Positions 1-56,666 of a stretch of DNA of 56,666 nt are shown one piece after another. The stretch comes from Geodermatophilaceae bacterium (GTDB taxonomy: Bacteria; Actinomycetota; Actinomycetes; Mycobacteriales; Geodermatophilaceae), in the NCBI GenBank assembly GCA_013812145.1, contig JACCTY010000135.1, positions 1 through 56,666 on the forward strand. Direction: 5' to 3'. Both the position numbers and the translations under genes were made by a program. The first letter of the stretch is position 1. Each line of letters opens with the position of its first letter. Under the pieces are notes generated by a model that was not told where the DNA came from, did no database searches, and saw only the letters and a program-made list of their open reading frames with translations.

Positions 1-1080
1 ATCACCGAGGATGCCGGCGGCTCCTATTGCCGCGGCGACGCGGTCGAGGTGCTGCGGGCCTCGCCCGACCGGGTCGCCGCACCCTGCCCGTGGTCTGGTC
101 CCGGCCGCTGCGGCGGGTGCGACTTCCAGCACGTGTCGCCCGCATCGCAGCGTTCGCTCAAGGCGTTCGTCGTGCGGGAGCAGCTGGACCGCCTCGCTGG
201 GCTGGCTGATGTCGACGTCGTCGTCGAGGAACTGCCCGGCGGACCGCTCGGGTGGCGCACCCGGATGCAGTTCGCGGTGGATCGCCGGGGCCGGGTGGGG
301 CTGCGGCGGCACCGTTCGCACTCGGTGGTAGCGGTGACGGACTGCCTCATCGCCCACCCGACGCTGGACGTCGGGTCCGTGCTCGCTCGCCGCTGGCCCG
401 GCGCCCGTGGCGTGGAACTGGTCCGCTCCCTGGACCGGGTGCGCTCCGTGCGGCGGCACGGCCAGTACGGGTCGTCGCTCGTGGAGGGGCCGCGGCGCGG
501 CCACGAGCACGCCGCCGGTCGGGACTGGCAGGTCGGCGCCGGCGCGTTCTGGCAGGTGCATCCCGCGGCCGCCGACGTGCTCTCGGCCTGCGTGCTCGAG
601 CTGCTCGCCCCGCTGGCCGGTGAGCGCTGTCTGGATCTGTACGGCGGGGTGGGGCTGTACGCCGGCGTGCTGGCCGCGGCGGTAGGGGCTGACGGCTCCG
701 TGCTGTGCGTCGAGGGTGATGCGGCGGCCGCTTCGGATGCGACCGCCAATGTTGCCGCTACGCCGTGGGCGTCGGTGCGGCGGGCAGCGGTCGACGGTGC
801 GCTCGTCGTCGGGCTACCGGCGTACGACCTGGCGGTGCTCGACCCGCCGCGAGCTGGGGCCGGGCGTGACGTGTGCGAGGCGTTGGCGGCCGGTCCGGCC
901 AGGGCGATCGCCTACGTGGCCTGCGACCCCGCAGCGCTGGCGCGTGACGTGCGGACGTTCACCGGGGCTGGCTGGCGACTGGAGCGGCTGCGCGCCTTTG
1001 ACCTCTTCCCGATGACTCATCATGTGGAGTGCGTGGCACTGCTCACCCCCGCGGCTCGGGTGGCGGACGGGCGGGGATGA
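1..1080 (+). CDS. TrmA/RlmD-family class I SAM-dependent RNA (uracil-5-)methyltransferase, 5' partial
   Basis: The open frame runs into the window from the left, so the start and most of the N-terminal TRAM domain are missing; 359 residues are visible. The protein should methylate a uridine of rRNA or tRNA at C5 using S-adenosylmethionine. Visible family marks are a [4Fe-4S]-type cysteine set (CPWSGPGRCGGC near residues 29-40 of the fragment, with a further Cys in TDCLIAHP), an FWQVHP motif, the SAM-binding stretch CLDLYGGVGLYAG, the DPPRAG motif and the C-terminal catalytic motif YVACDPAALARD with the nucleophilic Cys. The stop overlaps the next start as ATGA, indicating translational coupling. 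The exact substrate (23S rRNA versus tRNA) cannot be decided from sequence. Confidence 0.9.
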   Translation: MTEDAGGSYCRGDAVEVLRASPDRVAAPCPWSGPGRCGGCDFQHVSPASQRSLKAFVVREQLDRLAGLADVDVVVEELPGGPLGWRTRMQFAVDRRGRVGLRRHRSHSVVAVTDCLIAHPTLDVGSVLARRWPGARGVELVRSLDRVRSVRRHGQYGSSLVEGPRRGHEHAAGRDWQVGAGAFWQVHPAAADVLSACVLELLAPLAGERCLDLYGGVGLYAGVLAAAVGADGSVLCVEGDAAAASDATANVAATPWASVRRAAVDGALVVGLPAYDLAVLDPPRAGAGRDVCEALAAGPARAIAYVACDPAALARDVRTFTGAGWRLERLRAFDLFPMTHHVECVALLTPAARVADGRG

Positions 1081-1448
1081 GCCGAGATCAACTCCCCCCG
1101 GGGTGGCCGGCGGCGGTCCGCCCGCCGGGTACGCCGGAGTGGGAGCGCACAGCCGTGGCGTGGCTGCTCGAACTGGTGCCGCCGGACTACCGGGCCTACG
1201 AGGTACTGCGCAAGTACCCGGTGTTGCTGGCGCGGTTCGCGGCCGACCATGTCGGGGCGGGGCTGGAGTCGGCCCGGGGTGGCTGGCGGACGCTGCGCGC
1301 GGAACTGGCCGACACGCTGCCGCCGGAGGCGATCGAGGCGGCGATGAGCGCTTACGAGCGGGAAGGCAGCCGGCTTGCCGAGGCCCAACGCGGAGTGCGG
1401 CTCGTGGCCGCCGCGCTCGTCGGCCACCGCTGGGTGCCCCGCCTGTGA
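1077..1448 (+). CDS. Conserved actinobacterial hypothetical protein, 123 aa
   Basis: I do not recognise a named family. The 123-residue product is soluble, with no signal peptide or membrane segment, and looks mostly helical: an aromatic/Pro-rich N-terminus, then LRKYPVLLARFAADHV and a long helix rich in Glu, Arg and Ala. The ATG overlaps the methyltransferase stop by 4 bases (ATGA), so it is almost certainly translated from the same message. Length and codon use match real genes nearby, and the GC-rich third positions support this frame over the competing ones. A role linked to RNA modification is only a guess from position. Confidence 0.72.
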   Translation: MSRDQLPPGWPAAVRPPGTPEWERTAVAWLLELVPPDYRAYEVLRKYPVLLARFAADHVGAGLESARGGWRTLRAELADTLPPEAIEAAMSAYEREGSRLAEAQRGVRLVAAALVGHRWVPRL

Positions 1449-1556
1449 CCCGGCCGGCCGCGCTCCAGCCGCCACCTATGACGTTGCCCCCCAGGACGTC
1501 GACACGCCGGTGCCCTGACGGTGTGTCGCGGGGCCCAGGGGCAAAGTGGAAAGACT

Positions 1557-2198
1557 ATGCCGCTGCAGAACCGGGTGACGCCTTTCAGCGAGCTGGTCGC
1601 CGATCCCGCCCGCGGCCTGGTGTACGGCAACCGCGGCTGCCTGCACGACTCCGTTGGTCGGATCCGCCGGCATCACAACGGCCGACGGTGGATCGCCTGC
1701 CGGTTGACGTTCCGGGGTTGGCATCGAGCGCCGTTGCTGCAGCCGGGGCGGTTCACCGAGCTGTTCTTCCTCGACGAGGCAACGGCGTTCGCCGCGGGCC
1801 ACCGGCCCTGTGCCCTGTGCCGCCGCGATGACTACGTCCGCTTCGGTGCGATCTGGGTCGAGCTGCACGGGGGCGAGGCCGGGGCGGACGCGATCGACGC
1901 CCGGCTGCACGCCGAGCGCCGCGACGGTCCCGGCCAACGACGGCACCCGGCCCCGTTCGAGGAGCTACCCGACGGGGCGTTTGTCGTGCTGGACGATCAG
2001 CCGTGGCTGGTCCACGGATGGTCACTACTGCGTTGGACGGCCGCCGGCTACGCCGACCGGGCGCCCCGCCCGCTCCGTGGACAGGCGACGGTGATCACCC
2101 CGCCGTCGCTCCTCGTGGTGCTCGCCAGCGGCTGGCACTCCGCCGTACCGCTCCTGCACCAGACCGCTCAACTCCACGGCGACCAGGGCCGCTCCTGA
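1557..2198 (+). CDS. Conserved hypothetical protein with CxxC motif, 213 aa
   Basis: The start at 1557 is chosen because GGAAAG lies 4-5 bases upstream and the residues after it (MPLQNRVTPFSELVADP) look like a natural N-terminus; an in-frame ATG 36 bases earlier lacks this. The product is rich in His, Arg and Trp and contains RGWHRAPLLQPGRFTELFF followed by a compact HRPCALCRRDDY motif, whose two Cys could bind zinc. No transmembrane or signal segment is seen. The function is unknown. The 3' end overlaps the 3' end of the convergent DUF427 gene by 31 bases. Confidence 0.72.
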   Translation: MPLQNRVTPFSELVADPARGLVYGNRGCLHDSVGRIRRHHNGRRWIACRLTFRGWHRAPLLQPGRFTELFFLDEATAFAAGHRPCALCRRDDYVRFGAIWVELHGGEAGADAIDARLHAERRDGPGQRRHPAPFEELPDGAFVVLDDQPWLVHGWSLLRWTAAGYADRAPRPLRGQATVITPPSLLVVLASGWHSAVPLLHQTAQLHGDQGRS

Positions 2199-2989
2199 GG
2201 CTCGCCGTCGACGAAGGTCTCGACGCGCTCGTCGAAGAAGCACACCAGATCGGTGATCTGGGCGGAGTCCGGCAGCGGCTGCTCGTAGGTCCACGCGATG
2301 TCCTGACCGCCGAAGCTCCAGTAACTGGCCTCGCCCTTATACGCGCAGAGTGTTCGGGTCTCGCTGGGCTGGAGCAGGTCGAGCCGGACGTCCTCGCGCG
2401 GCAGGTAGCTGCGGACCGGGAGGCCGGTCTCGAACAGCAGCCTGGATCGCCGGCTGTCGGCGAGCACCGTCCCGTCCACCTCGATCCGGACCGGCCGCGA
2501 ACTCTGCCGGATGTCGATCCGGCTGAACGGGTCGCGCGGGTGCGAGACGATCTGCTCGTCCTCCTCGTACCACTGGTCCAGGGCGTCGAAGTCGAGCACG
2601 ACGTATCCGGCCAGGTCCGGGTCGGCCGGACGGAACGCGGCGGCCGGCAACTCCCGACCCCCGGCGCGGATCGTGAGCACGTCGCCATCGGTGGTGTGGT
2701 AGTCGAATCGGCCGGGCGTCACGATCCGGGTCCCGTCCGGGAGGGAGACGAAACCGGGCTCCTCGCCGGCGAAGTCCGGCGCCGGCACCAGGTCGGCATC
2801 CACGTCCTCCTCCGGTACGGCGTAGTACGGGACCACTCGCCCCGGTTCCCACACCAGCCGTGCCCGCGACGTCGACACCACAGTGCGCCCGCCGACCTGG
2901 GCGCTGACCCGTTTCGCGGTCGGCTCCCATCGCAGCTCACCGACGTTGCGCAGGAGGCTGTGACCCAATCGCAGTGCCATGGCGGTCAT
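2168..2989 (-). CDS. DUF427 domain-containing protein (tandem domain), 273 aa
   Basis: This 273-residue protein carries two DUF427 modules, one around residues 30-125 and one around 155-250. Each has the typical pattern of an Arg/Val-rich strand, a 'Y..P..DV' segment (YYAVPEEDVDADL and SYLPREDVRLDLL) and, in the second module, the signature TLCAYKGEASYWSFGG. DUF427 proteins are small beta-barrel folds of unsettled function that are common in actinobacteria. The ATG at 2989 is used; an alternative ATG lies three codons in. The gene is transcribed away from dxs across a 132-bp divergent gap and ends tail-to-tail inside the CxxC gene. Confidence 0.85.
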   Translation of the reverse strand: MTAMALRLGHSLLRNVGELRWEPTAKRVSAQVGGRTVVSTSRARLVWEPGRVVPYYAVPEEDVDADLVPAPDFAGEEPGFVSLPDGTRIVTPGRFDYHTTDGDVLTIRAGGRELPAAAFRPADPDLAGYVVLDFDALDQWYEEDEQIVSHPRDPFSRIDIRQSSRPVRIEVDGTVLADSRRSRLLFETGLPVRSYLPREDVRLDLLQPSETRTLCAYKGEASYWSFGGQDIAWTYEQPLPDSAQITDLVCFFDERVETFVDGEPQERPWSPWS

Positions 2990-3121
2990 GGTCCCCGGCT
3001 CGTGGATCAGGCGTCAATGTCACATCGGCCACCCGCGTGCTGACCGGCCCGAGGGAATGTCGGCGACTAGAGTGGAACCTCGCCGCACGATCGCCTGGGC
3101 CGGAAAGGACGCCGTACCACC

Positions 3122-5026
3122 GTGACGCTGCTGTCCTCGTTGAGCGGCCCCGACGATCTCCGCGCCCTGGACGCGGGAGTGCTTCCGCAGCTGGCTGCGG
3201 AGGTCCGTGACTTCCTGGTCCGCAAGGTCGCCGTCACCGGAGGGCACCTCGGTCCCAATCTCGGCGTCGTCGAGCTGACCATCGCAGTGCACCGGGTCTT
3301 CGAATCGCCGATCGAGCCGATCGTGTTCGACACCGGCCACCAGTCCTACGTGCACAAGATCCTGACCGGGCGGCAGCGCGGCTTCGACACGCTGAAACGC
3401 GAGGGCGGGCTCTCCGGCTACCCGAACCGGGCCGAGTCCGAGCACGACTGGGTGGAGAACTCGCACGCCTCGACCGCGCTGTCCTACGCCGACGGACTGG
3501 CCAAGGCCTTCGCCGTACGCCGGGAAGCCCGCCCGGTGGTCGCTGTCGTCGGGGACGGGGCGCTGACCGGCGGGATGGCCTGGGAGGCGTTGAACAACAT
3601 CGCCGCCGCCAAGGACCGGCAGGTCGTCGTCGTCGTCAACGACAACGGCCGGTCCTACTCACCGACCATCGGCGGGGTGGCCGACCGGCTCGCGACGCTG
3701 CGGCTGCGGCCGGGCTACGAGCAGGTCCTCGACGTCGTCAAGGACGCCCTTGCCCGTACGCCGCTCGTCGGCCCGCCCCTGTACGACGCGCTGCACGGCA
3801 TCAAGCGGGGACTCAAGGATGTCGTCGCCCCGCAGGGCATGTTCGAAGATCTCGGCTTGAAGTACGTCGGGCCGGTGGACGGTCACGACATCGCCGCGCT
3901 GGACAAGGCGCTGCGTCTCGCCCGCGCGTTCGGCGGGCCGGTGATCGTGCACTGCGTCACGCGCAAGGGCTTCGGGTACCCGCCGGCGGAGACCGACATC
4001 GAGGACTGCTGGCACTCCACCGACGCCTTCGACCCCGACGTCGGCTCGCTGCTGGCCACCAAGGGGACCGGCTGGACGGACGCCTTCTCCGAGGAGATGG
4101 TCCGGCTCGGCTCCGAACGTTCCGACGTCGTCGCGGTCACGGCGGCCATGCTGTTCCCGACCGGTCTGGCGGCGTTTTCCGAGCAGTACCCCGACCGCTG
4201 CTTCGACGTCGGCATCGCCGAGCAGCACGCGGTGACGTCGGCGGCCGGGCTGGCGATGGGCGGCATGCATCCCGTGGTCGCCGTCTACTCGACGTTCCTC
4301 AATCGCGCGTTCGACCAGCTGCTCCTCGACGTCGCCATGCACAGGCTGCCGGTGACGTTCGTGCTGGACCGGGCCGGCGTGACCGGTCCGGACGGAGCCT
4401 CGCACCACGGCATGTGGGACCTGTCGCTGCTCGGCATCGTCCCGGGTATCCGGGTGGCCGCTCCACGGGACGAAGTGCGACTGCGCGAGCAACTGCGCAA
4501 GGCGGTGTCGGTGGCCGACGGGCCGACCGCGGTGCGCTTCCCCAAGGGCACCGTGGCACCGGAGGTGCCTGCCGTGGAACGCCTCGACGGCGTAGATGTC
4601 CTCCGCCGCGGTGCGCGGCCGGAGGTGTTGCTCGTCTCGGTCGGGGCGTGCGCGGCGATGGCGCTGGAGGTGGCCGACCGGGTCAGCGGTCAGGGCATCG
4701 ACGTCACGGTGGTCGACCCCTGTTGGGTGCTCCCGATCAACCCGGCGCTGCGCGATCTGGCCGCCGGACACCGGCTCGTCGTCACCGTCGAGGACGGGGC
4801 ACGGCATGGCGGTGTCGGATCGGCGCTGTCACAGGAGCTGCGTTCGAACGGCATCGACGTACCGGTCCGAGACGTCGCCCTCCCGCAGCGCTTCCTCGAC
4901 CACGGCAGCCGGCCGGAAGTGCTCGCCCGGCATGGGTTGACCAGCCAGGACGTCGCGCGGCAGGTGATCGAGTGGGCCTCCCGGATCGTCGAGCACGCCG
5001 ACCAGCCCGTGATCGACTCGGTCTGA
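3122..5026 (+). CDS. dxs: 1-deoxy-D-xylulose-5-phosphate synthase
   Basis: DXS condenses pyruvate with glyceraldehyde 3-phosphate in a thiamine-diphosphate-dependent reaction, the first step of the MEP isoprenoid pathway in the cytosol. The 634-residue length is typical. Visible family marks include [15 protein letters not shown] (His73), the ThDP-binding [16 protein letters not shown] beginning at residue 144, the DGHD substrate loop, the catalytic-Glu segment [18 protein letters not shown], and [10 protein letters not shown] in the pyrimidine/transketolase domain. Start is GTG at 3122, with GGAAAGGA about a dozen bases upstream. A two-component response regulator follows after only 7 bp, which suggests co-transcription, although no functional link is known. 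Confidence 0.97.
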
Positions 5027-5033
5027 CACCTCG

Positions 5034-5693
5034 ATGCGGGTCTTGATCGTCGAGGACGAGCACCAGCTCGCCGACGCTGTAGCTCGGGGCCTGCGCCGCG
5101 AAGGCATGGCAGTCGACGTGGCCTACGACGGCCTGGCCGGCCACGAAAAGGCGACGATCACGCAGTACGACGTGATCGTGCTGGACCGCGACCTGCCCGG
5201 CATGAGCGGCGACGAGATGTGCCGTCAACTGGCCGCCGAGGAGACCCTGACCCGGGTCATCATGCTGACCGCGAGCAGCGGGGTTGCCGACCGGGTCGCC
5301 GGGCTGTCACTCGGCGCCGACGACTACCTGGCCAAGCCGTTCGCGTTCGCCGAGTTGGTGGCCCGGATCCGGGCGCTGGGCCGGCGGGCGACCCCGGCCG
5401 CACCGCCCCTGCTGACCGCCGGCAATGTCGCCCTCGACCCCGCGCGGCGGGTGGTCGAGCGCGCCGGACGGCCGGTGCAGCTGACCCGCAAAGAGTTCGG
5501 CGTACTGGAGGTTCTGCTCGGCGCCGACGGTGCGGTCGTCTCCAGCGAGGAGTTGTTGGAGCGGGTGTGGGACGAGAACGCCGACCCGTTCACCACCACG
5601 GTCCGGGTCACGATGATGACGCTGCGCAAGAAGCTCGGTGACCCACCGCTGATCCACACCGTCGTGGGCGCGGGCTACCGGCTGGTCGCCTGA
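5034..5693 (+). CDS. OmpR/PhoB-family response regulator
   Basis: The 219-residue protein has an N-terminal receiver domain (residues 1-118) with acidic pocket IVEDE, phospho-acceptor Asp51 in VIVLDRDLPGMSG, the Thr switch in MLTASS and Lys in LAKPFAF. A C-terminal winged-helix DNA-binding domain (about 125-219) shows RKEFGVLEVLL and the typical TTTVRVTMMTLRKKL recognition region. It should be phosphorylated by the histidine kinase encoded 9 bp downstream. The start ATG at 5034 follows the dxs stop by 7 bp. The stimulus and the target genes are not evident. Confidence 0.95.
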   Translation: MRVLIVEDEHQLADAVARGLRREGMAVDVAYDGLAGHEKATITQYDVIVLDRDLPGMSGDEMCRQLAAEETLTRVIMLTASSGVADRVAGLSLGADDYLAKPFAFAELVARIRALGRRATPAAPPLLTAGNVALDPARRVVERAGRPVQLTRKEFGVLEVLLGADGAVVSSEELLERVWDENADPFTTTVRVTMMTLRKKLGDPPLIHTVVGAGYRLVA

Positions 5694-5702
5694 GCGCCGA
5701 CG

Positions 5703-6848
5703 GTGCGGCGAACCCGGCTCTCGCTGCGCTGGCGGTTGGCGCTGCTGTACGGCGGGCTGCTCGCCGTCGTCTCGGCAGTCCTGTTGGCGCTCGCGGTCTG
5801 GCTGGTCGACCGGGCCATCGCCGCCACGGCCGGCTTCGCGCCAGGCACGCTGGTCCGGGTCCGCACGTCGACGGGGGAGGACGTCATCGTCCGAGCCGAG
5901 GACATGCAGGTGGCGATGCGCGACCAGGCCGCCGAGACGCTCCTGCGCACCGGTGGCCTGATCTTCGCTCTCGTCGTCCTGGCCGGCGCGGCGCTCGGGT
6001 ACGTCGTGGCGGCGCGGGCACTGCGGCCGGTAGCCCAGATCACCGATACCGCCCGCCGACTGTCGACCGAGACGCTGACCGCCCGGATCGAGCTGATCGG
6101 GCCGCGGGATGAGCTGTGGCAGCTGGCCGCCACGTTCGACGACATGCTCGCCCGGTTGAACCGGGCCTTCGACAGCCAGCGGCGGTTCGTCGCCAACGCC
6201 AGCCACGAGCTGCGGACACCGCTGGCGGTGATGCGGACCGAAGTGGACGTCGCGCTGGCCGATCCGGACGCCGACGCCGACGAGCTCAGGGCGATGGGGG
6301 AGCGGGTTCGCGCCGCTACCGAACGGGCCGACCATCTGGTCGACTCGCTGCTGCTGCTGGCGCGTACCGAGGCGCAGGCCGGCTCCGGCCTGGGCGTCGG
6401 TGCGGCGACGGACCTCGCGGGCGCCGTACCACCTGCGTTGTCCGCGCTGGCCGAGCAGATTCGGGCCGGCGGCCTCCGCGTCGACACCGAGTTGCGGCCG
6501 GCAATGACAGTCGGCGACCCCCGACTGCTGGAGCGAATGGTCGGCAACCTGGTCGAGAACGCGGTCCGGCACAACATCGACGGCGGTTGGCTGCGCGTGC
6601 AAACCCTGACCGGCGGTGCGGGCGCGGAGCTGTGCGTGGACAACAGCGGTCCGATCGTCGACCGGCTCACGGCGGGGCAGCTCTTCGATCCGTTCCGCCG
6701 GGGCGACGCGGCCAGGGCCAGCGGTCGTGGGGCAGGCTTGGGCTTGTCCATCGTGTCCGCGGTGGTAGCCGCACATCACGGCTTGGTCCACGCCGAACCC
6801 CGCGAGGGCGGCGGCCTGCGGGTCGAGGTGCGCCTGCCGAGCGAGTGA
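5703..6848 (+). CDS. Two-component sensor histidine kinase
   Basis: The 381-residue membrane kinase has two transmembrane helices (about residues 11-36 and 84-104) bracketing a short extracytoplasmic loop of about 45 residues, then a HAMP linker (105-158), a HisKA dimerisation/phosphoacceptor domain with His168 in NASHELRTPLAVMR, and a HATPase_c domain with N-box GNLVENAVRHN, G1 ELCVDNSGP and G2 GAGLGLSIVSAVV. It begins at GTG 5703, just after the response-regulator stop, and the pair is clearly one operon. The short sensor loop suggests sensing of a membrane or cell-envelope signal rather than a large ligand, but this is inference. Confidence 0.95.
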   Translation: MRRTRLSLRWRLALLYGGLLAVVSAVLLALAVWLVDRAIAATAGFAPGTLVRVRTSTGEDVIVRAEDMQVAMRDQAAETLLRTGGLIFALVVLAGAALGYVVAARALRPVAQITDTARRLSTETLTARIELIGPRDELWQLAATFDDMLARLNRAFDSQRRFVANASHELRTPLAVMRTEVDVALADPDADADELRAMGERVRAATERADHLVDSLLLLARTEAQAGSGLGVGAATDLAGAVPPALSALAEQIRAGGLRVDTELRPAMTVGDPRLLERMVGNLVENAVRHNIDGGWLRVQTLTGGAGAELCVDNSGPIVDRLTAGQLFDPFRRGDAARASGRGAGLGLSIVSAVVAAHHGLVHAEPREGGGLRVEVRLPSE

Positions 6849-6857
6849 GGATTTCGA

Positions 6858-7145
6858 ATGATCATTGAGATTCAGTGCCTGCCCAGTCCCGCGGGGACAC
6901 CCGACGACCCGCACGCCCACATCGAGGCGGCGATCGCCGTCATCCAGGAATCGGGCGTGCACTTCGAGGTGGGACCGCTCGGTACGACGTTCGAGGGCGA
7001 ACCCGACGAGCTGTGGCCGTTGCTGCGCCGCGTGCACGAGGCGGTGCTGACGGCCGGCGCGTCCAGCGCTGTCTCGGTGGTCAAGATTGCGCAGGGCAGC
7101 ACTGGGACCCGGACCATGGACTCGCTGACGAGCAAGTTCCGTTGA
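6858..7145 (+). CDS. MTH1187/YkoF-type thiamine-binding family protein (DUF77)
   Basis: The 95-residue protein has the ferredoxin-like fold signature of the MTH1187 family: a first strand IIEIQCLPSP, the HIEAAIAVIQESG helix, FEVGPLGTTFEGE and a second helix before VSVVKIAQGS. Members bind thiamine or related small ligands; some serve thiamine uptake. It follows the kinase by 9 bp and could be in the same transcript. Notably, thiamine diphosphate is the cofactor of Dxs, encoded at the start of this gene run, but a functional connection is only suggestive. Confidence 0.85.
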   Translation: MIIEIQCLPSPAGTPDDPHAHIEAAIAVIQESGVHFEVGPLGTTFEGEPDELWPLLRRVHEAVLTAGASSAVSVVKIAQGSTGTRTMDSLTSKFR

Positions 7146-7171
7146 CCTGTATCGAGTCTTGCGTATATAAC
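7142..7171 (+). promoter_or_regulatory. Sigma-70-like promoter of the ArsR-SRPBCC operon
   Basis: TTGACC at 7142-7147 and TATAAC at 7166-7171 are separated by 18 bp, a good match to a housekeeping promoter. The -35 box overlaps the stop codon of the upstream thiamine-binding gene. A CGTATA direct repeat (7162-7167 and 7178-7183) overlaps the -10 and start region and could be bound by the ArsR protein encoded just downstream. The predicted leader is very short, about 15 bases before GTG 7194. Confidence 0.55.
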
Positions 7172-7193
7172 ACAAGGCGTATACGGTAGCTGC

Positions 7194-7529
7194 GTGGACG
7201 TCTTCACCGCCGTGGCCGACCCGACCCGGCGTCGGCTGATGGAGCTGCTCGCCGACGGCGACCGACCGGCGGGCGAGCTGGTCGACGCGGTCGCGACGCT
7301 GAGCCAGCCCGCGGTCTCCCGGCACCTACGGGTGTTGCGGGAGGCGGGACTGGTCAGTTCCACGGCCATCGGACAGCAGCGTCGCTACCGACTCGAGCGG
7401 GCCGGCTTCCAGGAGTTCCAGGCCTGGCTCGACCGCTACCGCCCGTTCTGGGGCTCGGCGCTGGATTCCCTCGTCGAGCACCTCGTAGCCTCACCCATCG
7501 ACCCGTCTGGAGAACCTCATGACCACTGA
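7194..7529 (+). CDS. ArsR-family winged-helix transcriptional regulator
   Basis: The 111-residue protein is a compact winged helix-turn-helix repressor: an N-terminal helix MDVFTAVADPTRRRLMELL, recognition helix TLSQPAVSRHLRVLREAGL and the wing STAIGQQRRYRLE. No metal-binding Cys cluster is seen, so it is probably not an arsenic sensor. It belongs to the subgroup found next to SRPBCC (AHSA1-like) genes and overlaps one by 11 bases here. Start GTG 7194 sits about 22 bases after the predicted -10 box, consistent with autoregulation. Confidence 0.92.
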   Translation: MDVFTAVADPTRRRLMELLADGDRPAGELVDAVATLSQPAVSRHLRVLREAGLVSSTAIGQQRRYRLERAGFQEFQAWLDRYRPFWGSALDSLVEHLVASPIDPSGEPHDH

Positions 7530-8034
7530 CACGACCGAATCCGTCCAGGGCCTGGCGACCGTGCTGCGCAACGGCGACCTGGTCACCCTGCGTTTCCAGC
7601 GGCAGCTGCCGACCGGTCTGGAGGACGCGTGGGCCGCGCTCACCGACGCCGGGCGGCTGCGGCAGTGGTTCATGCCGACGACGATCGAGCCCCGTTTCGG
7701 CGGCACCGTGCACGTCGACGGCGGCAGTGACGGCGGCGCCCACGGCACCGTGACCGCGTGGGAGCCGCCGCGGCTGCTCGCCTACACCTGGCAGTGGGTC
7801 GGCGACGAGGGCACGGAGCGGCAGACCGAGGTCCGCTGGGAACTCACCGAGGCCGCTACCGGCAGCCTGCTCGTCTTCACCCATGCCGGGCTGGAGCCGG
7901 GCTGGACCGCCAGTTACGGAGCCGGCTGGCACGGCTTCCTCGACGCCCTCGCCGATGCCGGCGTGAACGCCGCACAGGCGGAGTCCGCGGTGCGACCGGC
8001 GTACGACGCCGCGTTCGGCTCGCTGCTGTCCTGA
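7519..8034 (+). CDS. SRPBCC (AHSA1-like) domain protein
   Basis: This 171-residue protein has the START/SRPBCC cavity fold: TLRFQRQLPTGLEDAWAALT at the first strand and helix, RLRQWFMP, the FGGTVHVDGG strand and a C-terminal helix GWHGFLDALADAG. Such proteins bind hydrophobic ligands; some stimulate Hsp90-like ATPases, but in bacteria the ligand is mostly unknown. The ATG overlaps the ArsR gene by 11 bases, giving translational coupling. The ArsR-SRPBCC pairing is common in actinobacteria and suggests that the regulator controls its partner. Confidence 0.9.
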   Translation: MTTDTTESVQGLATVLRNGDLVTLRFQRQLPTGLEDAWAALTDAGRLRQWFMPTTIEPRFGGTVHVDGGSDGGAHGTVTAWEPPRLLAYTWQWVGDEGTERQTEVRWELTEAATGSLLVFTHAGLEPGWTASYGAGWHGFLDALADAGVNAAQAESAVRPAYDAAFGSLLS

Positions 8035-8082
8035 CTCACCGCGCGCGTTCGGTAATGGACCCGGCTCACCCGCTGCGGTTGG

Positions 8083-8655
8083 ATGGCTCCGATGAGACTG
8101 CATGTGATCGTGGGCCCGGCCCGGCAGCTGCTCAGCACGTGCCTGTTGGTCGTGGTCGCGGCGGGCTGCGGCGGAACCGAGGCCGGCCAGGGCAGCTATT
8201 TCGGGGCGGGCACGACCACGGCCCCGACAACCGAATCCGCGCCCGAGTCGGAGACCGAGTCGACCAGCGCACAACCCCCGCCGACGGCGGCTTCGACGGA
8301 AAGCACATCGGCCGCCCCGACTTCGGCCGTTCCGACGACGGCGAGCCCGACCGGCACGCCACCGCCGCCATCGGACGAGCTCAGCGAGCAGGGCTGGGTG
8401 GTTGGGTCCGTCGAGTTGAGGAGGAGCGCCTTCGACAGCTTCGAAGGCGATGCGCAGATCACGAACACCGCAGACACCGAACGGACTGCCCTGTTCGCGA
8501 TCACACTCTTCGTCGGCGAGGACCTCGTCGCCTCCCTCATCGCCAGCGTCACCGCGGTCCCGGCAGGTGGAACTGTGACGGCGCCGTTGATCGGCTTCGA
8601 CCCGTACGTCGAAGGGCCGTACAGCATCGACCTCGAAGTGTCGTTCACTACCTAG
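8083..8655 (+). CDS. Putative secreted lipoprotein with Ser/Thr/Pro-rich linker
   Basis: The 190-residue product begins with a signal peptide ending in a lipobox (VVVAAGC), so it should be exported and lipid-anchored at the Cys. A low-complexity linker rich in Thr, Ser, Pro and Glu (about residues 45-100) leads to a beta-rich C-terminal module of about 85 residues resembling a FxLyD-type immunoglobulin-like domain (GSVELRRSAFDSFEGDAQITN). Start may instead be the ATG at 8092. The stop codon shares the palindrome CTAG with the stop of the convergent fadB gene. No specific function can be assigned. Confidence 0.8.
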   Translation: MAPMRLHVIVGPARQLLSTCLLVVVAAGCGGTEAGQGSYFGAGTTTAPTTESAPESETESTSAQPPPTAASTESTSAAPTSAVPTTASPTGTPPPPSDELSEQGWVVGSVELRRSAFDSFEGDAQITNTADTERTALFAITLFVGEDLVASLIASVTAVPAGGTVTAPLIGFDPYVEGPYSIDLEVSFTT

Positions 8656-10733
8656 CCGGGCAGGCTGGCGACCCCCTGGTCGAGGAAGCGCCGTCCGGTT
8701 ACCTTCTCCGCGACACCGGTGCGGTCGAGGTACGCCGTTATGCCGCCGTTCCAGAACGCCCAGCCGCCGCCGAGCAGCAGGCACAGGTCGACGTCCTGCG
8801 GGGCGGCGACGACACCGTCGTCGAGCAGGATCCGAATCTCCTCGGCCAACGCCGATCGCGCGCGGTCCAGCACCTCGGCCTCGCTCAACGGCCGTGCGCC
8901 CTGCGGCCACAGCGCCGCGACTTCCGGGTCGACCGAGGGCTGGCCGTCGGCCCCCCACGTGTAGACACCTGGCTTGCCCGCGGCGACGAGCGCCCGCAGC
9001 CCGGCCGAGACACCGAAGCGCTCCGGGAAAGCCGCGTGCAGGGACTCCGCCGTATGCAGGGCGACGGCCGGTCCCACCAACTGCAGCAGGATGAACGGTG
9101 ACATCGGCAGGCCGAGTTCGCCGACCGCCCGATCGGCCAGCGCGAACGGCGTACCGTCGTCGACCGCGCCGATGACCTCCCCGAGCGCCCGCGTGACGAG
9201 CCGGTTGAACACGAACGCCGGTGCATCCTTCACCAGCACGCAGGACTTGCGCAGCATCTTCCCGACCGCGAACGCGGTTGCCAGCGTGGAATCGTCGGTA
9301 GCCTCGCCCCGGACCACCTCCAGCAGCGGGAGAACGGCGACCGGGTTGAAGAAGTGCAAGCCAACGACCCGCTCGGGATGCTTCAGTTCCCCGGCCATCT
9401 CGGTCACCGACAACGACGACGTGTTCGTGGCGAGCACGCACTCCGCTGACACGAAAGCTTCGAGGCCGGCGAACACTTCCTTTTTGATCGCCATCTCCTC
9501 GAAGACCGCTTCGATCACGAAGTCGGCGTCGGCGAACTCTTCCTTGCTCAGCGAACCCTTCACCAGCCCGCGCAGCCGGTTCGCCTTGTCCTTGGTGATT
9601 CGGCGCTTCTGCAGCAGCTTGTCGATCTCCGAGTGGACGTAACCGACGCCCTTGTCGACCCGGGCCTGATCGATGTCGGTCAGGATGACCTGCACCTCGA
9701 GCCGTTGGACGAAGAGCAACCCGAGCTGGCTGGCCATCAGACCGGCACCGACGATCCCGACCTTGGTGACCGCCCTGGCCAACGAAGGGGGTGGGGCGCC
9801 GGCCGGACGCTTGGCCCGCTTCTGCACGAGGTCGAAGGAGTACAGACCGGCCCGGAGCTCCTCGCTCATCAGCAGGTCGGCCAGCGCCTGCTCCTCGGCC
9901 GCCGCACCGGCCGGGAAATCGGCGGTCTCGGCCAGCCGCATCAGTTCCAGTGCGCGGTACGGCGCGGGCGCGTGGCCACCGCTCTTCATGTCGGCGATCG
10001 CCGTGCCGCGGGCCAAGGCGGCTGCCCACGCGTCACCGCGGTCGATTTCCGGGCGGGTCACGGTCAATGCGCCGTCGACGACCGAGCCCAGCCAGCGAAG
10101 CGACTCCTCGATGAAGTCGGCCGGGGAGAATATCACGTCGGCGATCCCGAAGTTCAGCGCCTGCTTCGGCTTCAGCATGCGGTTCTGGTTCAGCGCGTTC
10201 TCGATGATGACGGTGACGGCCTTGTCCGCCCCGATCAGGTTCGGCAGCAGCTGGGTCCCGCCCCATCCAGGCACCAGCCCCAGGAAGCACTCCGGCAGCG
10301 CGATCGCCCCGGCCCCCCCGGACAGCGTGCGGAAGTGGCAGTGCAGCGCCAGTTCCAAGCCGCCGCCCATCGCGGCGCCGTTGACCAACGCGAACGTGGG
10401 GATGGTCGAGTCCTTGAACCGGCGGAACACCCGGTGGCCCAGCGCGCCCACCTCCACGGCCTGTTCGCGGGTCGTGATCTGCGGTACGCCGGACAGATCC
10501 GCACCTACGGCGAAGATGAACGGCTTACCGGTCACCGCGATTGCGCGAACCGTCGGCGTGCGGGCCTCGATCTCGTCGAACGCACCGTCCAAGGAGGACA
10601 GTCCGGCCAGGCCGAACGTGGAAGGCCGGGTGTGGTCCAGCCCGTTGTCCAGCGTGATCAGCGCGACGTCACCGGGCAGGCCAGGTACGGCGACGTACCG
10701 GACCAGGGCCCGGGTCACGACCTCCGCACTCAC
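8652..10733 (-). CDS. fadB: Bifunctional enoyl-CoA hydratase / 3-hydroxyacyl-CoA dehydrogenase (fatty-acid oxidation alpha subunit)
   Basis: This 693-residue FadB-type protein carries out the hydration and NAD-dependent dehydrogenation steps of beta-oxidation. Its N-terminal crotonase domain (about 1-240) shows oxyanion-hole segments AVGADLSGV and NGAAMGGGLELALH plus LPECFLGLVPGWGGTQLLP. The Rossmann domain (about 330-510) shows VGIVGAGLMASQ, VIEAVFEEMAIKKEVF, LATNTSSLSV and the catalytic-His stretch VGLHFFNPV. The C-terminal 3HCDH domain follows. The start is GTG 10733, overlapping the thiolase stop as GTGA, so fadA and fadB are coupled. The stop is TAG at the 8652-8655 CTAG. Confidence 0.96.
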   Translation of the reverse strand: MSAEVVTRALVRYVAVPGLPGDVALITLDNGLDHTRPSTFGLAGLSSLDGAFDEIEARTPTVRAIAVTGKPFIFAVGADLSGVPQITTREQAVEVGALGHRVFRRFKDSTIPTFALVNGAAMGGGLELALHCHFRTLSGGAGAIALPECFLGLVPGWGGTQLLPNLIGADKAVTVIIENALNQNRMLKPKQALNFGIADVIFSPADFIEESLRWLGSVVDGALTVTRPEIDRGDAWAAALARGTAIADMKSGGHAPAPYRALELMRLAETADFPAGAAAEEQALADLLMSEELRAGLYSFDLVQKRAKRPAGAPPPSLARAVTKVGIVGAGLMASQLGLLFVQRLEVQVILTDIDQARVDKGVGYVHSEIDKLLQKRRITKDKANRLRGLVKGSLSKEEFADADFVIEAVFEEMAIKKEVFAGLEAFVSAECVLATNTSSLSVTEMAGELKHPERVVGLHFFNPVAVLPLLEVVRGEATDDSTLATAFAVGKMLRKSCVLVKDAPAFVFNRLVTRALGEVIGAVDDGTPFALADRAVGELGLPMSPFILLQLVGPAVALHTAESLHAAFPERFGVSAGLRALVAAGKPGVYTWGADGQPSVDPEVAALWPQGARPLSEAEVLDRARSALAEEIRILLDDGVVAAPQDVDLCLLLGGGWAFWNGGITAYLDRTGVAEKVTGRRFLDQGVASLPG

Positions 10734-11965
10734 GAGGTAGCCCCGTCGTACGCCGGGTTCTCCCAGATCACGCTGCCGCCCATGCCGATGCCGATGCACA
10801 TCGCGGTCAGGCCGTAGCGGACGTCGGGCCGCTCGGCGAAGTGCCGCGCCAGCTGCGTCATCAGCCGTACGCCGGAACTGGCCAGTGGATGCCCGACGGC
10901 GATCGCCCCGCCCCAGGGGTTCACCCGAGGGTCGTCGTCGGCGATCCCGAAGTGGTCGAGGAACGCGAGCACCTGGACCGCGAACGCCTCGTTCAGCTCG
11001 AAGAGCCCGATGTCCTCAATGGACAGTCCGGTGTTCCGCAGCGCCTTCTCAGTCGAGGGCACCGGACCGACGCCCATCACTTCGGGTTCGACCCCGACGA
11101 AGCCGTAGCCGACCAACCGCATCGCCCGGGGCAGGCCGAGTTCCTCGGCGACGTCCTCCGCTGCCAGGATGCAGCCGGTGGCGCCGTCGTTCAGCCCGGC
11201 GGCGTTTCCGGCGGTCACCCGGCCGTGCGGGCGGAACGGCGTCTTGAGCGTCGCCAGGTCGGTGACCGACGTTCCGGGGCGGGGAGGCTCGTCGGCGGTG
11301 GCCAGCCCGTAGCCGCGCGTGGCGGACCGGGTGGCGATTGAGACCAGGTCGGCGTCGATCTTGCCCGCTGCCAGCGCCCCGTTGTACTTGGCCTGGCTCG
11401 CGGCGGCGAAGGCGTCGGCGCGGTCCTTGGTGATCGACAGGTAGCGGTCGTGCAGGTTCTCCGCGGTCTGCCCCATGACGAGCGCCGAGGCATCCACCAG
11501 CCGCTCGGAGAGGAACCGGGGATTGGGGTCCACCCCCTCGCCCATCGGATGCCGGCCCATGTGTTCCACGCCGCCGGCGATCGCCACGTCGTAGGCACCG
11601 AAGGCGATGCCGCTGCTCACCGTCGTCACCGCGGTCATGGCACCGGCGCACATCCGGTCGATCGCGAAGCCCGGCACCGTGTTCGGCAGCCCAGCCAGCA
11701 GGGCCGCTGTCCGCCCGATCGTCAGTCCCTGGTCGCCGATCTGCGTCGTCGCCGCGATCGCCACCTCGTCGACCCGGTACGGCGGCAGCTCGGGGTGCCG
11801 GCGCAGCAGTTCGCGGATGACCCGGACGATCAGGTCGTCGGCGCGGGTCTCGGCGTACAGGCCGGTGGGTCCCGCCTTGCCGAAAGGGGTCCGGACGCCG
11901 TCGACGAATACGACGTCACGCAGGATTCGAGCGGTATGATCGCGCGCCGCAGAGGGTGCTGCCAT
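10730..11965 (-). CDS. fadA: Acetyl-CoA C-acyltransferase (thiolase), beta-oxidation beta subunit
   Basis: FadA cleaves 3-ketoacyl-CoA with CoA to release acetyl-CoA, the last step of beta-oxidation. The 411-residue protein has the thiolase active sites: nucleophilic Cys in IDRMCAGAMTAV, NEAFAVQVL, catalytic His in GGAIAVGHPLASSGVR and the second Cys in TAMCIGIGMGGSVIWE. It heads a two-gene operon with fadB (GTGA overlap). A palindromic operator lies 21-36 bases upstream of the ATG at 11965, so repression by a fatty-acid-responsive regulator is likely. Confidence 0.96.
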   Translation of the reverse strand: MAAPSAARDHTARILRDVVFVDGVRTPFGKAGPTGLYAETRADDLIVRVIRELLRRHPELPPYRVDEVAIAATTQIGDQGLTIGRTAALLAGLPNTVPGFAIDRMCAGAMTAVTTVSSGIAFGAYDVAIAGGVEHMGRHPMGEGVDPNPRFLSERLVDASALVMGQTAENLHDRYLSITKDRADAFAAASQAKYNGALAAGKIDADLVSIATRSATRGYGLATADEPPRPGTSVTDLATLKTPFRPHGRVTAGNAAGLNDGATGCILAAEDVAEELGLPRAMRLVGYGFVGVEPEVMGVGPVPSTEKALRNTGLSIEDIGLFELNEAFAVQVLAFLDHFGIADDDPRVNPWGGAIAVGHPLASSGVRLMTQLARHFAERPDVRYGLTAMCIGIGMGGSVIWENPAYDGATS

Positions 11966-11985
11966 GAGCGGAAACCCTAGACGAT

Positions 11986-12001
11986 GTTACCGACGAGTAA
12001 C
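11986..12001. promoter_or_regulatory. Palindromic operator upstream of fadA-fadB
   Basis: GTTAC at 11986-11990 and GTAAC at 11997-12001 form a perfect inverted repeat with a 6-base spacer, ending 21 bases before the fadA start. On the gene strand it reads GTTACTCGTCGGTAAC. Sites of this general form precede lipid-catabolic genes in actinobacteria and are bound by TetR-family repressors; that assignment is from general knowledge and no regulator gene is adjacent here. Confidence 0.6.
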
Positions 12002-12005
12002 CAAG

Positions 12006-12182
12006 TCAGCGAACGCGGCCGTCGGTGGTCTTGACGGCGGCGCCAGCCTTGGTGATGGTGACCTCATCGACGCCCAGCCGGCGCATGGACTCCTGAAGCT
12101 GGCGCACTGAGGCTGCCGTGGCGCGAACAAGAGGTCGCTCTCTGGTCGAACGCCGGACGATGGCCTTCAGATCGGGGCTCAT
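12006..12182 (-). CDS. Small basic protein of unknown function, 58 aa
   Basis: The start ATG at 12182 has a strong ribosome-binding site (GAGGAGG about 6 bases upstream). The 58-residue product is Arg-rich: a helical first half (VRRSTRERPLVRATAASVRQ) and a predicted beta-hairpin (VDEVTITKAGAAVKTTDG). No family was recognised. It lies 46 bp downstream of the membrane-anchored gene at 12229-12969 on the same strand, so the two are probably one transcript and may act together. An open frame continues upstream in the same frame, but the ribosome-binding site decides for the short form. Confidence 0.62.
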   Translation of the reverse strand: MSPDLKAIVRRSTRERPLVRATAASVRQLQESMRRLGVDEVTITKAGAAVKTTDGRVR

Positions 12183-12228
12183 GTCCACCTCCTCGCGGCT
12201 CGGACCGAATGCCTCTTCATGGTACTCC

Positions 12229-12969
12229 TCACCTAACTTGATGCAGCAGATTTTGGGCGGCCGAGTCAAGCACCCGATGGACATCATCAGCATCGAGCCG
12301 GTCGAGGCTGCCGGCCGGCCCGTCGAGTGCGACACATCCGACCGTCCTGGTCCTCGAGCCGGTGTCATCGAGGATCGGCGCGGCCACGACCACGTCGTAC
12401 TTGTCTCGCACATCCAGGAACTCCGCGTACGTGAGGCCGAGCTTCGCCTCCGGGGGGGCGACGGTGTTCCACTCGTGCTCGCTGCACGGCCAGATGGCCT
12501 CATAGATCATCCGTAGGTCCCTGGCCACCACCTGCTGCCGCGTGACGCAACGGCCGATGACGCCTTTGCCCGGCGCCCAGGTAACACCCGAGGCGACCGG
12601 TCGCATCTGCGCGCGGACCCGGTGGATGTGGGCCAGCCGTTGCCGCCTCGGCGCCCACCAGATGCGCTGGACCCGGTACGCCGCGACGCCGAGGCTTCGG
12701 TAGTCCAATCCGGTTGCATCGACGATCGCCCAGAGGGCTCCGGTCAGTATCACGTTGGCGAACTCCCGCCGGGCGCCGAGCTGCCGTGCCTGGAACTCGG
12801 CGATCGCGCTGCCCGTGGTCGAGCCGGCCGCCAGCACAGCAGCGCAGACAATGAGGCTGACGACGACGGTGTCCGACGGCGCCCAGACCTCGGCGCCCTG
12901 CAGCGCGAGACCGACTCCGACCGCAGCCGCCACCGCGGCAACCAGGGCCTTGACCAGCAGTCGCGTCAC
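12229..12969 (-). CDS. Membrane-anchored protein with predicted cytoplasmic sensory (GAF-like) domain
   Basis: This 246-residue protein has two N-terminal transmembrane helices (about residues 4-26 and 34-56) joined by a short loop, then a soluble region of about 190 residues. That part resembles a GAF-type ligand domain: AYRVQRIWWAPRRQRLAHIHRVR, APGKGVIGRCVTRQQVVARD, YDVVVAAPILDDTG and VGCVALDGPAG, the last two being typical GAF core strands. The GAF assignment is by eye. No catalytic output domain is present, so it may act through a partner; the 58-residue gene 46 bp downstream is the obvious candidate. The start is GTG 12969. Confidence 0.68.
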   Translation of the reverse strand: MTRLLVKALVAAVAAAVGVGLALQGAEVWAPSDTVVVSLIVCAAVLAAGSTTGSAIAEFQARQLGARREFANVILTGALWAIVDATGLDYRSLGVAAYRVQRIWWAPRRQRLAHIHRVRAQMRPVASGVTWAPGKGVIGRCVTRQQVVARDLRMIYEAIWPCSEHEWNTVAPPEAKLGLTYAEFLDVRDKYDVVVAAPILDDTGSRTRTVGCVALDGPAGSLDRLDADDVHRVLDSAAQNLLHQVR

Positions 12970-13036
12970 CGCTCACTCCGCCTCCGTTCCGGTTCTCGAC
13001 GTCCTGCGATGGACGGTAGCGGCGGGGCACGACAGT

Positions 13037-14272
13037 TCAGACCGGGTCCAGGGCGGTGCTGAGCAGGCCCGCGGTGAGTTCGATCTGCCACGCACGGGCG
13101 CCGCCCGCTGCCAGCACCGCGGCGACGGACTGCTCGCTGTGGTCGGTCGGAGGTTCCCATGCCAGCCGGCGTACGAGGTCAGGGGTGAGCAGGTTCTCCA
13201 CCGGAACCTGCACCTGCTCGGACAGCGCCGTGAGCCCGGCGCGGGCAGCTGCCAGCCGGGCGGCCGCTCGAGGTTCGCGCTCCGCCCAGCGCGACGGGGG
13301 AGGGGGCGCATCGGAGATCAAGCTGATCGTGGGCAGCTGCTCGACCGGCAGGTCGCGCGCCTGCTGCAGGGCGCCGAACCAGGTGCCGGTCAGCCGCCGG
13401 TTCGCCCGACCGGAGAAGATCCGGACATCCAGGAGGTCCGCCGGCGTCTTGGGCTCGGCGTGGGCGGCGGCGACGATGGCCGCGTCCGGCAGAATCCGAC
13501 CCGGGGCGATGTCGCGGCGGCGAGCAATCCTGTCCCGGACCTGCCACAGCTCCCGTACGGCGGCCAGCTGCCGGCGAGAGCGCAGCTTGTGGATCCCCGA
13601 CGTACGCCGCCATGGATCGATCCGGGGCAGCGCGGGCGCGGCGGCCACGAGGGCGGCGCACTCTTGCGCGGCCCAGTCCTGCTTGCCCTGCGAGGTCAGT
13701 ACGGCCTCCAAGGCGTCGCGCAGTTCGATCAGGACCTCGACGTCCAGAGCCGCGTACGTCAGCCACTCGCGGGGTAGCGGTCGGGTGCTCCAGTCCGCAG
13801 CGGAGTGCCCCTTCTCCAGGTGCAGCCCGAGAACCCGGTTGACGATAGCGCCGAGGCCCACCCGATCGAACCCGACCAGCCGGCCGGCCAGTTCGGTGTC
13901 GAACAGCCTGCGAGGACGCATCCCCACCTCGGCGAGGCAGGGCAGGTCCTGGTTGGCCGCATGCAGGACCCACTCGATGTCCTGGAGCACCGCCCCGACA
14001 CTGGACAGGTCGGGTAAGGCGATCGGGTCGATCAACGCCGTACCGGCGCCGTCCCGGCGGATCTGCACGAGGTAGGCCCGTTGGCTGTAGCGGTAGCCCG
14101 ACGCCCGCTCGGCGTCGATTGCCACCGGTCCCGTTCCGGCCGCCAGCCGCTTGCACAGCTGCGCCAATTCGGCGGTCGTCGTCAGGGGCTGCGGTGTCCC
14201 CTCGCGAGGAGCCAGCAGGACGACCTCCGGCGCGTCCTTACCCTGCTCAGCGGGTCCCGCGGCCGAACTCAC
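13037..14272 (-). CDS. RNase D-like 3'-5' exonuclease with HRDC domain
   Basis: The protein has a DEDD-type exonuclease domain in the first half: AIDAERASGYRYSQRAYLVQ (Asp/Glu pair), HAANQDLPCLAEVGM (second Asp) and TYAALDVEVLIELRD (the DEDDy Tyr and Asp). A HRDC nucleic-acid-binding domain follows (AAVRELWQVRDRIARRRDIAPG), then a C-terminal region typical of actinobacterial orthologues. It should trim RNA 3' ends. The start is uncertain: GTG 14272 gives 411 residues; a TTG at 14302 immediately after the DUF3000 stop is the other in-frame option, and neither has a good ribosome-binding site. DUF3000 lies just upstream in the same operon. Confidence 0.92.
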   Translation of the reverse strand: MSSAAGPAEQGKDAPEVVLLAPREGTPQPLTTTAELAQLCKRLAAGTGPVAIDAERASGYRYSQRAYLVQIRRDGAGTALIDPIALPDLSSVGAVLQDIEWVLHAANQDLPCLAEVGMRPRRLFDTELAGRLVGFDRVGLGAIVNRVLGLHLEKGHSAADWSTRPLPREWLTYAALDVEVLIELRDALEAVLTSQGKQDWAAQECAALVAAAPALPRIDPWRRTSGIHKLRSRRQLAAVRELWQVRDRIARRRDIAPGRILPDAAIVAAAHAEPKTPADLLDVRIFSGRANRRLTGTWFGALQQARDLPVEQLPTISLISDAPPPPSRWAEREPRAAARLAAARAGLTALSEQVQVPVENLLTPDLVRRLAWEPPTDHSEQSVAAVLAAGGARAWQIELTAGLLSTALDPV

Positions 14273-14302
14273 GCCTTCGACAGTAGGGGGGACCTCACCC
14301 AA

Positions 14303-14878
14303 CTAGGCCAGCACCGGTCCGGGTGCGAGGACGCTGACACCGGGTGGAGGTAGTCCGGCCGCGGCGGACAGTACGTCGACCCAGGCCCGGACGTGGGGGA
14401 CAAGATCGGTCTCCAGCGGCGTCCACGACGCGCGAAGTTCGATGTCGATGCTCGTCTCCGGCCCGGCGATGTCCCCGAACCGTGTGGACGCGGTCTGTGT
14501 CACGGTCCCCCCCACAGCGGTGTAGCGCGCGCCGTAGGACTCCAGCGCGTCGACCAGCCAGCTCCAGCCCACCCCCGCCAGCAACGGATCCGCGGCCATC
14601 TCCCGGTCGAGGTCGGCGGTGACGTAGCTGACCAGCCGCAGCGTCCCGTCCCAGGCCTCGTGTCCGGCCGGGTCGTGCAACAGGACGAGCCTGCCGGTGG
14701 CGATCTCCTCACCGTCGCAGACGACCTCGGCCCCCAGGGCGTAGGACCACGGGGCCAGTCGGTCCGGCGGCCGGATCGGCTCCAGCTGGACTTCTGGACG
14801 TACCGGTACGGCGCTGAGGCTCGCGACTGCCGCGCTGAACTCGTGCGGTGCACTCTCGACCAGCTCGCGCTCGCTCAC
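14303..14878 (-). CDS. DUF3000 domain-containing protein
   Basis: The 191-residue protein matches the actinobacterial DUF3000 family in length and pattern: PEVQLEPIRPPDRLAPWSYA, GRLVLLHDPAGHEAWDGTLR, GWSWLVDALESYG and GPETSIDIELRASWTP. No signal peptide or membrane helix is present. Its biochemical function is unknown. The usual genomic position, between hemE and the RNase D-like gene, is kept here except for the eroded transporter and the MOSC gene on the opposite strand. Start GTG 14878. Confidence 0.9.
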   Translation of the reverse strand: MSERELVESAPHEFSAAVASLSAVPVRPEVQLEPIRPPDRLAPWSYALGAEVVCDGEEIATGRLVLLHDPAGHEAWDGTLRLVSYVTADLDREMAADPLLAGVGWSWLVDALESYGARYTAVGGTVTQTASTRFGDIAGPETSIDIELRASWTPLETDLVPHVRAWVDVLSAAAGLPPPGVSVLAPGPVLA

Positions 14879-14976
14879 GTCCCGGAGCCTAGGTCGCGCC
14901 CGGCCGGAGGGCAGGACGGCGCGCCGTCGGCTCCCGCCGAGAGCCGGCTCCGTTTGGCCGCGTCATCATCGCGCCT

Positions 14977-15605
14977 ATGAGCGCGGCGCTGCGCCCTGTT
15001 GTCCAGTGTCCTCTGGGGAACCGCCGACCATTTCGGGGGCGTGCTGTCCCGCACCCGGGCGGCGATCCAGGTCGTCGCGCCCATCTCCGCGCTGGGCCTG
15101 CTCGTACCGGTGCTGGCCGGTCTGTTGGCCGGCGAGCGCCCGAGTGTCGTGCAACTGGACGGTATCGGCGTCGCGGTGGCCGGCGTGATCCTCGCCAGCG
15201 GGCCCGAGGTGTCCGGCGGCGCCGCGCTGCGGCCGCTGCTGCTTGCTGCGGCGGCCGGGCTGGGTTTCGGCCTGACGCTGCTGTTCCTGGCGCAGGGCGC
15301 GGACACCCTGCCGACTCTGGCGATGATGCGGGTCGCCTCCGGCTCACGACGGGGTCGGGGGTGCGGTCCAGCACGAGCGAGCTGCCGGTGCTGGGCTTCG
15401 TGGGGCTGGCCGATCTCGGGGCGAACGGCCTGACGCCGTAGCGGTCACCTCCGGTCTGCTCAGCGTCGTCGCCGTGCTCGACTCCCTCTACCCGGCGGTG
15501 ACCGTTCTGCTCGCGTGGCGCTTCGGCCGGGAACGGCTCGCCGGTATCCAGATTGCTGGGGTGGTCGCGGCTGTTGCTGGTGTGGTCCTGCTCGCGGCTG
15601 GGTAG
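14977..15605 (+). pseudogene. EamA/DMT-family transporter, frameshifted and internally deleted
   Basis: Pieces of one DMT (drug/metabolite) transporter lie in all three forward frames. ATG 14977 gives MSAAL; after a one-base shift the frame reads LLSSVLWGTADHFGGVLSR, then jumps directly to VVAPISALGLLVPVLAGLL, omitting roughly 70 residues expected between these helices. After about 15340 the frame shifts again (LPVLGFVGLADLGANGL), then a third frame gives SGLLSVVAVLDSLYPAV and the C-terminal helix ending at the TAG 15603-15605. At least three frame changes and one internal deletion make function impossible. Deletion sizes are estimated from my knowledge of the family. Confidence 0.85.
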
Positions 15606-15657
15606 GACGTCTGCCCGGATGGTTCTGCCGACCGGCGCGTCGTACCGTCGTCGTGCG

Positions 15658-16197
15658 ATGGCGACGGTGACGGCGGTGAGTGCGGAGCGCACCCACAGCA
15701 TGAGCAAACCCAACCGGGACAGCATCCGGCTGCTCGCCGGACTCGGTGTCGAGGGCGACGCCCATCTGGGCCAGACTGTGCGGCATCTGTCCCGCATCGC
15801 ACGGGATCCGACTGCGCCCAATCTGCGGCAGGGCCACCTCATCCACGCCGAACTACACGACGCGTTACGCGAGCGCGGGTTCGACGTCAGCGCCGGACAG
15901 CTGGGTGAGAACCTCACCACGCGCGGGGTGGACCCGCTCGCCCTGCCGGTCGGCACCCTGCTCCATCTCGGTGCGACCGCCGTCGTCGAGGTGACCGGCT
16001 TGCGCAACCCGTGCCGCCAGCTGGAGGGCATTCAGGCTGGATTGATGGCAGCCGTTCTCAACCGGGACTCGGCCGGCCGGCTCGTGCGGCTGGCCGGGAT
16101 CATGGCCGTCGTACGAGCGGACGGGGACGTGCGGCCCGGCGACCCGATCGCGGTCGAACTCCCCGTGGGGAGGCATTGTCGGCTGGAACCGGTCTGA
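15658..16197 (+). CDS. MOSC domain-containing protein
   Basis: The 179-residue protein is a stand-alone MOSC domain, the sulfur-carrier fold of molybdenum-cofactor sulfurases and YiiM/YuaD-type proteins. It contains the GVEGDAHLG start, [28 protein letters not shown] and the conserved Cys in [16 protein letters not shown] proteins of this kind are thought to handle sulfur or bind Mo-cofactor-related ligands; the exact role is open. Start ATG 15658 is chosen because the family begins with this VTAVSxERTH strand. hemE begins 26 bp downstream and may share the transcript. Confidence 0.9.
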
Positions 16198-16223
16198 CGG
16201 CTGCGTGCGAGGATGACGGCGCC

Positions 16224-17282
16224 ATGATCCTGCCCCCCGTCCCCGCTCCGAGCCCGCGGACGGACTCCGCGCTCGTCCTGGCGGCCAGGGGCGAGTCGGT
16301 CCCAGTGACACCGGTGTGGTTCATGCGGCAGGCTGGCCGCTCTCTGCCGGAGTACCGCGCACTGCGCGAGGGCATCCCGATGCTGGAGGCCTGTTCGCGT
16401 CCGGACCTGATTCAGGAGATCACCCTGCAGCCGGTACGCCGGCACGGCGTGGACGCGGCGATCCTGTTCTCCGACATCGTCGTGCCACTCAAGGCCGCCG
16501 GCGTCGACCTCGACATCGTCCCCGGGGTCGGACCGGTAGTGGCCGATCCGATCCGGGCCGCTGACCAGATCAACCTGCTCCGCCCGTTGCACCCGGACGA
16601 GGTCGGCTTCGTCACCGAGGCGGTGCACGGCCTGGTCGGAGCCCTCGGCGGTACGCCGCTCGTCGGCTTCGCCGGGGCGCCTTTCACGCTGGCGTCGTAC
16701 CTGATCGAGGGCGGTCCGTCGAAGAATCACGAACTCACCAAGGCGATGATGTACGGCGCCCCCGAGCTGTGGCACCGGCTGCTGGATCGGCTGGCCGACA
16801 TCGCGCTGACCTTCCTGAGGGTGCAGGCCGAGGCCGGCGCGTCCGCGCTGCAGCTGTTCGACTCCTGGGCCGGCGTGCTGTCGCGGGCGGACTACGCGGC
16901 GAACGTCGCCCCGCACTCGCAGAAGGTGCTCACCGGGCTGGCCGACCTCGGCGTACCGCGGATCCATTTCGGGGTAGGTACCGGGGAACTGCTGGGATTG
17001 ATGGGCGATGTCGGTGCCGACGTCGTGGGCGTGGACTGGCGGGTCCCGCTGGACGAGGCGGTCCGCCGGATCGGCCCCCACCGCGCCGTACAGGGCAACC
17101 TCGACCCGGCGGTGCTGTTCGCCGGTTGGCCGGTGGTCGAGCGGGAAGTCCGCCGCATTCTCAGGGAGGGCGCAGCCGCCCGCGGGCACATCCTCAATCT
17201 GGGCCACGGCGTACTGCCATCGACCGACCCCGACGTGCTCACCCGCGTCGTCGACCTGGTGCACGAACTGACTGCCGCTTGA
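16224..17282 (+). CDS. hemE: Uroporphyrinogen decarboxylase
   Basis: HemE removes four acetate carboxyls from uroporphyrinogen III to give coproporphyrinogen III. The 352-residue length is normal. Signature segments are [15 protein letters not shown] at the N-terminus (substrate-binding Arg), [17 protein letters not shown] (catalytic Asp region), [26 protein letters not shown] and the C-terminal [17 protein letters not shown] 16224 is used. In this genome the later haem genes hemY and hemQ lie 3.5 kb downstream on the same strand rather than adjacent, separated by a MerR-VOC pair and two minus-strand secreted-protein genes. Confidence 0.97.
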
Positions 17283-17309
17283 CTCTCTCCCAGGGCGAGA
17301 CCGCATGCT
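17279..17309 (+). promoter_or_regulatory. MerR-type promoter with 19-bp spacer
   Basis: TTGACT at 17279-17284 and CATGCT at 17304-17309 are separated by exactly 19 bp, the over-long spacing typical of promoters that MerR-family activators untwist. Between them lies an imperfect dyad (CTCTCCC / GGGCGAGA). The MerR gene starts 7 bases after the -10 box, so autoregulation is expected. The -35 element overlaps the hemE stop codon. Confidence 0.6.
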
Positions 17310-17315
17310 CAGGTC

Positions 17316-18134
17316 ATGCTGTCGATCGGGACGTTCTCGCGAGCGACCCACGTGTCGATCCGGGCGCTGCGCCGCTACCACGAGCAGGGGCTGCTGGTGC
17401 CCGCCGAAGTCGACCCGGTCACCGGCTACCGGTCGTACCGGCGCGAGCAGATCCTCGATGCCCAGCTGATCCGCCGGCTCCGTGACCTCGACCTCCCGTT
17501 GGCTGCGGTCGGGCACATCGTGGACTCCCGCGACCCCGCGCTGACCGCGAAGGTGCTGGCCGAGCACCGCTTCGCGCTGGAGGAACGCCGCGCCGATCTG
17601 GACCGGATGCTGACGGATCTGGCCGGCCTGCTCGACGGCAGTGCGTCACTGGACGTCGGTAGCGTCCACGTCCGCCAGCAGCGAGCCGAACCGGTCATCG
17701 TGCTGCAAGGTCGGACGCCGGAGAGCGACTTCCGCGCGTTCTTCGGTCGGGCGTTCGCGCGACTCGGAGCCCATGCCGCCCGGCATGGGCTGACCGTGAC
17801 CGGCCCGGGTGGCGCGCGGTTCCCCGACCGGCAGTGGGACGGCGACGACGTCGAGGTCGAGGCGTTCCTGCCCGTCCGGGATCCGGTTGCCGTGGGCACG
17901 GTGCAGGCGGCTCGGTTGCCCGCTGGGCGGCTTGCCGTCGTGCTGCACGCGGGGGGGTACGACGGCATCGACGACGCGCATGCGGCGCTGGGCGATTGGG
18001 CGGCGGCCAACGGTGTCGAGCCGGCCGGCAGCCTTCAGGAGCTCTATCTGGTCAGTCCCGGTGACACCGCCGACCCGGCGGCCTGGCGCACCGAAGTGGG
18101 TTGGCTGGTGAGGAACGAGGAGGAACCGCTGTGA
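17316..18134 (+). CDS. MerR-family transcriptional regulator with GyrI-like effector domain
   Basis: The 272-residue protein has a MerR winged helix at the N-terminus (SIGTFSRATHVSIRALRRYH, then GLLVPAEVDPVTGYRSYRRE), a linking coiled-coil helix (about 75-115) and a C-terminal GyrI-like/AraC-type effector domain (about 125-270). This resembles the BmrR-type architecture for binding hydrophobic cations or drugs. It is preceded by a promoter with MerR spacing and overlaps the following VOC gene by GTGA, so the VOC protein is its likely co-regulated partner. Confidence 0.93.
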   Translation: MLSIGTFSRATHVSIRALRRYHEQGLLVPAEVDPVTGYRSYRREQILDAQLIRRLRDLDLPLAAVGHIVDSRDPALTAKVLAEHRFALEERRADLDRMLTDLAGLLDGSASLDVGSVHVRQQRAEPVIVLQGRTPESDFRAFFGRAFARLGAHAARHGLTVTGPGGARFPDRQWDGDDVEVEAFLPVRDPVAVGTVQAARLPAGRLAVVLHAGGYDGIDDAHAALGDWAAANGVEPAGSLQELYLVSPGDTADPAAWRTEVGWLVRNEEEPL

Positions 18135-18499
18135 TCGCATTGCGGCACGTTGCCGTCGACTGCCAGGACGCTGCGGCACTGGCCGCGTTCTGGTCGGCCG
18201 CTCTGGACCGGCCGGTCGACGAGGGGGCGAGCCCGTACTTCGCCAGCATCGGCATCCGGTTTCGCAGCCGCCAGCCGGCCTGGCTGTTCCTCAAGGTGCC
18301 GGAGCCGAAGGTGGCGAAGAACCGGATGCACGTCGACTTCGGCACCGACGACCGGGCCGCCGAGGTCGAGCGGCTGGTGAGCCTGGGGGCGAGCAGCCAT
18401 GGTGAGCACGACGAATATGGCACCCGGTGGACCGTGCTGGCCGATCCCGAGGGCAACGAGTTCTGCGTGGGCATGCCGTCGGCCGATCGGGCCGGGTAG
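18131..18499 (+). CDS. VOC (glyoxalase-like) family protein
   Basis: The 122-residue protein has two beta-alpha-beta-beta-beta units of the vicinal-oxygen-chelate fold: IALRHVAVDCQDAAALAAFW with ALDRPVDEG, then MHVDFGTDDRAAEVERLVSLG and TVLADPEGNEFCVG. Family members include glyoxalase-like enzymes and drug-binding or resistance proteins. The GTG start overlaps the MerR stop (GTGA), so translation is coupled. Substrate is unknown; pairing with a BmrR-like regulator hints at a ligand-binding or detoxification role. Confidence 0.9.
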   Translation: MIALRHVAVDCQDAAALAAFWSAALDRPVDEGASPYFASIGIRFRSRQPAWLFLKVPEPKVAKNRMHVDFGTDDRAAEVERLVSLGASSHGEHDEYGTRWTVLADPEGNEFCVGMPSADRAG

Positions 18500-18520
18500 G
18501 TGCGGGGCTTACGACTCAAC

Positions 18521-18539
18521 GGTCGGGCTTCGCCCGACC
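18521..18539 (+). terminator. Stem-loop after the MerR-VOC operon
   Basis: GGTCGGGC and GCCCGACC form an 8-bp perfect stem with a 3-base TTC loop, 21 bases after the VOC stop. There is no T-run, which is usual for high-GC actinobacterial terminators. It lies just before the inverted-repeat element at 18551. Confidence 0.5.
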
Positions 18540-18550
18540 TGGCGGAGCTG

Positions 18551-18716
18551 TCAGGTTCGTCGGCATGTGGTCGAGCGTGGTCGTCAACGCTTGGGATCCC
18601 GGCCACCGGGCCAAGGACCAAAAGGTGCCACCGCGGCGAACACCCGGAAACCGGGCTCACCGAGGTTCGGCGACGGCGAACCGAAACCCCGGCGAACGTA
18701 CGGTCCTGACCGCTAG
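18551..18716. repeat. MITE-like dispersed repeat, shorter diverged copy
   Basis: The segment from about 18598 to 18716 aligns clearly (by eye about four of five bases identical) with the reverse complement of the element at 23435-23743. Shared blocks are GGCCACCGGGC, CCAAAAGGTGCCACCGCGGC, TCGGCGACGGCGAACCGAAA and CCTGACCrCTAG. The left end (TCAGGTTCGTCGG at 18551) matches the other terminus, so this copy has lost most of its centre. The right end CTAG supplies the TAG stop codon of the neighbouring minus-strand gene. No open frame of its own is credible. Confidence 0.7.
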
Positions 18717-19567
18717 TCGGTCATGAAGAAGCCGACCTTGATCGTCTGGTTTCCGCTCACTTCCAATGCCAGCACCTCGAGCTCATATGCGGTGTCCGGC
18801 TCCAGGAACTCCACCGGGACGCTCAAGGAGTTCACGTCCGGTGCAACATGCACGTCGAAGGTGGGCCGGGAGAATCCGTTGGGATCATCTTCGGCCTCCT
18901 TGGTGATGATGACTTCGTATCCGGTGATCGTGATCGGTCTGCCGTCGATGGTTCTAGTCACGTCCTTCCAGGTGACGACCAATCCGTCGACCGGGACGGT
19001 TGCGTCTGCGGCGAGCTCAGGCTCCGCAGTCAGCGGGGGAGCGGTGACGACGGGCGGCGTCGGCACGTCGTGGGTGAACGTGGCGGAACCGAAGAGCTGC
19101 TCGCCTTCGAACGTCGTGCCGCGCACCGAGTACTCGCCCTCCGGGAAGGCAGCCGCCAGGTCGGCAAAGGAGAATTCCGACCTGGGCGGTTCTCTGGACT
19201 CGAAGAAGATGCCTCCCATCGTGAGGTCCTTCAGCTGCGCTTGCGGATTCACGGCCAGCACCTGCTCCCCGTTCGGATCGAAGACGCACAGCCGGGACCA
19301 GCCGTGATCATCAAAGGCGCCATGAATGCCGATGTCGTCGTCGGTGGCGTTGTACTCGATGAACATCTTGGCACTGGCGATCTCGACCTTGGGCTTGTTG
19401 GCTGCGTGCCTGCAGGTTGCCCAGGCGGTCGGCGGGGGCGTCGGGCCCGCGGAACTTACGCCGGTAGCCGACGCCACTCCGGTTGCCGCGGCGAAGCACG
19501 ATGCCACCAGCGTGACGATCGCGACCGGAACGACGAACTTCGGTATCCGCACCGCCGGAACCCTCAT
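18713..19567 (-). CDS. Secreted protein with fibronectin type III-like C-terminal domain
   Basis: The 284-residue product starts with a Sec signal peptide (VVPVAIVTLVASCFAAATGV, cleavage near ASA) and should be extracellular. A first domain (about 45-165) contains KMFIEYNATDDDIGIHGAF and LCVFDPNGEQVL; a second (about 170-284) reads VVTWKDVTRTIDGRPITITGYEV and TAYELEVLALEVSGNQT, the pattern of a fibronectin type III fold. The function is unknown. Start ATG 19567 has GAGGAG 9 bases upstream and is overlapped by a possible leader peptide. Its stop codon lies within the terminal CTAG of the repeat at 18551-18716, so the original C-terminus may have differed. Confidence 0.8.
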   Translation of the reverse strand: MRVPAVRIPKFVVPVAIVTLVASCFAAATGVASATGVSSAGPTPPPTAWATCRHAANKPKVEIASAKMFIEYNATDDDIGIHGAFDDHGWSRLCVFDPNGEQVLAVNPQAQLKDLTMGGIFFESREPPRSEFSFADLAAAFPEGEYSVRGTTFEGEQLFGSATFTHDVPTPPVVTAPPLTAEPELAADATVPVDGLVVTWKDVTRTIDGRPITITGYEVIITKEAEDDPNGFSRPTFDVHVAPDVNSLSVPVEFLEPDTAYELEVLALEVSGNQTIKVGFFMTD

Positions 19568-19632
19568 AGCTGCCCGCTCCTCAATTGAATAACACCCTCA
19601 GCGGTCGAATGCCCGCTGTTGTCATGCCGCAT
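19564..19632 (-). CDS. Possible 22-aa leader peptide coupled to the secreted-protein gene
   Basis: ATG 19632 is preceded by a strong ribosome-binding site (AAAAGGAG, 5 bases away) and opens a 22-codon frame encoding MRHDNSGHSTAEGVIQLRSG followed by QL. Its TGA overlaps the ATG of the secreted-protein gene (ATGA), an arrangement typical of translational coupling. The peptide has no run of rare or repeated amino acids, so classical attenuation is not evident. This is a weak call resting on the ribosome-binding site and the overlap only. Confidence 0.35.
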   Translation of the reverse strand: MRHDNSGHSTAEGVIQLRSGQL

Positions 19633-19808
19633 GTCAGCTCCTTTTTTTCGCCTCGTCGCCGGTATGTCCGGCGGTGACCGCATCGTGCTCAGGTCCACCT
19701 GAATTGGCGCTGAAGCACGGTGCTCTGCGGAGTCGGCGGACGGTAACTGTGCGGTGGGGTCCGCTCGTCGGCTGACGTGAGCTCTGCCTTGAGGGATTCT
19801 GCGGTGAT

Positions 19809-20702
19809 TCAGTCGGCGGGCTGCGCCGCCGAGGAGATCGCAGCCGCGGTCCGTCGCCGCCGGATGAACAATGCGACTCCTGCCAGGACGGCCGCAGTCG
19901 CCAGGAACGGCAGCGCCGCGCCGAGCAGCGTCAAGAGCGTCACGCCGACGGTCACGAACGCGTCCCAGCCGCCGGCCAGCCCGGACAGGAAGCCGGCCGG
20001 CTCGTCACCGGGCTCCTCGGCCTGCTCGGCCAGCAGGTGCAACGTCACGGTCGCGAGGGCAACCTGATCGTTGAGCGCCCGCTGCTGGGCCTGCAGGGAC
20101 TCCAGCTCGGTCTCCCGGCCGGCCAGTTCTCGTTCGAGCGTGACCAGATCGGTGATGTCGCTCGCATCGGCGATCAACCCTCGCAGTCGGTCAAGGCTGG
20201 CCTGCAGGCTCGCTACCCGCGAGTCGACGTCGGCGACAACGGTGGTGACGTCCTCCGAGCGAACCGAGCGCGACAGCTCCTCGCCAAGGTCGGCCAGGCC
20301 GGCCAGCACGTCGTCGACGTCGGCCGGGGGCACTCGCAGTACGAGGTCGGCGGTCTGCCGCTCGGCCACGCCGCCTCGGACGTCACCGCTGATCTGCCCG
20401 CCTGCGGTGGTGACGAGTTGGCTGGCCCGTTCGGCGTCTCTGCTGACATCGGAGCTGCGCACGGTGATTTCAGCGGTCGTGATGACCTCGCGTTCGAGCG
20501 CCGCGGGACCGAAAGGCAGCTGGTTGCCGATGCCCTCGTCGCCGCCGCCGCCCCCGGAGTTGTCCTCGCCACCGATGGCGGCTTCCCCACCGCCGTCGCC
20601 TCCGGCAGTGGTTTGGCTGTCGCCGCCTCCGCTGCAGCCGGTCAGAGCAAGGCCAACAGCCATAGCAAGAATGATCAGGAAACGCGCGCGGGCGCTGGTC
20701 AT
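19809..20702 (-). CDS. DUF4349 domain-containing lipoprotein
   Basis: The 297-residue protein begins with a lipoprotein signal peptide ending LALTGCSGGG, followed by a Gly-rich linker, then the DUF4349 region: REVITTAEITVRSSDVSRDA, AGGQISGDVRGG, LVLRVPPADVDDVLAGLADLG and a coiled coil (about 180-235, LASLQASLDRLRG-like heptads). It ends in a transmembrane helix (about 255-282) with an Arg-rich tail inside, so it is anchored at both ends. The function is unknown. ATG 20702 is chosen for its GGGAGC ribosome-binding site. A DUF4349 gene between hemE and hemY is a familiar actinobacterial arrangement. Confidence 0.9.
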   Translation of the reverse strand: MTSARARFLIILAMAVGLALTGCSGGGDSQTTAGGDGGGEAAIGGEDNSGGGGGDEGIGNQLPFGPAALEREVITTAEITVRSSDVSRDAERASQLVTTAGGQISGDVRGGVAERQTADLVLRVPPADVDDVLAGLADLGEELSRSVRSEDVTTVVADVDSRVASLQASLDRLRGLIADASDITDLVTLERELAGRETELESLQAQQRALNDQVALATVTLHLLAEQAEEPGDEPAGFLSGLAGGWDAFVTVGVTLLTLLGAALPFLATAAVLAGVALFIRRRRTAAAISSAAQPAD

Positions 20703-20793
20703 CGTGAGCTCCCATCGTCTGTGGTTGCTGCTCTGACGGGACGTGCCGCCGCCCGGTTCCGGTGGCAGGTCACAGATGGGTGACGATGCACGC

Positions 20794-22212
20794 ATGCCAC
20801 AGCGGAGGGTCGTCGTCGTGGGCGCGGGCATCGCCGGCCTCGCCGCCGCCTACGAGCTGTCCCGTACGGCGCCGCCCGGCACCGAGATCCTGGTACTTGA
20901 GGGCAGCCGCCGCGTCGGCGGCAAGCTCGCGGTGTCCGAGATCGCCGGCGTGCCGCTGGACGAGGGCGCTGAGGCGGCGTTGGCCCGGGTACCCGAGGTG
21001 ATCGACCTCATGACCGACCTCGGGCTCGGCGCCGACATCGTCTACCCGGCGACAACCAGCGCCTCGATCGCCGTGCAGGGCATCCTGCGGCCGGTCCCCG
21101 CCGGGACGCTGCTCGGCGTACCGGCGGATCTGGACGCCCTGCGCGCCTCTAGCCTGCTGAGCGGGGATGGTTTCGCGGCGGTCGCGCACGATCTGAGCAC
21201 GCCCGGCTCTCCGGTCACCGAGGACGTCTCGGTCGGGACGCTGATCGGCGACCGGCTGGGACCGGAGCTTCTCGCCCGCCTCGTCGAGCCCCTGCTCGGA
21301 GGTGTGTACGCCGGCCGCACCGAGCTGCTCTCCGTGCAGGCGACGATGCCGGCGCTGGCCGTCCAGCTACGCCGCCACGGGTCGGTCATCGAAGCAGCCC
21401 GGGCCGCCCGTTCGGACACGCCGGCCGCCGAGGGTCCGGTGTTCGCCACGCTGCGCGGCGGGCTGGCTCGGCTGGCCTTGACCCTTGCCGAGCAGCCAGG
21501 CATCACCGTCCGCACCGAGACGCCGGTACGCGAGCTCACCCGAACCTCCACGGGCTTCCGGCTGGTGGTGGGACCGGCGCCGCAGCCGATCGTCGTCGAG
21601 GCCGACGCTGTGGTGCTCGCCGTACCGGCGAACAAGGCCGAGCCGCTCCTCGCGGCTGTCGCGCCCCGTGCCGCGGTGGAGCTGGCCGGCATCGCGGTGG
21701 CGAGCATGGCCGTCGTCACCCTCGCGGTGCCGCGACAGGCGTTTCCCCCGGGAAGCGGTCTGCTCGTCGCCGGCGGCGGGGCCGTCAAAGCGGTGACCTT
21801 TTCGTCGCAGAAGTGGGCGCACCTCGACACCGGCGAGCACGTGTTCATCCGGGCGTCGATCGGCCGTCGCGGCGAGGAACACGTGTTGCATCGTGCGGAC
21901 GACGAACTCATAAATGTGGCGGTCGCCGAGCTGGGCGAGCTGGTCGGCCTTTCTGGCCAACCCGTTGATGCCCGCGTCAGCCGGTGGGGCGGGGGACTGC
22001 CGCAGTACGACGTCGGCCACGTCGACCGCGTCCGCCGCATCCTCGCCGCGGTTGCGGAGGTCCGAGGGCTGGTTGTGTGCGGGGCGGCGTACGACGGTGT
22101 CGGGGTGGCCGCGTGTATCCGCGGCGCCCAGCAGGCGGCGCAGGAGATCGAGGACCAGTTGCGCCGCAGCGCGCACGCCGCCGCCGCGGCGGTTCAGGGC
22201 AGGGGACAATAG
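20794..22212 (+). CDS. hemY: Coproporphyrinogen III / protoporphyrinogen oxidase (HemY/CgoX family)
   Basis: This 472-residue FAD-dependent oxidase aromatises the porphyrinogen ring; in actinobacteria the physiological substrate is coproporphyrinogen III (CgoX). It has the dinucleotide-binding N-terminus [18 protein letters not shown] and [10 protein letters not shown], a HemY-like middle ([31 protein letters not shown]), and the C-terminal FAD motif [13 protein letters not shown] with [19 protein letters not shown] 20794 gives the usual start; another ATG lies 18 bases upstream. hemQ begins 4 bp downstream and completes the pathway. Confidence 0.95.
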
Positions 22213-22216
22213 GGGA

Positions 22217-22912
22217 ATGGCGGACGGCAAACGGGCCCGAGAACTGAACCAGGTCATCCGATACACGATGTGGTCGGTGTTCCGTGCCGCCGCCCCGATC
22301 GGCGACGACCGGCGGGAGGCCGTGGCGGCAGAGGTCGAGGACCTGATCGAGCAGTTGCGGGCCAAGGATGTCGTCGTCCGTGGGACCTACGACGTCTCCG
22401 GGCTCCGAGCGGACGCTGACTACCTGATCTGGTGGCACGCCCCGGCCGCCGGGGATCTGCAGGAGGCGTACAGCCGCTTCCGGCGCACGGAGCTCGGGCG
22501 GGCCAGCGAGCCGGTGTGGTCTCAGTTGGCCTTGCACCGGCCGGCGGAGTTCAACAAGAGCCACGTCCCGGCGTTCCTCGCCGACGAGGACCCCAAGGCG
22601 TTCGTCTGCGTCTACCCCTTTGTCCGCTCGTACGAGTGGTACCTGCTCGAGGACGGCGATCGGCGGGCAATGCTGGCCGAGCACGGCCGGATGGCGCGTG
22701 ACTTCCCCGATGTACGCGCCAACACCGTGGCGTCGTTCGCCCTTGGCGACTACGAGTGGATGCTCGCTTTCGAAGCGGACGAGCTGCACCGGATCGTCGA
22801 CTTGATGCGGGAGCTGCGGGCCTCTACGGCGCGGCGGCATGTTCGCGAGGAGGTGCCGTTCTACACCGGCGCCCGCAAGCCGATCGCCGAACTCGTCGCG
22901 GCGCTTCCCTAG
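22217..22912 (+). CDS. hemQ: Coproheme decarboxylase (HemQ, chlorite-dismutase family)
   Basis: HemQ decarboxylates coproheme to haem b with peroxide, the last step of the coproporphyrin-dependent pathway. The 231-residue length is typical. Recognisable stretches are [11 protein letters not shown], the [18 protein letters not shown] strand, [20 protein letters not shown] and [13 protein letters not shown] with the catalytic-Tyr region, followed by [18 protein letters not shown] (probable proximal His) and [20 protein letters not shown]. It starts 4 bp after hemY behind AGGGGA. No ferrochelatase gene is in this window, so it must lie elsewhere. Confidence 0.95.
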
Positions 22913-23434
22913 TCGGCTTACTGCGCTGCGAGGCGTCCACGCCGGACCCTGGCGTGCACGCCGCATACGACGGTCCCCGGTTTCGGCCGACATCGGGATG
23001 CTCGCGGTTCTATTACGCGCACGCCACTGTCAGCGCGAGCGGATGGCCAGCCTGGCCGACTGTCTGGCGGCGGGCAACCGGGCACCGGACGCCCGGCTCG
23101 CGACTGCTGACCCCGAGCTGGCGACCATTCGCGCCGAAACGGCAGTCTGCTGTCGCTCCCGGACAGCTCCGGAGGAATGCCGTAGAGCGCAAGCAGCATC
23201 GACTCGTGAGCCTCCTCAAGCTGGCTGACCGGTCTGTCCGAAGGACGCCCAGGTCGTGACGGGTGAAGATCATTAGGGCAAGTGGGGGTATCCCAACCGA
23301 TGAATACCCCGATCTGGCCGTGTTGGTCATAAAGTGCCGTGCCGTGCCGCGCCGCCGGAAGTGCGATCTGGTGCCCGTCGGTGGGCGATGAGCCGCTCGC
23401 CAGGCAATGAGGCCAAGGTTTGGTGGTATCGGCG
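22913..23434. other. Intergenic stretch with no recognisable gene
   Basis: About 520 bp between hemQ and the inverted-repeat element. Open frames exist on both strands, but none has a ribosome-binding site, a recognisable domain or consistent codon use. One small feature stands out: GGGGTAT / ATACCCC at about 23285-23310 could form a hairpin. The msrB gene that often follows hemQ is instead 5.4 kb away in the opposite orientation, so this region was probably disrupted by insertions. Confidence 0.5.
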
Positions 23435-23743
23435 CTAGTGGTCAGGAACGTGAGTTCGTCGGGGTTTCGGTTCGCCGTCGCCGAGGCCCGGGGAGCCCGT
23501 TGCGGGCTGCTCGCCGCGGTGGCACCTTTTGGCCCTTTGCCCGGTGGCCGGCCGGATGCAGTGGACCGAAAGGTGCCGCTTGTCGGCTGTTTGTGGCATC
23601 TTTCGGTCCACTGCTGCGGCCCACATCACGCATTGGACCGAAAAGTGCCACCCGAAGACGCCCTCGAGTGCGCCGCCGCCTTCACACCTCAGTGACGACC
23701 AAGCGTGACCCAACCCCGACGAACCTGCGGTCCTGACCACTAG
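23435..23743. repeat. MITE-like element with inverted terminal repeats, 309 bp
   Basis: The element is bounded by CTAG and has inverted ends of about 32 bp: CTAGTGGTCAGGAACGTGAG at 23435 and the complementary CTGCGGTCCTGACCACTAG at the right end, both continuing into TTCGTCGGGGTT; about five mismatches in 32. Inside are four copies of a motif close to GGACCGAAAGGTGCCAC in alternating orientation, two of which form a 19-bp inverted repeat (23559-23577 and 23595-23613). It encodes no protein. A shorter diverged relative lies at 18551-18716, which shows that it belongs to a dispersed family. Confidence 0.75.
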
Positions 23744-24170
23744 CCGACTGGCCCACTCTGGAGGGCCGGCCTGGTTCCGATAATGGCCGTGGCGTCCAGC
23801 TCGTCAGACCTGGCCACCCGCGGGATCAGCCCGTTGCGGGCGACGGTTTCGAGGGTCTGCGGCACCTGGCGGTCGCTCGTCTCGAGTTCCTTGAGCAGAT
23901 CTCGTTGAGGATCACGCGGTGGCCGTCTCACATCACGACGCCACGCCTACCAGCGGGGAACCGAACACCACGTCCCTCAGTGTCAGGATCGCCTTGGCGT
24001 CATCGGCTCGCTCCACCACGTCTTGCCGAGTTCTGGCCTGGTCCCCTTGTGCGGCCGGTGATGCCGACGGACCGACCCGGCGTGGCTTGATAGGAGCGTG
24101 GCGTCGCCCCAACTGAGAGGTGCCCGCCGGGCCGGTCGTGTCACCCCATCCCACGAAGGGAGACAAGACC
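23744..24170. other. Non-coding leader of the IS110-type element and adjoining unassigned sequence
   Basis: No credible gene is seen. The right part (about 24000-24170) is the non-coding region immediately upstream of the IS110 transposase; in this family such a leader commonly carries the bridge (seek) RNA that pairs with donor and target DNA. The segment TTGATAGGAGCGTGG at 24088-24102 resembles TTGACATAGGAGCAAGTGG just after the transposase stop. The left part (23744-23930) contains a 63-codon minus-strand open frame without a supporting start signal. The precise left end of the IS could not be set. Confidence 0.45.
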
Positions 24171-25229
24171 ATGGTGATTGTCGGCATCGATGCGCACAAG
24201 CGCAGCCACACGGCGGTCGCCGTCGATGAGGTCGGACGCAAGCTCGGTCAGCACACGACCGGCACAACCAGCGAGGATCACCTCGCGCTGCTGGCCTGGG
24301 CTGAGCAGTTCGGCGCTGAACGGCTGTGGGCGGTAGAGGACTGCCGACACCTGTCCCGCCGGCTCGAACGAGACCTACTCGGCGCCGGCGAGCCGATCGT
24401 GCGTGTCCCGACCAAGTTGATGGCGCGCGAGCGTAACTCCGCGCGCAGCTACGGAAAGTCCGATCCGATCGACGCGCTGGCCGTCGCCCGAGCCGCGGTG
24501 CGTGAACCCGATCTGCCCAAGGCGCAGCTCGACGGACCGGCCCGGACTGTTCGCCTCCTGATCGACCACCGTGAGCATCTCGTCGCCGAGCGGACCCGTG
24601 TGATCAACCGGCTCCGCTGGCATCTGCACGAGCTTGACCCCGGTAACGAACCCCCCGCCCGCACCCTGTGGCGACCTAAGCACCTCACCGCGGTATCCGC
24701 GCAACTCGACCAGCTCGACGGCGTCGTCGCCCGCCTGGCCCGCGCTCTGGTCGAGCGATGCCGCCAGCTCACCGAGCAAATCCATGTCCTCGACGACGAA
24801 CTCGAGCCACTCGTCAAACACCTCGCACCGGCACTCCTCGACCTCTGCGGCTGCTCCACACTGACCGCGGCAAAGATCCTCGGCGAGACCGCCGATGTCC
24901 GCCGCTTCCGGTCCCGTCATGCCTTCGCCCGGCACAACGGCACCGCACCGTTGCCGGTCTGGTCGAGCAACCATGCACGGCATCGCCTCAGCCGCACCGG
25001 CAACCGTCAACTCAACACCGCGATCCACCGCATCGCGATCACTCAGGCCCGACATCACGAACCGGCCCGCCAGCTGCTCCAGCGCCGCCGCAACGGCGGC
25101 AAGAACAAGGCCGAGTCGATCCGGATCCTCAAACGCCGGCTCTCCGACGTCGTCTACCAAGCGCTACGCGCCGATGCACGCCCCAGCGCGCCGTCCCGAC
25201 TGAAGGCTGCCTGATTGACATAGGAGCAA
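24088..25229 (+). mobile_element. IS110-family insertion sequence (ends approximate)
   Basis: The element consists of the DEDD transposase gene plus flanking non-coding DNA. IS110 elements lack terminal inverted repeats, and none are seen. The coordinates given run between two similar TTGA-TAGGAGC segments (24088-24097 and about 25215-25227) and are only a minimum estimate; the real left end is probably further upstream. No target-site duplication could be identified. Confidence 0.6.
24171..25214 (+). CDS. IS110-family DEDD transposase
   Basis: The 347-residue enzyme is full length for the family. Its N-terminal RuvC-like DEDD domain shows VIVGIDAHKRSHTAVAVDE, AVEDC and KSDPIDALAVARAAV; a coiled-coil region follows (about 130-235), then the C-terminal transposase_20 domain with LLDLCGCSTLTAAKILGE, DVRRFRSRHAFARHNG and the Ser region SSNHARHRLSRTGNRQLN. 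No frameshift is seen, so it may be active. The start ATG 24171 has GGGAGA about 8 bases upstream. Related enzymes insert DNA under guidance of an element-encoded bridge RNA. Confidence 0.93.
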   Translation: MVIVGIDAHKRSHTAVAVDEVGRKLGQHTTGTTSEDHLALLAWAEQFGAERLWAVEDCRHLSRRLERDLLGAGEPIVRVPTKLMARERNSARSYGKSDPIDALAVARAAVREPDLPKAQLDGPARTVRLLIDHREHLVAERTRVINRLRWHLHELDPGNEPPARTLWRPKHLTAVSAQLDQLDGVVARLARALVERCRQLTEQIHVLDDELEPLVKHLAPALLDLCGCSTLTAAKILGETADVRRFRSRHAFARHNGTAPLPVWSSNHARHRLSRTGNRQLNTAIHRIAITQARHHEPARQLLQRRRNGGKNKAESIRILKRRLSDVVYQALRADARPSAPSRLKAA

Positions 25230-25701
25230 GTGGACGCAATTGGCTGGGCTTCGGAGTTGCACCGCGGTTGCGCGTGCCGGGTCCTGCTGTCACTCACCGG
25301 TTATCAGCCCCCGTTCACCCTCGTCACCGCGCGTGCCGCCTCGCCACGCTAGACCCGCGGCCCGGTCGACTAGTCACCGTCCGGGCTCGCACGATCAAGG
25401 TCGCCGCCCTGCCGCATCACTGCGAGGCTGTGACCGCGGGTCGCGCCTAGGCCTAGGGAAGTTACCCCCGCCCTCAGGCATATTTTCCGGGCGGTCTAAC
25501 GGCAGGCGAGATCCGTCCGTGGATGTCGCCCGCCAGGTCACAGGACGGTGCCCGGTGGTGGATGGCTCTCCGGGACGGGACTCACACAGCCCCCCCGTGA
25601 GTTCTATGACATGGTCTCGGCTTCTCTGAGGACCGGGATCGCCAAGCGCACTGAGGCTGTGTACGACGGAGCAGGCCGCTGGCCGGTGGCCGGGCGGCGG
25701 G
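25215..25701. other. Intergenic stretch downstream of the IS110 element, no gene recognised
   Basis: The first 15 bases probably belong to the right end of the IS. The rest is GC-rich with several open frames on both strands, none with a start signal or domain. It contains short local palindromes (for example CCTAGGCCTAGG at 25448-25459) and a run of C at about 25590. It may be remnant mobile DNA, but I cannot name the source. Confidence 0.4.
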
Positions 25702-26889
25702 TCAAGACCTGGCAACGATCTCCCGCACCCGGCGCTCCAGGAAGCGGCGTTCGGCAGCTGTCCGCACCAGGTCGAGCGCCTCGCGGTAGGCGGCGGCCGC
25801 TTCCTCGTTGCGTCCGGCGCGGCGGAGCAGGTCCGCCCGGACCGCGGGCAGCAGGTGGTAGTCCGCCAGCCGGCCGGCGCCCTCGACCTCTGCCAGCGCG
25901 TCCAGCCCGGCTTCCGGCCCGTCGCGGAACCCGAGCGCCACCGCCCGGTTGAGCGCCACCACCGGTGACGGCTGTATCTCCAGCAGCGCGTGGTAGGCGG
26001 CCACCACCCGAGCCCAGTCGGTCTCGGCAGCCTCGGGAGCAGTGGCGTGCTGTGCGGCTATCTCGGCCTGCAGCCGGTAGGACCCCGGCGGGCGCCTCGT
26101 CGCGCGGGCGGTCGCCAGGCTCGCCAGCCCGGCAGCCACCAGCCGGTGGTCCCAGCGGCTCCGGTCCTGCTCCTCCATCGGCACCAGCTCGCCGGCCGCG
26201 TCAGTTCGGGCCGCCCGACGGGCGTGCTGGAGGAGCAACAGCGCTCGGAGCCCCTGCACCTCGTCGTCCTCGGGCAGCAGCTGGGCCACCAGCCCGGCGA
26301 GCCGCACGGCCTCTGCGGCGAGGTCATCGCGGGTGCCTTCGCCCTCGGTGACTGCGTACCCCTCGTTGAAGACGAGGTAGACGACGGCCAGCACACCGGC
26401 GGTCCGCTCGGCGAGCCGGTGCGGCTCGGGTACCCGGAACGTGATGCCCGTGTTCGCGATCTTGGTCCGCGTCCGCAACAGCCGCTGTCCCATGGTCGCC
26501 TCGCTGACCAAAAAGGCGCGGGCAATCTCTCGGGTCGACAGGCCGGCGACCGTCTTCAGGGTGAGCGCCACCTGGCCCGCCAGCGGTAGCGCCGGGTGAC
26601 AGCAGGTGAACAGCAGCCGCAGCCGATCGTCGCGGTAGACCTCGCCGTGCGGGTCGGGGTCAGGCCCAGTGCCGGCGGACCGCTCGTCGAACGTGGCCAA
26701 GGCCGTCAGCTCTCGCAGCTTGCCCGCCTCGGTCCGGCGACGGCGCAGCACGTCGAGGGCCCGCCGGTGGGCGGTCGTGGTGAGCCAGGCGGCCGGGTTG
26801 TCCGGGACGCCGTCGCGCGGCCAGTGGGCCAACGCGCGCTCGACGGCGTCCTGGACGCAGTCCTCGGCCAGATCCCAGTCCCCGGTCAC
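25702..26889 (-). CDS. ECF42-type RNA polymerase sigma factor with C-terminal extension
   Basis: This is a sigma-70 family extracytoplasmic-function factor: region 2 includes DWDLAEDCVQDAVERAL and AWLTTTAHRRALDVLRRRR, region 4 includes GLSTREIARAFLVSEATMGQRL, and a helical C-terminal extension of about 200 residues (VYLVFNEGYAV, YHALLEIQPSPVVALNRAVA) matches the TPR-like tail of group ECF42. ECF42 factors are known to pair with DGPF/YCII proteins, and one is encoded directly upstream. The first possible start, GTG 26889, falls inside region 2. The 29 upstream codons up to the YCII stop are open and look like the natural N-terminus but contain no ATG, GTG or TTG. Confidence 0.88.
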   Translation of the reverse strand: MTGDWDLAEDCVQDAVERALAHWPRDGVPDNPAAWLTTTAHRRALDVLRRRRTEAGKLRELTALATFDERSAGTGPDPDPHGEVYRDDRLRLLFTCCHPALPLAGQVALTLKTVAGLSTREIARAFLVSEATMGQRLLRTRTKIANTGITFRVPEPHRLAERTAGVLAVVYLVFNEGYAVTEGEGTRDDLAAEAVRLAGLVAQLLPEDDEVQGLRALLLLQHARRAARTDAAGELVPMEEQDRSRWDHRLVAAGLASLATARATRRPPGSYRLQAEIAAQHATAPEAAETDWARVVAAYHALLEIQPSPVVALNRAVALGFRDGPEAGLDALAEVEGAGRLADYHLLPAVRADLLRRAGRNEEAAAAYREALDLVRTAAERRFLERRVREIVARS

Positions 26890-26976
26890 CCTGATCAGGC
26901 CCGCGACGATCCGCAGCCGCTCGCCGGCGACCGCCGCGGCGAGCGGCCGCGCAACGCCGTCGGTGCCGCCGATTGG

Positions 26977-27315
26977 TCAGCCCTCGTCCATCGGCCAGAA
27001 CGGCCGCAGCTCGAGCCGGCCGGAGCGGGCCATCGGGTGCTTCGACGCGATCTCGATCGCCTCGTCCAGGTCCTCGCACTCGAGCACGTCGAAGCCGATG
27101 ATCCAATCCTTGGACTCCGTGAACGGCCCGTCGGTGACCAACGTCTCGCCGGAACGCACCCGGACCGTGGTCGCGTCCTCGACCGGACGCAGCCGGTCAC
27201 CGGTGACCCACTTGCCGCGGCCCTCGACGTCAGCGAACCAGGTCTCGATGTCGGCGGGCGGCTCGGACGAGGTGTCGGGGGTGGTGTCGGTGGCGACGAA
27301 CATCATGTACTTCAT
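26977..27315 (-). CDS. YCII-related (DGPF domain) protein, ECF42 partner
   Basis: The 112-residue protein matches the DGPF/YCII family: MKYMMFVATD, the name-giving VTDGPFTESKDWIIGFDVLE and the C-terminal IASKHPMARSGRLELRPFW. It is a ferredoxin-like fold related to muconolactone isomerases; the catalytic role is unknown. Such genes are characteristic targets of ECF42 sigma factors. The TGA stop at 26979-26977 lies in the same reading frame as the following sigma gene, with nothing but that one stop between them. Confidence 0.92.
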   Translation of the reverse strand: MKYMMFVATDTTPDTSSEPPADIETWFADVEGRGKWVTGDRLRPVEDATTVRVRSGETLVTDGPFTESKDWIIGFDVLECEDLDEAIEIASKHPMARSGRLELRPFWPMDEG

Positions 27316-27366
27316 CGTGTCTCTCCTTCAGGTAGACGCTACGACTGGTACGACGATCAGCAATCC

Positions 27367-27400
27367 CCGAATCCGACAGGCTGGGCAGCGTTGGATTCGG
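27367..27400 (-). terminator. Possible hairpin between methyltransferase and YCII genes
   Basis: CCGAATCC at 27367-27374 and GGATTCGG at 27393-27400 form a perfect 8-bp stem with an 18-base loop in the 124-bp gap. It could terminate the methyltransferase transcript or be part of the control region of the YCII-sigma pair. Confidence 0.35.
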
Positions 27401-27439
27401 AATGCCAAACCGGGATGCTCGACCGGGGCGCTCCCGCCC

Positions 27440-28168
27440 TCAATCCGAGCGCCGCGCGAAGAACACGAACTCTTGGCCGGGCCGGTCGGGTGCGCCGCGG
27501 ACTTCGTCCACGGCATAACCGTGCGTGACCAGCGCCGCCTCGACCTCGTCACGCCCGCGGAAGCGCAGCGTCGATTCCGACGTCAACACCTCCCCGTCGG
27601 AAGCGAACACGCACGTCCCGCGGAAGCTCACCAACGGCCCGCTGACGTCGGTCACGTCGACCCAGCTCTCGACCGCGCCGACCCCCTGGATCTCGGTGAC
27701 GCCGTACGACGCTGCGCGGTTCCACTCCTGCCACGCGCGGTATGCCGGGTCGCGGGTCTCGAAGACGAGGTGCCCGCCGGGCCGCAACGCGTCGTACACC
27801 CCGCGCAGCGTCCCCTCCCAATCCGATGGGTCGACTATCGCTTGGGCGACATTCGCGGTCATTGTCGCCAGGTCGACCTGCATCGGCGGCAGGGTTGTCG
27901 CGTCGCCGTGGATCCAGTGCACACGCTCGGCCCCGGGCTTGGCTCGGGCGACCCCGAGCGAGCCCCCCGCCGGGTCGACGCCGGTCACCTCAAGGCCGCG
28001 GTGGGCGAGAAGCAGCGCGAACGTTCCCGTCCCGCAGCCCACGTCCAGTACGCGGCCGGCGCCGAGCTCGTCGGCGATGGCGGCGTACACATCGAGGTCG
28101 CTGCGATCGGGGTCGAGCGCGTCATAGATCGCGACCAGCCGCGGGTGCTCGAAGATGTCGTCGGCCAT
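27440..28168 (-). CDS. Class I SAM-dependent methyltransferase
   Basis: The 242-residue protein is a small Rossmann-fold methyltransferase with motif I RVLDVGCGTGTFALLLAHRG, the acidic motif II (VTGVDPAGGSL), HGDATTLP and a motif-IV-like segment VDLATMTANVAQAIVDP, then YDALRPGGHLVFETRDP. The substrate is not evident; the family includes small-molecule and quinone methyltransferases. ATG 28168 is preferred over the one 12 bases upstream because homologues begin near MADD. It stands alone upstream of the YCII-sigma pair. Confidence 0.88.
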   Translation of the reverse strand: MADDIFEHPRLVAIYDALDPDRSDLDVYAAIADELGAGRVLDVGCGTGTFALLLAHRGLEVTGVDPAGGSLGVARAKPGAERVHWIHGDATTLPPMQVDLATMTANVAQAIVDPSDWEGTLRGVYDALRPGGHLVFETRDPAYRAWQEWNRAASYGVTEIQGVGAVESWVDVTDVSGPLVSFRGTCVFASDGEVLTSESTLRFRGRDEVEAALVTHGYAVDEVRGAPDRPGQEFVFFARRSD

Positions 28169-28268
28169 GCGGCCGACCATAAGCCGGTCCGCTGCGGCGC
28201 AGCGCCCCCGCCCAACCCGATCCGCGCTGGCCGGCGAATCCGCCCACCTCGGGTCCCCGTCAGCCGAC

Positions 28269-28685
28269 TTACTGGTCAGCCGGTTCCAGGCTGAGGCTTA
28301 CCGAGTTGATGCAGTAGCGGTCGCCGGTCGGCGTCTGCGGGGCGTCGTCGAAGAGGTGTCCGAGATGCGAGTGGCAGTTCGCACACAGCGCCTCCACGCG
28401 TGCCATTCCGAGGGAGCGGTCCTCGCGCAGGATGACCTTGTCCTGATCCGTGGGCTGGTAGAAGCTCGGCCAGCCGCAGTGCGAGTCGAACTTGGCGTCG
28501 GACCTGAACAGTTCGCTGCCGCAGGCTCGGCAGCGGTAGACGCCGGTGGTCTTGGTGTCGACGTATTCGCCGGTGCCGGCACGTTCGGTCCCGGCCTCGC
28601 GCAGGATGTGGTACTCCTCTGGCGACAGCTGCTGACGCCATTCGTCCTCGGACTTGGCGATCGTCGGTGGGGGAATCTGCTGCAT
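28269..28685 (-). CDS. msrB: Peptide-methionine (R)-S-oxide reductase
   Basis: MsrB reduces methionine-R-sulfoxide in proteins. The 138-residue length is normal. Two zinc-binding pairs (CRAC and CANC), the substrate motif DSHCGWPSFYQP and the catalytic Cys in GDRYCINSVSL are intact; FDDAP with HSHLGHLF is also present. ATG 28685 is used. In other actinobacteria msrB tends to lie near hemQ; here the two are 5.4 kb apart with an IS110 element and unassigned sequence between. Confidence 0.96.
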   Translation of the reverse strand: MQQIPPPTIAKSEDEWRQQLSPEEYHILREAGTERAGTGEYVDTKTTGVYRCRACGSELFRSDAKFDSHCGWPSFYQPTDQDKVILREDRSLGMARVEALCANCHSHLGHLFDDAPQTPTGDRYCINSVSLSLEPADQ

Positions 28686-28742
28686 GCCCCCACGGTACGG
28701 CGCGATCATCCGCCGCGCCGTACCGCCGGGATAACGAGACTC

Positions 28743-31151
28743 CTACGCCGGTTGCGAGGAGCCCGAGGCGCAGTTCCGCCCGAAGCAGCGCTGTATCCCC
28801 AACCGGACCACCAGCGGGTCGTGGTCGCTGGCCTGGTCGGCGAACTCCGAGTTGACGTGGACGATGTCGTAGAAGAATCCCGGCCGCCCGAACCTGCCCT
28901 CCAGCAGCGACGGCGACAGCAGGATGTGGTCCAGGGCCTGCGAGTTGCCCTCGAAGATGAAGGTGTACTGATCGCCCACCGGCAGGGTGGAGGTCAGGTT
29001 CGTCAGGCTGCCGGTGGATTCCAGGATCCGCATGGTTTCGGAGAACTGGAAATCGTTGATGTCGCCAGTCACCGCCACGCGGGCGCGGGGATCGCTGGCC
29101 AGCAGGTCGTCCGCGAAGGAGCGCACGAGGTCGGCCTGCTGGTGGCGCTGGTTCTCCGACGAACGCACTGGTGGTTGAGTCGCGCCGAACAGCGGGTCGT
29201 CGCCGCCCTTGGAGTTGAAGTGGTTTGCGACGATGAACACCGTCTGACCCCGGTAGGTGAACTCACCGGCCAGCGGTTTGCGGCTGTCCTCCCACGCCGG
29301 ATCGTTCGGCTCGATGCGCCCCGGCGAGATGCTCAGTGCGGTCCGGCCGTTGATCTCGACGACCTCGACCGCTGTCGTGGCGTCTCCGCCGAGCCGGTCC
29401 ACGAAGTCCAAGCCGCGGTCGGTGCGGAACAGGAAACCGACCCGGATGTTTCCGCCCGGCTGACCGCCGTCCTGGTCGTCGACCGGGTCGATCTGGCGGT
29501 AGTCGTACGTCGGGCCGCCAGCTGCGGCGATCGCGGCGATGAACGTCTCGAACGTCAATGAGGCATCGGTAATTGCGGAGTTCGTGGGTCCGTCGTTGTC
29601 CTGAACCTCCTCCACCGCGATGACGTCAGGGGAGCGCATGTTGCCGACCACAATGGCGGCGAGCTGGGCGAACTTCTCCGGCTCACTGGTGGCCGCGAGG
29701 TTCTCCAGGTTCATGGAGCCGATCGCGAGCTGGGCAGCCGTCGCAGGCTGCGTCACCTCGCGCTGCAGACCTCCATCCGCGACCGTGGGCGCGGCCGTGA
29801 CCAGGAACTTGAAGTTGCCGAAGCTGTAGTCCTGCACCCCGACGGTGGCGCCGGGGAGGGTGTCGCGGACATCGGCCAGCGGCATCGTTCCTGCCGGGAT
29901 CAGAGCGTCGTCGAGGATGATCCGCTCGGGGTTGAAGTCGTTGGGCCGGATGACGATGCCGCCACGCGGGGTTCGTATGCCGGCGCCGCTGGTCACGACG
30001 GGGATCTCCCCGAAGCCACTGGTCGGCCCGACCACCTGCGCGTCGTTGACCTGGCCGAGCATGCCCTCCAGCGACTCGTAGAAGTCGATCCCGTCCGTCC
30101 GCGGGTCGAAGCTGGTGAACTGGTCGTCCTCGATGACCACGGTCGGCGGGACGCGCCCACCAGGCCCGATCACCGTCGGAGCTATCGATCCGCGAGGGTC
30201 CGCAGCCGTCACCGTCGGACCGACGATCTCGGTCGTCGTGAGTTCGCCGAAGCCGAACTCGTCCACGGTGCCGTCCACCTCGATGCTGTCGCCGACCGCC
30301 ACCGCCGGCGCAGCGCCGGTGAACACCAGGATGCCCTCGCTGGTAGCGGGGTCCGCATCCGGCGCCGGGTCCTGCATCCAGAACCGGTTGGCCGCCACCA
30401 CGGTCACGATGCCGGGCACGTTGACCACGAACTCGCCGTCGAACGGCGAGGTATGTGTCGCGCCCTGGATGTCGTGGATGAACAGACCCTCGGTGCCGGG
30501 GGGCGGCACGTCCGCGCAGTCCTCCCCGCAGTTCTCCGGCGTCGGCGTGTCCTCGGTGAAGTCGTTGGCGTTGTTGTCGGTGTCGGTTCCGGTCGCGTCG
30601 CGGGAGGCCGAGGTGATGCTCGTCAGCGCGACGCCGGTCGGCATGGTCTCCGAGTCGCTGGCGGTGGTTCCGTAACCGACCAGGTCGCGTACTGATGGCA
30701 CCGCCGAGCAGCTGCCGAGAGTGGCGCCGCAGCTCAGCGGCATCGCGTCGGTGACCAGCGCGACCTTGCCGGAGCTGCCGCTCATCGCGATCGTCCCGGT
30801 GGCGTCCGGGGGCGGCAGGTCCACCGTGCCGCCTGTCCCGAAGCCCTCGCCGACGAGGTAGGAGCGGCCGGGCGGGATGACGCCGGCCAGCTCGGTGACC
30901 TGCCACGTCGAGCCGGTGGACGACGCGTACTGGACCGACCAGCCGTCCACGCTGACCTCGTTGCTGCCGGCGTTGTAGAGCTCGATGAAGTCCTGCCTCA
31001 GGGTGGCGCCGGAGTTGCCGCCGCCGCCGTACACCTCGCTGATGACGATGTCAGGCGAAACCGCCTGTGCGGGACCGGCGAGAGCCAGTCCGCTGACGGA
31101 GATGGCAGCCACGGTTGCGGCGGACAGGGTGGCACGGATGCGGTTTCGCAC
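28743..31151 (-). CDS. Secreted ExeM/NucH-family extracellular endonuclease with lamin-tail domain
   Basis: The 802-residue protein begins with a Sec signal peptide (TLSAATVAAISVSGLALAGP, cut after AQA). It carries a lamin-tail domain (about 30-140, VISEVYGGGGNSG and DFIELYNAGSNEVSVDGW), an OB-fold-like middle (about 215-320) and a C-terminal endonuclease/exonuclease/phosphatase domain: IGSMNLENL, VEEVQDNDGP, VANHFNSKGGDDPLFG, VTGDINDFQFSE and QASDHDPLVVRLG, which keep the Asn, Glu, His and Asp metal and catalytic positions. Such enzymes degrade extracellular DNA. GTG 31151 has AAGGAG 8 bases upstream. A C-terminal Cys pair may form a disulfide. Confidence 0.93.
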   Translation of the reverse strand: MRNRIRATLSAATVAAISVSGLALAGPAQAVSPDIVISEVYGGGGNSGATLRQDFIELYNAGSNEVSVDGWSVQYASSTGSTWQVTELAGVIPPGRSYLVGEGFGTGGTVDLPPPDATGTIAMSGSSGKVALVTDAMPLSCGATLGSCSAVPSVRDLVGYGTTASDSETMPTGVALTSITSASRDATGTDTDNNANDFTEDTPTPENCGEDCADVPPPGTEGLFIHDIQGATHTSPFDGEFVVNVPGIVTVVAANRFWMQDPAPDADPATSEGILVFTGAAPAVAVGDSIEVDGTVDEFGFGELTTTEIVGPTVTAADPRGSIAPTVIGPGGRVPPTVVIEDDQFTSFDPRTDGIDFYESLEGMLGQVNDAQVVGPTSGFGEIPVVTSGAGIRTPRGGIVIRPNDFNPERIILDDALIPAGTMPLADVRDTLPGATVGVQDYSFGNFKFLVTAAPTVADGGLQREVTQPATAAQLAIGSMNLENLAATSEPEKFAQLAAIVVGNMRSPDVIAVEEVQDNDGPTNSAITDASLTFETFIAAIAAAGGPTYDYRQIDPVDDQDGGQPGGNIRVGFLFRTDRGLDFVDRLGGDATTAVEVVEINGRTALSISPGRIEPNDPAWEDSRKPLAGEFTYRGQTVFIVANHFNSKGGDDPLFGATQPPVRSSENQRHQQADLVRSFADDLLASDPRARVAVTGDINDFQFSETMRILESTGSLTNLTSTLPVGDQYTFIFEGNSQALDHILLSPSLLEGRFGRPGFFYDIVHVNSEFADQASDHDPLVVRLGIQRCFGRNCASGSSQPA

Positions 31152-31213
31152 TGACAGAACTCCTTGAAAGACAATCGGTCGGTCGTTACTACCAGTTGCT
31201 AGCGACACACGCC

Positions 31214-31782
31214 ATGAACAGGAGGTGTTCCGTCAAAGAATGCCGATCGCTGGCCGGCCCGCGGACGGTGCGCTTCGCTGGAAGCTCCTGGGCCGTCAAG
31301 GCCAGCAGCTCACCGGTCGGGCCGGGGCCCAACGTCTTCTCGGACAGCCCCGAGAACGTGTTGGTGGACACCGCCGGCCGGCTCGATCCTAACGTGGTGC
31401 TCGGCCACTCACCTGGAGCGACGATCCCGCGAACAATCACCGCGAGATCGACATCGAGTTCGCGAGGTGGGGTGCTGCCCCCGGCTCGAACGCCCAGTAC
31501 ACCGTGCAGCCCCTCGACACCGCCGCCAACCGTCACACCTTCACGCAGCCGGAAGGGGCACCCACCAGGCACGCGTTCACGTGGGCGCCAGACCGGGTGT
31601 CGTTCCGCAGCGCCACGGTGGCCGGCAGAACCATCGCCGACTGGTGCTACAGCGGCCCCGACGTCCCCTGCGCCGGTGAGGAGCGCACGCGCATCAACCT
31701 GTGGCTGCACGGCGGCAAGCCACCGACGGACGGCGCCGAGGTCGAGATAGTACTGTCCGAGTTCACCTTCACGGGGCTGTAG
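31214..31782 (+). pseudogene. Glycoside hydrolase family 16-like secreted protein, frameshifted and internally deleted
   Basis: The N-terminal portion reads SSWAVKASSSPVGPGPNVFS and ends VDTAGRLDPNVVLG, where residues expected between GRL and DPNVVLG (roughly 50, including the catalytic-strand region) are missing. Immediately after, near 31408, the frame shifts by one and continues as LTWSDDPANNHREIDIEFAR, then YTVQPLDTAANRHTFTQPEG, HAFTWAPDRVSFRS and a normal C-terminus at 31782. The signal peptide expected for this family is also absent. The fold assignment rests on the HREIDIEFARWG motif of GH16 catalytic strands. It cannot encode an active enzyme as written. Confidence 0.8.
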
Positions 31783-31793
31783 AACCCGGTGTG

Positions 31794-32822
31794 TCAGTCG
31801 GGCTCGTCGTCGGGCAGACGCCGTTTCCGTGACGGCTGAACCCGCATCGGCTCGCCCGGCATCTTCGGGTAGTCCGGGGGATAGGGCATGTCCCCGAGGC
31901 CGTGGTCGCGCTGGTCCCGGTCGGCCTGCTCCAGCAGCGGATCGAGTGAGTACGCCGTCTCGTCGATGCCGGCGAGCAGGTCACCTCGCTCGGCGTACCG
32001 GCCGGGCATCGTCGCGATCGTGAAGTCGTCCGGATCGACCGAACCCAGCTCGTCCCAGCCGACCGGAGCGGAGACCGTCGCGCGCGGCGTCCCACGGACC
32101 GAGTACGCCGAGGCGATGGTCCGGTCGCGAGCGGCCTGGTTGAAGTCGATGAACACCCGTTCCCCACGCTCCTCCTTCCACCAGCTCGTGGTCACGAGGT
32201 CGGGGCGGCGGCGCTCGATCAGCCGGGCGAACGCGATCGTGGCTCGGCGGACCTCGGTGAACGTCCACCGCGGCTCGATCCTGACGGCGATGTGGACACC
32301 GCGACCGCCGGAGGTCTTCGGGTAACCCGTCCAGCCGAGGTCGGCGAGGATCGCGCGGACCTCCGCAGCCACCGTCGCCGCATCGGCGAAGCCGGTGCCG
32401 GGTTGCGGATCGAGGTCCAGGCGCAGCTCGTCAGGATGGTCCACGTCGGCCCGGCGTACCGGCCAGGGATGGAAGTCGAACGTGCCGAGATTGGCCGCCC
32501 AGGCCAGGTCCGCCACGTCCGTCGGGCAGAGTTCGTACGCCGTCCGCCCGCTCGGAAACGAGATCTGCACACTCTGCACCCACTCGGGCGCACCCTTGCC
32601 CATCCGCTTTTGGTAGAAGGCGTCGCCCTCCACGCCGTCCACGAACCGCTTGAGGGTGGTGGGCCGCTCCCACAGTGCGGCGAGCAGCGCCGGGCCGACC
32701 GCAACGTAGTAGTCGACGACGTCGCGCTTGGTGAAGCCGGGGTCGGGGAAGTAGATCTTGTCCGGATTCGTGACCCGAACCGCACGGCCCCCGACGTCGA
32801 GTTCGAGGGCGGGCGTCGGCAT
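31794..32822 (-). CDS. LigD-like primase-polymerase (Prim-PolC type)
   Basis: The 342-residue stand-alone archaeo-eukaryotic primase domain resembles the polymerase module of LigD and the mycobacterial Prim-PolC. Markers are RVTNPDKIYFPDPGFTKRDV, the metal-binding ELRLDLDPQPGTGFADA, KTSGGRGVHIAVRI and VFIDFNQAARDRTIASAYSV. It can add nucleotides or ribonucleotides to gaps during end joining or excision repair. The LigC-like ligase, its usual partner, is 3.3 kb away on the same strand with two unrelated genes between. No Ku gene is in this window. ATG 32822 starts the family's ALELDVGGRAVRVTNP region. Confidence 0.92.
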   Translation of the reverse strand: MPTPALELDVGGRAVRVTNPDKIYFPDPGFTKRDVVDYYVAVGPALLAALWERPTTLKRFVDGVEGDAFYQKRMGKGAPEWVQSVQISFPSGRTAYELCPTDVADLAWAANLGTFDFHPWPVRRADVDHPDELRLDLDPQPGTGFADAATVAAEVRAILADLGWTGYPKTSGGRGVHIAVRIEPRWTFTEVRRATIAFARLIERRRPDLVTTSWWKEERGERVFIDFNQAARDRTIASAYSVRGTPRATVSAPVGWDELGSVDPDDFTIATMPGRYAERGDLLAGIDETAYSLDPLLEQADRDQRDHGLGDMPYPPDYPKMPGEPMRVQPSRKRRLPDDEPD

Positions 32823-32899
32823 ACGAGCAGGGTACGTCGGAGCCAGGTGGGCACAGTCGCGGTTTGGTCCGGATCCTCGGAGCCGCGCGCCGATCCCTC

Positions 32900-32974
32900 G
32901 GCGATCATGACGATTCGGGCGCACAGAACCACATCAAACCGGTGCAAATCGGGCCACACATTGTCATGATCGCC
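32900..32974. repeat. Palindromic intergenic repeat (REP-like), 75 bp
   Basis: GGCGATCATGAC at 32900-32911 and GTCATGATCGCC at 32963-32974 form a perfect 12-bp inverted repeat. Inside, two copies of an ATTCGGGC-type motif (ATTCGGGCGCACA and AATCGGGCCACACA) lie in direct order. It occupies the divergent gap between the primase-polymerase and the aldehyde dehydrogenase gene. A second palindrome with a related GATCATG core lies at 37964-38018. Confidence 0.6.
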
Positions 32975-33043
32975 GGCCGGTGCCAGCGGCCTCAGCCCTG
33001 GGTTGCCGGAGTGGCCTCGGCGGAGTCGGGTAGGAATGGCCGC

Positions 33044-34504
33044 ATGAGCGATCAGAGTGCTGTGGTCAAGGCCGCCCCCAAGGGGATCTACGTCGCCGGC
33101 GAATGGCGCGATGCCAGCGGCGGCGGCAGCTTCGCGGTGGAGGATCCCGGCACCGGCAAGCCGTTGTGCGAGGTGGCCGACGGCCAGGCCGACGACGCCA
33201 GATCCGCCCTGGACGCCGCCGTCGACGCGCAGGCCGACTGGGCGGCCACCCCGCCCCGGGAGCGAGCGGAGATACTGCGCCGGGCCTGGCAGCTGATGAC
33301 CGACCGTGCCGACGACCTGGCGCTGCTCATGACGCTGGAGATGGGCAAGAGCCGGGCCGAGTCCAAGTCCGAGGTTACGTACGCCGCTGAGTTCTTCCGC
33401 TGGTTCAGCGAGGAGGCGGTCCGGATCGAGGGCCGCTACGCGCAGAACCCGGCCGGCGGGTCCCGGCTGCTCACCATGAAGCAGCCGGTGGGGCCGTGCC
33501 TGCTCATCACGCCGTGGAACTTCCCGCTCGCCATGGGCACCCGCAAGATCGGACCGGCCATCGCCGCCGGCTGCACGATGATCGTCAAGCCGGCCCAGCT
33601 GACGCCACTGTCGATGTTGCAGTTGACCGACGTGCTGGCCGAGGCGGGCCTGCCACCCGGGGTGCTCAACGTCGTACCGAGTTCGTCCGCAGCCAAGACG
33701 GTCGGCCCGCTGATGTCGGATCCGCGCCTGCGCAAGGTGTCGTTCACCGGGTCGACGCCGGTGGGTAAGTCGCTGATGGAGCAGGCGTCGAAGAACCTGC
33801 TGCGGGTGTCGATGGAACTCGGCGGCAACGCGCCGTTCCTCGTCTTCGGAGACGCGGACATCGACGCCGCCGTCGAGGGGGCGGTGGTCGCCAAGATGCG
33901 CAACAACGGCGAGTCCTGCGTGGCGGCGAACCGCTTCCACGTGGCCGGCGAGGTGGCCGTGGAGTTCACCGCCAGGCTGGCCGAGCGTCTCGGCGCGATG
34001 AAGGTCGGCCACGGTGCCGAGGAGGGCACCCAGGTCGGGCCGCTGATCGACGCCGACCAGCGGGACAAGGTCGGCGAACTCGTCGACGACGCGGTGGGCA
34101 AGGGCGCCAGGGTCGTGACCGGCGGGTCGGCGGTCGAGGGCGACGGCTACTTCTTCACCCCGACGGTCCTGAGCAACGTGCCGAGGGAGGCCCGGATCCT
34201 CACCGAGGAAGTGTTCGGGCCGGTCGCGCCAGTCACCGCGTTCGGCTCCGAGGAGGAGGCGCTCGCCCTGGCCAACAACACCGAGTTCGGGCTCGTGGCC
34301 TATGTCTTCACTCAGGACCTGCGGCGGGCGCTGCGGGTGGCCGAGGGTCTGCAGACCGGGATGGTCGGGCTGAACACCGGCCTGGTGTCCAACGCGGCTG
34401 CGCCGTTCGGTGGCGTCAAGGCCTCCGGCTTCGGCCGCGAAGGCGGCACGGAGGGCATCGAGGAGTACCTGTCGACGAAGTACGTCGCGGTCTCGCTGAG
34501 CTGA
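33044..34504 (+). CDS. NAD(P)-dependent succinate-semialdehyde-type aldehyde dehydrogenase
   Basis: The 486-residue enzyme belongs to the aldehyde dehydrogenase superfamily, closest by eye to succinate-semialdehyde dehydrogenases (GabD) acting in GABA or succinate metabolism. It shows PVGPCLLITPWNFPLAMGTR, the cofactor motif VSFTGSTPVGKSLMEQA, catalytic Glu in MELGGNAPFLVF, nucleophilic Cys in NNGESCVAANRF, EEVFGPVAPV and the C-terminal GGVKASGFGREGG. The residue before the Cys region is Glu rather than the more usual Gln (NGESC versus NGQxC). Start ATG 33044. It sits alone, opposite in strand to its neighbours. Confidence 0.92.
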   Translation: MSDQSAVVKAAPKGIYVAGEWRDASGGGSFAVEDPGTGKPLCEVADGQADDARSALDAAVDAQADWAATPPRERAEILRRAWQLMTDRADDLALLMTLEMGKSRAESKSEVTYAAEFFRWFSEEAVRIEGRYAQNPAGGSRLLTMKQPVGPCLLITPWNFPLAMGTRKIGPAIAAGCTMIVKPAQLTPLSMLQLTDVLAEAGLPPGVLNVVPSSSAAKTVGPLMSDPRLRKVSFTGSTPVGKSLMEQASKNLLRVSMELGGNAPFLVFGDADIDAAVEGAVVAKMRNNGESCVAANRFHVAGEVAVEFTARLAERLGAMKVGHGAEEGTQVGPLIDADQRDKVGELVDDAVGKGARVVTGGSAVEGDGYFFTPTVLSNVPREARILTEEVFGPVAPVTAFGSEEEALALANNTEFGLVAYVFTQDLRRALRVAEGLQTGMVGLNTGLVSNAAAPFGGVKASGFGREGGTEGIEEYLSTKYVAVSLS

Positions 34505-34536
34505 AACCGTTGGGAGCGGCAGGTCGCGGACCAAGG

Positions 34537-36105
34537 TCAGCCGGCGGGGCAGCTGTCGTCGGCCGGGACCACGAGATCGATCAGATAGGCGTCCACGGCC
34601 GCGCTGATGCAGGGTGTTTTCGGGTACGCCGTGTGCCCCTCGCCGTCCCACGTGAGCAGGAAACCTGAGTCCAACTCCGAAGCCATCGCCTGTGCCCCGG
34701 TGTACGGCGTGGCGGGATCGTTCGTCGTGCCGATCACCATGATCGGGTCGGCGCCCTCGGCATCCCGCTCGGGCAGCGGGTGGCGCGGAGCCTCCCAGCG
34801 CGCGCAGTTCAGCAGGCTGCTCGCGATCGGGGCGCCGAACAGCGGATACCGTCCCCGCAGCTCTTCGATGAACGCGCGGATCTCCTCGTCGCTGAACGTG
34901 TCGTCGGTGTCGGCGCAGTTGACGCTGAGGTTGGCCTCGAGCCGGTTCGGATAGCTCCCGTCCTCACGTCTGCCGGTGATCTGGTCGGCCAGCTGGGCCA
35001 GCTCGGTGCCGTCACCGGCGGCGGCCGCGCCGATCGCCTCGGCCAGCATCGGCCATGCGTCCTGGTCGTACAGCGAGGAGAGGACTCCGGTGAGGACCAA
35101 CCCGACGGCCACCGTCCGGCCGTCCTCCCCGGATGTCGGCAGGGGGGCTTGGCGGGCGGCGTCCAGCACGTCGAGAACCGTCTGCTTGGGATCGTCCCCG
35201 GCCGCGCAGGATCCGTCCTCGACGCAGTCGGCGGCAAAGGCGTCGAAGGCGCTCTCGAAGCCGCGGGCCTGCGCCTCGGTCGACTCCCGCTCGCCCAGCG
35301 TCGGGTTCGTCGCCGCGTCCAGCACGAGCGCGCGCACGTTGTCGGGAAACAGCTCGGCGTACGTCGAACCGAGCGTCGTGCCGTAGGAGTAGCCGAGGTA
35401 TGACAGCTGCTCGTCGCCGAGGGACTCGCGCAGCTGATCCATGTCGCGGGCGGTGTTCAGGGTGTTGAACAGGCCCAGCTCGTCGCCGTACTCGTCGTGG
35501 CACATGTCGGCGATGGTCTCGGAGATCTCGGCCTGGAGCGCGAACTCCGCGTCGTTCCTGACGTACGGCTCGGCGCCGTACAGCTCGTCCTTGTACTCGT
35601 CGGAGACGCACTCGATCGCGGGGTCGCTGAAGTTGACGCCGCGCGGGTCGAAACCGACCAGGTCGAACCCCTCCATGATGTCCGGCGGCAGGATGTACGC
35701 CAGGTTGAGGACCAGGTCGGTGCCGGACCCGCCAGGCCCGCCCGGGTTGATGAGCAGCGCGCCGACCCGATCCTGCTGGCCGGTCAGCCGGGCACGGACG
35801 ACGGCCAGGTCGACCCGCTCCCCGTCGGGATCTGCGTAGTCCAGCGGTACGGCGAGCGTGCCGCACTCCCAGGTCACCTGGCGTTCCTTCGGTCCCAGGA
35901 TGTCGATGACGTCCCCGGTGCAGTCCTCCAGCACCAGGTCCGCCGCGTCCGGCAGGTTGTCCACGTCCGGCTCGGTCGGCGGCGGGCTGTTCGTGGTCGT
36001 CGGGCGGCCGGCGGCGGTCGGCGTACCGGCGACGAGAGTGGTGCAGCCGCTGACGGCCAGGGCCGCGCTGAGTGCGATGACCGCCACCGGCCTGATGCGG
36101 GTCAC
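34537..36105 (-). CDS. Alpha/beta-hydrolase lipoprotein, TAP-like (tripeptidyl aminopeptidase type)
   Basis: The 522-residue exported hydrolase starts with a lipobox signal peptide (ALSAALAVSGC). The alpha/beta fold has oxyanion region INPGGPGGSG, FDPRGVNFSD, nucleophile Ser in YLGYSYGTTLGSTYAELFP, Asp in GTTNDPATPYTGA and His in WDGEGHTAYPKTPC, the last within the TAP-like C-terminal domain. Relatives remove N-terminal peptides from exported proteins. The GTG start at 36105 overlaps the DNA-ligase stop as GTGA, so the two are coupled although functionally unrelated. Confidence 0.92.
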   Translation of the reverse strand: MTRIRPVAVIALSAALAVSGCTTLVAGTPTAAGRPTTTNSPPPTEPDVDNLPDAADLVLEDCTGDVIDILGPKERQVTWECGTLAVPLDYADPDGERVDLAVVRARLTGQQDRVGALLINPGGPGGSGTDLVLNLAYILPPDIMEGFDLVGFDPRGVNFSDPAIECVSDEYKDELYGAEPYVRNDAEFALQAEISETIADMCHDEYGDELGLFNTLNTARDMDQLRESLGDEQLSYLGYSYGTTLGSTYAELFPDNVRALVLDAATNPTLGERESTEAQARGFESAFDAFAADCVEDGSCAAGDDPKQTVLDVLDAARQAPLPTSGEDGRTVAVGLVLTGVLSSLYDQDAWPMLAEAIGAAAAGDGTELAQLADQITGRREDGSYPNRLEANLSVNCADTDDTFSDEEIRAFIEELRGRYPLFGAPIASSLLNCARWEAPRHPLPERDAEGADPIMVIGTTNDPATPYTGAQAMASELDSGFLLTWDGEGHTAYPKTPCISAAVDAYLIDLVVPADDSCPAG

Positions 36106-37175
36106 GGGACACTGCCGCGGAGTACGTCGACGACGTCGAATCGCACGGGTACGTCGAGCTGGTCGTACGTGCAGGATCTCGGGGTGCGGTCGGGCCGCCA
36201 CCGCTTGAAGTGAGCCGTGTGCCGTAGCCGGTTGCCCTCGAGTTGGTCGTAGCGCACCTCGATGACGAGTTCCGGGCGCAACGGCTGCCAGGACAGGTCC
36301 TTGCCTGCGTTCCAGCGGCTCACCGCTCCGGGCATCCGGTCGGGATTGTCGGTCTGCGGTGAGGCCCATTCCTGCCAGGGGTGGCCTTCGAGGGCGTTGT
36401 CGCGGTACGGCGCGAGCTCCTCGAGCAGCTCCGCGCGGCGCGCCATCGTGAACGAGGCAGCGACCCCGATGTGCTGGAGGTGCTCCCCGTCGTACAGGCC
36501 GAGTAGCAGTGACCCGACGACCGGACCGCTCTTGTGCCAGCGAAAGCCGGCCACGACGCAGTCCGCGGTCCGCTCGTGCTTGACCTTGGTCATCAGGCGT
36601 ACGTCGGGGCGGTAGGGCATGTCTCCTGCCTTGGCGACCACGCCGTCCAGGCCGGCCCCCTCGAAGAGCTGGAACCAGTGCTCGGCCTGGTCCGGATCGG
36701 TAGTGATCGGCGTCAGGTGGACCGAGCCGGCAGCGGTGTCCAACATCGCCTCCAGTCGGGACCGGCGTTGCTGGAACGGGGTGTCCAGCAGCGACTCGTC
36801 ACCCTCGGCGAGCAGGTCAAAGGCGATGAACGAGGCCGGCGTCTGTGCCGCGAGCAGGTCGACCCGGGACTTCGCCGGGTGGATGCGCTGTTGCAGCACC
36901 TCGAACTCCAGCCGTCCCTCCCGCCGGACCACGATCTCGCCGTCCACGACGCAGCGCTCCGGCAGCGCGTCGGCGAGCGCGGTCACGAGTTCGGGAAAGT
37001 ACCGAGTCATCGGGCGCTCGTTACGGCTGCCCAGCTCGATCTCGTCGCCGTCGCGGAAGACGATGCAACGGAAGCCGTCCCACTTGGGCTCGTAGTACAG
37101 CCCGGCCGCCCGCGGCACGGTTTTTGTCGCCTTGGCCAGCATCGGTGCGACCGGTGGCATGACGGGCAGCTGCAT
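36102..37175 (-). CDS. ATP-dependent DNA ligase (LigC-like)
   Basis: The 357-residue ligase has the adenylation Lys in YYEPKWDGFRCIVF, motif III VDGEIVV, motif IIIa FIAFDLLAE, motif IV LDGVVAKAGDMPY and motif V TKVKHERTADCVVAGF, followed by an OB-fold domain (about 210-330). It lacks polymerase or nuclease modules, as in the LigC group, which works with Prim-PolC in actinobacterial excision repair or back-up end joining. ATG 37175 is used; an in-frame ATG lies 24 bases upstream. Confidence 0.93.
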   Translation of the reverse strand: MQLPVMPPVAPMLAKATKTVPRAAGLYYEPKWDGFRCIVFRDGDEIELGSRNERPMTRYFPELVTALADALPERCVVDGEIVVRREGRLEFEVLQQRIHPAKSRVDLLAAQTPASFIAFDLLAEGDESLLDTPFQQRRSRLEAMLDTAAGSVHLTPITTDPDQAEHWFQLFEGAGLDGVVAKAGDMPYRPDVRLMTKVKHERTADCVVAGFRWHKSGPVVGSLLLGLYDGEHLQHIGVAASFTMARRAELLEELAPYRDNALEGHPWQEWASPQTDNPDRMPGAVSRWNAGKDLSWQPLRPELVIEVRYDQLEGNRLRHTAHFKRWRPDRTPRSCTYDQLDVPVRFDVVDVLRGSVP

Positions 37176-37208
37176 AGCAGCTAGTGAAACAGACCGCACC
37201 GTCTGTGG

Positions 37209-37576
37209 TCAGCAGCAGAGGCAGAACGGATGACCTGCCGGATCGGCGTACACCCAGAACCCGCGGCTGGGATCGCCGTTGTTGTCATCCAGTACGACGG
37301 CCCCCAGGGTCAGCACCCGCTCATGGGCGGCCGCCAGATCTGGCACAACGAAGTCAAGGTGCGCCTGTTGGGGGTGACCGGGGTCCGGCCAGCGAGGGCG
37401 GCGATGGTCATCGGACCGCTGGAAGCACAGTTCGGGTATGCCCGGCAGCTCCAGCGTCACCCAGTCGTCGTCAGGCTCATCGTCCTCGCGGATCGTGCCG
37501 CCGACGACGGCGCGATAAAAGGCAGCAAGCGCCTGGGGATCGGGGCAGTCGAGGACGTAGGCAGCCGGGAAGTCAT
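37209..37576 (-). CDS. VOC (glyoxalase-like) protein with apparent frameshift next to its start
   Basis: The frame ending at 37209 encodes a clear VOC protein: AAYVLDCPDPQALAAFYRAV, TLELPGIPELCFQR, QQAHLDFVVPDLAAAHERVL and WVYADPAGHPFCL. It has no ATG, GTG or TTG in front of its first strand. The natural start, ATG 37576 (overlapping the HIT stop as ATGA), begins MTSRL and is out of frame by about 20 bases into the gene. Either one or two bases were gained or lost there, or translation starts at the internal GTG 37460, which would remove the first half of the fold. Probably non-functional or a sequence error. Confidence 0.6.
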
Positions 37577-37931
37577 CGCAGCTGATTCCGCATGTCGGCG
37601 GCGATGTCGTTCATGCGCTTGTCAGAGACGCAGAGTTCCGCAGGGATGCCGAGCTGGCTGAACACTCGCGGTCCCCGCTGGTCCTCCGCCTGGTCGGCGG
37701 CTCTCGGGATGACGTGCACGTGGACGTGTGGATGCAGCGGGTGCTCGGCGAACTGCGCCACGTACGTCTTGACGCATCCCATGACCTGCTGCAGCGCCTG
37801 CGAAACCTGCTTGATCAGCGGACCGATCTCGCCGGCCTCGCTGTCGGTCAGGTCCTGAGGATGAGATCCCACGGTGGGGCGTCGCCAGCGTCCCGCCGCT
37901 CGATGAGCTCACACGTTCGGCATTCCGCCAC
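37573..37931 (-). pseudogene. HIT-family hydrolase, internally deleted and frameshifted
   Basis: The N-terminal piece from GTG 37931 reads ECRTCELIERRDAGDAPPWD followed by LILRT and a stop. In another frame the C-terminal half continues DLTDSEAGEIGPLIKQVSQA, then the catalytic triad HPHVHVHVIPR and SDKRMNDIAADMRNQLR, ending at 37573. About 40 residues between the two (the first strands of the HIT fold) are absent. HIT proteins hydrolyse nucleotide conjugates; the His motif is intact, but the protein is not. The following VOC start overlaps its stop. Confidence 0.75.
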
Positions 37932-37963
37932 GACCCCAGTCGCCCAAAGAACACCGACCCCAG

Positions 37964-38018
37964 CATGATCATGAGTGCCAGATCAGGGAAAACCTCGGAG
38001 CTCAGACTCACGATCATG
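37964..38018. repeat. Palindromic repeat with GATCATG core, 55 bp
   Basis: CATGATCATGAGT at 37964-37976 and ACTCACGATCATG at 38006-38018 form an inverted repeat matching at 12 of 13 positions, with a centre containing GATCAGGGAAAACCTCGGAG. The right arm overlaps the stop codon of the RibD-like gene, so on that side it may also act as a transcription terminator. The GATCATG core recalls the palindrome at 32900-32974. Confidence 0.55.
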
Positions 38019-38760
38019 AAGCTGCGGGCTCCTGCCGGAGGTCATAACGAAGGAAGAGGTAGCCGTCCTCCTCGAGCACGTGTCGCAGCGACATCTCGGC
38101 GCGGATCGGTAGCTCGGGGCCGGCCACGATCCGGCCGGCGCCGGGGCCGGTGAGCATCGGGGACAGCGTCAGGCACAGCTCGTCGACGATGCCGGCCTTC
38201 AAGGCAGTTGCGAACAGGTGCGGGCCGCCCTCGCAGTGGGCGCGACGGAAGCCGCGATCTCGGAGCGCGGCCACGGCGGCGCTGAGATCGACGCTTTCAC
38301 CACCGACCACCAAGACGTCGGCCACTCGCTCCAGCGCCGACCTCCGGTCCGCCGGCGAGGAATCGGACGTGATCACGATCGAGCGCGGCGCGCGCGGGTC
38401 GAACAGGCCACCGTCGAGATCGAAGTCGAGCCGCTTGCTGACCAGCGCCATGACCGGCGCGTCGGGCAGCCCGTGGCGGCGCCGGCGGTCCAGCCGTTCT
38501 CCCGTGGGCCGCTGCGCCCGGTACCGCTCGATCCGGGCCGTCCCTGCCCCGACCAGGATCACGTCGGACAGATCGCGCAGCAGCCCGAACACTCGCCGAT
38601 CGCCGTCGTTGCCCAGCTCGCCGGCCCGCCCGTTCACGGTCATCGCCCCGTCAGCCGAGCTGACGAAGCTCACCCGCAGGTGCCAGGGCACGGCGTCAGC
38701 GACGCAGTACTCGGCTTCGAGATCTACCTTCTCGGCGGGGCTTGGAAGCAGTCTGCGCAT
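38014..38760 (-). CDS. Pyrimidine reductase family protein (RibD C-terminal-like)
   Basis: The 248-residue protein has the dihydrofolate-reductase-like fold of RibD C-terminal domains: LRVSFVSSADGAMTVNG, LGNDGDRRVFGLLRDLSDV, VILVGAGTARIERY, and HCEGGPHLFATALKAGIVDE with LSPMLTGPGAGRI. Homologues in riboflavin synthesis reduce the ribosyl side chain with NADPH; actinobacteria have several stand-alone paralogues of unclear substrate. No deaminase domain or other rib gene is near. The ATG at 38760 overlaps the treZ stop by one base (TGATG), so it is translated from the treZ message. Confidence 0.88.
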   Translation of the reverse strand: MRRLLPSPAEKVDLEAEYCVADAVPWHLRVSFVSSADGAMTVNGRAGELGNDGDRRVFGLLRDLSDVILVGAGTARIERYRAQRPTGERLDRRRRHGLPDAPVMALVSKRLDFDLDGGLFDPRAPRSIVITSDSSPADRRSALERVADVLVVGGESVDLSAAVAALRDRGFRRAHCEGGPHLFATALKAGIVDELCLTLSPMLTGPGAGRIVAGPELPIRAEMSLRHVLEEDGYLFLRYDLRQEPAAS

Positions 38761-40502
38761 CAGCCCATCCTGACGACGGCGGCGGATTCGCCCGCGATGC
38801 ACATTCGACCGTCCACAATGGACGGTGTGGCACCAGTTGCGAAGAGAATCTCCATGACCGGACCGTCCAGATCGATCTCCTGCTCGCCGGGTGCCAGATT
38901 GCAGGCAATCCGCAGGTCACCGCGGTGCACGACGAGCCAGCGCGCCCGCTCGTCGTAGCAGACCTCCACCCGCGTCAGCGACGGGTCGGTCAGGGTCGGC
39001 TCCGCGCGGCGCAACGCGATCAGGCGGCGGTAGGCGTCCAGCAGCGAGCGATGCGGCTCCACGTCGAGCTCGGCCCAGTTCAGCTTCGAGCGTCGGAACG
39101 TCTCGGGGTCCTGCGGATCCGGTACGTCGGCGGCGTCCCAGCCGTGCTCGGCGAACTCCGCCTTCCGGCCCTCGGCAGTCCTCGCCCCCAGCTCCGGTTC
39201 GGGATGGCTCGTGAAGAACTGCCACGGCGTACCGGCGCCCCACTCCTCGCCCATGAACAGCATCGGCGTGAACGGACTGGTGAGTACGAGCGTCGCTCCG
39301 ACGGCCAGCAGACCCGGGGACAGCGACGCCGACAGCCGGTCGCCGGCCGCGCGGTTGCCGACCTGGTCGTGGTCCTGCAGGTAGCCGAGCAGTCGCCACG
39401 CCGGCGTGACGGCGGTGTCGACCGGGCGGCCGTGCGGCCGCCGCCGGAAGCTTGACCAGGTGCCGTCGTGGAAGAAGCCGCGGGTCAGCACCTTGGCGAG
39501 GACTCCGATGCCGGCGCCGAAATCGTAGTAGTAGCCCTGCCGTTCGCCGGTGAGCAGGCTGTGCAGCGCGTGGTGGAAGTCGTCGCTCCATTGCGCGGTG
39601 AGCCCGTATCCGCCGGCCTCCCGCGGACTGATCAGCCGCGGGTCGTTGAGGTCGGATTCGGCAATGATCGTGAGCGGCCGGCGTACGTGTGCCTCCAGCG
39701 CCGCCACCTCGATCGCCAGCTGCTCGAGCAGATGCGTCGCGCTCCCGTCGACGAGGGCGTGCACGGCATCCAGCCGGAGCCCGTCCACGTGGTAGTCGCG
39801 CAGCCACATCAGCGCGTTGTCGACGATGTATCGGCGGACCTCTTCCGAGCCCGGGCCATCCAGGTTGATCGAGGAACCCCAGGTGTTCGCACCGATGCCG
39901 GACAGGTAGCCGGCGAAGCGCGGCAGGTAGTTGCCGGACGGGCCGAGGTGGTTGTAGACGACGTCCTGGAAGACCGCCAGCCCGTGCCCGTGGCAGGCGT
40001 CGACGAACCGCTTGTACCCGTCCGGGCCGCCGTACGCCTCGTGCACGGCGTACCAGAGAACGCCGTCGTACCCCCAGTTGTGCACGCCGTTGAACGCGTT
40101 GACCGGCAGCAGCTCGACGACGGACACGCCGAGATCGACCAGGTGGTCCAGCCGTTCGATGGCGGCGTCGAAGGTGCCCTCCGACGTGAACGTCCCGATG
40201 TGCAGCTCGTAGATCACCACCCCGGGAAGTGCCCGGCCGGTCCAGCAGGAGTCGCCCCATGCGTACGCGCCGTCGTCGTACAGCCGGGACAACCCGTGTA
40301 CGCCGCCGGGCTGGCGGCGTGACCGCGGGTCCGGCAGGGGAGTGTCGTCGTCATCCACCAGAAAGCCGTAGTTCGAGTCCGGACGAGCAGTCGGTACGTC
40401 GGCACGCCACCAGCCACAGTCGTCGCGGGCCATCCGATGGGTGGCTGCGTCGACAAGGAGCCAGACCCGATCCGGTCGCGGCGCCCAGACTGCGAAGTGC
40501 AT
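38760..40502 (-). CDS. treZ: Malto-oligosyltrehalose trehalohydrolase
   Basis: TreZ releases trehalose from maltooligosyltrehalose, the last step of the TreX-TreY-TreZ route from glycogen. The 580-residue GH13 enzyme has an N-terminal CBM48-like domain ([16 protein letters not shown]), then catalytic-barrel motifs [34 protein letters not shown], nucleophile Asp in [13 protein letters not shown], acid Glu in [11 protein letters not shown] and the transition-state Asp in [17 protein letters not shown] 40502. Only 32 bp separate it from the divergent ppk2 start, so both promoters overlap or lie within the genes. treY and treX are 2.7 kb away, beyond ppk2 and an FG-GAP gene. Confidence 0.96.
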
Positions 40503-40534
40503 GGTGGCCTTCCTCGGTGGCACAGTTCCCGGTC

Positions 40535-41446
40535 ATGGCAGTCAACATCAGCGACGCACTGCGCCTGCCGCCGGGACCCGTCGATCTCCGCACGCATGCC
40601 TCCAGCTCCACGCCCCACGCACCAGGGGACAAGAAGCGGACCCGGGCGGTCAGGTCCGAGCAGGAGCCGGCTTTGGCCGATCTGCAGGAGCGGCTGTACG
40701 CCGAGCACAGCCGGCGGATCCTGTTGGTGCTCCAGGGGATGGACACCTCGGGCAAGGGCGGCGTCATCAAGCACGTGGTCGGCATGCTGAACCCGCAGGG
40801 CTGCCAGATCGTGTCGTTCAAGAAGCCGACCGAGCAGGAGTTGGGGCGCCATTTCCTGTGGCGGATCCGCCGCGGGCTCCCGCTCCGGGGCATGGTCGGT
40901 GTCTTCGATCGCTCGCACTACGAGGACGTACTGATCGCACGCGTTCATGAGCTGGCCGAGCCGGAGACGATCGAGCGACGGTACGCCGAGATCAACCGGT
41001 TCGAGCAGCGGTTGATCGCCGACGGGATCACGCTGGTGAAGTGCTTCCTGCACATCTCCGCAGAGCGCCAGGAGGAGCGGCTGCTGGCCCGGCTGGACGA
41101 CCCCACCAAGCACTGGAAGTTCAACCCTGGGGATGTCGACGAACGCCGGCGCTGGGCGGACTATCAACGCGCTTACGAGCTGGCGCTGGAACGCTGCAAC
41201 ACCGAACAAGGGCCGTGGTACGTCGTACCCAGTGACCGCAAGTGGTATCGCAACTGGGCGATCGGTCAACTGCTGCTGGAAACGCTGACGGGCCTCGACC
41301 CGGAGTATCCGCCGGTGGACTTCGACGTCGAGCAACAGCGCCGACGCCTGATCGCCGGTCCCGGTAAACGCGTCCGTCCAGTTCCCGGGCGGAGGTTCGA
41401 TCACGGTCTGTCCCCGCCCTTCAGTGGCGGCAGGACCGAGCGGTAG
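40535..41446 (+). CDS. ppk2: Polyphosphate kinase 2 family protein
   Basis: PPK2 enzymes use polyphosphate to phosphorylate nucleoside mono- or diphosphates. The 303-residue protein shows Walker A LVLQGMDTSGKGGVIKHVV, the lid region FLWRIRRGLPLRGMVGVFDR, SHYEDVLIARVHELA, and DDPTKHWKFNPGDVDERRRW. Its last 30 or so residues (from GPGKRVRPV onward) are unusual: they are read antisense through a duplicated fragment of the treY 3' end, so the native C-terminus was probably a little shorter. Start ATG 40535. Confidence 0.93.
   Translation: MAVNISDALRLPPGPVDLRTHASSSTPHAPGDKKRTRAVRSEQEPALADLQERLYAEHSRRILLVLQGMDTSGKGGVIKHVVGMLNPQGCQIVSFKKPTEQELGRHFLWRIRRGLPLRGMVGVFDRSHYEDVLIARVHELAEPETIERRYAEINRFEQRLIADGITLVKCFLHISAERQEERLLARLDDPTKHWKFNPGDVDERRRWADYQRAYELALERCNTEQGPWYVVPSDRKWYRNWAIGQLLLETLTGLDPEYPPVDFDVEQQRRRLIAGPGKRVRPVPGRRFDHGLSPPFSGGRTER
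41357..41416. repeat. treY: Duplicated fragment of the treY 3' end, antisense under the ppk2 tail
   Basis: Bases 41357-41382 match 43265-43290 inside treY at 24 of 26 positions in the same orientation. Read on the minus strand, 41357-41416 would encode TVIEPPPGNWTDAFTGT, against TEVDLPAADWSDAFTGT in intact TreY. The stretch is therefore a diverged remnant of a treY C-terminus. It sits directly before the 31-bp repeat at 41412. Confidence 0.7.
41412..41442. repeat. 31-bp direct repeat, left copy flanking the FG-GAP gene
   Basis: Bases 41412-41442 match 43141-43171 at 25 of 31 positions in direct orientation (shared CCCCG, CCTT, CAGG, CCGAGCG blocks). The FG-GAP gene lies exactly between the two copies. 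Confidence 0.6.
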
Positions 41447-41531
41447 CGTCCATCGCCGACCCCGTCACCACCCGGGCTTGGTTGAGTCCGGATGGGGACG
41501 CGGCGGAGAACCTGAGGACCCCCTGGAGCCG

Positions 41532-43103
41532 ATGTGTCGACCCGCTGGTCGCGGGCAGCCGTTGTCGGCTTCGGCGGGCGTGCTGGACGTCCGGTTCTCG
41601 GCCCTGAGCTTCGTGCCTGGTACCGATGGCGCCGACCTGGAGTTGGCCGACTTCGACGGCGACGGCGCCTTGGACATCGCCGCGGGCCAGTCAGGCGGTT
41701 TGTCGGTCGCCTTCGGGACCGGCGCAGGCGCCTTCGAGCCGGCGATCTTCTACTCATCGGGGTTCAGCCAGCGGGTCAGCTACCTGTCCGTCGACGACGT
41801 CGACGGCGACGGGAGTCCCGACGTCACGGCGTTCCACGACATCGGCTTCGACTCCGACCTCGCGGGAAAGCTTCAGGTCTTCCTGAACGACGGGTCCGGG
41901 GAGCTGATGCCTGGGCCGGTGACCACGGTCGCGACCTACCGGGTGAGTACGTACGACCTGCCACACACCGGAGATTTCGACGGCGATGGGCAGCTGGACG
42001 TGGCTCTGGGCGGTTTACCCGGGGTCGTGGCGTTCGGCGACGGGACCGGTCTGTTCCCGCGCGTCGAATCTCTCGCGGTGCCGTTGCTGTCCGACGCGGG
42101 CGACCTGAACGCTGACGGCGTCGACGACCTGATCGGCGGCGTCCCCGGCGAACCGATCGTCGTCGTGCTGACCAGCAACGGCGACGAACACAAGGTCGAG
42201 TGTGCGCACCCGCGCTTTAACCGACGGCACCAGACCTTCACCCGGATCGACCTGCCATTCGACGACGGAGACTTCAACCCGTGGCCGTCCGACCTGGACC
42301 TGGCGGATCTGGACGAAAATGGTGTCCTGGACATCGTGGCGGGCCCCAGCGGCGGCCCAGAGTCCTTCGCGGTGTATCTCGGGCGCGCGAACGGAACATT
42401 CACGGCGCCGAGGTATGTTCCATCGCCCAACTGCTGCGACAACGAGCCGGAGATCGGGGACATCGACGGCGACGGGCATCTCGACGTCCTGTTTATCTCA
42501 AACCTCGCGTTCTGTTCGCCGCCGTCAAGCTCGAATCAGGGTGGGGCGGTCTTCCTGGGTGACGGTGCGGGCGGGTTCGCGCCGCCGCAGTTCGACTTCC
42601 CGCGGGTGACCGGTACGGACGGGAATCTCCGGTTGGGTGATCTGAACGGGGACGACGCGTTGGATGCGGTGTTCGACGCGGGCTGCGGTGGCCGGAACCC
42701 TGACGGGGCGCGGGTGTCGTTCAACGAGACGGTGCAAGATCAAGCGGACATGTCCGTGGCGGTTTCCGGTCCGGCTCAGCGGCCGGCGCAGGGGCAGGCA
42801 ACGTACACCGTGACGGTGATGAACAACGGTGAGCTGCCGGCCTCGGCTGCGACGACGGTGCGCTTCACACCGGCCTCGGCGTTCCGGATCACCTCGACCG
42901 CACCGCCGACGTCAGGCGGCGGGTCGAGCGTGGTGTTCCGGTCGGGGGTGATCCAGCCGGGTGACCAGGTGACGTACACCGTGACAGGCAAGGTGCGCGC
43001 CGCGTCGGGAAGCTTCACGGCGGTCGCGCTGGTCGATTCCTCGCGGTACGACCCGGCCGTGGCGAACAACACCGCGCAGACCCGGACCCGTGTCGTCGGC
43101 TGA
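41532..43103 (+). CDS. FG-GAP/VCBS repeat beta-propeller protein with DUF11-like C-terminal domain, probably missing its signal peptide
   Basis: The 523-residue product contains seven calcium-binding FG-GAP style repeats (DFDGDGALD, DVDGDGSPD, DFDGDGQLD, DLNADGVDD, DLDENGVLD, DIDGDGHLD, DLNGDDALD), which would make one seven-bladed propeller, followed by an immunoglobulin-like DUF11 domain (about residues 430-520, ATYTVTVMNNGELPASAATT). Such proteins are normally secreted. The in-frame ATG 41532 gives no signal peptide, whereas a GTG at 41534 with a good ribosome-binding site (GGAG) opens an out-of-frame VSTRWSRAAVVGFG that looks like the beginning of one. A small deletion with frameshift near the start is likely. 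Confidence 0.75.
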   Translation: MCRPAGRGQPLSASAGVLDVRFSALSFVPGTDGADLELADFDGDGALDIAAGQSGGLSVAFGTGAGAFEPAIFYSSGFSQRVSYLSVDDVDGDGSPDVTAFHDIGFDSDLAGKLQVFLNDGSGELMPGPVTTVATYRVSTYDLPHTGDFDGDGQLDVALGGLPGVVAFGDGTGLFPRVESLAVPLLSDAGDLNADGVDDLIGGVPGEPIVVVLTSNGDEHKVECAHPRFNRRHQTFTRIDLPFDDGDFNPWPSDLDLADLDENGVLDIVAGPSGGPESFAVYLGRANGTFTAPRYVPSPNCCDNEPEIGDIDGDGHLDVLFISNLAFCSPPSSSNQGGAVFLGDGAGGFAPPQFDFPRVTGTDGNLRLGDLNGDDALDAVFDAGCGGRNPDGARVSFNETVQDQADMSVAVSGPAQRPAQGQATYTVTVMNNGELPASAATTVRFTPASAFRITSTAPPTSGGGSSVVFRSGVIQPGDQVTYTVTGKVRAASGSFTAVALVDSSRYDPAVANNTAQTRTRVVG

Positions 43104-43140
43104 GCCGGCTAACAGCGACCGGCGACTACCACGGGTCGAC

Positions 43141-43171
43141 CCCCGTCCTTGAGCGGTGACAGGTCCGAGCG
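43141..43171. repeat. 31-bp direct repeat, right copy flanking the FG-GAP gene
   Basis: Partner of the repeat at 41412-41442 (25 of 31 identical). It lies between the FG-GAP stop and the treY stop. Confidence 0.6.
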
Positions 43172-43189
43172 CTGAACCCGCCCGCTCAA

Positions 43190-45481
43190 CTACTCAGCGA
43201 CGAGGAGGGCGACCGGGTAGTGGTCGAACAGGTCGGCGACCAGCCGGGGTCCTCCGGCGTACCGGGTCCCGGTAAACGCATCCGACCAGTCGGCAGCCGG
43301 TAGATCGACCTCGGTCTCCCCCCAGCCCTGAGCAGCAGCGAGGCGCAGCGGCAGCCGGGTGGCCAGCGCGATGACGCCGCCCCGGTCGAAGCCGATGAGG
43401 TGCGCTGCCGCCGGCCCCTGCGCGATGGCCGACGAGTACTCCGACAGCGCCCGGGCAGCGCGGACCCGGAGCGCCCGGGAGACGACGAGCAACTTGGCTG
43501 CACCGGTGGCGTCCACCTGCGGTTGCCAGCCGTCGTCCAGTCGCCGCAGCAGGTCACGCCGGTGGTCGAAGTCGATCCAGCGCCGGTTGTCGGGGTCCAC
43601 GAGCGAGTGGTCCCAGATCTCGGTGCCCTGATACACATCCGGTACGCCGGGCATCATCAGCTGCAGCAGTTTCATGCCCAACGAGTTGGACCAGCCGAAG
43701 TTCTTGATCCGGTCCACGACCAGCTCCACGCCCATCTCCGGATGGTCGTAGGCGGTGTCGACCAGCTCGTGCATCCGCCGCTCGAAGTCCTGGTCGGGAT
43801 CGGCCCAGGTAGTGGAGACACCGGCCTCGCGGGCCGCCTTGCGCGCGTAGGCGTGCGCCCGCTCCCGGTCCAGCGGCCAGGCGCCTAAAATGTTCTGCCA
43901 CAGCAGGTGCGCGAGCGGCCGGTCCGACAGCGGCGCCAGCTCGTTCCAGCGTCGCACCACGTTGGCCCATGCCTGCGGGATTTCGGCGAGCACGGCAAGT
44001 CTGGCCCGGACGTCCTCGCTGCGCTTGGTGTCGTGCGTGGACAGCGCGGTCATGCCGTTCGGGTGCTGCTCCTGCCGCCGTGAACAGGCCGCGTGGAACT
44101 CCTCCGGTGTCAGCCCGAACCGGGTCGGGTCACCGCCCACTTCGTTGAGTGGGACGAACCGGCTCCAGCGGTAGTACGCGGTGTCCTCGACCCCTTTGGC
44201 CATGACCATGCCGCTGCTCTGCTGGAAGCGGACGGCCAACTCGCTGTCCGCGACGAGTAGCCGCTCGTACAAGGTTGCCAGGTCCGCGGACAGGTCCGGG
44301 CGCGTCGTAACTGCGTAGTCGACGGCCTGCTGCAGGTAGTGCGCGCCGTCCGGCAGATATGAGCGGTAGACGGGAAAGCAGGCGAGCAGCTCGGACAGCG
44401 CATCCGCCGCGCCGGGCAGGTCGGGAACCAGGCGAGCCAGCCGGCGCACCTCAGAATTGAGGATGCCGTCGGCGACCGCCCGCTTGCACGAGCGCACCAG
44501 CGCCGGGTATTCGACCGGCGCTCCGACCAACTCCGTGTCCAGCTCGGTCAACGCCTGCTCGCCGGCCGGGTCGATGAAGACGCCGCCGATCTCGTTCAGC
44601 GCGTCGTAGCCGGTCGTTCCGGCGACCGGCCACGAGTCGGGCAGCAGCTCTCCGGGTTGCAGGATCTTCTCGACCACCAGCCAGGCCTCAGGTGCGGCAG
44701 CGGCCAACCGGTGCAGGTACCCGCCCGGATCGGCCAGACCGTCCGGGTGGTCTATTCGCAGCCCGTCGACCGCGCCGTCCTCGACCCAGCTCAGCACGAG
44801 CGAGTGCACCGCTTCGAAGACCTCCGGCCGCTCCACCCTGACCGCGGCGAGTTCGTTGATTGCGAAGAACCGTCGGTAGTTCAGGTCGGTGTCGGCCCGC
44901 CGCCAGCTGATCAGCTCATAGTGCTGGCGGTCGTGCACCTCTTGGGGTGTGCCGCCCTCGGTGTCGCTGTCCGCGGCCAGCGGGAAGCGGTGGTCTGCGT
45001 AGCGCAGTTCGCCGAACTCCACCTGCAGGTCGTCGAGCGCGTTCGGGGAGTCGGAGAGTACCGGGATTCGGAGCCGCTGGTCGCCGAAGTCCCAGTCCAC
45101 GTCGAGTGCCGGTGCGTTTTCGGCGTACCGGCCGTGGCGGAGGACGTCCCACCACCAGGGGTTCACGTCGGGTACCGCGACGCCCATGTGATTGGGGACG
45201 ATGTCGAGGACTAGGCGGATGCCGTGGTCGCGCAGCGCCGCATCGAAGGCGGCGAAGCCCTCGGCCCCCCCGCGCTCCTCGTCGACGCGCGAGAAGTCCA
45301 CCGTGTCGTAGCCGTGCGTCGATCCCGGCGTCGCCGCCATCAGCGGCGATGCGTACGCATGTGAGACCCCCAGGTCCCGCAGATAGTCCACGAGTTCCGC
45401 GGCCTGCTGCAGCCGGAAGGCCGCGCTGAACTGCAGGCGGTACGTCGACCTCGGTGCCGAGACAGGCACCACCCCTGTCAC
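43190..45481 (-). CDS. treY: Malto-oligosyltrehalose synthase
   Basis: TreY converts the reducing-end maltose unit of a glucan into a trehalose unit. The 763-residue length is typical. N-terminal STYRLQFSAAFRLQQAAEL and ASPLMAATPGSTHGYD, nucleophile Asp in VDGLRIDHPDGLADPGGYL, acid Glu in AWLVVEKILQPGE, TGYDALNEIGGVF and the Asp of LSTHDTKRSEDVRARL are all present, with the C-terminal domain ending WSDAFTGTRYAGG. The GTG start at 45481 overlaps the treX stop as GTGA; GTGs at 45472 and 45469 are alternatives. treX and treY are coupled. A fragment of this gene's 3' end is duplicated at 41357-41416. Confidence 0.96.
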   Translation of the reverse strand: MTGVVPVSAPRSTYRLQFSAAFRLQQAAELVDYLRDLGVSHAYASPLMAATPGSTHGYDTVDFSRVDEERGGAEGFAAFDAALRDHGIRLVLDIVPNHMGVAVPDVNPWWWDVLRHGRYAENAPALDVDWDFGDQRLRIPVLSDSPNALDDLQVEFGELRYADHRFPLAADSDTEGGTPQEVHDRQHYELISWRRADTDLNYRRFFAINELAAVRVERPEVFEAVHSLVLSWVEDGAVDGLRIDHPDGLADPGGYLHRLAAAAPEAWLVVEKILQPGELLPDSWPVAGTTGYDALNEIGGVFIDPAGEQALTELDTELVGAPVEYPALVRSCKRAVADGILNSEVRRLARLVPDLPGAADALSELLACFPVYRSYLPDGAHYLQQAVDYAVTTRPDLSADLATLYERLLVADSELAVRFQQSSGMVMAKGVEDTAYYRWSRFVPLNEVGGDPTRFGLTPEEFHAACSRRQEQHPNGMTALSTHDTKRSEDVRARLAVLAEIPQAWANVVRRWNELAPLSDRPLAHLLWQNILGAWPLDRERAHAYARKAAREAGVSTTWADPDQDFERRMHELVDTAYDHPEMGVELVVDRIKNFGWSNSLGMKLLQLMMPGVPDVYQGTEIWDHSLVDPDNRRWIDFDHRRDLLRRLDDGWQPQVDATGAAKLLVVSRALRVRAARALSEYSSAIAQGPAAAHLIGFDRGGVIALATRLPLRLAAAQGWGETEVDLPAADWSDAFTGTRYAGGPRLVADLFDHYPVALLVAE

Positions 45482-47580
45482 TCGGTCCTGCGCAACGCAA
45501 CCAGGGCACGGCCGGGTAGGCCGAGCCTCGCACCGGCGTCGTACGTCGTCTCGTCGTGGTCGGTCAGCGAGGTGTCCACGACCACCTCCCAGCTGGCGGC
45601 GTACTCCGCCGGCGGCAGGGTGACGTCGATGGATTCGTCGTGGCCGTTGAAGCACAGCAGGAACGAGTCGTCGGTGATCCGGTCGCCGCGGGTGTTGGGC
45701 GCGCGAAGGCCGAGGCCGTTGAGAAAGACCGTCACGGCTTTGCCGAAGCCCGATCCCCAGTCCTCCTGCGTCATCACGTGACCGCCGGGGGTGAGCCACG
45801 CCAGGTCCGGCAGCGGTTCGCCCTCGCCTCGGCCCACCGGTCTGCCGTCGAAGAACCGCCGACGCCGGAAGATCGGGTGCGTACGCCGCAGCTCGACCAG
45901 CGTCGCGGTGAACGCCACGAGGTCGTCGTCCTTGGCCGACCAGTCGATCCACGTCAGCTCGTTGTCCTGGCAGTACGTGTTGTTGTTGCCTGCCTGGCTT
46001 CGGCAGAGTTCGTCGCCGTACAGGAGCATCGGTACGCCTTGTGACAGGAACAGGGTGGCCAGGAAGTTGCGGCGCTGCTGTGCTCGCAGCGCCAGGACCG
46101 CAGGATCGTCGGTCGGCCCCTCGACGCCGCAGTTCCAGGACCGGTTGTGGCTCTCGCCGTCGCGGTTGCCCTCGCCGTTGCCTTCGTTGTGCTTGTCGTT
46201 GTAGCTGACCAGATCGGCCAGCGTGAAGCCGTCGTGCGCGGTCACGAAGTTGATGCTCGCGACCGGTCGCCGGCCGGAATGCTCGTAGAGGTCCGAGGAA
46301 CCGGTCAGCCGGGCGCTGAACTCCCCGATGGTGCCGGGCTCACCGCGCCAGAAGTCGCGGACGGTGTCACGGTACTTGCCGTTCCACTCGGTCCACAGTG
46401 GCGGGAAGTTGCCGACCTGGTAACCGCCGTCGCCGATGTCCCACGGCTCGGCGATCAACTTGACCTGGCTGACGACCGGATCCTGCTGGACCAGGTCGAA
46501 GAACGCCGACAGCCGGTCGACATCGTGCAGTTCTCGCGCCAACGCGGAGGCAAGATCGAAGCGGAACCCGTCCACATGCATCTCCAGGACCCAGTACCGG
46601 AGGGAGTCCATGATCAGCTGCAGCGCGTGTGGATGACGGACATTCAGGGAATTCCCGGTGCCGGTGTAGTCCATGTAGTACCGGGGGTCGTCGTCCACCA
46701 GTCGGTAGTAGGACCTGTTGTCGATCCCGCGGAAGCCCAGCGTGGGACCGAGGTGGTTGCCCTCGGCGGTGTGGTTGTAGACGACATCGAGGATGACCTC
46801 GATGCCCGCCTCGTGCAGGGTGCGCACCATCCCCTTGAACTCCGCGACCTGCTCGCCGCGCTGGCCGGAACCGCTGTAGGCGTTGTGCGGAGCGAAGAAG
46901 CCGATCGTGTTGTAGCCCCAGAAGTTGGCCAGCCCCTTCTCGTGCAAGCCGTGGTCCTGCACGAACTGGTGTACGGGCATCAACTCGATGGCGGTCACCC
47001 CGAGCCGCTGGAGGTGCCCGATCGCCGCCGGGTGGGCGATCGCGCCGTACGTTCCGCGCAGCTCCTCAGGAATGTCCGGGTGCAGTTGGGTGAAGCCCTT
47101 GACGTGTGCTTCGTAGATGACCGTCTCGTGGTACGGCGTACGCAGGGGTCGGTCGTTGTGCCAGTCGAAGAACGGATTGATCACGACCGATCGCATCGTG
47201 TGCGGCGCGGAGTCGTCGTCGTTGACGCTGCCGTCGTCGAAGCGGTAGTCGCACAGCGCCTCGTCCCAGTCGATGGCGCCCTGGATCGCCTTGGCGTAGG
47301 GATCGAGCAGCAGCTTGGCCGGGTTGCAGCGCAGGCCTTCCGCCGGCTTGTGCGGGCCGTGGACCCGGTAGCCATAACGCTGGCCGGGGTGCACGCCGGG
47401 CAGGTAGGCGTGCCAGACGAAGCCGTCCATCTCGGGCAGGTCCACACTGCTCTGGTTGCCGTCGGAGTCGACGAGGCACAGCTCCACCCGCTCCGCGACC
47501 TCGCTGAACAGCGCGAAGTTCGTGCCGGTTCCGTCGAAGGTCGCACCGAGGGGGTACGCCGTACCGGGCCAGACCTGCAT
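45478..47580 (-). CDS. glgX: Glycogen debranching enzyme TreX/GlgX
   Basis: The isoamylase-type enzyme removes alpha-1,6 branches from glycogen and supplies linear chains to TreY. The 700-residue protein starts with a CBM48 domain (QVWPGTAYPLGATFDGTGTN) and carries GH13 motifs VVYNHTAEGNHLGPTLGF, nucleophile Asp in MHVDGFRFDLASALARE, acid Glu in VKLIAEPWDIGDGGYQVG and INFVTAHDGFTLADLVSYN. It heads the treX-treY unit. ATG 47580; the divergent APH-type gene starts 115 bp away, so promoters for both directions are expected in that gap. Confidence 0.96.
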   Translation of the reverse strand: MQVWPGTAYPLGATFDGTGTNFALFSEVAERVELCLVDSDGNQSSVDLPEMDGFVWHAYLPGVHPGQRYGYRVHGPHKPAEGLRCNPAKLLLDPYAKAIQGAIDWDEALCDYRFDDGSVNDDDSAPHTMRSVVINPFFDWHNDRPLRTPYHETVIYEAHVKGFTQLHPDIPEELRGTYGAIAHPAAIGHLQRLGVTAIELMPVHQFVQDHGLHEKGLANFWGYNTIGFFAPHNAYSGSGQRGEQVAEFKGMVRTLHEAGIEVILDVVYNHTAEGNHLGPTLGFRGIDNRSYYRLVDDDPRYYMDYTGTGNSLNVRHPHALQLIMDSLRYWVLEMHVDGFRFDLASALARELHDVDRLSAFFDLVQQDPVVSQVKLIAEPWDIGDGGYQVGNFPPLWTEWNGKYRDTVRDFWRGEPGTIGEFSARLTGSSDLYEHSGRRPVASINFVTAHDGFTLADLVSYNDKHNEGNGEGNRDGESHNRSWNCGVEGPTDDPAVLALRAQQRRNFLATLFLSQGVPMLLYGDELCRSQAGNNNTYCQDNELTWIDWSAKDDDLVAFTATLVELRRTHPIFRRRRFFDGRPVGRGEGEPLPDLAWLTPGGHVMTQEDWGSGFGKAVTVFLNGLGLRAPNTRGDRITDDSFLLCFNGHDESIDVTLPPAEYAASWEVVVDTSLTDHDETTYDAGARLGLPGRALVALRRTE

Positions 47581-47695
47581 CGACGTCCTCTCGCCAGCTT
47601 CCCGAAGCCTGCTGGCCGGGCATCCCAACGCTAGCCGAGCCGTCGATCGCCTATTTCGGGTGCCCGATGCAGCACCGCGGGCCAGAATCGATCTG

Positions 47696-48688
47696 ATGAT
47701 GCAGCTGGCCCGGCTGGCAGCGCTGGCTGCCTCGGTGCGCGACGACGGCAGCAGCCCGGTTGCCGACGAGGCCGGCCTGCGTTGGACGGTTCCCGCAGGG
47801 ACTGCCCGATACGTTCGGACCAGCGCGGCCTTTGTCCTCGCCACGCCGGGTGGCTACCTGCGGCTGACCCCGGTGCGTGACCGCGCCCTCGGCGAAGCGC
47901 GAACCAACGTGCGGGTCGCGGCGGCACTGGCCGCCGCGGGAGCCCCGGTGACGGCGCCGCTGCCCAGCACGTCAGGCCGACTGGTCGAGGTCTTCGAGCC
48001 GGGGCTTCCCGACGTCGGCCGCATGCACGCGAGCCTGATCGCCAGCGCTCCGGGGCGTTACCTGGAGTTGGCCGACCTCGGCGAGGCGGATCTGCTGCGC
48101 TGGGGCCGGTCGCTCGCCCGGGTGCACCAAGCAGGTCGATCGGTCGATGCTTCGGCACTCGCCGCGTGGCCGGACGCCGTCGTCGCCGGGGTGGGCTCGG
48201 TGGCTCCTGATGCCGAGCTGCTCGATGCTGTCGGACTGGCCGGCGAGCGTTGCCTGGCTCTGCTGGGGCCTCCCACGACGCTCGTACACGGTGATCCACA
48301 GCCGGACAACGCCGCCTGGGGACCAGGAGGGCCGGTGTTCTTCGACCTTGACGACATGGCGTTGTCGTGGCCGCTGGCCGACGCCGCGATGGCCGTGCGC
48401 GACGCGCAGCCAATTGATTGCCTGGATCGGCCGGCCACCGATTCCGCGGTCGGACAGGCGCTGCTGCGCGGTTACCGTGAGGTCGCCGACCTGGATTTCG
48501 GGGAGGAACGTGCAGTTTCGTCGCTGCAGCGACTGTCCGCCGCGGCGACGTACGGCCGGCTGATGCTCGCCCTGGAGGGTCCCGCCCATGGCGGGCGCGG
48601 CCCCGCCTGGCTCGGTGCACTGCACGATCGCTTGACCGGCGTGGCGCAGAGTTTGCGGGCGGCGCTGCTGATCCGGCCGTCGCCGTAG
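47696..48688 (+). CDS. APH-type phosphotransferase family protein
   Basis: The 330-residue protein has the aminoglycoside-phosphotransferase/choline-kinase-like fold: catalytic loop [15 protein letters not shown] (Asp and Asn) and the metal-binding Asp in [20 protein letters not shown]. The N-lobe ([39 protein letters not shown]) is in place. Such enzymes phosphorylate antibiotics, sugars or choline-like compounds; the substrate cannot be read from sequence. Start is ATG 47696, with a second ATG directly following. uvrB follows after 29 bp. Confidence 0.88.
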
Positions 48689-48717
48689 CCGCCCTCGCGT
48701 CTCCGTCGCGGAAGAAA

Positions 48718-50868
<2,151 letters not shown>

Positions 50869-50971
50869 TAGCCGCATCGCTTACGTCCGTACGTCTGGCC
50901 GCCATGGCGCTCAGTTCCACGGACGTTGCGCCGGGTTGGCGTCATTCCACGTCGTGGAGGAGGCAACCCCG

Positions 50972-51595
50972 TCAGTTGGGTGGGCGCCGCTCCGCCGCGA
51001 GCTGCGCGCGGCCGGCGACCGCTGCCTGCAGCAGAGCACGGGCCGACCAGCGCATGAGCCCTGTTGCCTCGGCTCGGGGCAGGTGGGCGATGTCGGTGAG
51101 CCACACCAGGGCCTCGATACCGGTGGCGGATCGAATTGCCACAGCTAGCCGGCGTATGTCGACCTCGGGATTCGTGTCGCGCAGGGGGGCCAGGGCGTCC
51201 TCAATCCAGCCGATCGCGCGTCCTCCGCGTAACAACGGCTGGTCCGCGCCGGGTTCAAGGGACAACCGCAGGGACGCTCGCAACTGCGGTTCCCATTCGA
51301 CCGTCGTGCGGATGAAGGCTTCCATGACCAGATCCAGCCGGGTCTCGGGGTCGCCGGGTGCGTCATCGGGCAGCAGCGACCGCTGCAGCGTCTCCGGATG
51401 CGCACTCAGGAGCAGGGCGCGCTGGTTGGGAAAGTACCGGTATGCGGTGGTCCTGGAGATGCCCGTGGCGGCGGCGACCTCCTCCACCGTCGGCGTCCCA
51501 CCCTGCGCAAGCAGCTTACGGGTGGCGGCCACCAGAGCTTCGCGAGTGCGCGACTTCTGCCGCTGGCGCCCGGCGAGTTCATATGGTACTTGCAT
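50972..51595 (-). CDS. TetR-family transcriptional regulator
   Basis: The 207-residue repressor has an N-terminal TetR helix-turn-helix: SRTREALVAATRKLLAQGG, PTVEEVAAATGISRTTAYRY and FPNQRALLLSA. The C-terminal part is a helical ligand domain. ATG 51595 is preferred over ATG 51619, because the latter lies inside the AT-rich palindrome (51615-51626) that looks like the control site of this divergent pair. It probably represses itself and the cupin-like gene transcribed the other way. Confidence 0.92.
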   Translation of the reverse strand: MQVPYELAGRQRQKSRTREALVAATRKLLAQGGTPTVEEVAAATGISRTTAYRYFPNQRALLLSAHPETLQRSLLPDDAPGDPETRLDLVMEAFIRTTVEWEPQLRASLRLSLEPGADQPLLRGGRAIGWIEDALAPLRDTNPEVDIRRLAVAIRSATGIEALVWLTDIAHLPRAEATGLMRWSARALLQAAVAGRAQLAAERRPPN

Positions 51596-51614
51596 CACAT
51601 CATGGTATCGCAGT

Positions 51615-51626
51615 AGCATATATACT
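51615..51626. promoter_or_regulatory. AT-rich palindrome between TetR and cupin-like genes
   Basis: AGCATATATACT is a near-palindrome (10 of 12) in an otherwise GC-rich region, lying in the 68-bp divergent gap. It contains TATA-type -10 candidates in both directions, so it likely combines promoter and TetR operator. Confidence 0.45.
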
Positions 51627-51663
51627 CAGGCAAGCGCGGCACTACTGGGATGGTGAGGCGGTC

Positions 51664-52014
51664 ATGACCCGGGACCCGGCGAAAACGGACCCCGATCACT
51701 ACACGGTCGTCTTCGAGAACGACCGGGTTCGGGTGCTCGAGTACAAGGACAAGCCGGGCGAAGGCACAAGCTGGCATGCTCATCCGGACAGCCTCATGTA
51801 CACGCTGAGCGCCTTCCGCAGGCGGATACTGGCCGACGGCCGGCACGTGGACGTCGAGCTGCAGGCAGGGCAGGCGCGGTGGGTCAGCGCCCAGGAGCAT
51901 TCCGGCCAGAACACCGGCGACACCGACTCGTACGCGCTCTTCGTCGAGCTCAAGGAACCCGCAGCCGCCAGCTCCCGCGCGGCGAGGGCACCGTTGGGAC
52001 CCAGCGAGTCCTGA
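51664..52014 (+). CDS. Cupin-like domain protein, 116 aa
   Basis: The 116-residue product resembles a small cupin: VVFENDRVRVLEYKDKPGEG, TSWHAHPDSLMYTLSAFRRR (a WHxH metal-binding start) and WVSAQEHSGQNTGDTDSYAL (a second His), then a strand and a Ser/Ala-rich tail. Cupins with this EYKDKPGEGTxxHxHPD pattern are common in proteobacteria and actinobacteria, with no fixed enzymatic role. It is transcribed divergently from the TetR gene, which probably controls it. Start ATG 51664. Confidence 0.75.
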   Translation: MTRDPAKTDPDHYTVVFENDRVRVLEYKDKPGEGTSWHAHPDSLMYTLSAFRRRILADGRHVDVELQAGQARWVSAQEHSGQNTGDTDSYALFVELKEPAAASSRAARAPLGPSES

Positions 52015-52077
52015 GCGGTGGCTCAGCCGCGCGCTGGGTGACGGTTGACCGGTGGGCTGCAGCCCCCGGCTCAGGTG

Positions 52078-53331
52078 TTACTCGCCGGCTTCGCCCTGTC
52101 CTACCGGGTGCTCACGACCCGCACCCGGGGCAGCAACCAGCCGCCCGTCGGCGTAGACGCTGCGGATGCGGGCGCCCAGCGTGGCTACGTCCAGCGGGTC
52201 GCCGTCGACGAGGGCGAGGTCGGCCCGCTTGCCCACCTCGATCGAGCCGAGTTCGTCGTCGATCCCAAGCAGCCGGGCCGCCGACAGCGAGGTGGCGTGC
52301 AGCGCCTGGCCCGGGGTCATCCCGCACTCGGTCATGAGCGCGACCTCGCGCAGGTTGTAGCCGTGCGCGCCCACCCCGCTGTCGGTGCCCATCGCCACCG
52401 CCACACCGGCGTCGATCGCCCGGCGTACCGACTCGACGTGGATATCCACGACCATCCTTGCTTTGTCGATCACGGTCTGCGGCAAGCCGGCGCCAGCGTC
52501 CGCGAGGTCAAGGACGGCCCGCGGCGCTGCCAGCGTCGGCACCAGCCAGGTTCCGGCGGCGAGCATCATCTCGATCGCCTCGTCGTCGAGGAAGATGCCG
52601 TGCTCGATGGACCGCACTCCGTTGCGGATGGCGAGCTTGATGCCGTCGGTGGCCTGGGCGTGGGCCATCACGAACCGTCCGGCGGCGGTGGCCTCCTCGA
52701 CCAGGACGGCGATCTCCTCGTCCCGGAAGTGCCCGTGCCGAGGGTCGCTACGCGCGGACAGCACCCCGCCGCTGGTGGCGACCTTGATCACATCCGCGCC
52801 GTTACGGATCAGCTCCCGGACTTTGCGTCGCATCTCCGCCGGGCCGTCGACGATGCCGCTCGGCCGGCCCGGATGTTCCATGAGCAGCGGCAGCGAAGCA
52901 CCGAACGGCATCCAGTCGTCGCCATGGCCGCCGGTCTGGCTGATCATGTTCAGCGAGATCTGCATCCGTGGGCCGCTGATGAGGCCGTCCGCCACGGCCT
53001 GTTGGACACCGAGATCGGCGCCGCCGGCGTCGCGCACGGTGGTGATCCCCTGATCCAGGGTGACCCGCAGGTTGTGGATCGCCTCGTAGAAGGGATAGCT
53101 GAACGGTGTCTGCACCATCCGCAGCAGGTCGATTCCGCTGAACATGACGTGCACATGACAGTCGATGAGGCCGGGCAGCAGTGTCTTTCCGGTGCAGTCG
53201 ATCCGCGCGTCGCCGTCAAGGCCGCTGCCGATCTGCACGAACCGACCGCCCTCGACCACCACATCGGCGCCGGCGGGTGGAGTGCCGGTTCCGTCGAAGA
53301 CCTGCCCGCCGGCGTACAGGGTCCGGGTCAT
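52078..53331 (-). CDS. Amidohydrolase family protein (prolidase/imidazolonepropionase-like)
   Basis: The 417-residue metal-dependent hydrolase has the HxH metal motif in LLPGLIDCHVHVMFSG, a metal-bridging Lys in DVIKVATSGGVLSA, His in RFVMAHAQATDG and SIEHGIFLDDE, and the catalytic Asp in VAMGTDSGVGAHG. N- and C-terminal beta-sandwich pieces (GTGTPPAGADVVVEGGRF and VGKRADLALVDGDPL) are typical. This subgroup includes Xaa-Pro dipeptidases. It is divergent from an S9 peptidase gene with a palindrome between them, so the pair may share control and act on peptides. ATG 53331. Confidence 0.92.
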   Translation of the reverse strand: MTRTLYAGGQVFDGTGTPPAGADVVVEGGRFVQIGSGLDGDARIDCTGKTLLPGLIDCHVHVMFSGIDLLRMVQTPFSYPFYEAIHNLRVTLDQGITTVRDAGGADLGVQQAVADGLISGPRMQISLNMISQTGGHGDDWMPFGASLPLLMEHPGRPSGIVDGPAEMRRKVRELIRNGADVIKVATSGGVLSARSDPRHGHFRDEEIAVLVEEATAAGRFVMAHAQATDGIKLAIRNGVRSIEHGIFLDDEAIEMMLAAGTWLVPTLAAPRAVLDLADAGAGLPQTVIDKARMVVDIHVESVRRAIDAGVAVAMGTDSGVGAHGYNLREVALMTECGMTPGQALHATSLSAARLLGIDDELGSIEVGKRADLALVDGDPLDVATLGARIRSVYADGRLVAAPGAGREHPVGQGEAGE

Positions 53332-53362
53332 GAGTCCGGACCCTAGCGTGCCGGCCGCCCTT

Positions 53363-53383
53363 CTCGTTAGGAGTGCTAACGAG
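53363..53383. promoter_or_regulatory. Palindromic operator between amidohydrolase and S9 peptidase genes
   Basis: CTCGTTAG at 53363-53370 and CTAACGAG at 53376-53383 form a perfect 8-bp inverted repeat with a 5-base spacer in the 72-bp divergent gap, 20 bases before the peptidase start. The site is likely bound by a dimeric repressor; no adjacent regulator gene is an obvious candidate. Confidence 0.55.
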
Positions 53384-53403
53384 TATGGGTTACGGTGCCA
53401 GCC

Positions 53404-55482
53404 ATGTTGCCTGCTGATCTCGCGCATCTGCGCATCCCCGGCGTACCCACTCTCAGTCCCGACGCCAACATTGTCGTCGTCGCGGTGACGAGGCTGGATC
53501 TCGACGAGAACGAGTACCGCTCACAGCTGTGGCGGGTGCCCACCGACGGAAAGCCGCCGCGCAAGCTGACCCACGGAACCAAGGACAGTGAGCCTCGGAT
53601 CTCACCCGATGGCCGTTGGCTGGCGTTCCTCCGGGGCGTGGAGGGCGGTAAGCCGCAGCTGCACGTCATGGCGATGGACGGCGGAGATCCGCGCTGCCTG
53701 ACCGACCAGCCGCTGGGCGCGGGCGCGCCGGTTTGGAGTCCGGACTCGACCGCGATCGGCTACGTCGCCCGGGTCCCCGAGGAGGGCCGGTACGGCACCG
53801 CAGAGAAGGTCAGTCCAGACAAAGAGGCGCCGCGGCTGATCAGGTCGGTGAAGTACCGGATCGACAATCTGGGCTTCACGAACGACCGGCGCCAGCACGT
53901 ATTCGTGATCAATGCGGTGGACGAGGACGCCGAGCCGGTGCAGATCACCGACGGCGACCACGACCACGCCGACGTCGCCTGGAGCCCGGACGGCGGCCGG
54001 CTGGCGTTCGTCTCCGCCCGGCACGAGGGACACGAATTCGACCTGGCCGAAGACGTCTTCGTCTGCAACCGAGACGGCTCGGACCTTCGTGCCCTCACCC
54101 GCACTCGGACCGCTACCGGTACGCCGGTGTTCAGCCCCGACGGATCCACCGTCTGGTTCCTCGGGTCGGGCGACCTCGGCCCGAACGGCCGCGACTTCGT
54201 CGCCAACCAGTCCGGGCTCTGGTCGGTGCCTGTGGACGCGTCCGCGGAGCCGACCCGACACTCCGATCCGGAGGCCGACGATCTGTCCGAGGGAACGCCG
54301 CGGATCACCGTCACCGATCGTGGTCTGCTCGTGGGCCGGCTCGCCCGCGGAGCGGTCGAGCTGGTCCGGTATCCGTGGGACGGCGGCGCTCCCGCGACAA
54401 TCCTCGGTGGCCAGCGTCAGGTGCGCGGGCACGACGCGGCCGCGGGAGTCATCGTGGCGACCGTCGCCGCACCGGGGGACATCGGTGAAGTGATCGCCGT
54501 TCGCGACGACGGCGGCGAGGAGCGGGTGCTGACGTCCTACGGCGAAGAGTTGGCGGGCACCGGCAGGCTGCACGAGCTGGCCGCGTTCGAGACGGCATCG
54601 GATGACGGTTACCCGGTCCACGGCTGGATCGTCCGGCCCGACGGTGAGGGTCCGCACCCGGTCATCCTGTCGGTCCACGGCGGCCCGTTCGCGCAGTACG
54701 GCTGGACCCTGTTCGACGAGGCGCAGGTCTACGCCTCAGCGGGATACGCCGTCGTGATGTGCAACCCCCGGGGCTCGGCAGGGTACGGCTCGGCGCACGG
54801 TCGGATCATCCGGCACGACATGGGCAACCGTGACAGCGCCGACATCCTGGCGTTTCTCGACGCGGCGTTGGAGGAGCCCGACCTGGACGCGAACCGCGTC
54901 GGAGTCATGGGTGGCTCTTACGGCGGCTTCATGACGACGTGGCTCGTGGGGCACACCGACCGTTTCGTGGCGGCGATCAGCGAACGCGCGATGAACGAGC
55001 CGGTCAGCTTTGTCGGTTCCAGCGACATCGGCTGGTTCTTCCCCGAGGAGTACTGCGGGACCGACCCGGAGCGGGTGGCCGCGCAGAACCCGCTGGCGTT
55101 CGTTGATCGGATAGCGACGCCGACCATGGTCATCCACTCCGAGCACGACTGGCGCTGTCCGGTCGAGCAGGGTCAGCGGCTCTTCGTCGGATTGAAGCTG
55201 CGGGACGTCGACACCGAACTCCTGCTCTTCCCCGGCGAAGGGCACGAGCTGAGCCGCTCCGGCCTGCCGTCGCACCGGATCGCCCGGTTCGAGCACATCC
55301 TGCGGTGGTGGGGGAAGCACCTGCCCACCGCCGCCAATCCCGCCCCGAGCAGTGCCCTCGGCGAGTCGGTCTCGCCGGACACCGCTGCCCCAGACGCCAG
55401 GGCAGCGGCTGTCGATGACCACGCCGCCGACGTCACGACCGAGGCGGACAGCCAGCCCTACCCGCCAAGGCTGGCGCCGTAG
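53404..55482 (+). CDS. S9-family (prolyl-oligopeptidase-like) serine peptidase
   Basis: The 692-residue protein has an N-terminal beta-propeller with WD40/TolB-like motifs (EPRISPDGRWLAFLRG, PVWSPDSTAIGYV, VAWSPDGGRLAFVSARHEG) and a C-terminal alpha/beta-hydrolase domain: VILSVHGGPFAQYGW, NPRGSAGYGSAHG, nucleophile Ser in VGVMGGSYGGFMTTWLVGH, Asp in VIHSEHDWRCPVEQ and His in PGEGHELSRSG. It is an acylaminoacyl-peptidase-like enzyme that trims short peptides in the cytosol (no signal peptide). A 50-residue Ala/Asp-rich tail follows the catalytic domain. ATG 53404; GTG 53395 is an alternative. Confidence 0.94.
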   Translation: MLPADLAHLRIPGVPTLSPDANIVVVAVTRLDLDENEYRSQLWRVPTDGKPPRKLTHGTKDSEPRISPDGRWLAFLRGVEGGKPQLHVMAMDGGDPRCLTDQPLGAGAPVWSPDSTAIGYVARVPEEGRYGTAEKVSPDKEAPRLIRSVKYRIDNLGFTNDRRQHVFVINAVDEDAEPVQITDGDHDHADVAWSPDGGRLAFVSARHEGHEFDLAEDVFVCNRDGSDLRALTRTRTATGTPVFSPDGSTVWFLGSGDLGPNGRDFVANQSGLWSVPVDASAEPTRHSDPEADDLSEGTPRITVTDRGLLVGRLARGAVELVRYPWDGGAPATILGGQRQVRGHDAAAGVIVATVAAPGDIGEVIAVRDDGGEERVLTSYGEELAGTGRLHELAAFETASDDGYPVHGWIVRPDGEGPHPVILSVHGGPFAQYGWTLFDEAQVYASAGYAVVMCNPRGSAGYGSAHGRIIRHDMGNRDSADILAFLDAALEEPDLDANRVGVMGGSYGGFMTTWLVGHTDRFVAAISERAMNEPVSFVGSSDIGWFFPEEYCGTDPERVAAQNPLAFVDRIATPTMVIHSEHDWRCPVEQGQRLFVGLKLRDVDTELLLFPGEGHELSRSGLPSHRIARFEHILRWWGKHLPTAANPAPSSALGESVSPDTAAPDARAAAVDDHAADVTTEADSQPYPPRLAP

Positions 55483-55485
55483 CCG

Positions 55486-55989
55486 TCAGTCTCCGTCGGC
55501 GTTCGCGGGGGGCGGGCCGACACTCGGAGGCAGAGGGTCACCGCCGACACTCGGAGGCAGAGGGGCGTAGTAGAAGTCGGAGCCGGGCTCTCGCCGGATG
55601 ATCTTCCACGCGCCGTCGCGGCGTACATAGCGGTCGCGGTACGTGGCGCCGCCTCGCACCCACACGCCGTCGGCCAGCTCGACCGAGATGTCCACGTCGG
55701 CCTCGCCGGTGGCGCTGTCGCCGTCGATCTCGACCACCAGGTTGGCGGTCCAGTGGTGCATCTGCCGAAAGGCGCCCCACTGCCCCCGCACCGCGTCGCA
55801 GATGGCGGCGAGGCCGACGGCGTCCTGCCCGTGACCGAGCGCCCACACCGCGTCCTCGGACCAGACGCCGGCCCAGCGCGCGATGTCCTGCTTGTCGGCG
55901 CCATGGCAGTACTCGTGGGCGAGCCGCCGGATAGCCAGCTCACTCTCGACCCGGTCCAGCCGCGCCGTCGGCTGCTCGAGGTCCGCCAT
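55486..55989 (-). CDS. NTF2/SnoaL-like protein with tandem-repeat tail
   Basis: The 167-residue protein has the cone-shaped NTF2 fold: ESELAIRRLAHEYCHGADKQ, WAGVWSEDAVWALG, MHHWTANLVVEIDGDSATGE and YVRRDGAWKIIRREPG. SnoaL-like enzymes include polyketide cyclases and dehydratases; His28 and the Trp-rich pocket are compatible with this, but the substrate is unknown. The C-terminal 30 residues contain a duplicated PLPPSVG sequence encoded by a 27-bp tandem repeat at 55516-55564. The stop lies 3 bases from the S9 peptidase stop (convergent). Confidence 0.85.
   Translation of the reverse strand: MADLEQPTARLDRVESELAIRRLAHEYCHGADKQDIARWAGVWSEDAVWALGHGQDAVGLAAICDAVRGQWGAFRQMHHWTANLVVEIDGDSATGEADVDISVELADGVWVRGGATYRDRYVRRDGAWKIIRREPGSDFYYAPLPPSVGGDPLPPSVGPPPANADGD
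55516..55564. repeat. Two-unit minisatellite in the NTF2-like gene
   Basis: A 22-base block GCCGACACTCGGAGGCAGAG plus GG occurs at 55516-55537 and again at 55543-55564, a period of 27 bp, keeping the reading frame. It encodes the duplicated Pro-rich tail of the NTF2-like protein. Confidence 0.85.
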
Positions 55990-55998
55990 CGCACGAGC

Positions 55999-56666
55999 TT
56001 ACGAATCGGCCCGAAACGCGGTGGTGAGCAACGCGTCGACAGCGGCCTCCAACACCTCAGCCGTCGACACGGCGGCCAAGCCCGAGCCAGTGGAACTGAA
56101 GCACTCCGCACGGGGGAGCAGGTCGGCCAGATCGCCGTAGACACGGCAGCCCGACTCCGAAACGGCCCGGATGGACTCCGCCGCCTCCCGCTCCATCCAG
56201 CGGCGTGCGGACGCCGGCATGAGCAGGCGTTGGCGCGGTCGATCGGCCGTCCTCAACACCGGAACCAGCCGCGACATCAGGTCCCGATGCTCGTGCCAAC
56301 TCAGGGTGGCCCGAGTCCGGCGTACGACGTGCTGCAGCAGCACCACGTCGAGCATGTCCAACGAGTCGTTGGTGTCCGCGGGCCTGACATCCAGCCCGGC
56401 GGCCTCGAAGCCCACCACGCGGGCGAACCGATCCAGCAGCCGCCGTCGAGGCACAGCACGGGGCGGCACGGTGACGACATGCACGTGCTGCGCACCGAAC
56501 GCGGCCTGCCAGCGTTCGACGAGTGGTCCCAGCCGGTGCCCCCACATGCCGTCCGGGCGGTCACAGTTGCCTAGGAAGTCGGGCCAGCTCACGTCAGGGT
56601 CACGCTGCTTGACCTTCTCCTGGTAGGTCGACGGCAGTACGTCGGCGAGGCAGCGCCCCATCACGA
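55999..56666 (-). CDS. Sulfotransferase-like protein, 5' partial
   Basis: The open frame continues past the right window edge, so the N-terminus with the PAPS-binding P-loop is missing. The visible 222 residues resemble the actinobacterial sulfotransferase-like family: RCLADVLPSTYQEKVKQRD (the ARDLxRQxPAxWQExxK region), SWPDFLGNC, RLGPLVERWQAAFGAQHVHV with VTVPP, LLDRFARVVGF and RTRATLSWHEHRDLMSRLVP with the C-terminal ADLLP region. The true start lies outside; the GTG and ATG at the edge are internal. Activity cannot be judged without the P-loop. Confidence 0.72.
   Translation of the reverse strand, partial: VMGRCLADVLPSTYQEKVKQRDPDVSWPDFLGNCDRPDGMWGHRLGPLVERWQAAFGAQHVHVVTVPPRAVPRRRLLDRFARVVGFEAAGLDVRPADTNDSLDMLDVVLLQHVVRRTRATLSWHEHRDLMSRLVPVLRTADRPRQRLLMPASARRWMEREAAESIRAVSESGCRVYGDLADLLPRAECFSSTGSGLAAVSTAEVLEAAVDALLTTAFRADS

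Follow-up and report, generated by a model that had tools for sequence, protein, structure and literature searches.

A YCII-ECF42-type sigma factor junction with a putative non-canonical ATC start codon in a Geodermatophilaceae bacterium

Organization of the Locus

The window analyzed here is a 56,666-nucleotide stretch of a Geodermatophilaceae genome (contig JACCTY010000135.1). Its minus strand carries a DGPF-type YCII gene (residues 1-109 of 112 matched in a Pfam profile search, E 1.4e-13) and, directly behind it, a gene for a putative ECF42-type sigma factor (Table 1). The two frames are parted solely by the TGA of YCII. As the original prediction had it, the sigma gene continues in the YCII frame and no ATG, GTG or TTG is found in the 29 codons that precede the GTG at codon 30. 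The second codon after the YCII stop is ATC. The comparisons below indicate that the junction is a real oddity and one that is common to relatives.

The sigma frame matches Sigma70_r2, Sigma70_r4_2 and DUF6596 in Pfam, all above cut-off. DUF6596 lies in a C-terminal extension of ~240 residues, which matches TPR_2 solely below the cut-off of that profile, and the C-terminus is helical in an AlphaFold2 model of the sigma frame. As is typical of ECF42 factors, a YCII gene stands directly upstream and an anti-sigma gene is absent among the neighbors scanned. The group name ECF42 was taken from the original prediction and rests on the domains, the C-terminal extension and the YCII neighbor. A sequence search for a solved structural relative of the sigma factor found none at E 0.001. 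A TGTC[GC]G-N17-CGTC motif lies upstream of YCII in the window and in all five of its near relatives (6/6 loci, described below), and the copy in the window resembles promoter sequences given for RpoE10 (ECF42) in PMC6180224. The promoter in front of YCII is thus likely to be self-activated and of the ECF42 type.

The next genes scanned beside the pair encode a methyltransferase and an IS110 transposase. The latter, an IS110-family transposase on the plus strand (24120-25214), is located downstream of the sigma gene. Further on, a ~310-bp element (23434-23744) is bounded by terminal inverted repeats of 33 nt (88% complementary), contains 20-nt repeats that alternate in orientation, and looks like a small non-autonomous mobile element. 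On the other side, two genes upstream of YCII and likewise on the minus strand, lies the gene for a SelR domain protein of the methionine sulfoxide reductase B type (28269-28709). A large protein with a lamin tail domain and an endonuclease/exonuclease/phosphatase domain is encoded at 28743-31208.

Table 1. Features of the YCII-sigma locus, in the order of transcription (positions in the window).
Feature	Position	Strand	Remarks
TGTCGG-N17-CGTC, likely autoregulatory ECF42-type promoter	27352..27378	-	TGTCGG 27378-27373, CGTC 27355-27352; putative function
AAGGAG ribosome site of YCII	27328-27323	-	Upstream of YCII ATG
YCII (DGPF-type) gene	26977..27315	-	ATG 27315 to TGA 26977; 112 aa; Pfam YCII PF03795
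Shine-Dalgarno-like GAGGG	26981..26985	-	Within the last YCII codons, 7 nt before ATC
TGA stop of YCII, in sigma frame	26977..26979	-	Read from sequence
Sigma frame	26976 (CCA) to 25705	-	424 codons, stop 25704-25702, same frame as YCII
Proposed non-canonical sigma start ATC	26971..26973	-	Proposed from ATC/GTC in 6/6 clade loci
ECF42-type sigma factor read from proposed ATC	25702..26973	-	Sigma regions 2 and 4, helical C-terminal extension
Perfect inverted repeat	26916..26947	-	11-bp arms, 10-nt loop
First canonical start GTG	26887..26889	-	Considered not to be the main start; lies where predicted helix 5-31 ends

Relatives and Survey of YCII-Sigma Pairs

Relatives were sought among near relatives of the window, in its own genome, in order, family, class and phylum samples, in two further families, in a second center in the order and in named GTDB genomes. 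Among the matches listed, six loci group near the window gene: L001 (the window), L003 (88%), L002 and L004 (both 76%), L005 (68%) and L118 (60%), hereafter the clade. A Jiangella group of sigma relatives scores 70-74%. We did not find a seventh clade member at the E-value limits used in the order, family, class and phylum samples, the two further families and the second center in the order, nor among the matches listed from the named GTDB genomes. In a tree of 62 proteins, L118 has a long branch and falls outside a group made up of L005, the four other loci and Jiangella. Support is 100/100 for the entire set, 93/54 for the inner group and 81/85 for L001-L004; the bootstrap is not fully settled.

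The tree proteins represent 62 of the 103 pairs in a survey of 156 sigma loci, 103 of which have YCII upstream; the 53 in which tblastn detected no YCII were left out, as were L032-L037, weak hits to other genes. L146 is identical to L038 and is counted among the 103 pairs, and among the subsets of 95 pairs and 50 RTGA pairs used below, but not among the Jiangella loci. RTGA overlaps occur in 50/103. In 78 of 95, a canonical start falls within a range from 8 nt upstream to 30 nt downstream of the YCII stop. A sigma gene in the same frame as YCII is not rare in itself (15/103 pairs); the features that exceed chance expectation are the conserved coding ahead of GTG 26889 and the recurrence of the layout in relatives. 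Among the clade loci the shared frame is found in L001-L004 and L118; the sigma gene of L005 is in the frame of a CTG overlapping the stop. In ten of the 11 different Jiangella loci, the YCII stop is overlapped by an ATG or GTG; the remaining one has a GTG at +10. The six clade loci have no canonical overlapping start because a C precedes their TGA.

The original prediction named alignment of this junction in relatives as a check, and the alignment puts the first canonical start of the five near relatives 48-101 nt past the stop: +48 in L003, +51 in L002, +66 in L118, +93 in L004 and +101 in L005, next to +90 in the window. A sequence error or private mutation is unlikely, the same layout being present in genomes G002, G012, G042 and G112. 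The relatives also make the proposed loss of a start codon less likely, yet at codon 16 the GTC of the window corresponds to a GTG in L003.

A complete lack of usable canonical starts from 30 nt before the YCII stop to the conserved helix was found in four of the 103 pairs (L001, L015, L021 and L048), or in three if the range ends one codon later, since L021 has a GTG in the helix itself. In L001, an ATG at -12 inside YCII is cut off by the TGA. L015 and L048 have a GTA overlapping a TAG stop (GTAG), no canonical start near it and a normal-looking N-terminus. L021, from the genus of the window but on another branch of the tree, has a CTG overlapping the stop and likewise a normal-looking N-terminus. 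A CTG is also found at the stop in L121 and L062, whose canonical codons lie solely inside YCII, at -28 and -19. These pairs are suggestive of a wider trend toward non-canonical starts among YCII-sigma pairs.

A Conserved ATC/GTC Codon Behind GAGG

The sigma-frame codon 2-3 nt past the YCII stop is ATC in L001, L004 and L005 and GTC in L002, L003 and L118 (RTC, R = A or G). It begins at +6 from the first stop base, or at +5 in L005, where it shifts along with the frame. When codons were permuted within the linkers, a like agreement arose in 12 of 200000 trials with five loci (without L003) and in 1 of 200000 with all six; the permutation allowed any of nine codon classes at eight positions and ignores shared ancestry, and is thus a guide and not a p-value. 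Canonical starts are found at +5 or +6 in six other pairs (L011, L019, L042, L046, L047 and L092), which makes this a natural position for a start.

The codon is preceded by a possible ribosome site. Within the final 9 nt of YCII, GAGG occurs in 6/6 clade loci, 0/11 Jiangella loci and 4/85 other pairs. As GAGGG or GAGGA it stands before the RTC in all six clade loci, with GAGG ending 7-8 nt before the codon. The duplex energy at the RTC site is -5.9 to -6.9 in the six loci. Equal or better scores are reached elsewhere in the same sequences, and duplex energies by themselves fail to single out the RTC site.

Initiation at the ATC two codons past the stop was among the options raised originally, and the comparison favors it, with ATC or GTC in frame in all six loci. 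We hold with moderate confidence that the sigma factor starts, weakly, at this non-canonical ATC next to the YCII stop. Several observations weigh against this reading. Five of the six loci have a canonical codon at +48 to +101 that spares the conserved RLRIVAGLI motif, or most of it, and the RTC is therefore needed just in the window. Genomes of this kind are rich in Ile and Val codons with C in third position, and the six loci are related by descent. L005 may instead use the CTG that overlaps its stop and is in frame with its sigma gene; the corresponding CTG in the window is out of the sigma frame and was rejected as a start.

The N-Terminus and Downstream Starts

Compared with L003, of the same genus, the 14 codons before GTG 26889 (codons 16-29) have six synonymous and no amino-acid-changing differences, and translation therefore runs across the last part of this stretch. 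Among the 15 codons that follow the stop, two differ synonymously and seven by an amino-acid change. The beginning of the post-stop stretch thus has no visible protein constraint, which counts against an ATC start. Pooled over the six linkers, GC by codon phase is 0.87, 0.70 and 0.85 (chi-square p 0.0005, or 0.003 without L003). However, Ala, Pro and Gly seem abundant in the linkers, and the L005 linker alone has no codon-phase signal, again a point against the ATC start; the signature is thus just mild support for coding.

The AlphaFold2 model (mean pLDDT 89.9, 31 sequences) places the first helix at residues 5-31, with GTG 26889 at residue 30. The start of the helix is uncertain because residues 1-10 have a mean pLDDT of just 66, whereas residues 11-30 are above 90. 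The Pfam match to sigma region 2 starts at residue 27, which aligns with position 13 of the 71-position profile, and we infer from this match that the first helix belongs to region 2.

The original prediction also considered a truncated product made from GTG 26889. This GTG is the first canonical start codon of the frame, but a truncated yet functional sigma factor beginning there is very unlikely. Such a start would remove nearly all of the predicted helix, the codons just upstream are conserved at the protein level against L003, and the duplex energy at the GTG is -4.4, weaker than at the ATC. We thus reject it as the main product.

Another possibility is that the usual sigma start in the clade is a GTG or TTG further down (+48 to +101), with the post-stop stretch forming a short, hairpin-bearing spacer. 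The window would then have lost this codon (GTC at codon 16, GTG in L003), leaving the gene crippled or dependent on a weak codon such as that GTC. A GTG or TTG does lie before RLRIVAGLI, at 4 codons in L003, 8 in L002, 8 in L004 and 12 in L005, and L118 has its GTG at +66; the spacers range in length between 19 and 49 codons and bear hairpins. However, these downstream codons are at differing positions and have no consistent Shine-Dalgarno sequence (duplex energies -1.8, -6.8, -8.2, +1.7 and -5.0). They may also be chance Val or Leu codons, as two of the 11 Jiangella loci (L038 and L144) have a GTG 4 codons before RLR despite an upstream GTG or ATG. The first helix of the window model begins upstream of the downstream codons, albeit at low confidence over residues 1-10, and the agreement in RTC and GAGG would be left unexplained. 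We regard this alternative as unlikely.

A Hairpin in the Junction

Each of the six clade junctions contains a perfect inverted repeat with arms of 9-12 bp, starting 24-53 nt after the first stop base. The right arm of the repeat in the window is within the conserved coding part. The hairpin sequences are unlike one another, except for those of L001 and L003. With linkers <35 or >200 nt left out (95 of the 103 pairs kept), stems of at least 9 bp were found in 6/6 clade loci vs. 4/89 other pairs (L009, L025, L064 and L114), although the repeat of L002 taken alone is near background (0.04-0.05). The non-clade pairs without a near canonical start have longest stems of 8 bp (L121), 5 bp (L015), 4 bp (L021 and L048) and 3 bp (L062). 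RNA folding of 26880-27000 gave a z-score of -2.42, and of the shorter 26930-26990 a z-score of +1.01. Over stop +3 to +103 and -20 to +100, z-scores are -1.05 to -4.03 in the six clade loci and +0.46 to -2.77 in three Jiangella loci. Folding energy alone does not separate the clade from Jiangella, but the inverted-repeat count does. The hairpin may hold ribosomes, attenuate transcription or have no role at all.

Readthrough and Selenocysteine

The hairpin and the shared frame also invite a different reading, in which low-level readthrough of the TGA, by a near-cognate tRNA or as selenocysteine, yields a YCII-sigma fusion beside free YCII. The product would have 112 + 1 + 424 = 537 residues, in line with the fusion of about 540 residues originally estimated. 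Recoding had to be weighed because the genome has tRNA-Sec and SelB. Contig 116 of the window genome (G000) yielded a tRNA-Sec of 71.4 bits (cut-off 47), with the anticodon TCA according to ARAGORN, and a SelB of 259.5 bits (cut-off 242.25). The tRNA-Sec gene is at the contig end (L163, 1-96) and SelB is downstream of it. Based on these two genes, the organism probably makes selenoproteins. Across the clade genomes, tRNA-Sec is above the cut-off in G000, G002, G012 and G037 (the first three confirmed by ARAGORN), and SelB in G000, G012 and G037; matches below the cut-offs of both searches were also obtained in 14/14 control genomes. Further points in favor of readthrough are the same frame in five of the six loci (L001-L004 and L118), the hairpin downstream of the TGA, and the existence of YCII-ECF fusions (PMC8999054). 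In the window the loop of this hairpin, a conceivable SECIS candidate, lies ~40 nt after the UGA.

However, L005, in a genome with tRNA-Sec, has its sigma gene in another frame, while G112 has the same frame and no tRNA-Sec above the cut-off. G042 likewise has none above the cut-off, its best candidate being a tRNA-Ser, an absence that is weak in an assembly of 460 contigs. The assemblies of G037 and G112 have 1 and about 30 contigs. None of the 103 pairs runs from YCII into the sigma gene without a stop or with a sense codon in its place, and the YCII domain is complete before the stop, its Pfam match ending at residue 109 of 112. Readthrough to a fusion, one of the options in the original prediction, is thus very improbable. 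Selenocysteine at the TGA is not supported, given the frame of L005 and the lack of a tRNA-Sec above the cut-off in G112. A natural, uninterrupted fusion was rejected as well, because the TGA interrupts the frame and 0/103 pairs are fused. Nor would a fused form have been new as such, as the prediction had supposed, since PMC8999054 already describes YCII-ECF fusions.

Comparison with Known Non-canonical Starts

The ATC/GTC of the clade matches the two codons known from infC and sigR. The infC genes of the six genomes (L171, L169, L172, L170, L168 and L167) have ATC (five) or ATT (G042), preceded by AGGAGG-like runs, at a conserved N-terminus, ISAEPRINDR or like. G002, G012 and G042 lack any canonical in-frame codon between the upstream stop and the ATC or ATT. 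The window genome (G000) has canonical in-frame codons upstream of its infC ATC, the nearest a GTG 54 nt before it, and G037 and G112 have one canonical codon each further upstream; the ATC start therefore rests on homology in these three genomes. The infC start of Streptomyces is said to be ATC and to be misannotated in most Streptomyces (PMC5472188). The codon of infC is thus of the same ATC/ATT type in the six genomes, but infC serves translation factor autoregulation and is not a sigma gene behind another gene.

The closer parallel is Streptomyces sigR, which has a published GTC start that is repressed by IF3; with a canonical codon in its place, SigR exceeds its anti-sigma factor (PMC5472188). 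Like sigR, the window gene is an actinobacterial ECF sigma gene with an RTC codon, kept between species, behind a ribosome site, and a start at this codon would hold the sigma factor below its partner. The sigR gene differs in that it stands before its anti-sigma gene, with the ribosome site AGGAGGTG (PMC5472188), while the window has an ECF42-type sigma gene directly after YCII, no anti-sigma gene seen, ATC alternating with GTC, and a hairpin. The sigR start was also demonstrated with start-codon mutations, N-terminal sequencing and IF3 mutants (PMC5472188), while the start proposed here comes from sequence comparison and a structure model. As in genes with IF3-type starts, we found no canonical full-length start in the window and a conserved non-canonical codon behind a ribosome site; the relatives have canonical codons further down. 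By analogy, IF3 may act at the sigma start.

The pair shares its domains, C-terminal extension, upstream YCII and promoter type with the ECF42 factors described with a YCII neighbor, in Streptomyces venezuelae and as Sinorhizobium RpoE10 (PMC8999054, PMC6180224). It differs in its start codon from most ECF42-YCII pairs, the great majority of those surveyed having a canonical codon near the stop (78/95, as above). The few nucleotides between the stop and the start, and a Shine-Dalgarno sequence inside the upstream gene, resemble termination-reinitiation pairs with ATGA or TGATG overlaps, although the overlapping start codons described for those are canonical (PMC6728339). We did not find non-canonical starts in ECF42 genes in the parts of the literature covered by searches on ECF42, YCII-sigma fusion and start codons. 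Start control of this rare sort has been described for a handful of genes, sigR and infC among them, and such a start in an ECF42-type sigma gene would be a new form of this known type.

Proposed Mechanism and Implications

We propose that YCII and the sigma gene form an ordinary YCII-ECF42 operon, in which the sigma gene would have a non-canonical start codon. Transcription would begin at the self-activated promoter in front of YCII. Ribosomes would make YCII and terminate at its TGA; the same or newly bound ribosomes, placed by the GAGGG, would then start the sigma factor at the ATC with an initiator Met. ATC is a weak start, disfavored by IF3 in the known cases (infC and sigR), and the sigma factor would for this reason be made below the level of YCII, which would guard against spurious sigma activity. 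The hairpin may, more speculatively, further limit or position initiation.

A broader version of this proposal is tentative, and we consider it doubtful at present. At YCII-ECF42 junctions, start-codon identity may have been given up for weak reinitiation, either at an ATC or GTC 2-3 nt past the stop, as in the clade, where the hairpin may hold ribosomes, or, in other lineages that lack the hairpin, at a CTG or GTA that overlaps the stop. IF3 and the translation rate of YCII would then set the sigma level, and these sigma factors, misplaced by gene finders, would be under a translational throttle.

If the ATC start is true, it would point to wrong start annotation in the ECF42 group and would provide a translational control point for ECF42 factors. 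As a second sigma group with conserved ATC/GTC starts, the ECF42 group would also suggest that IF3-gated starts recur as a means of keeping sigma factors scarce.
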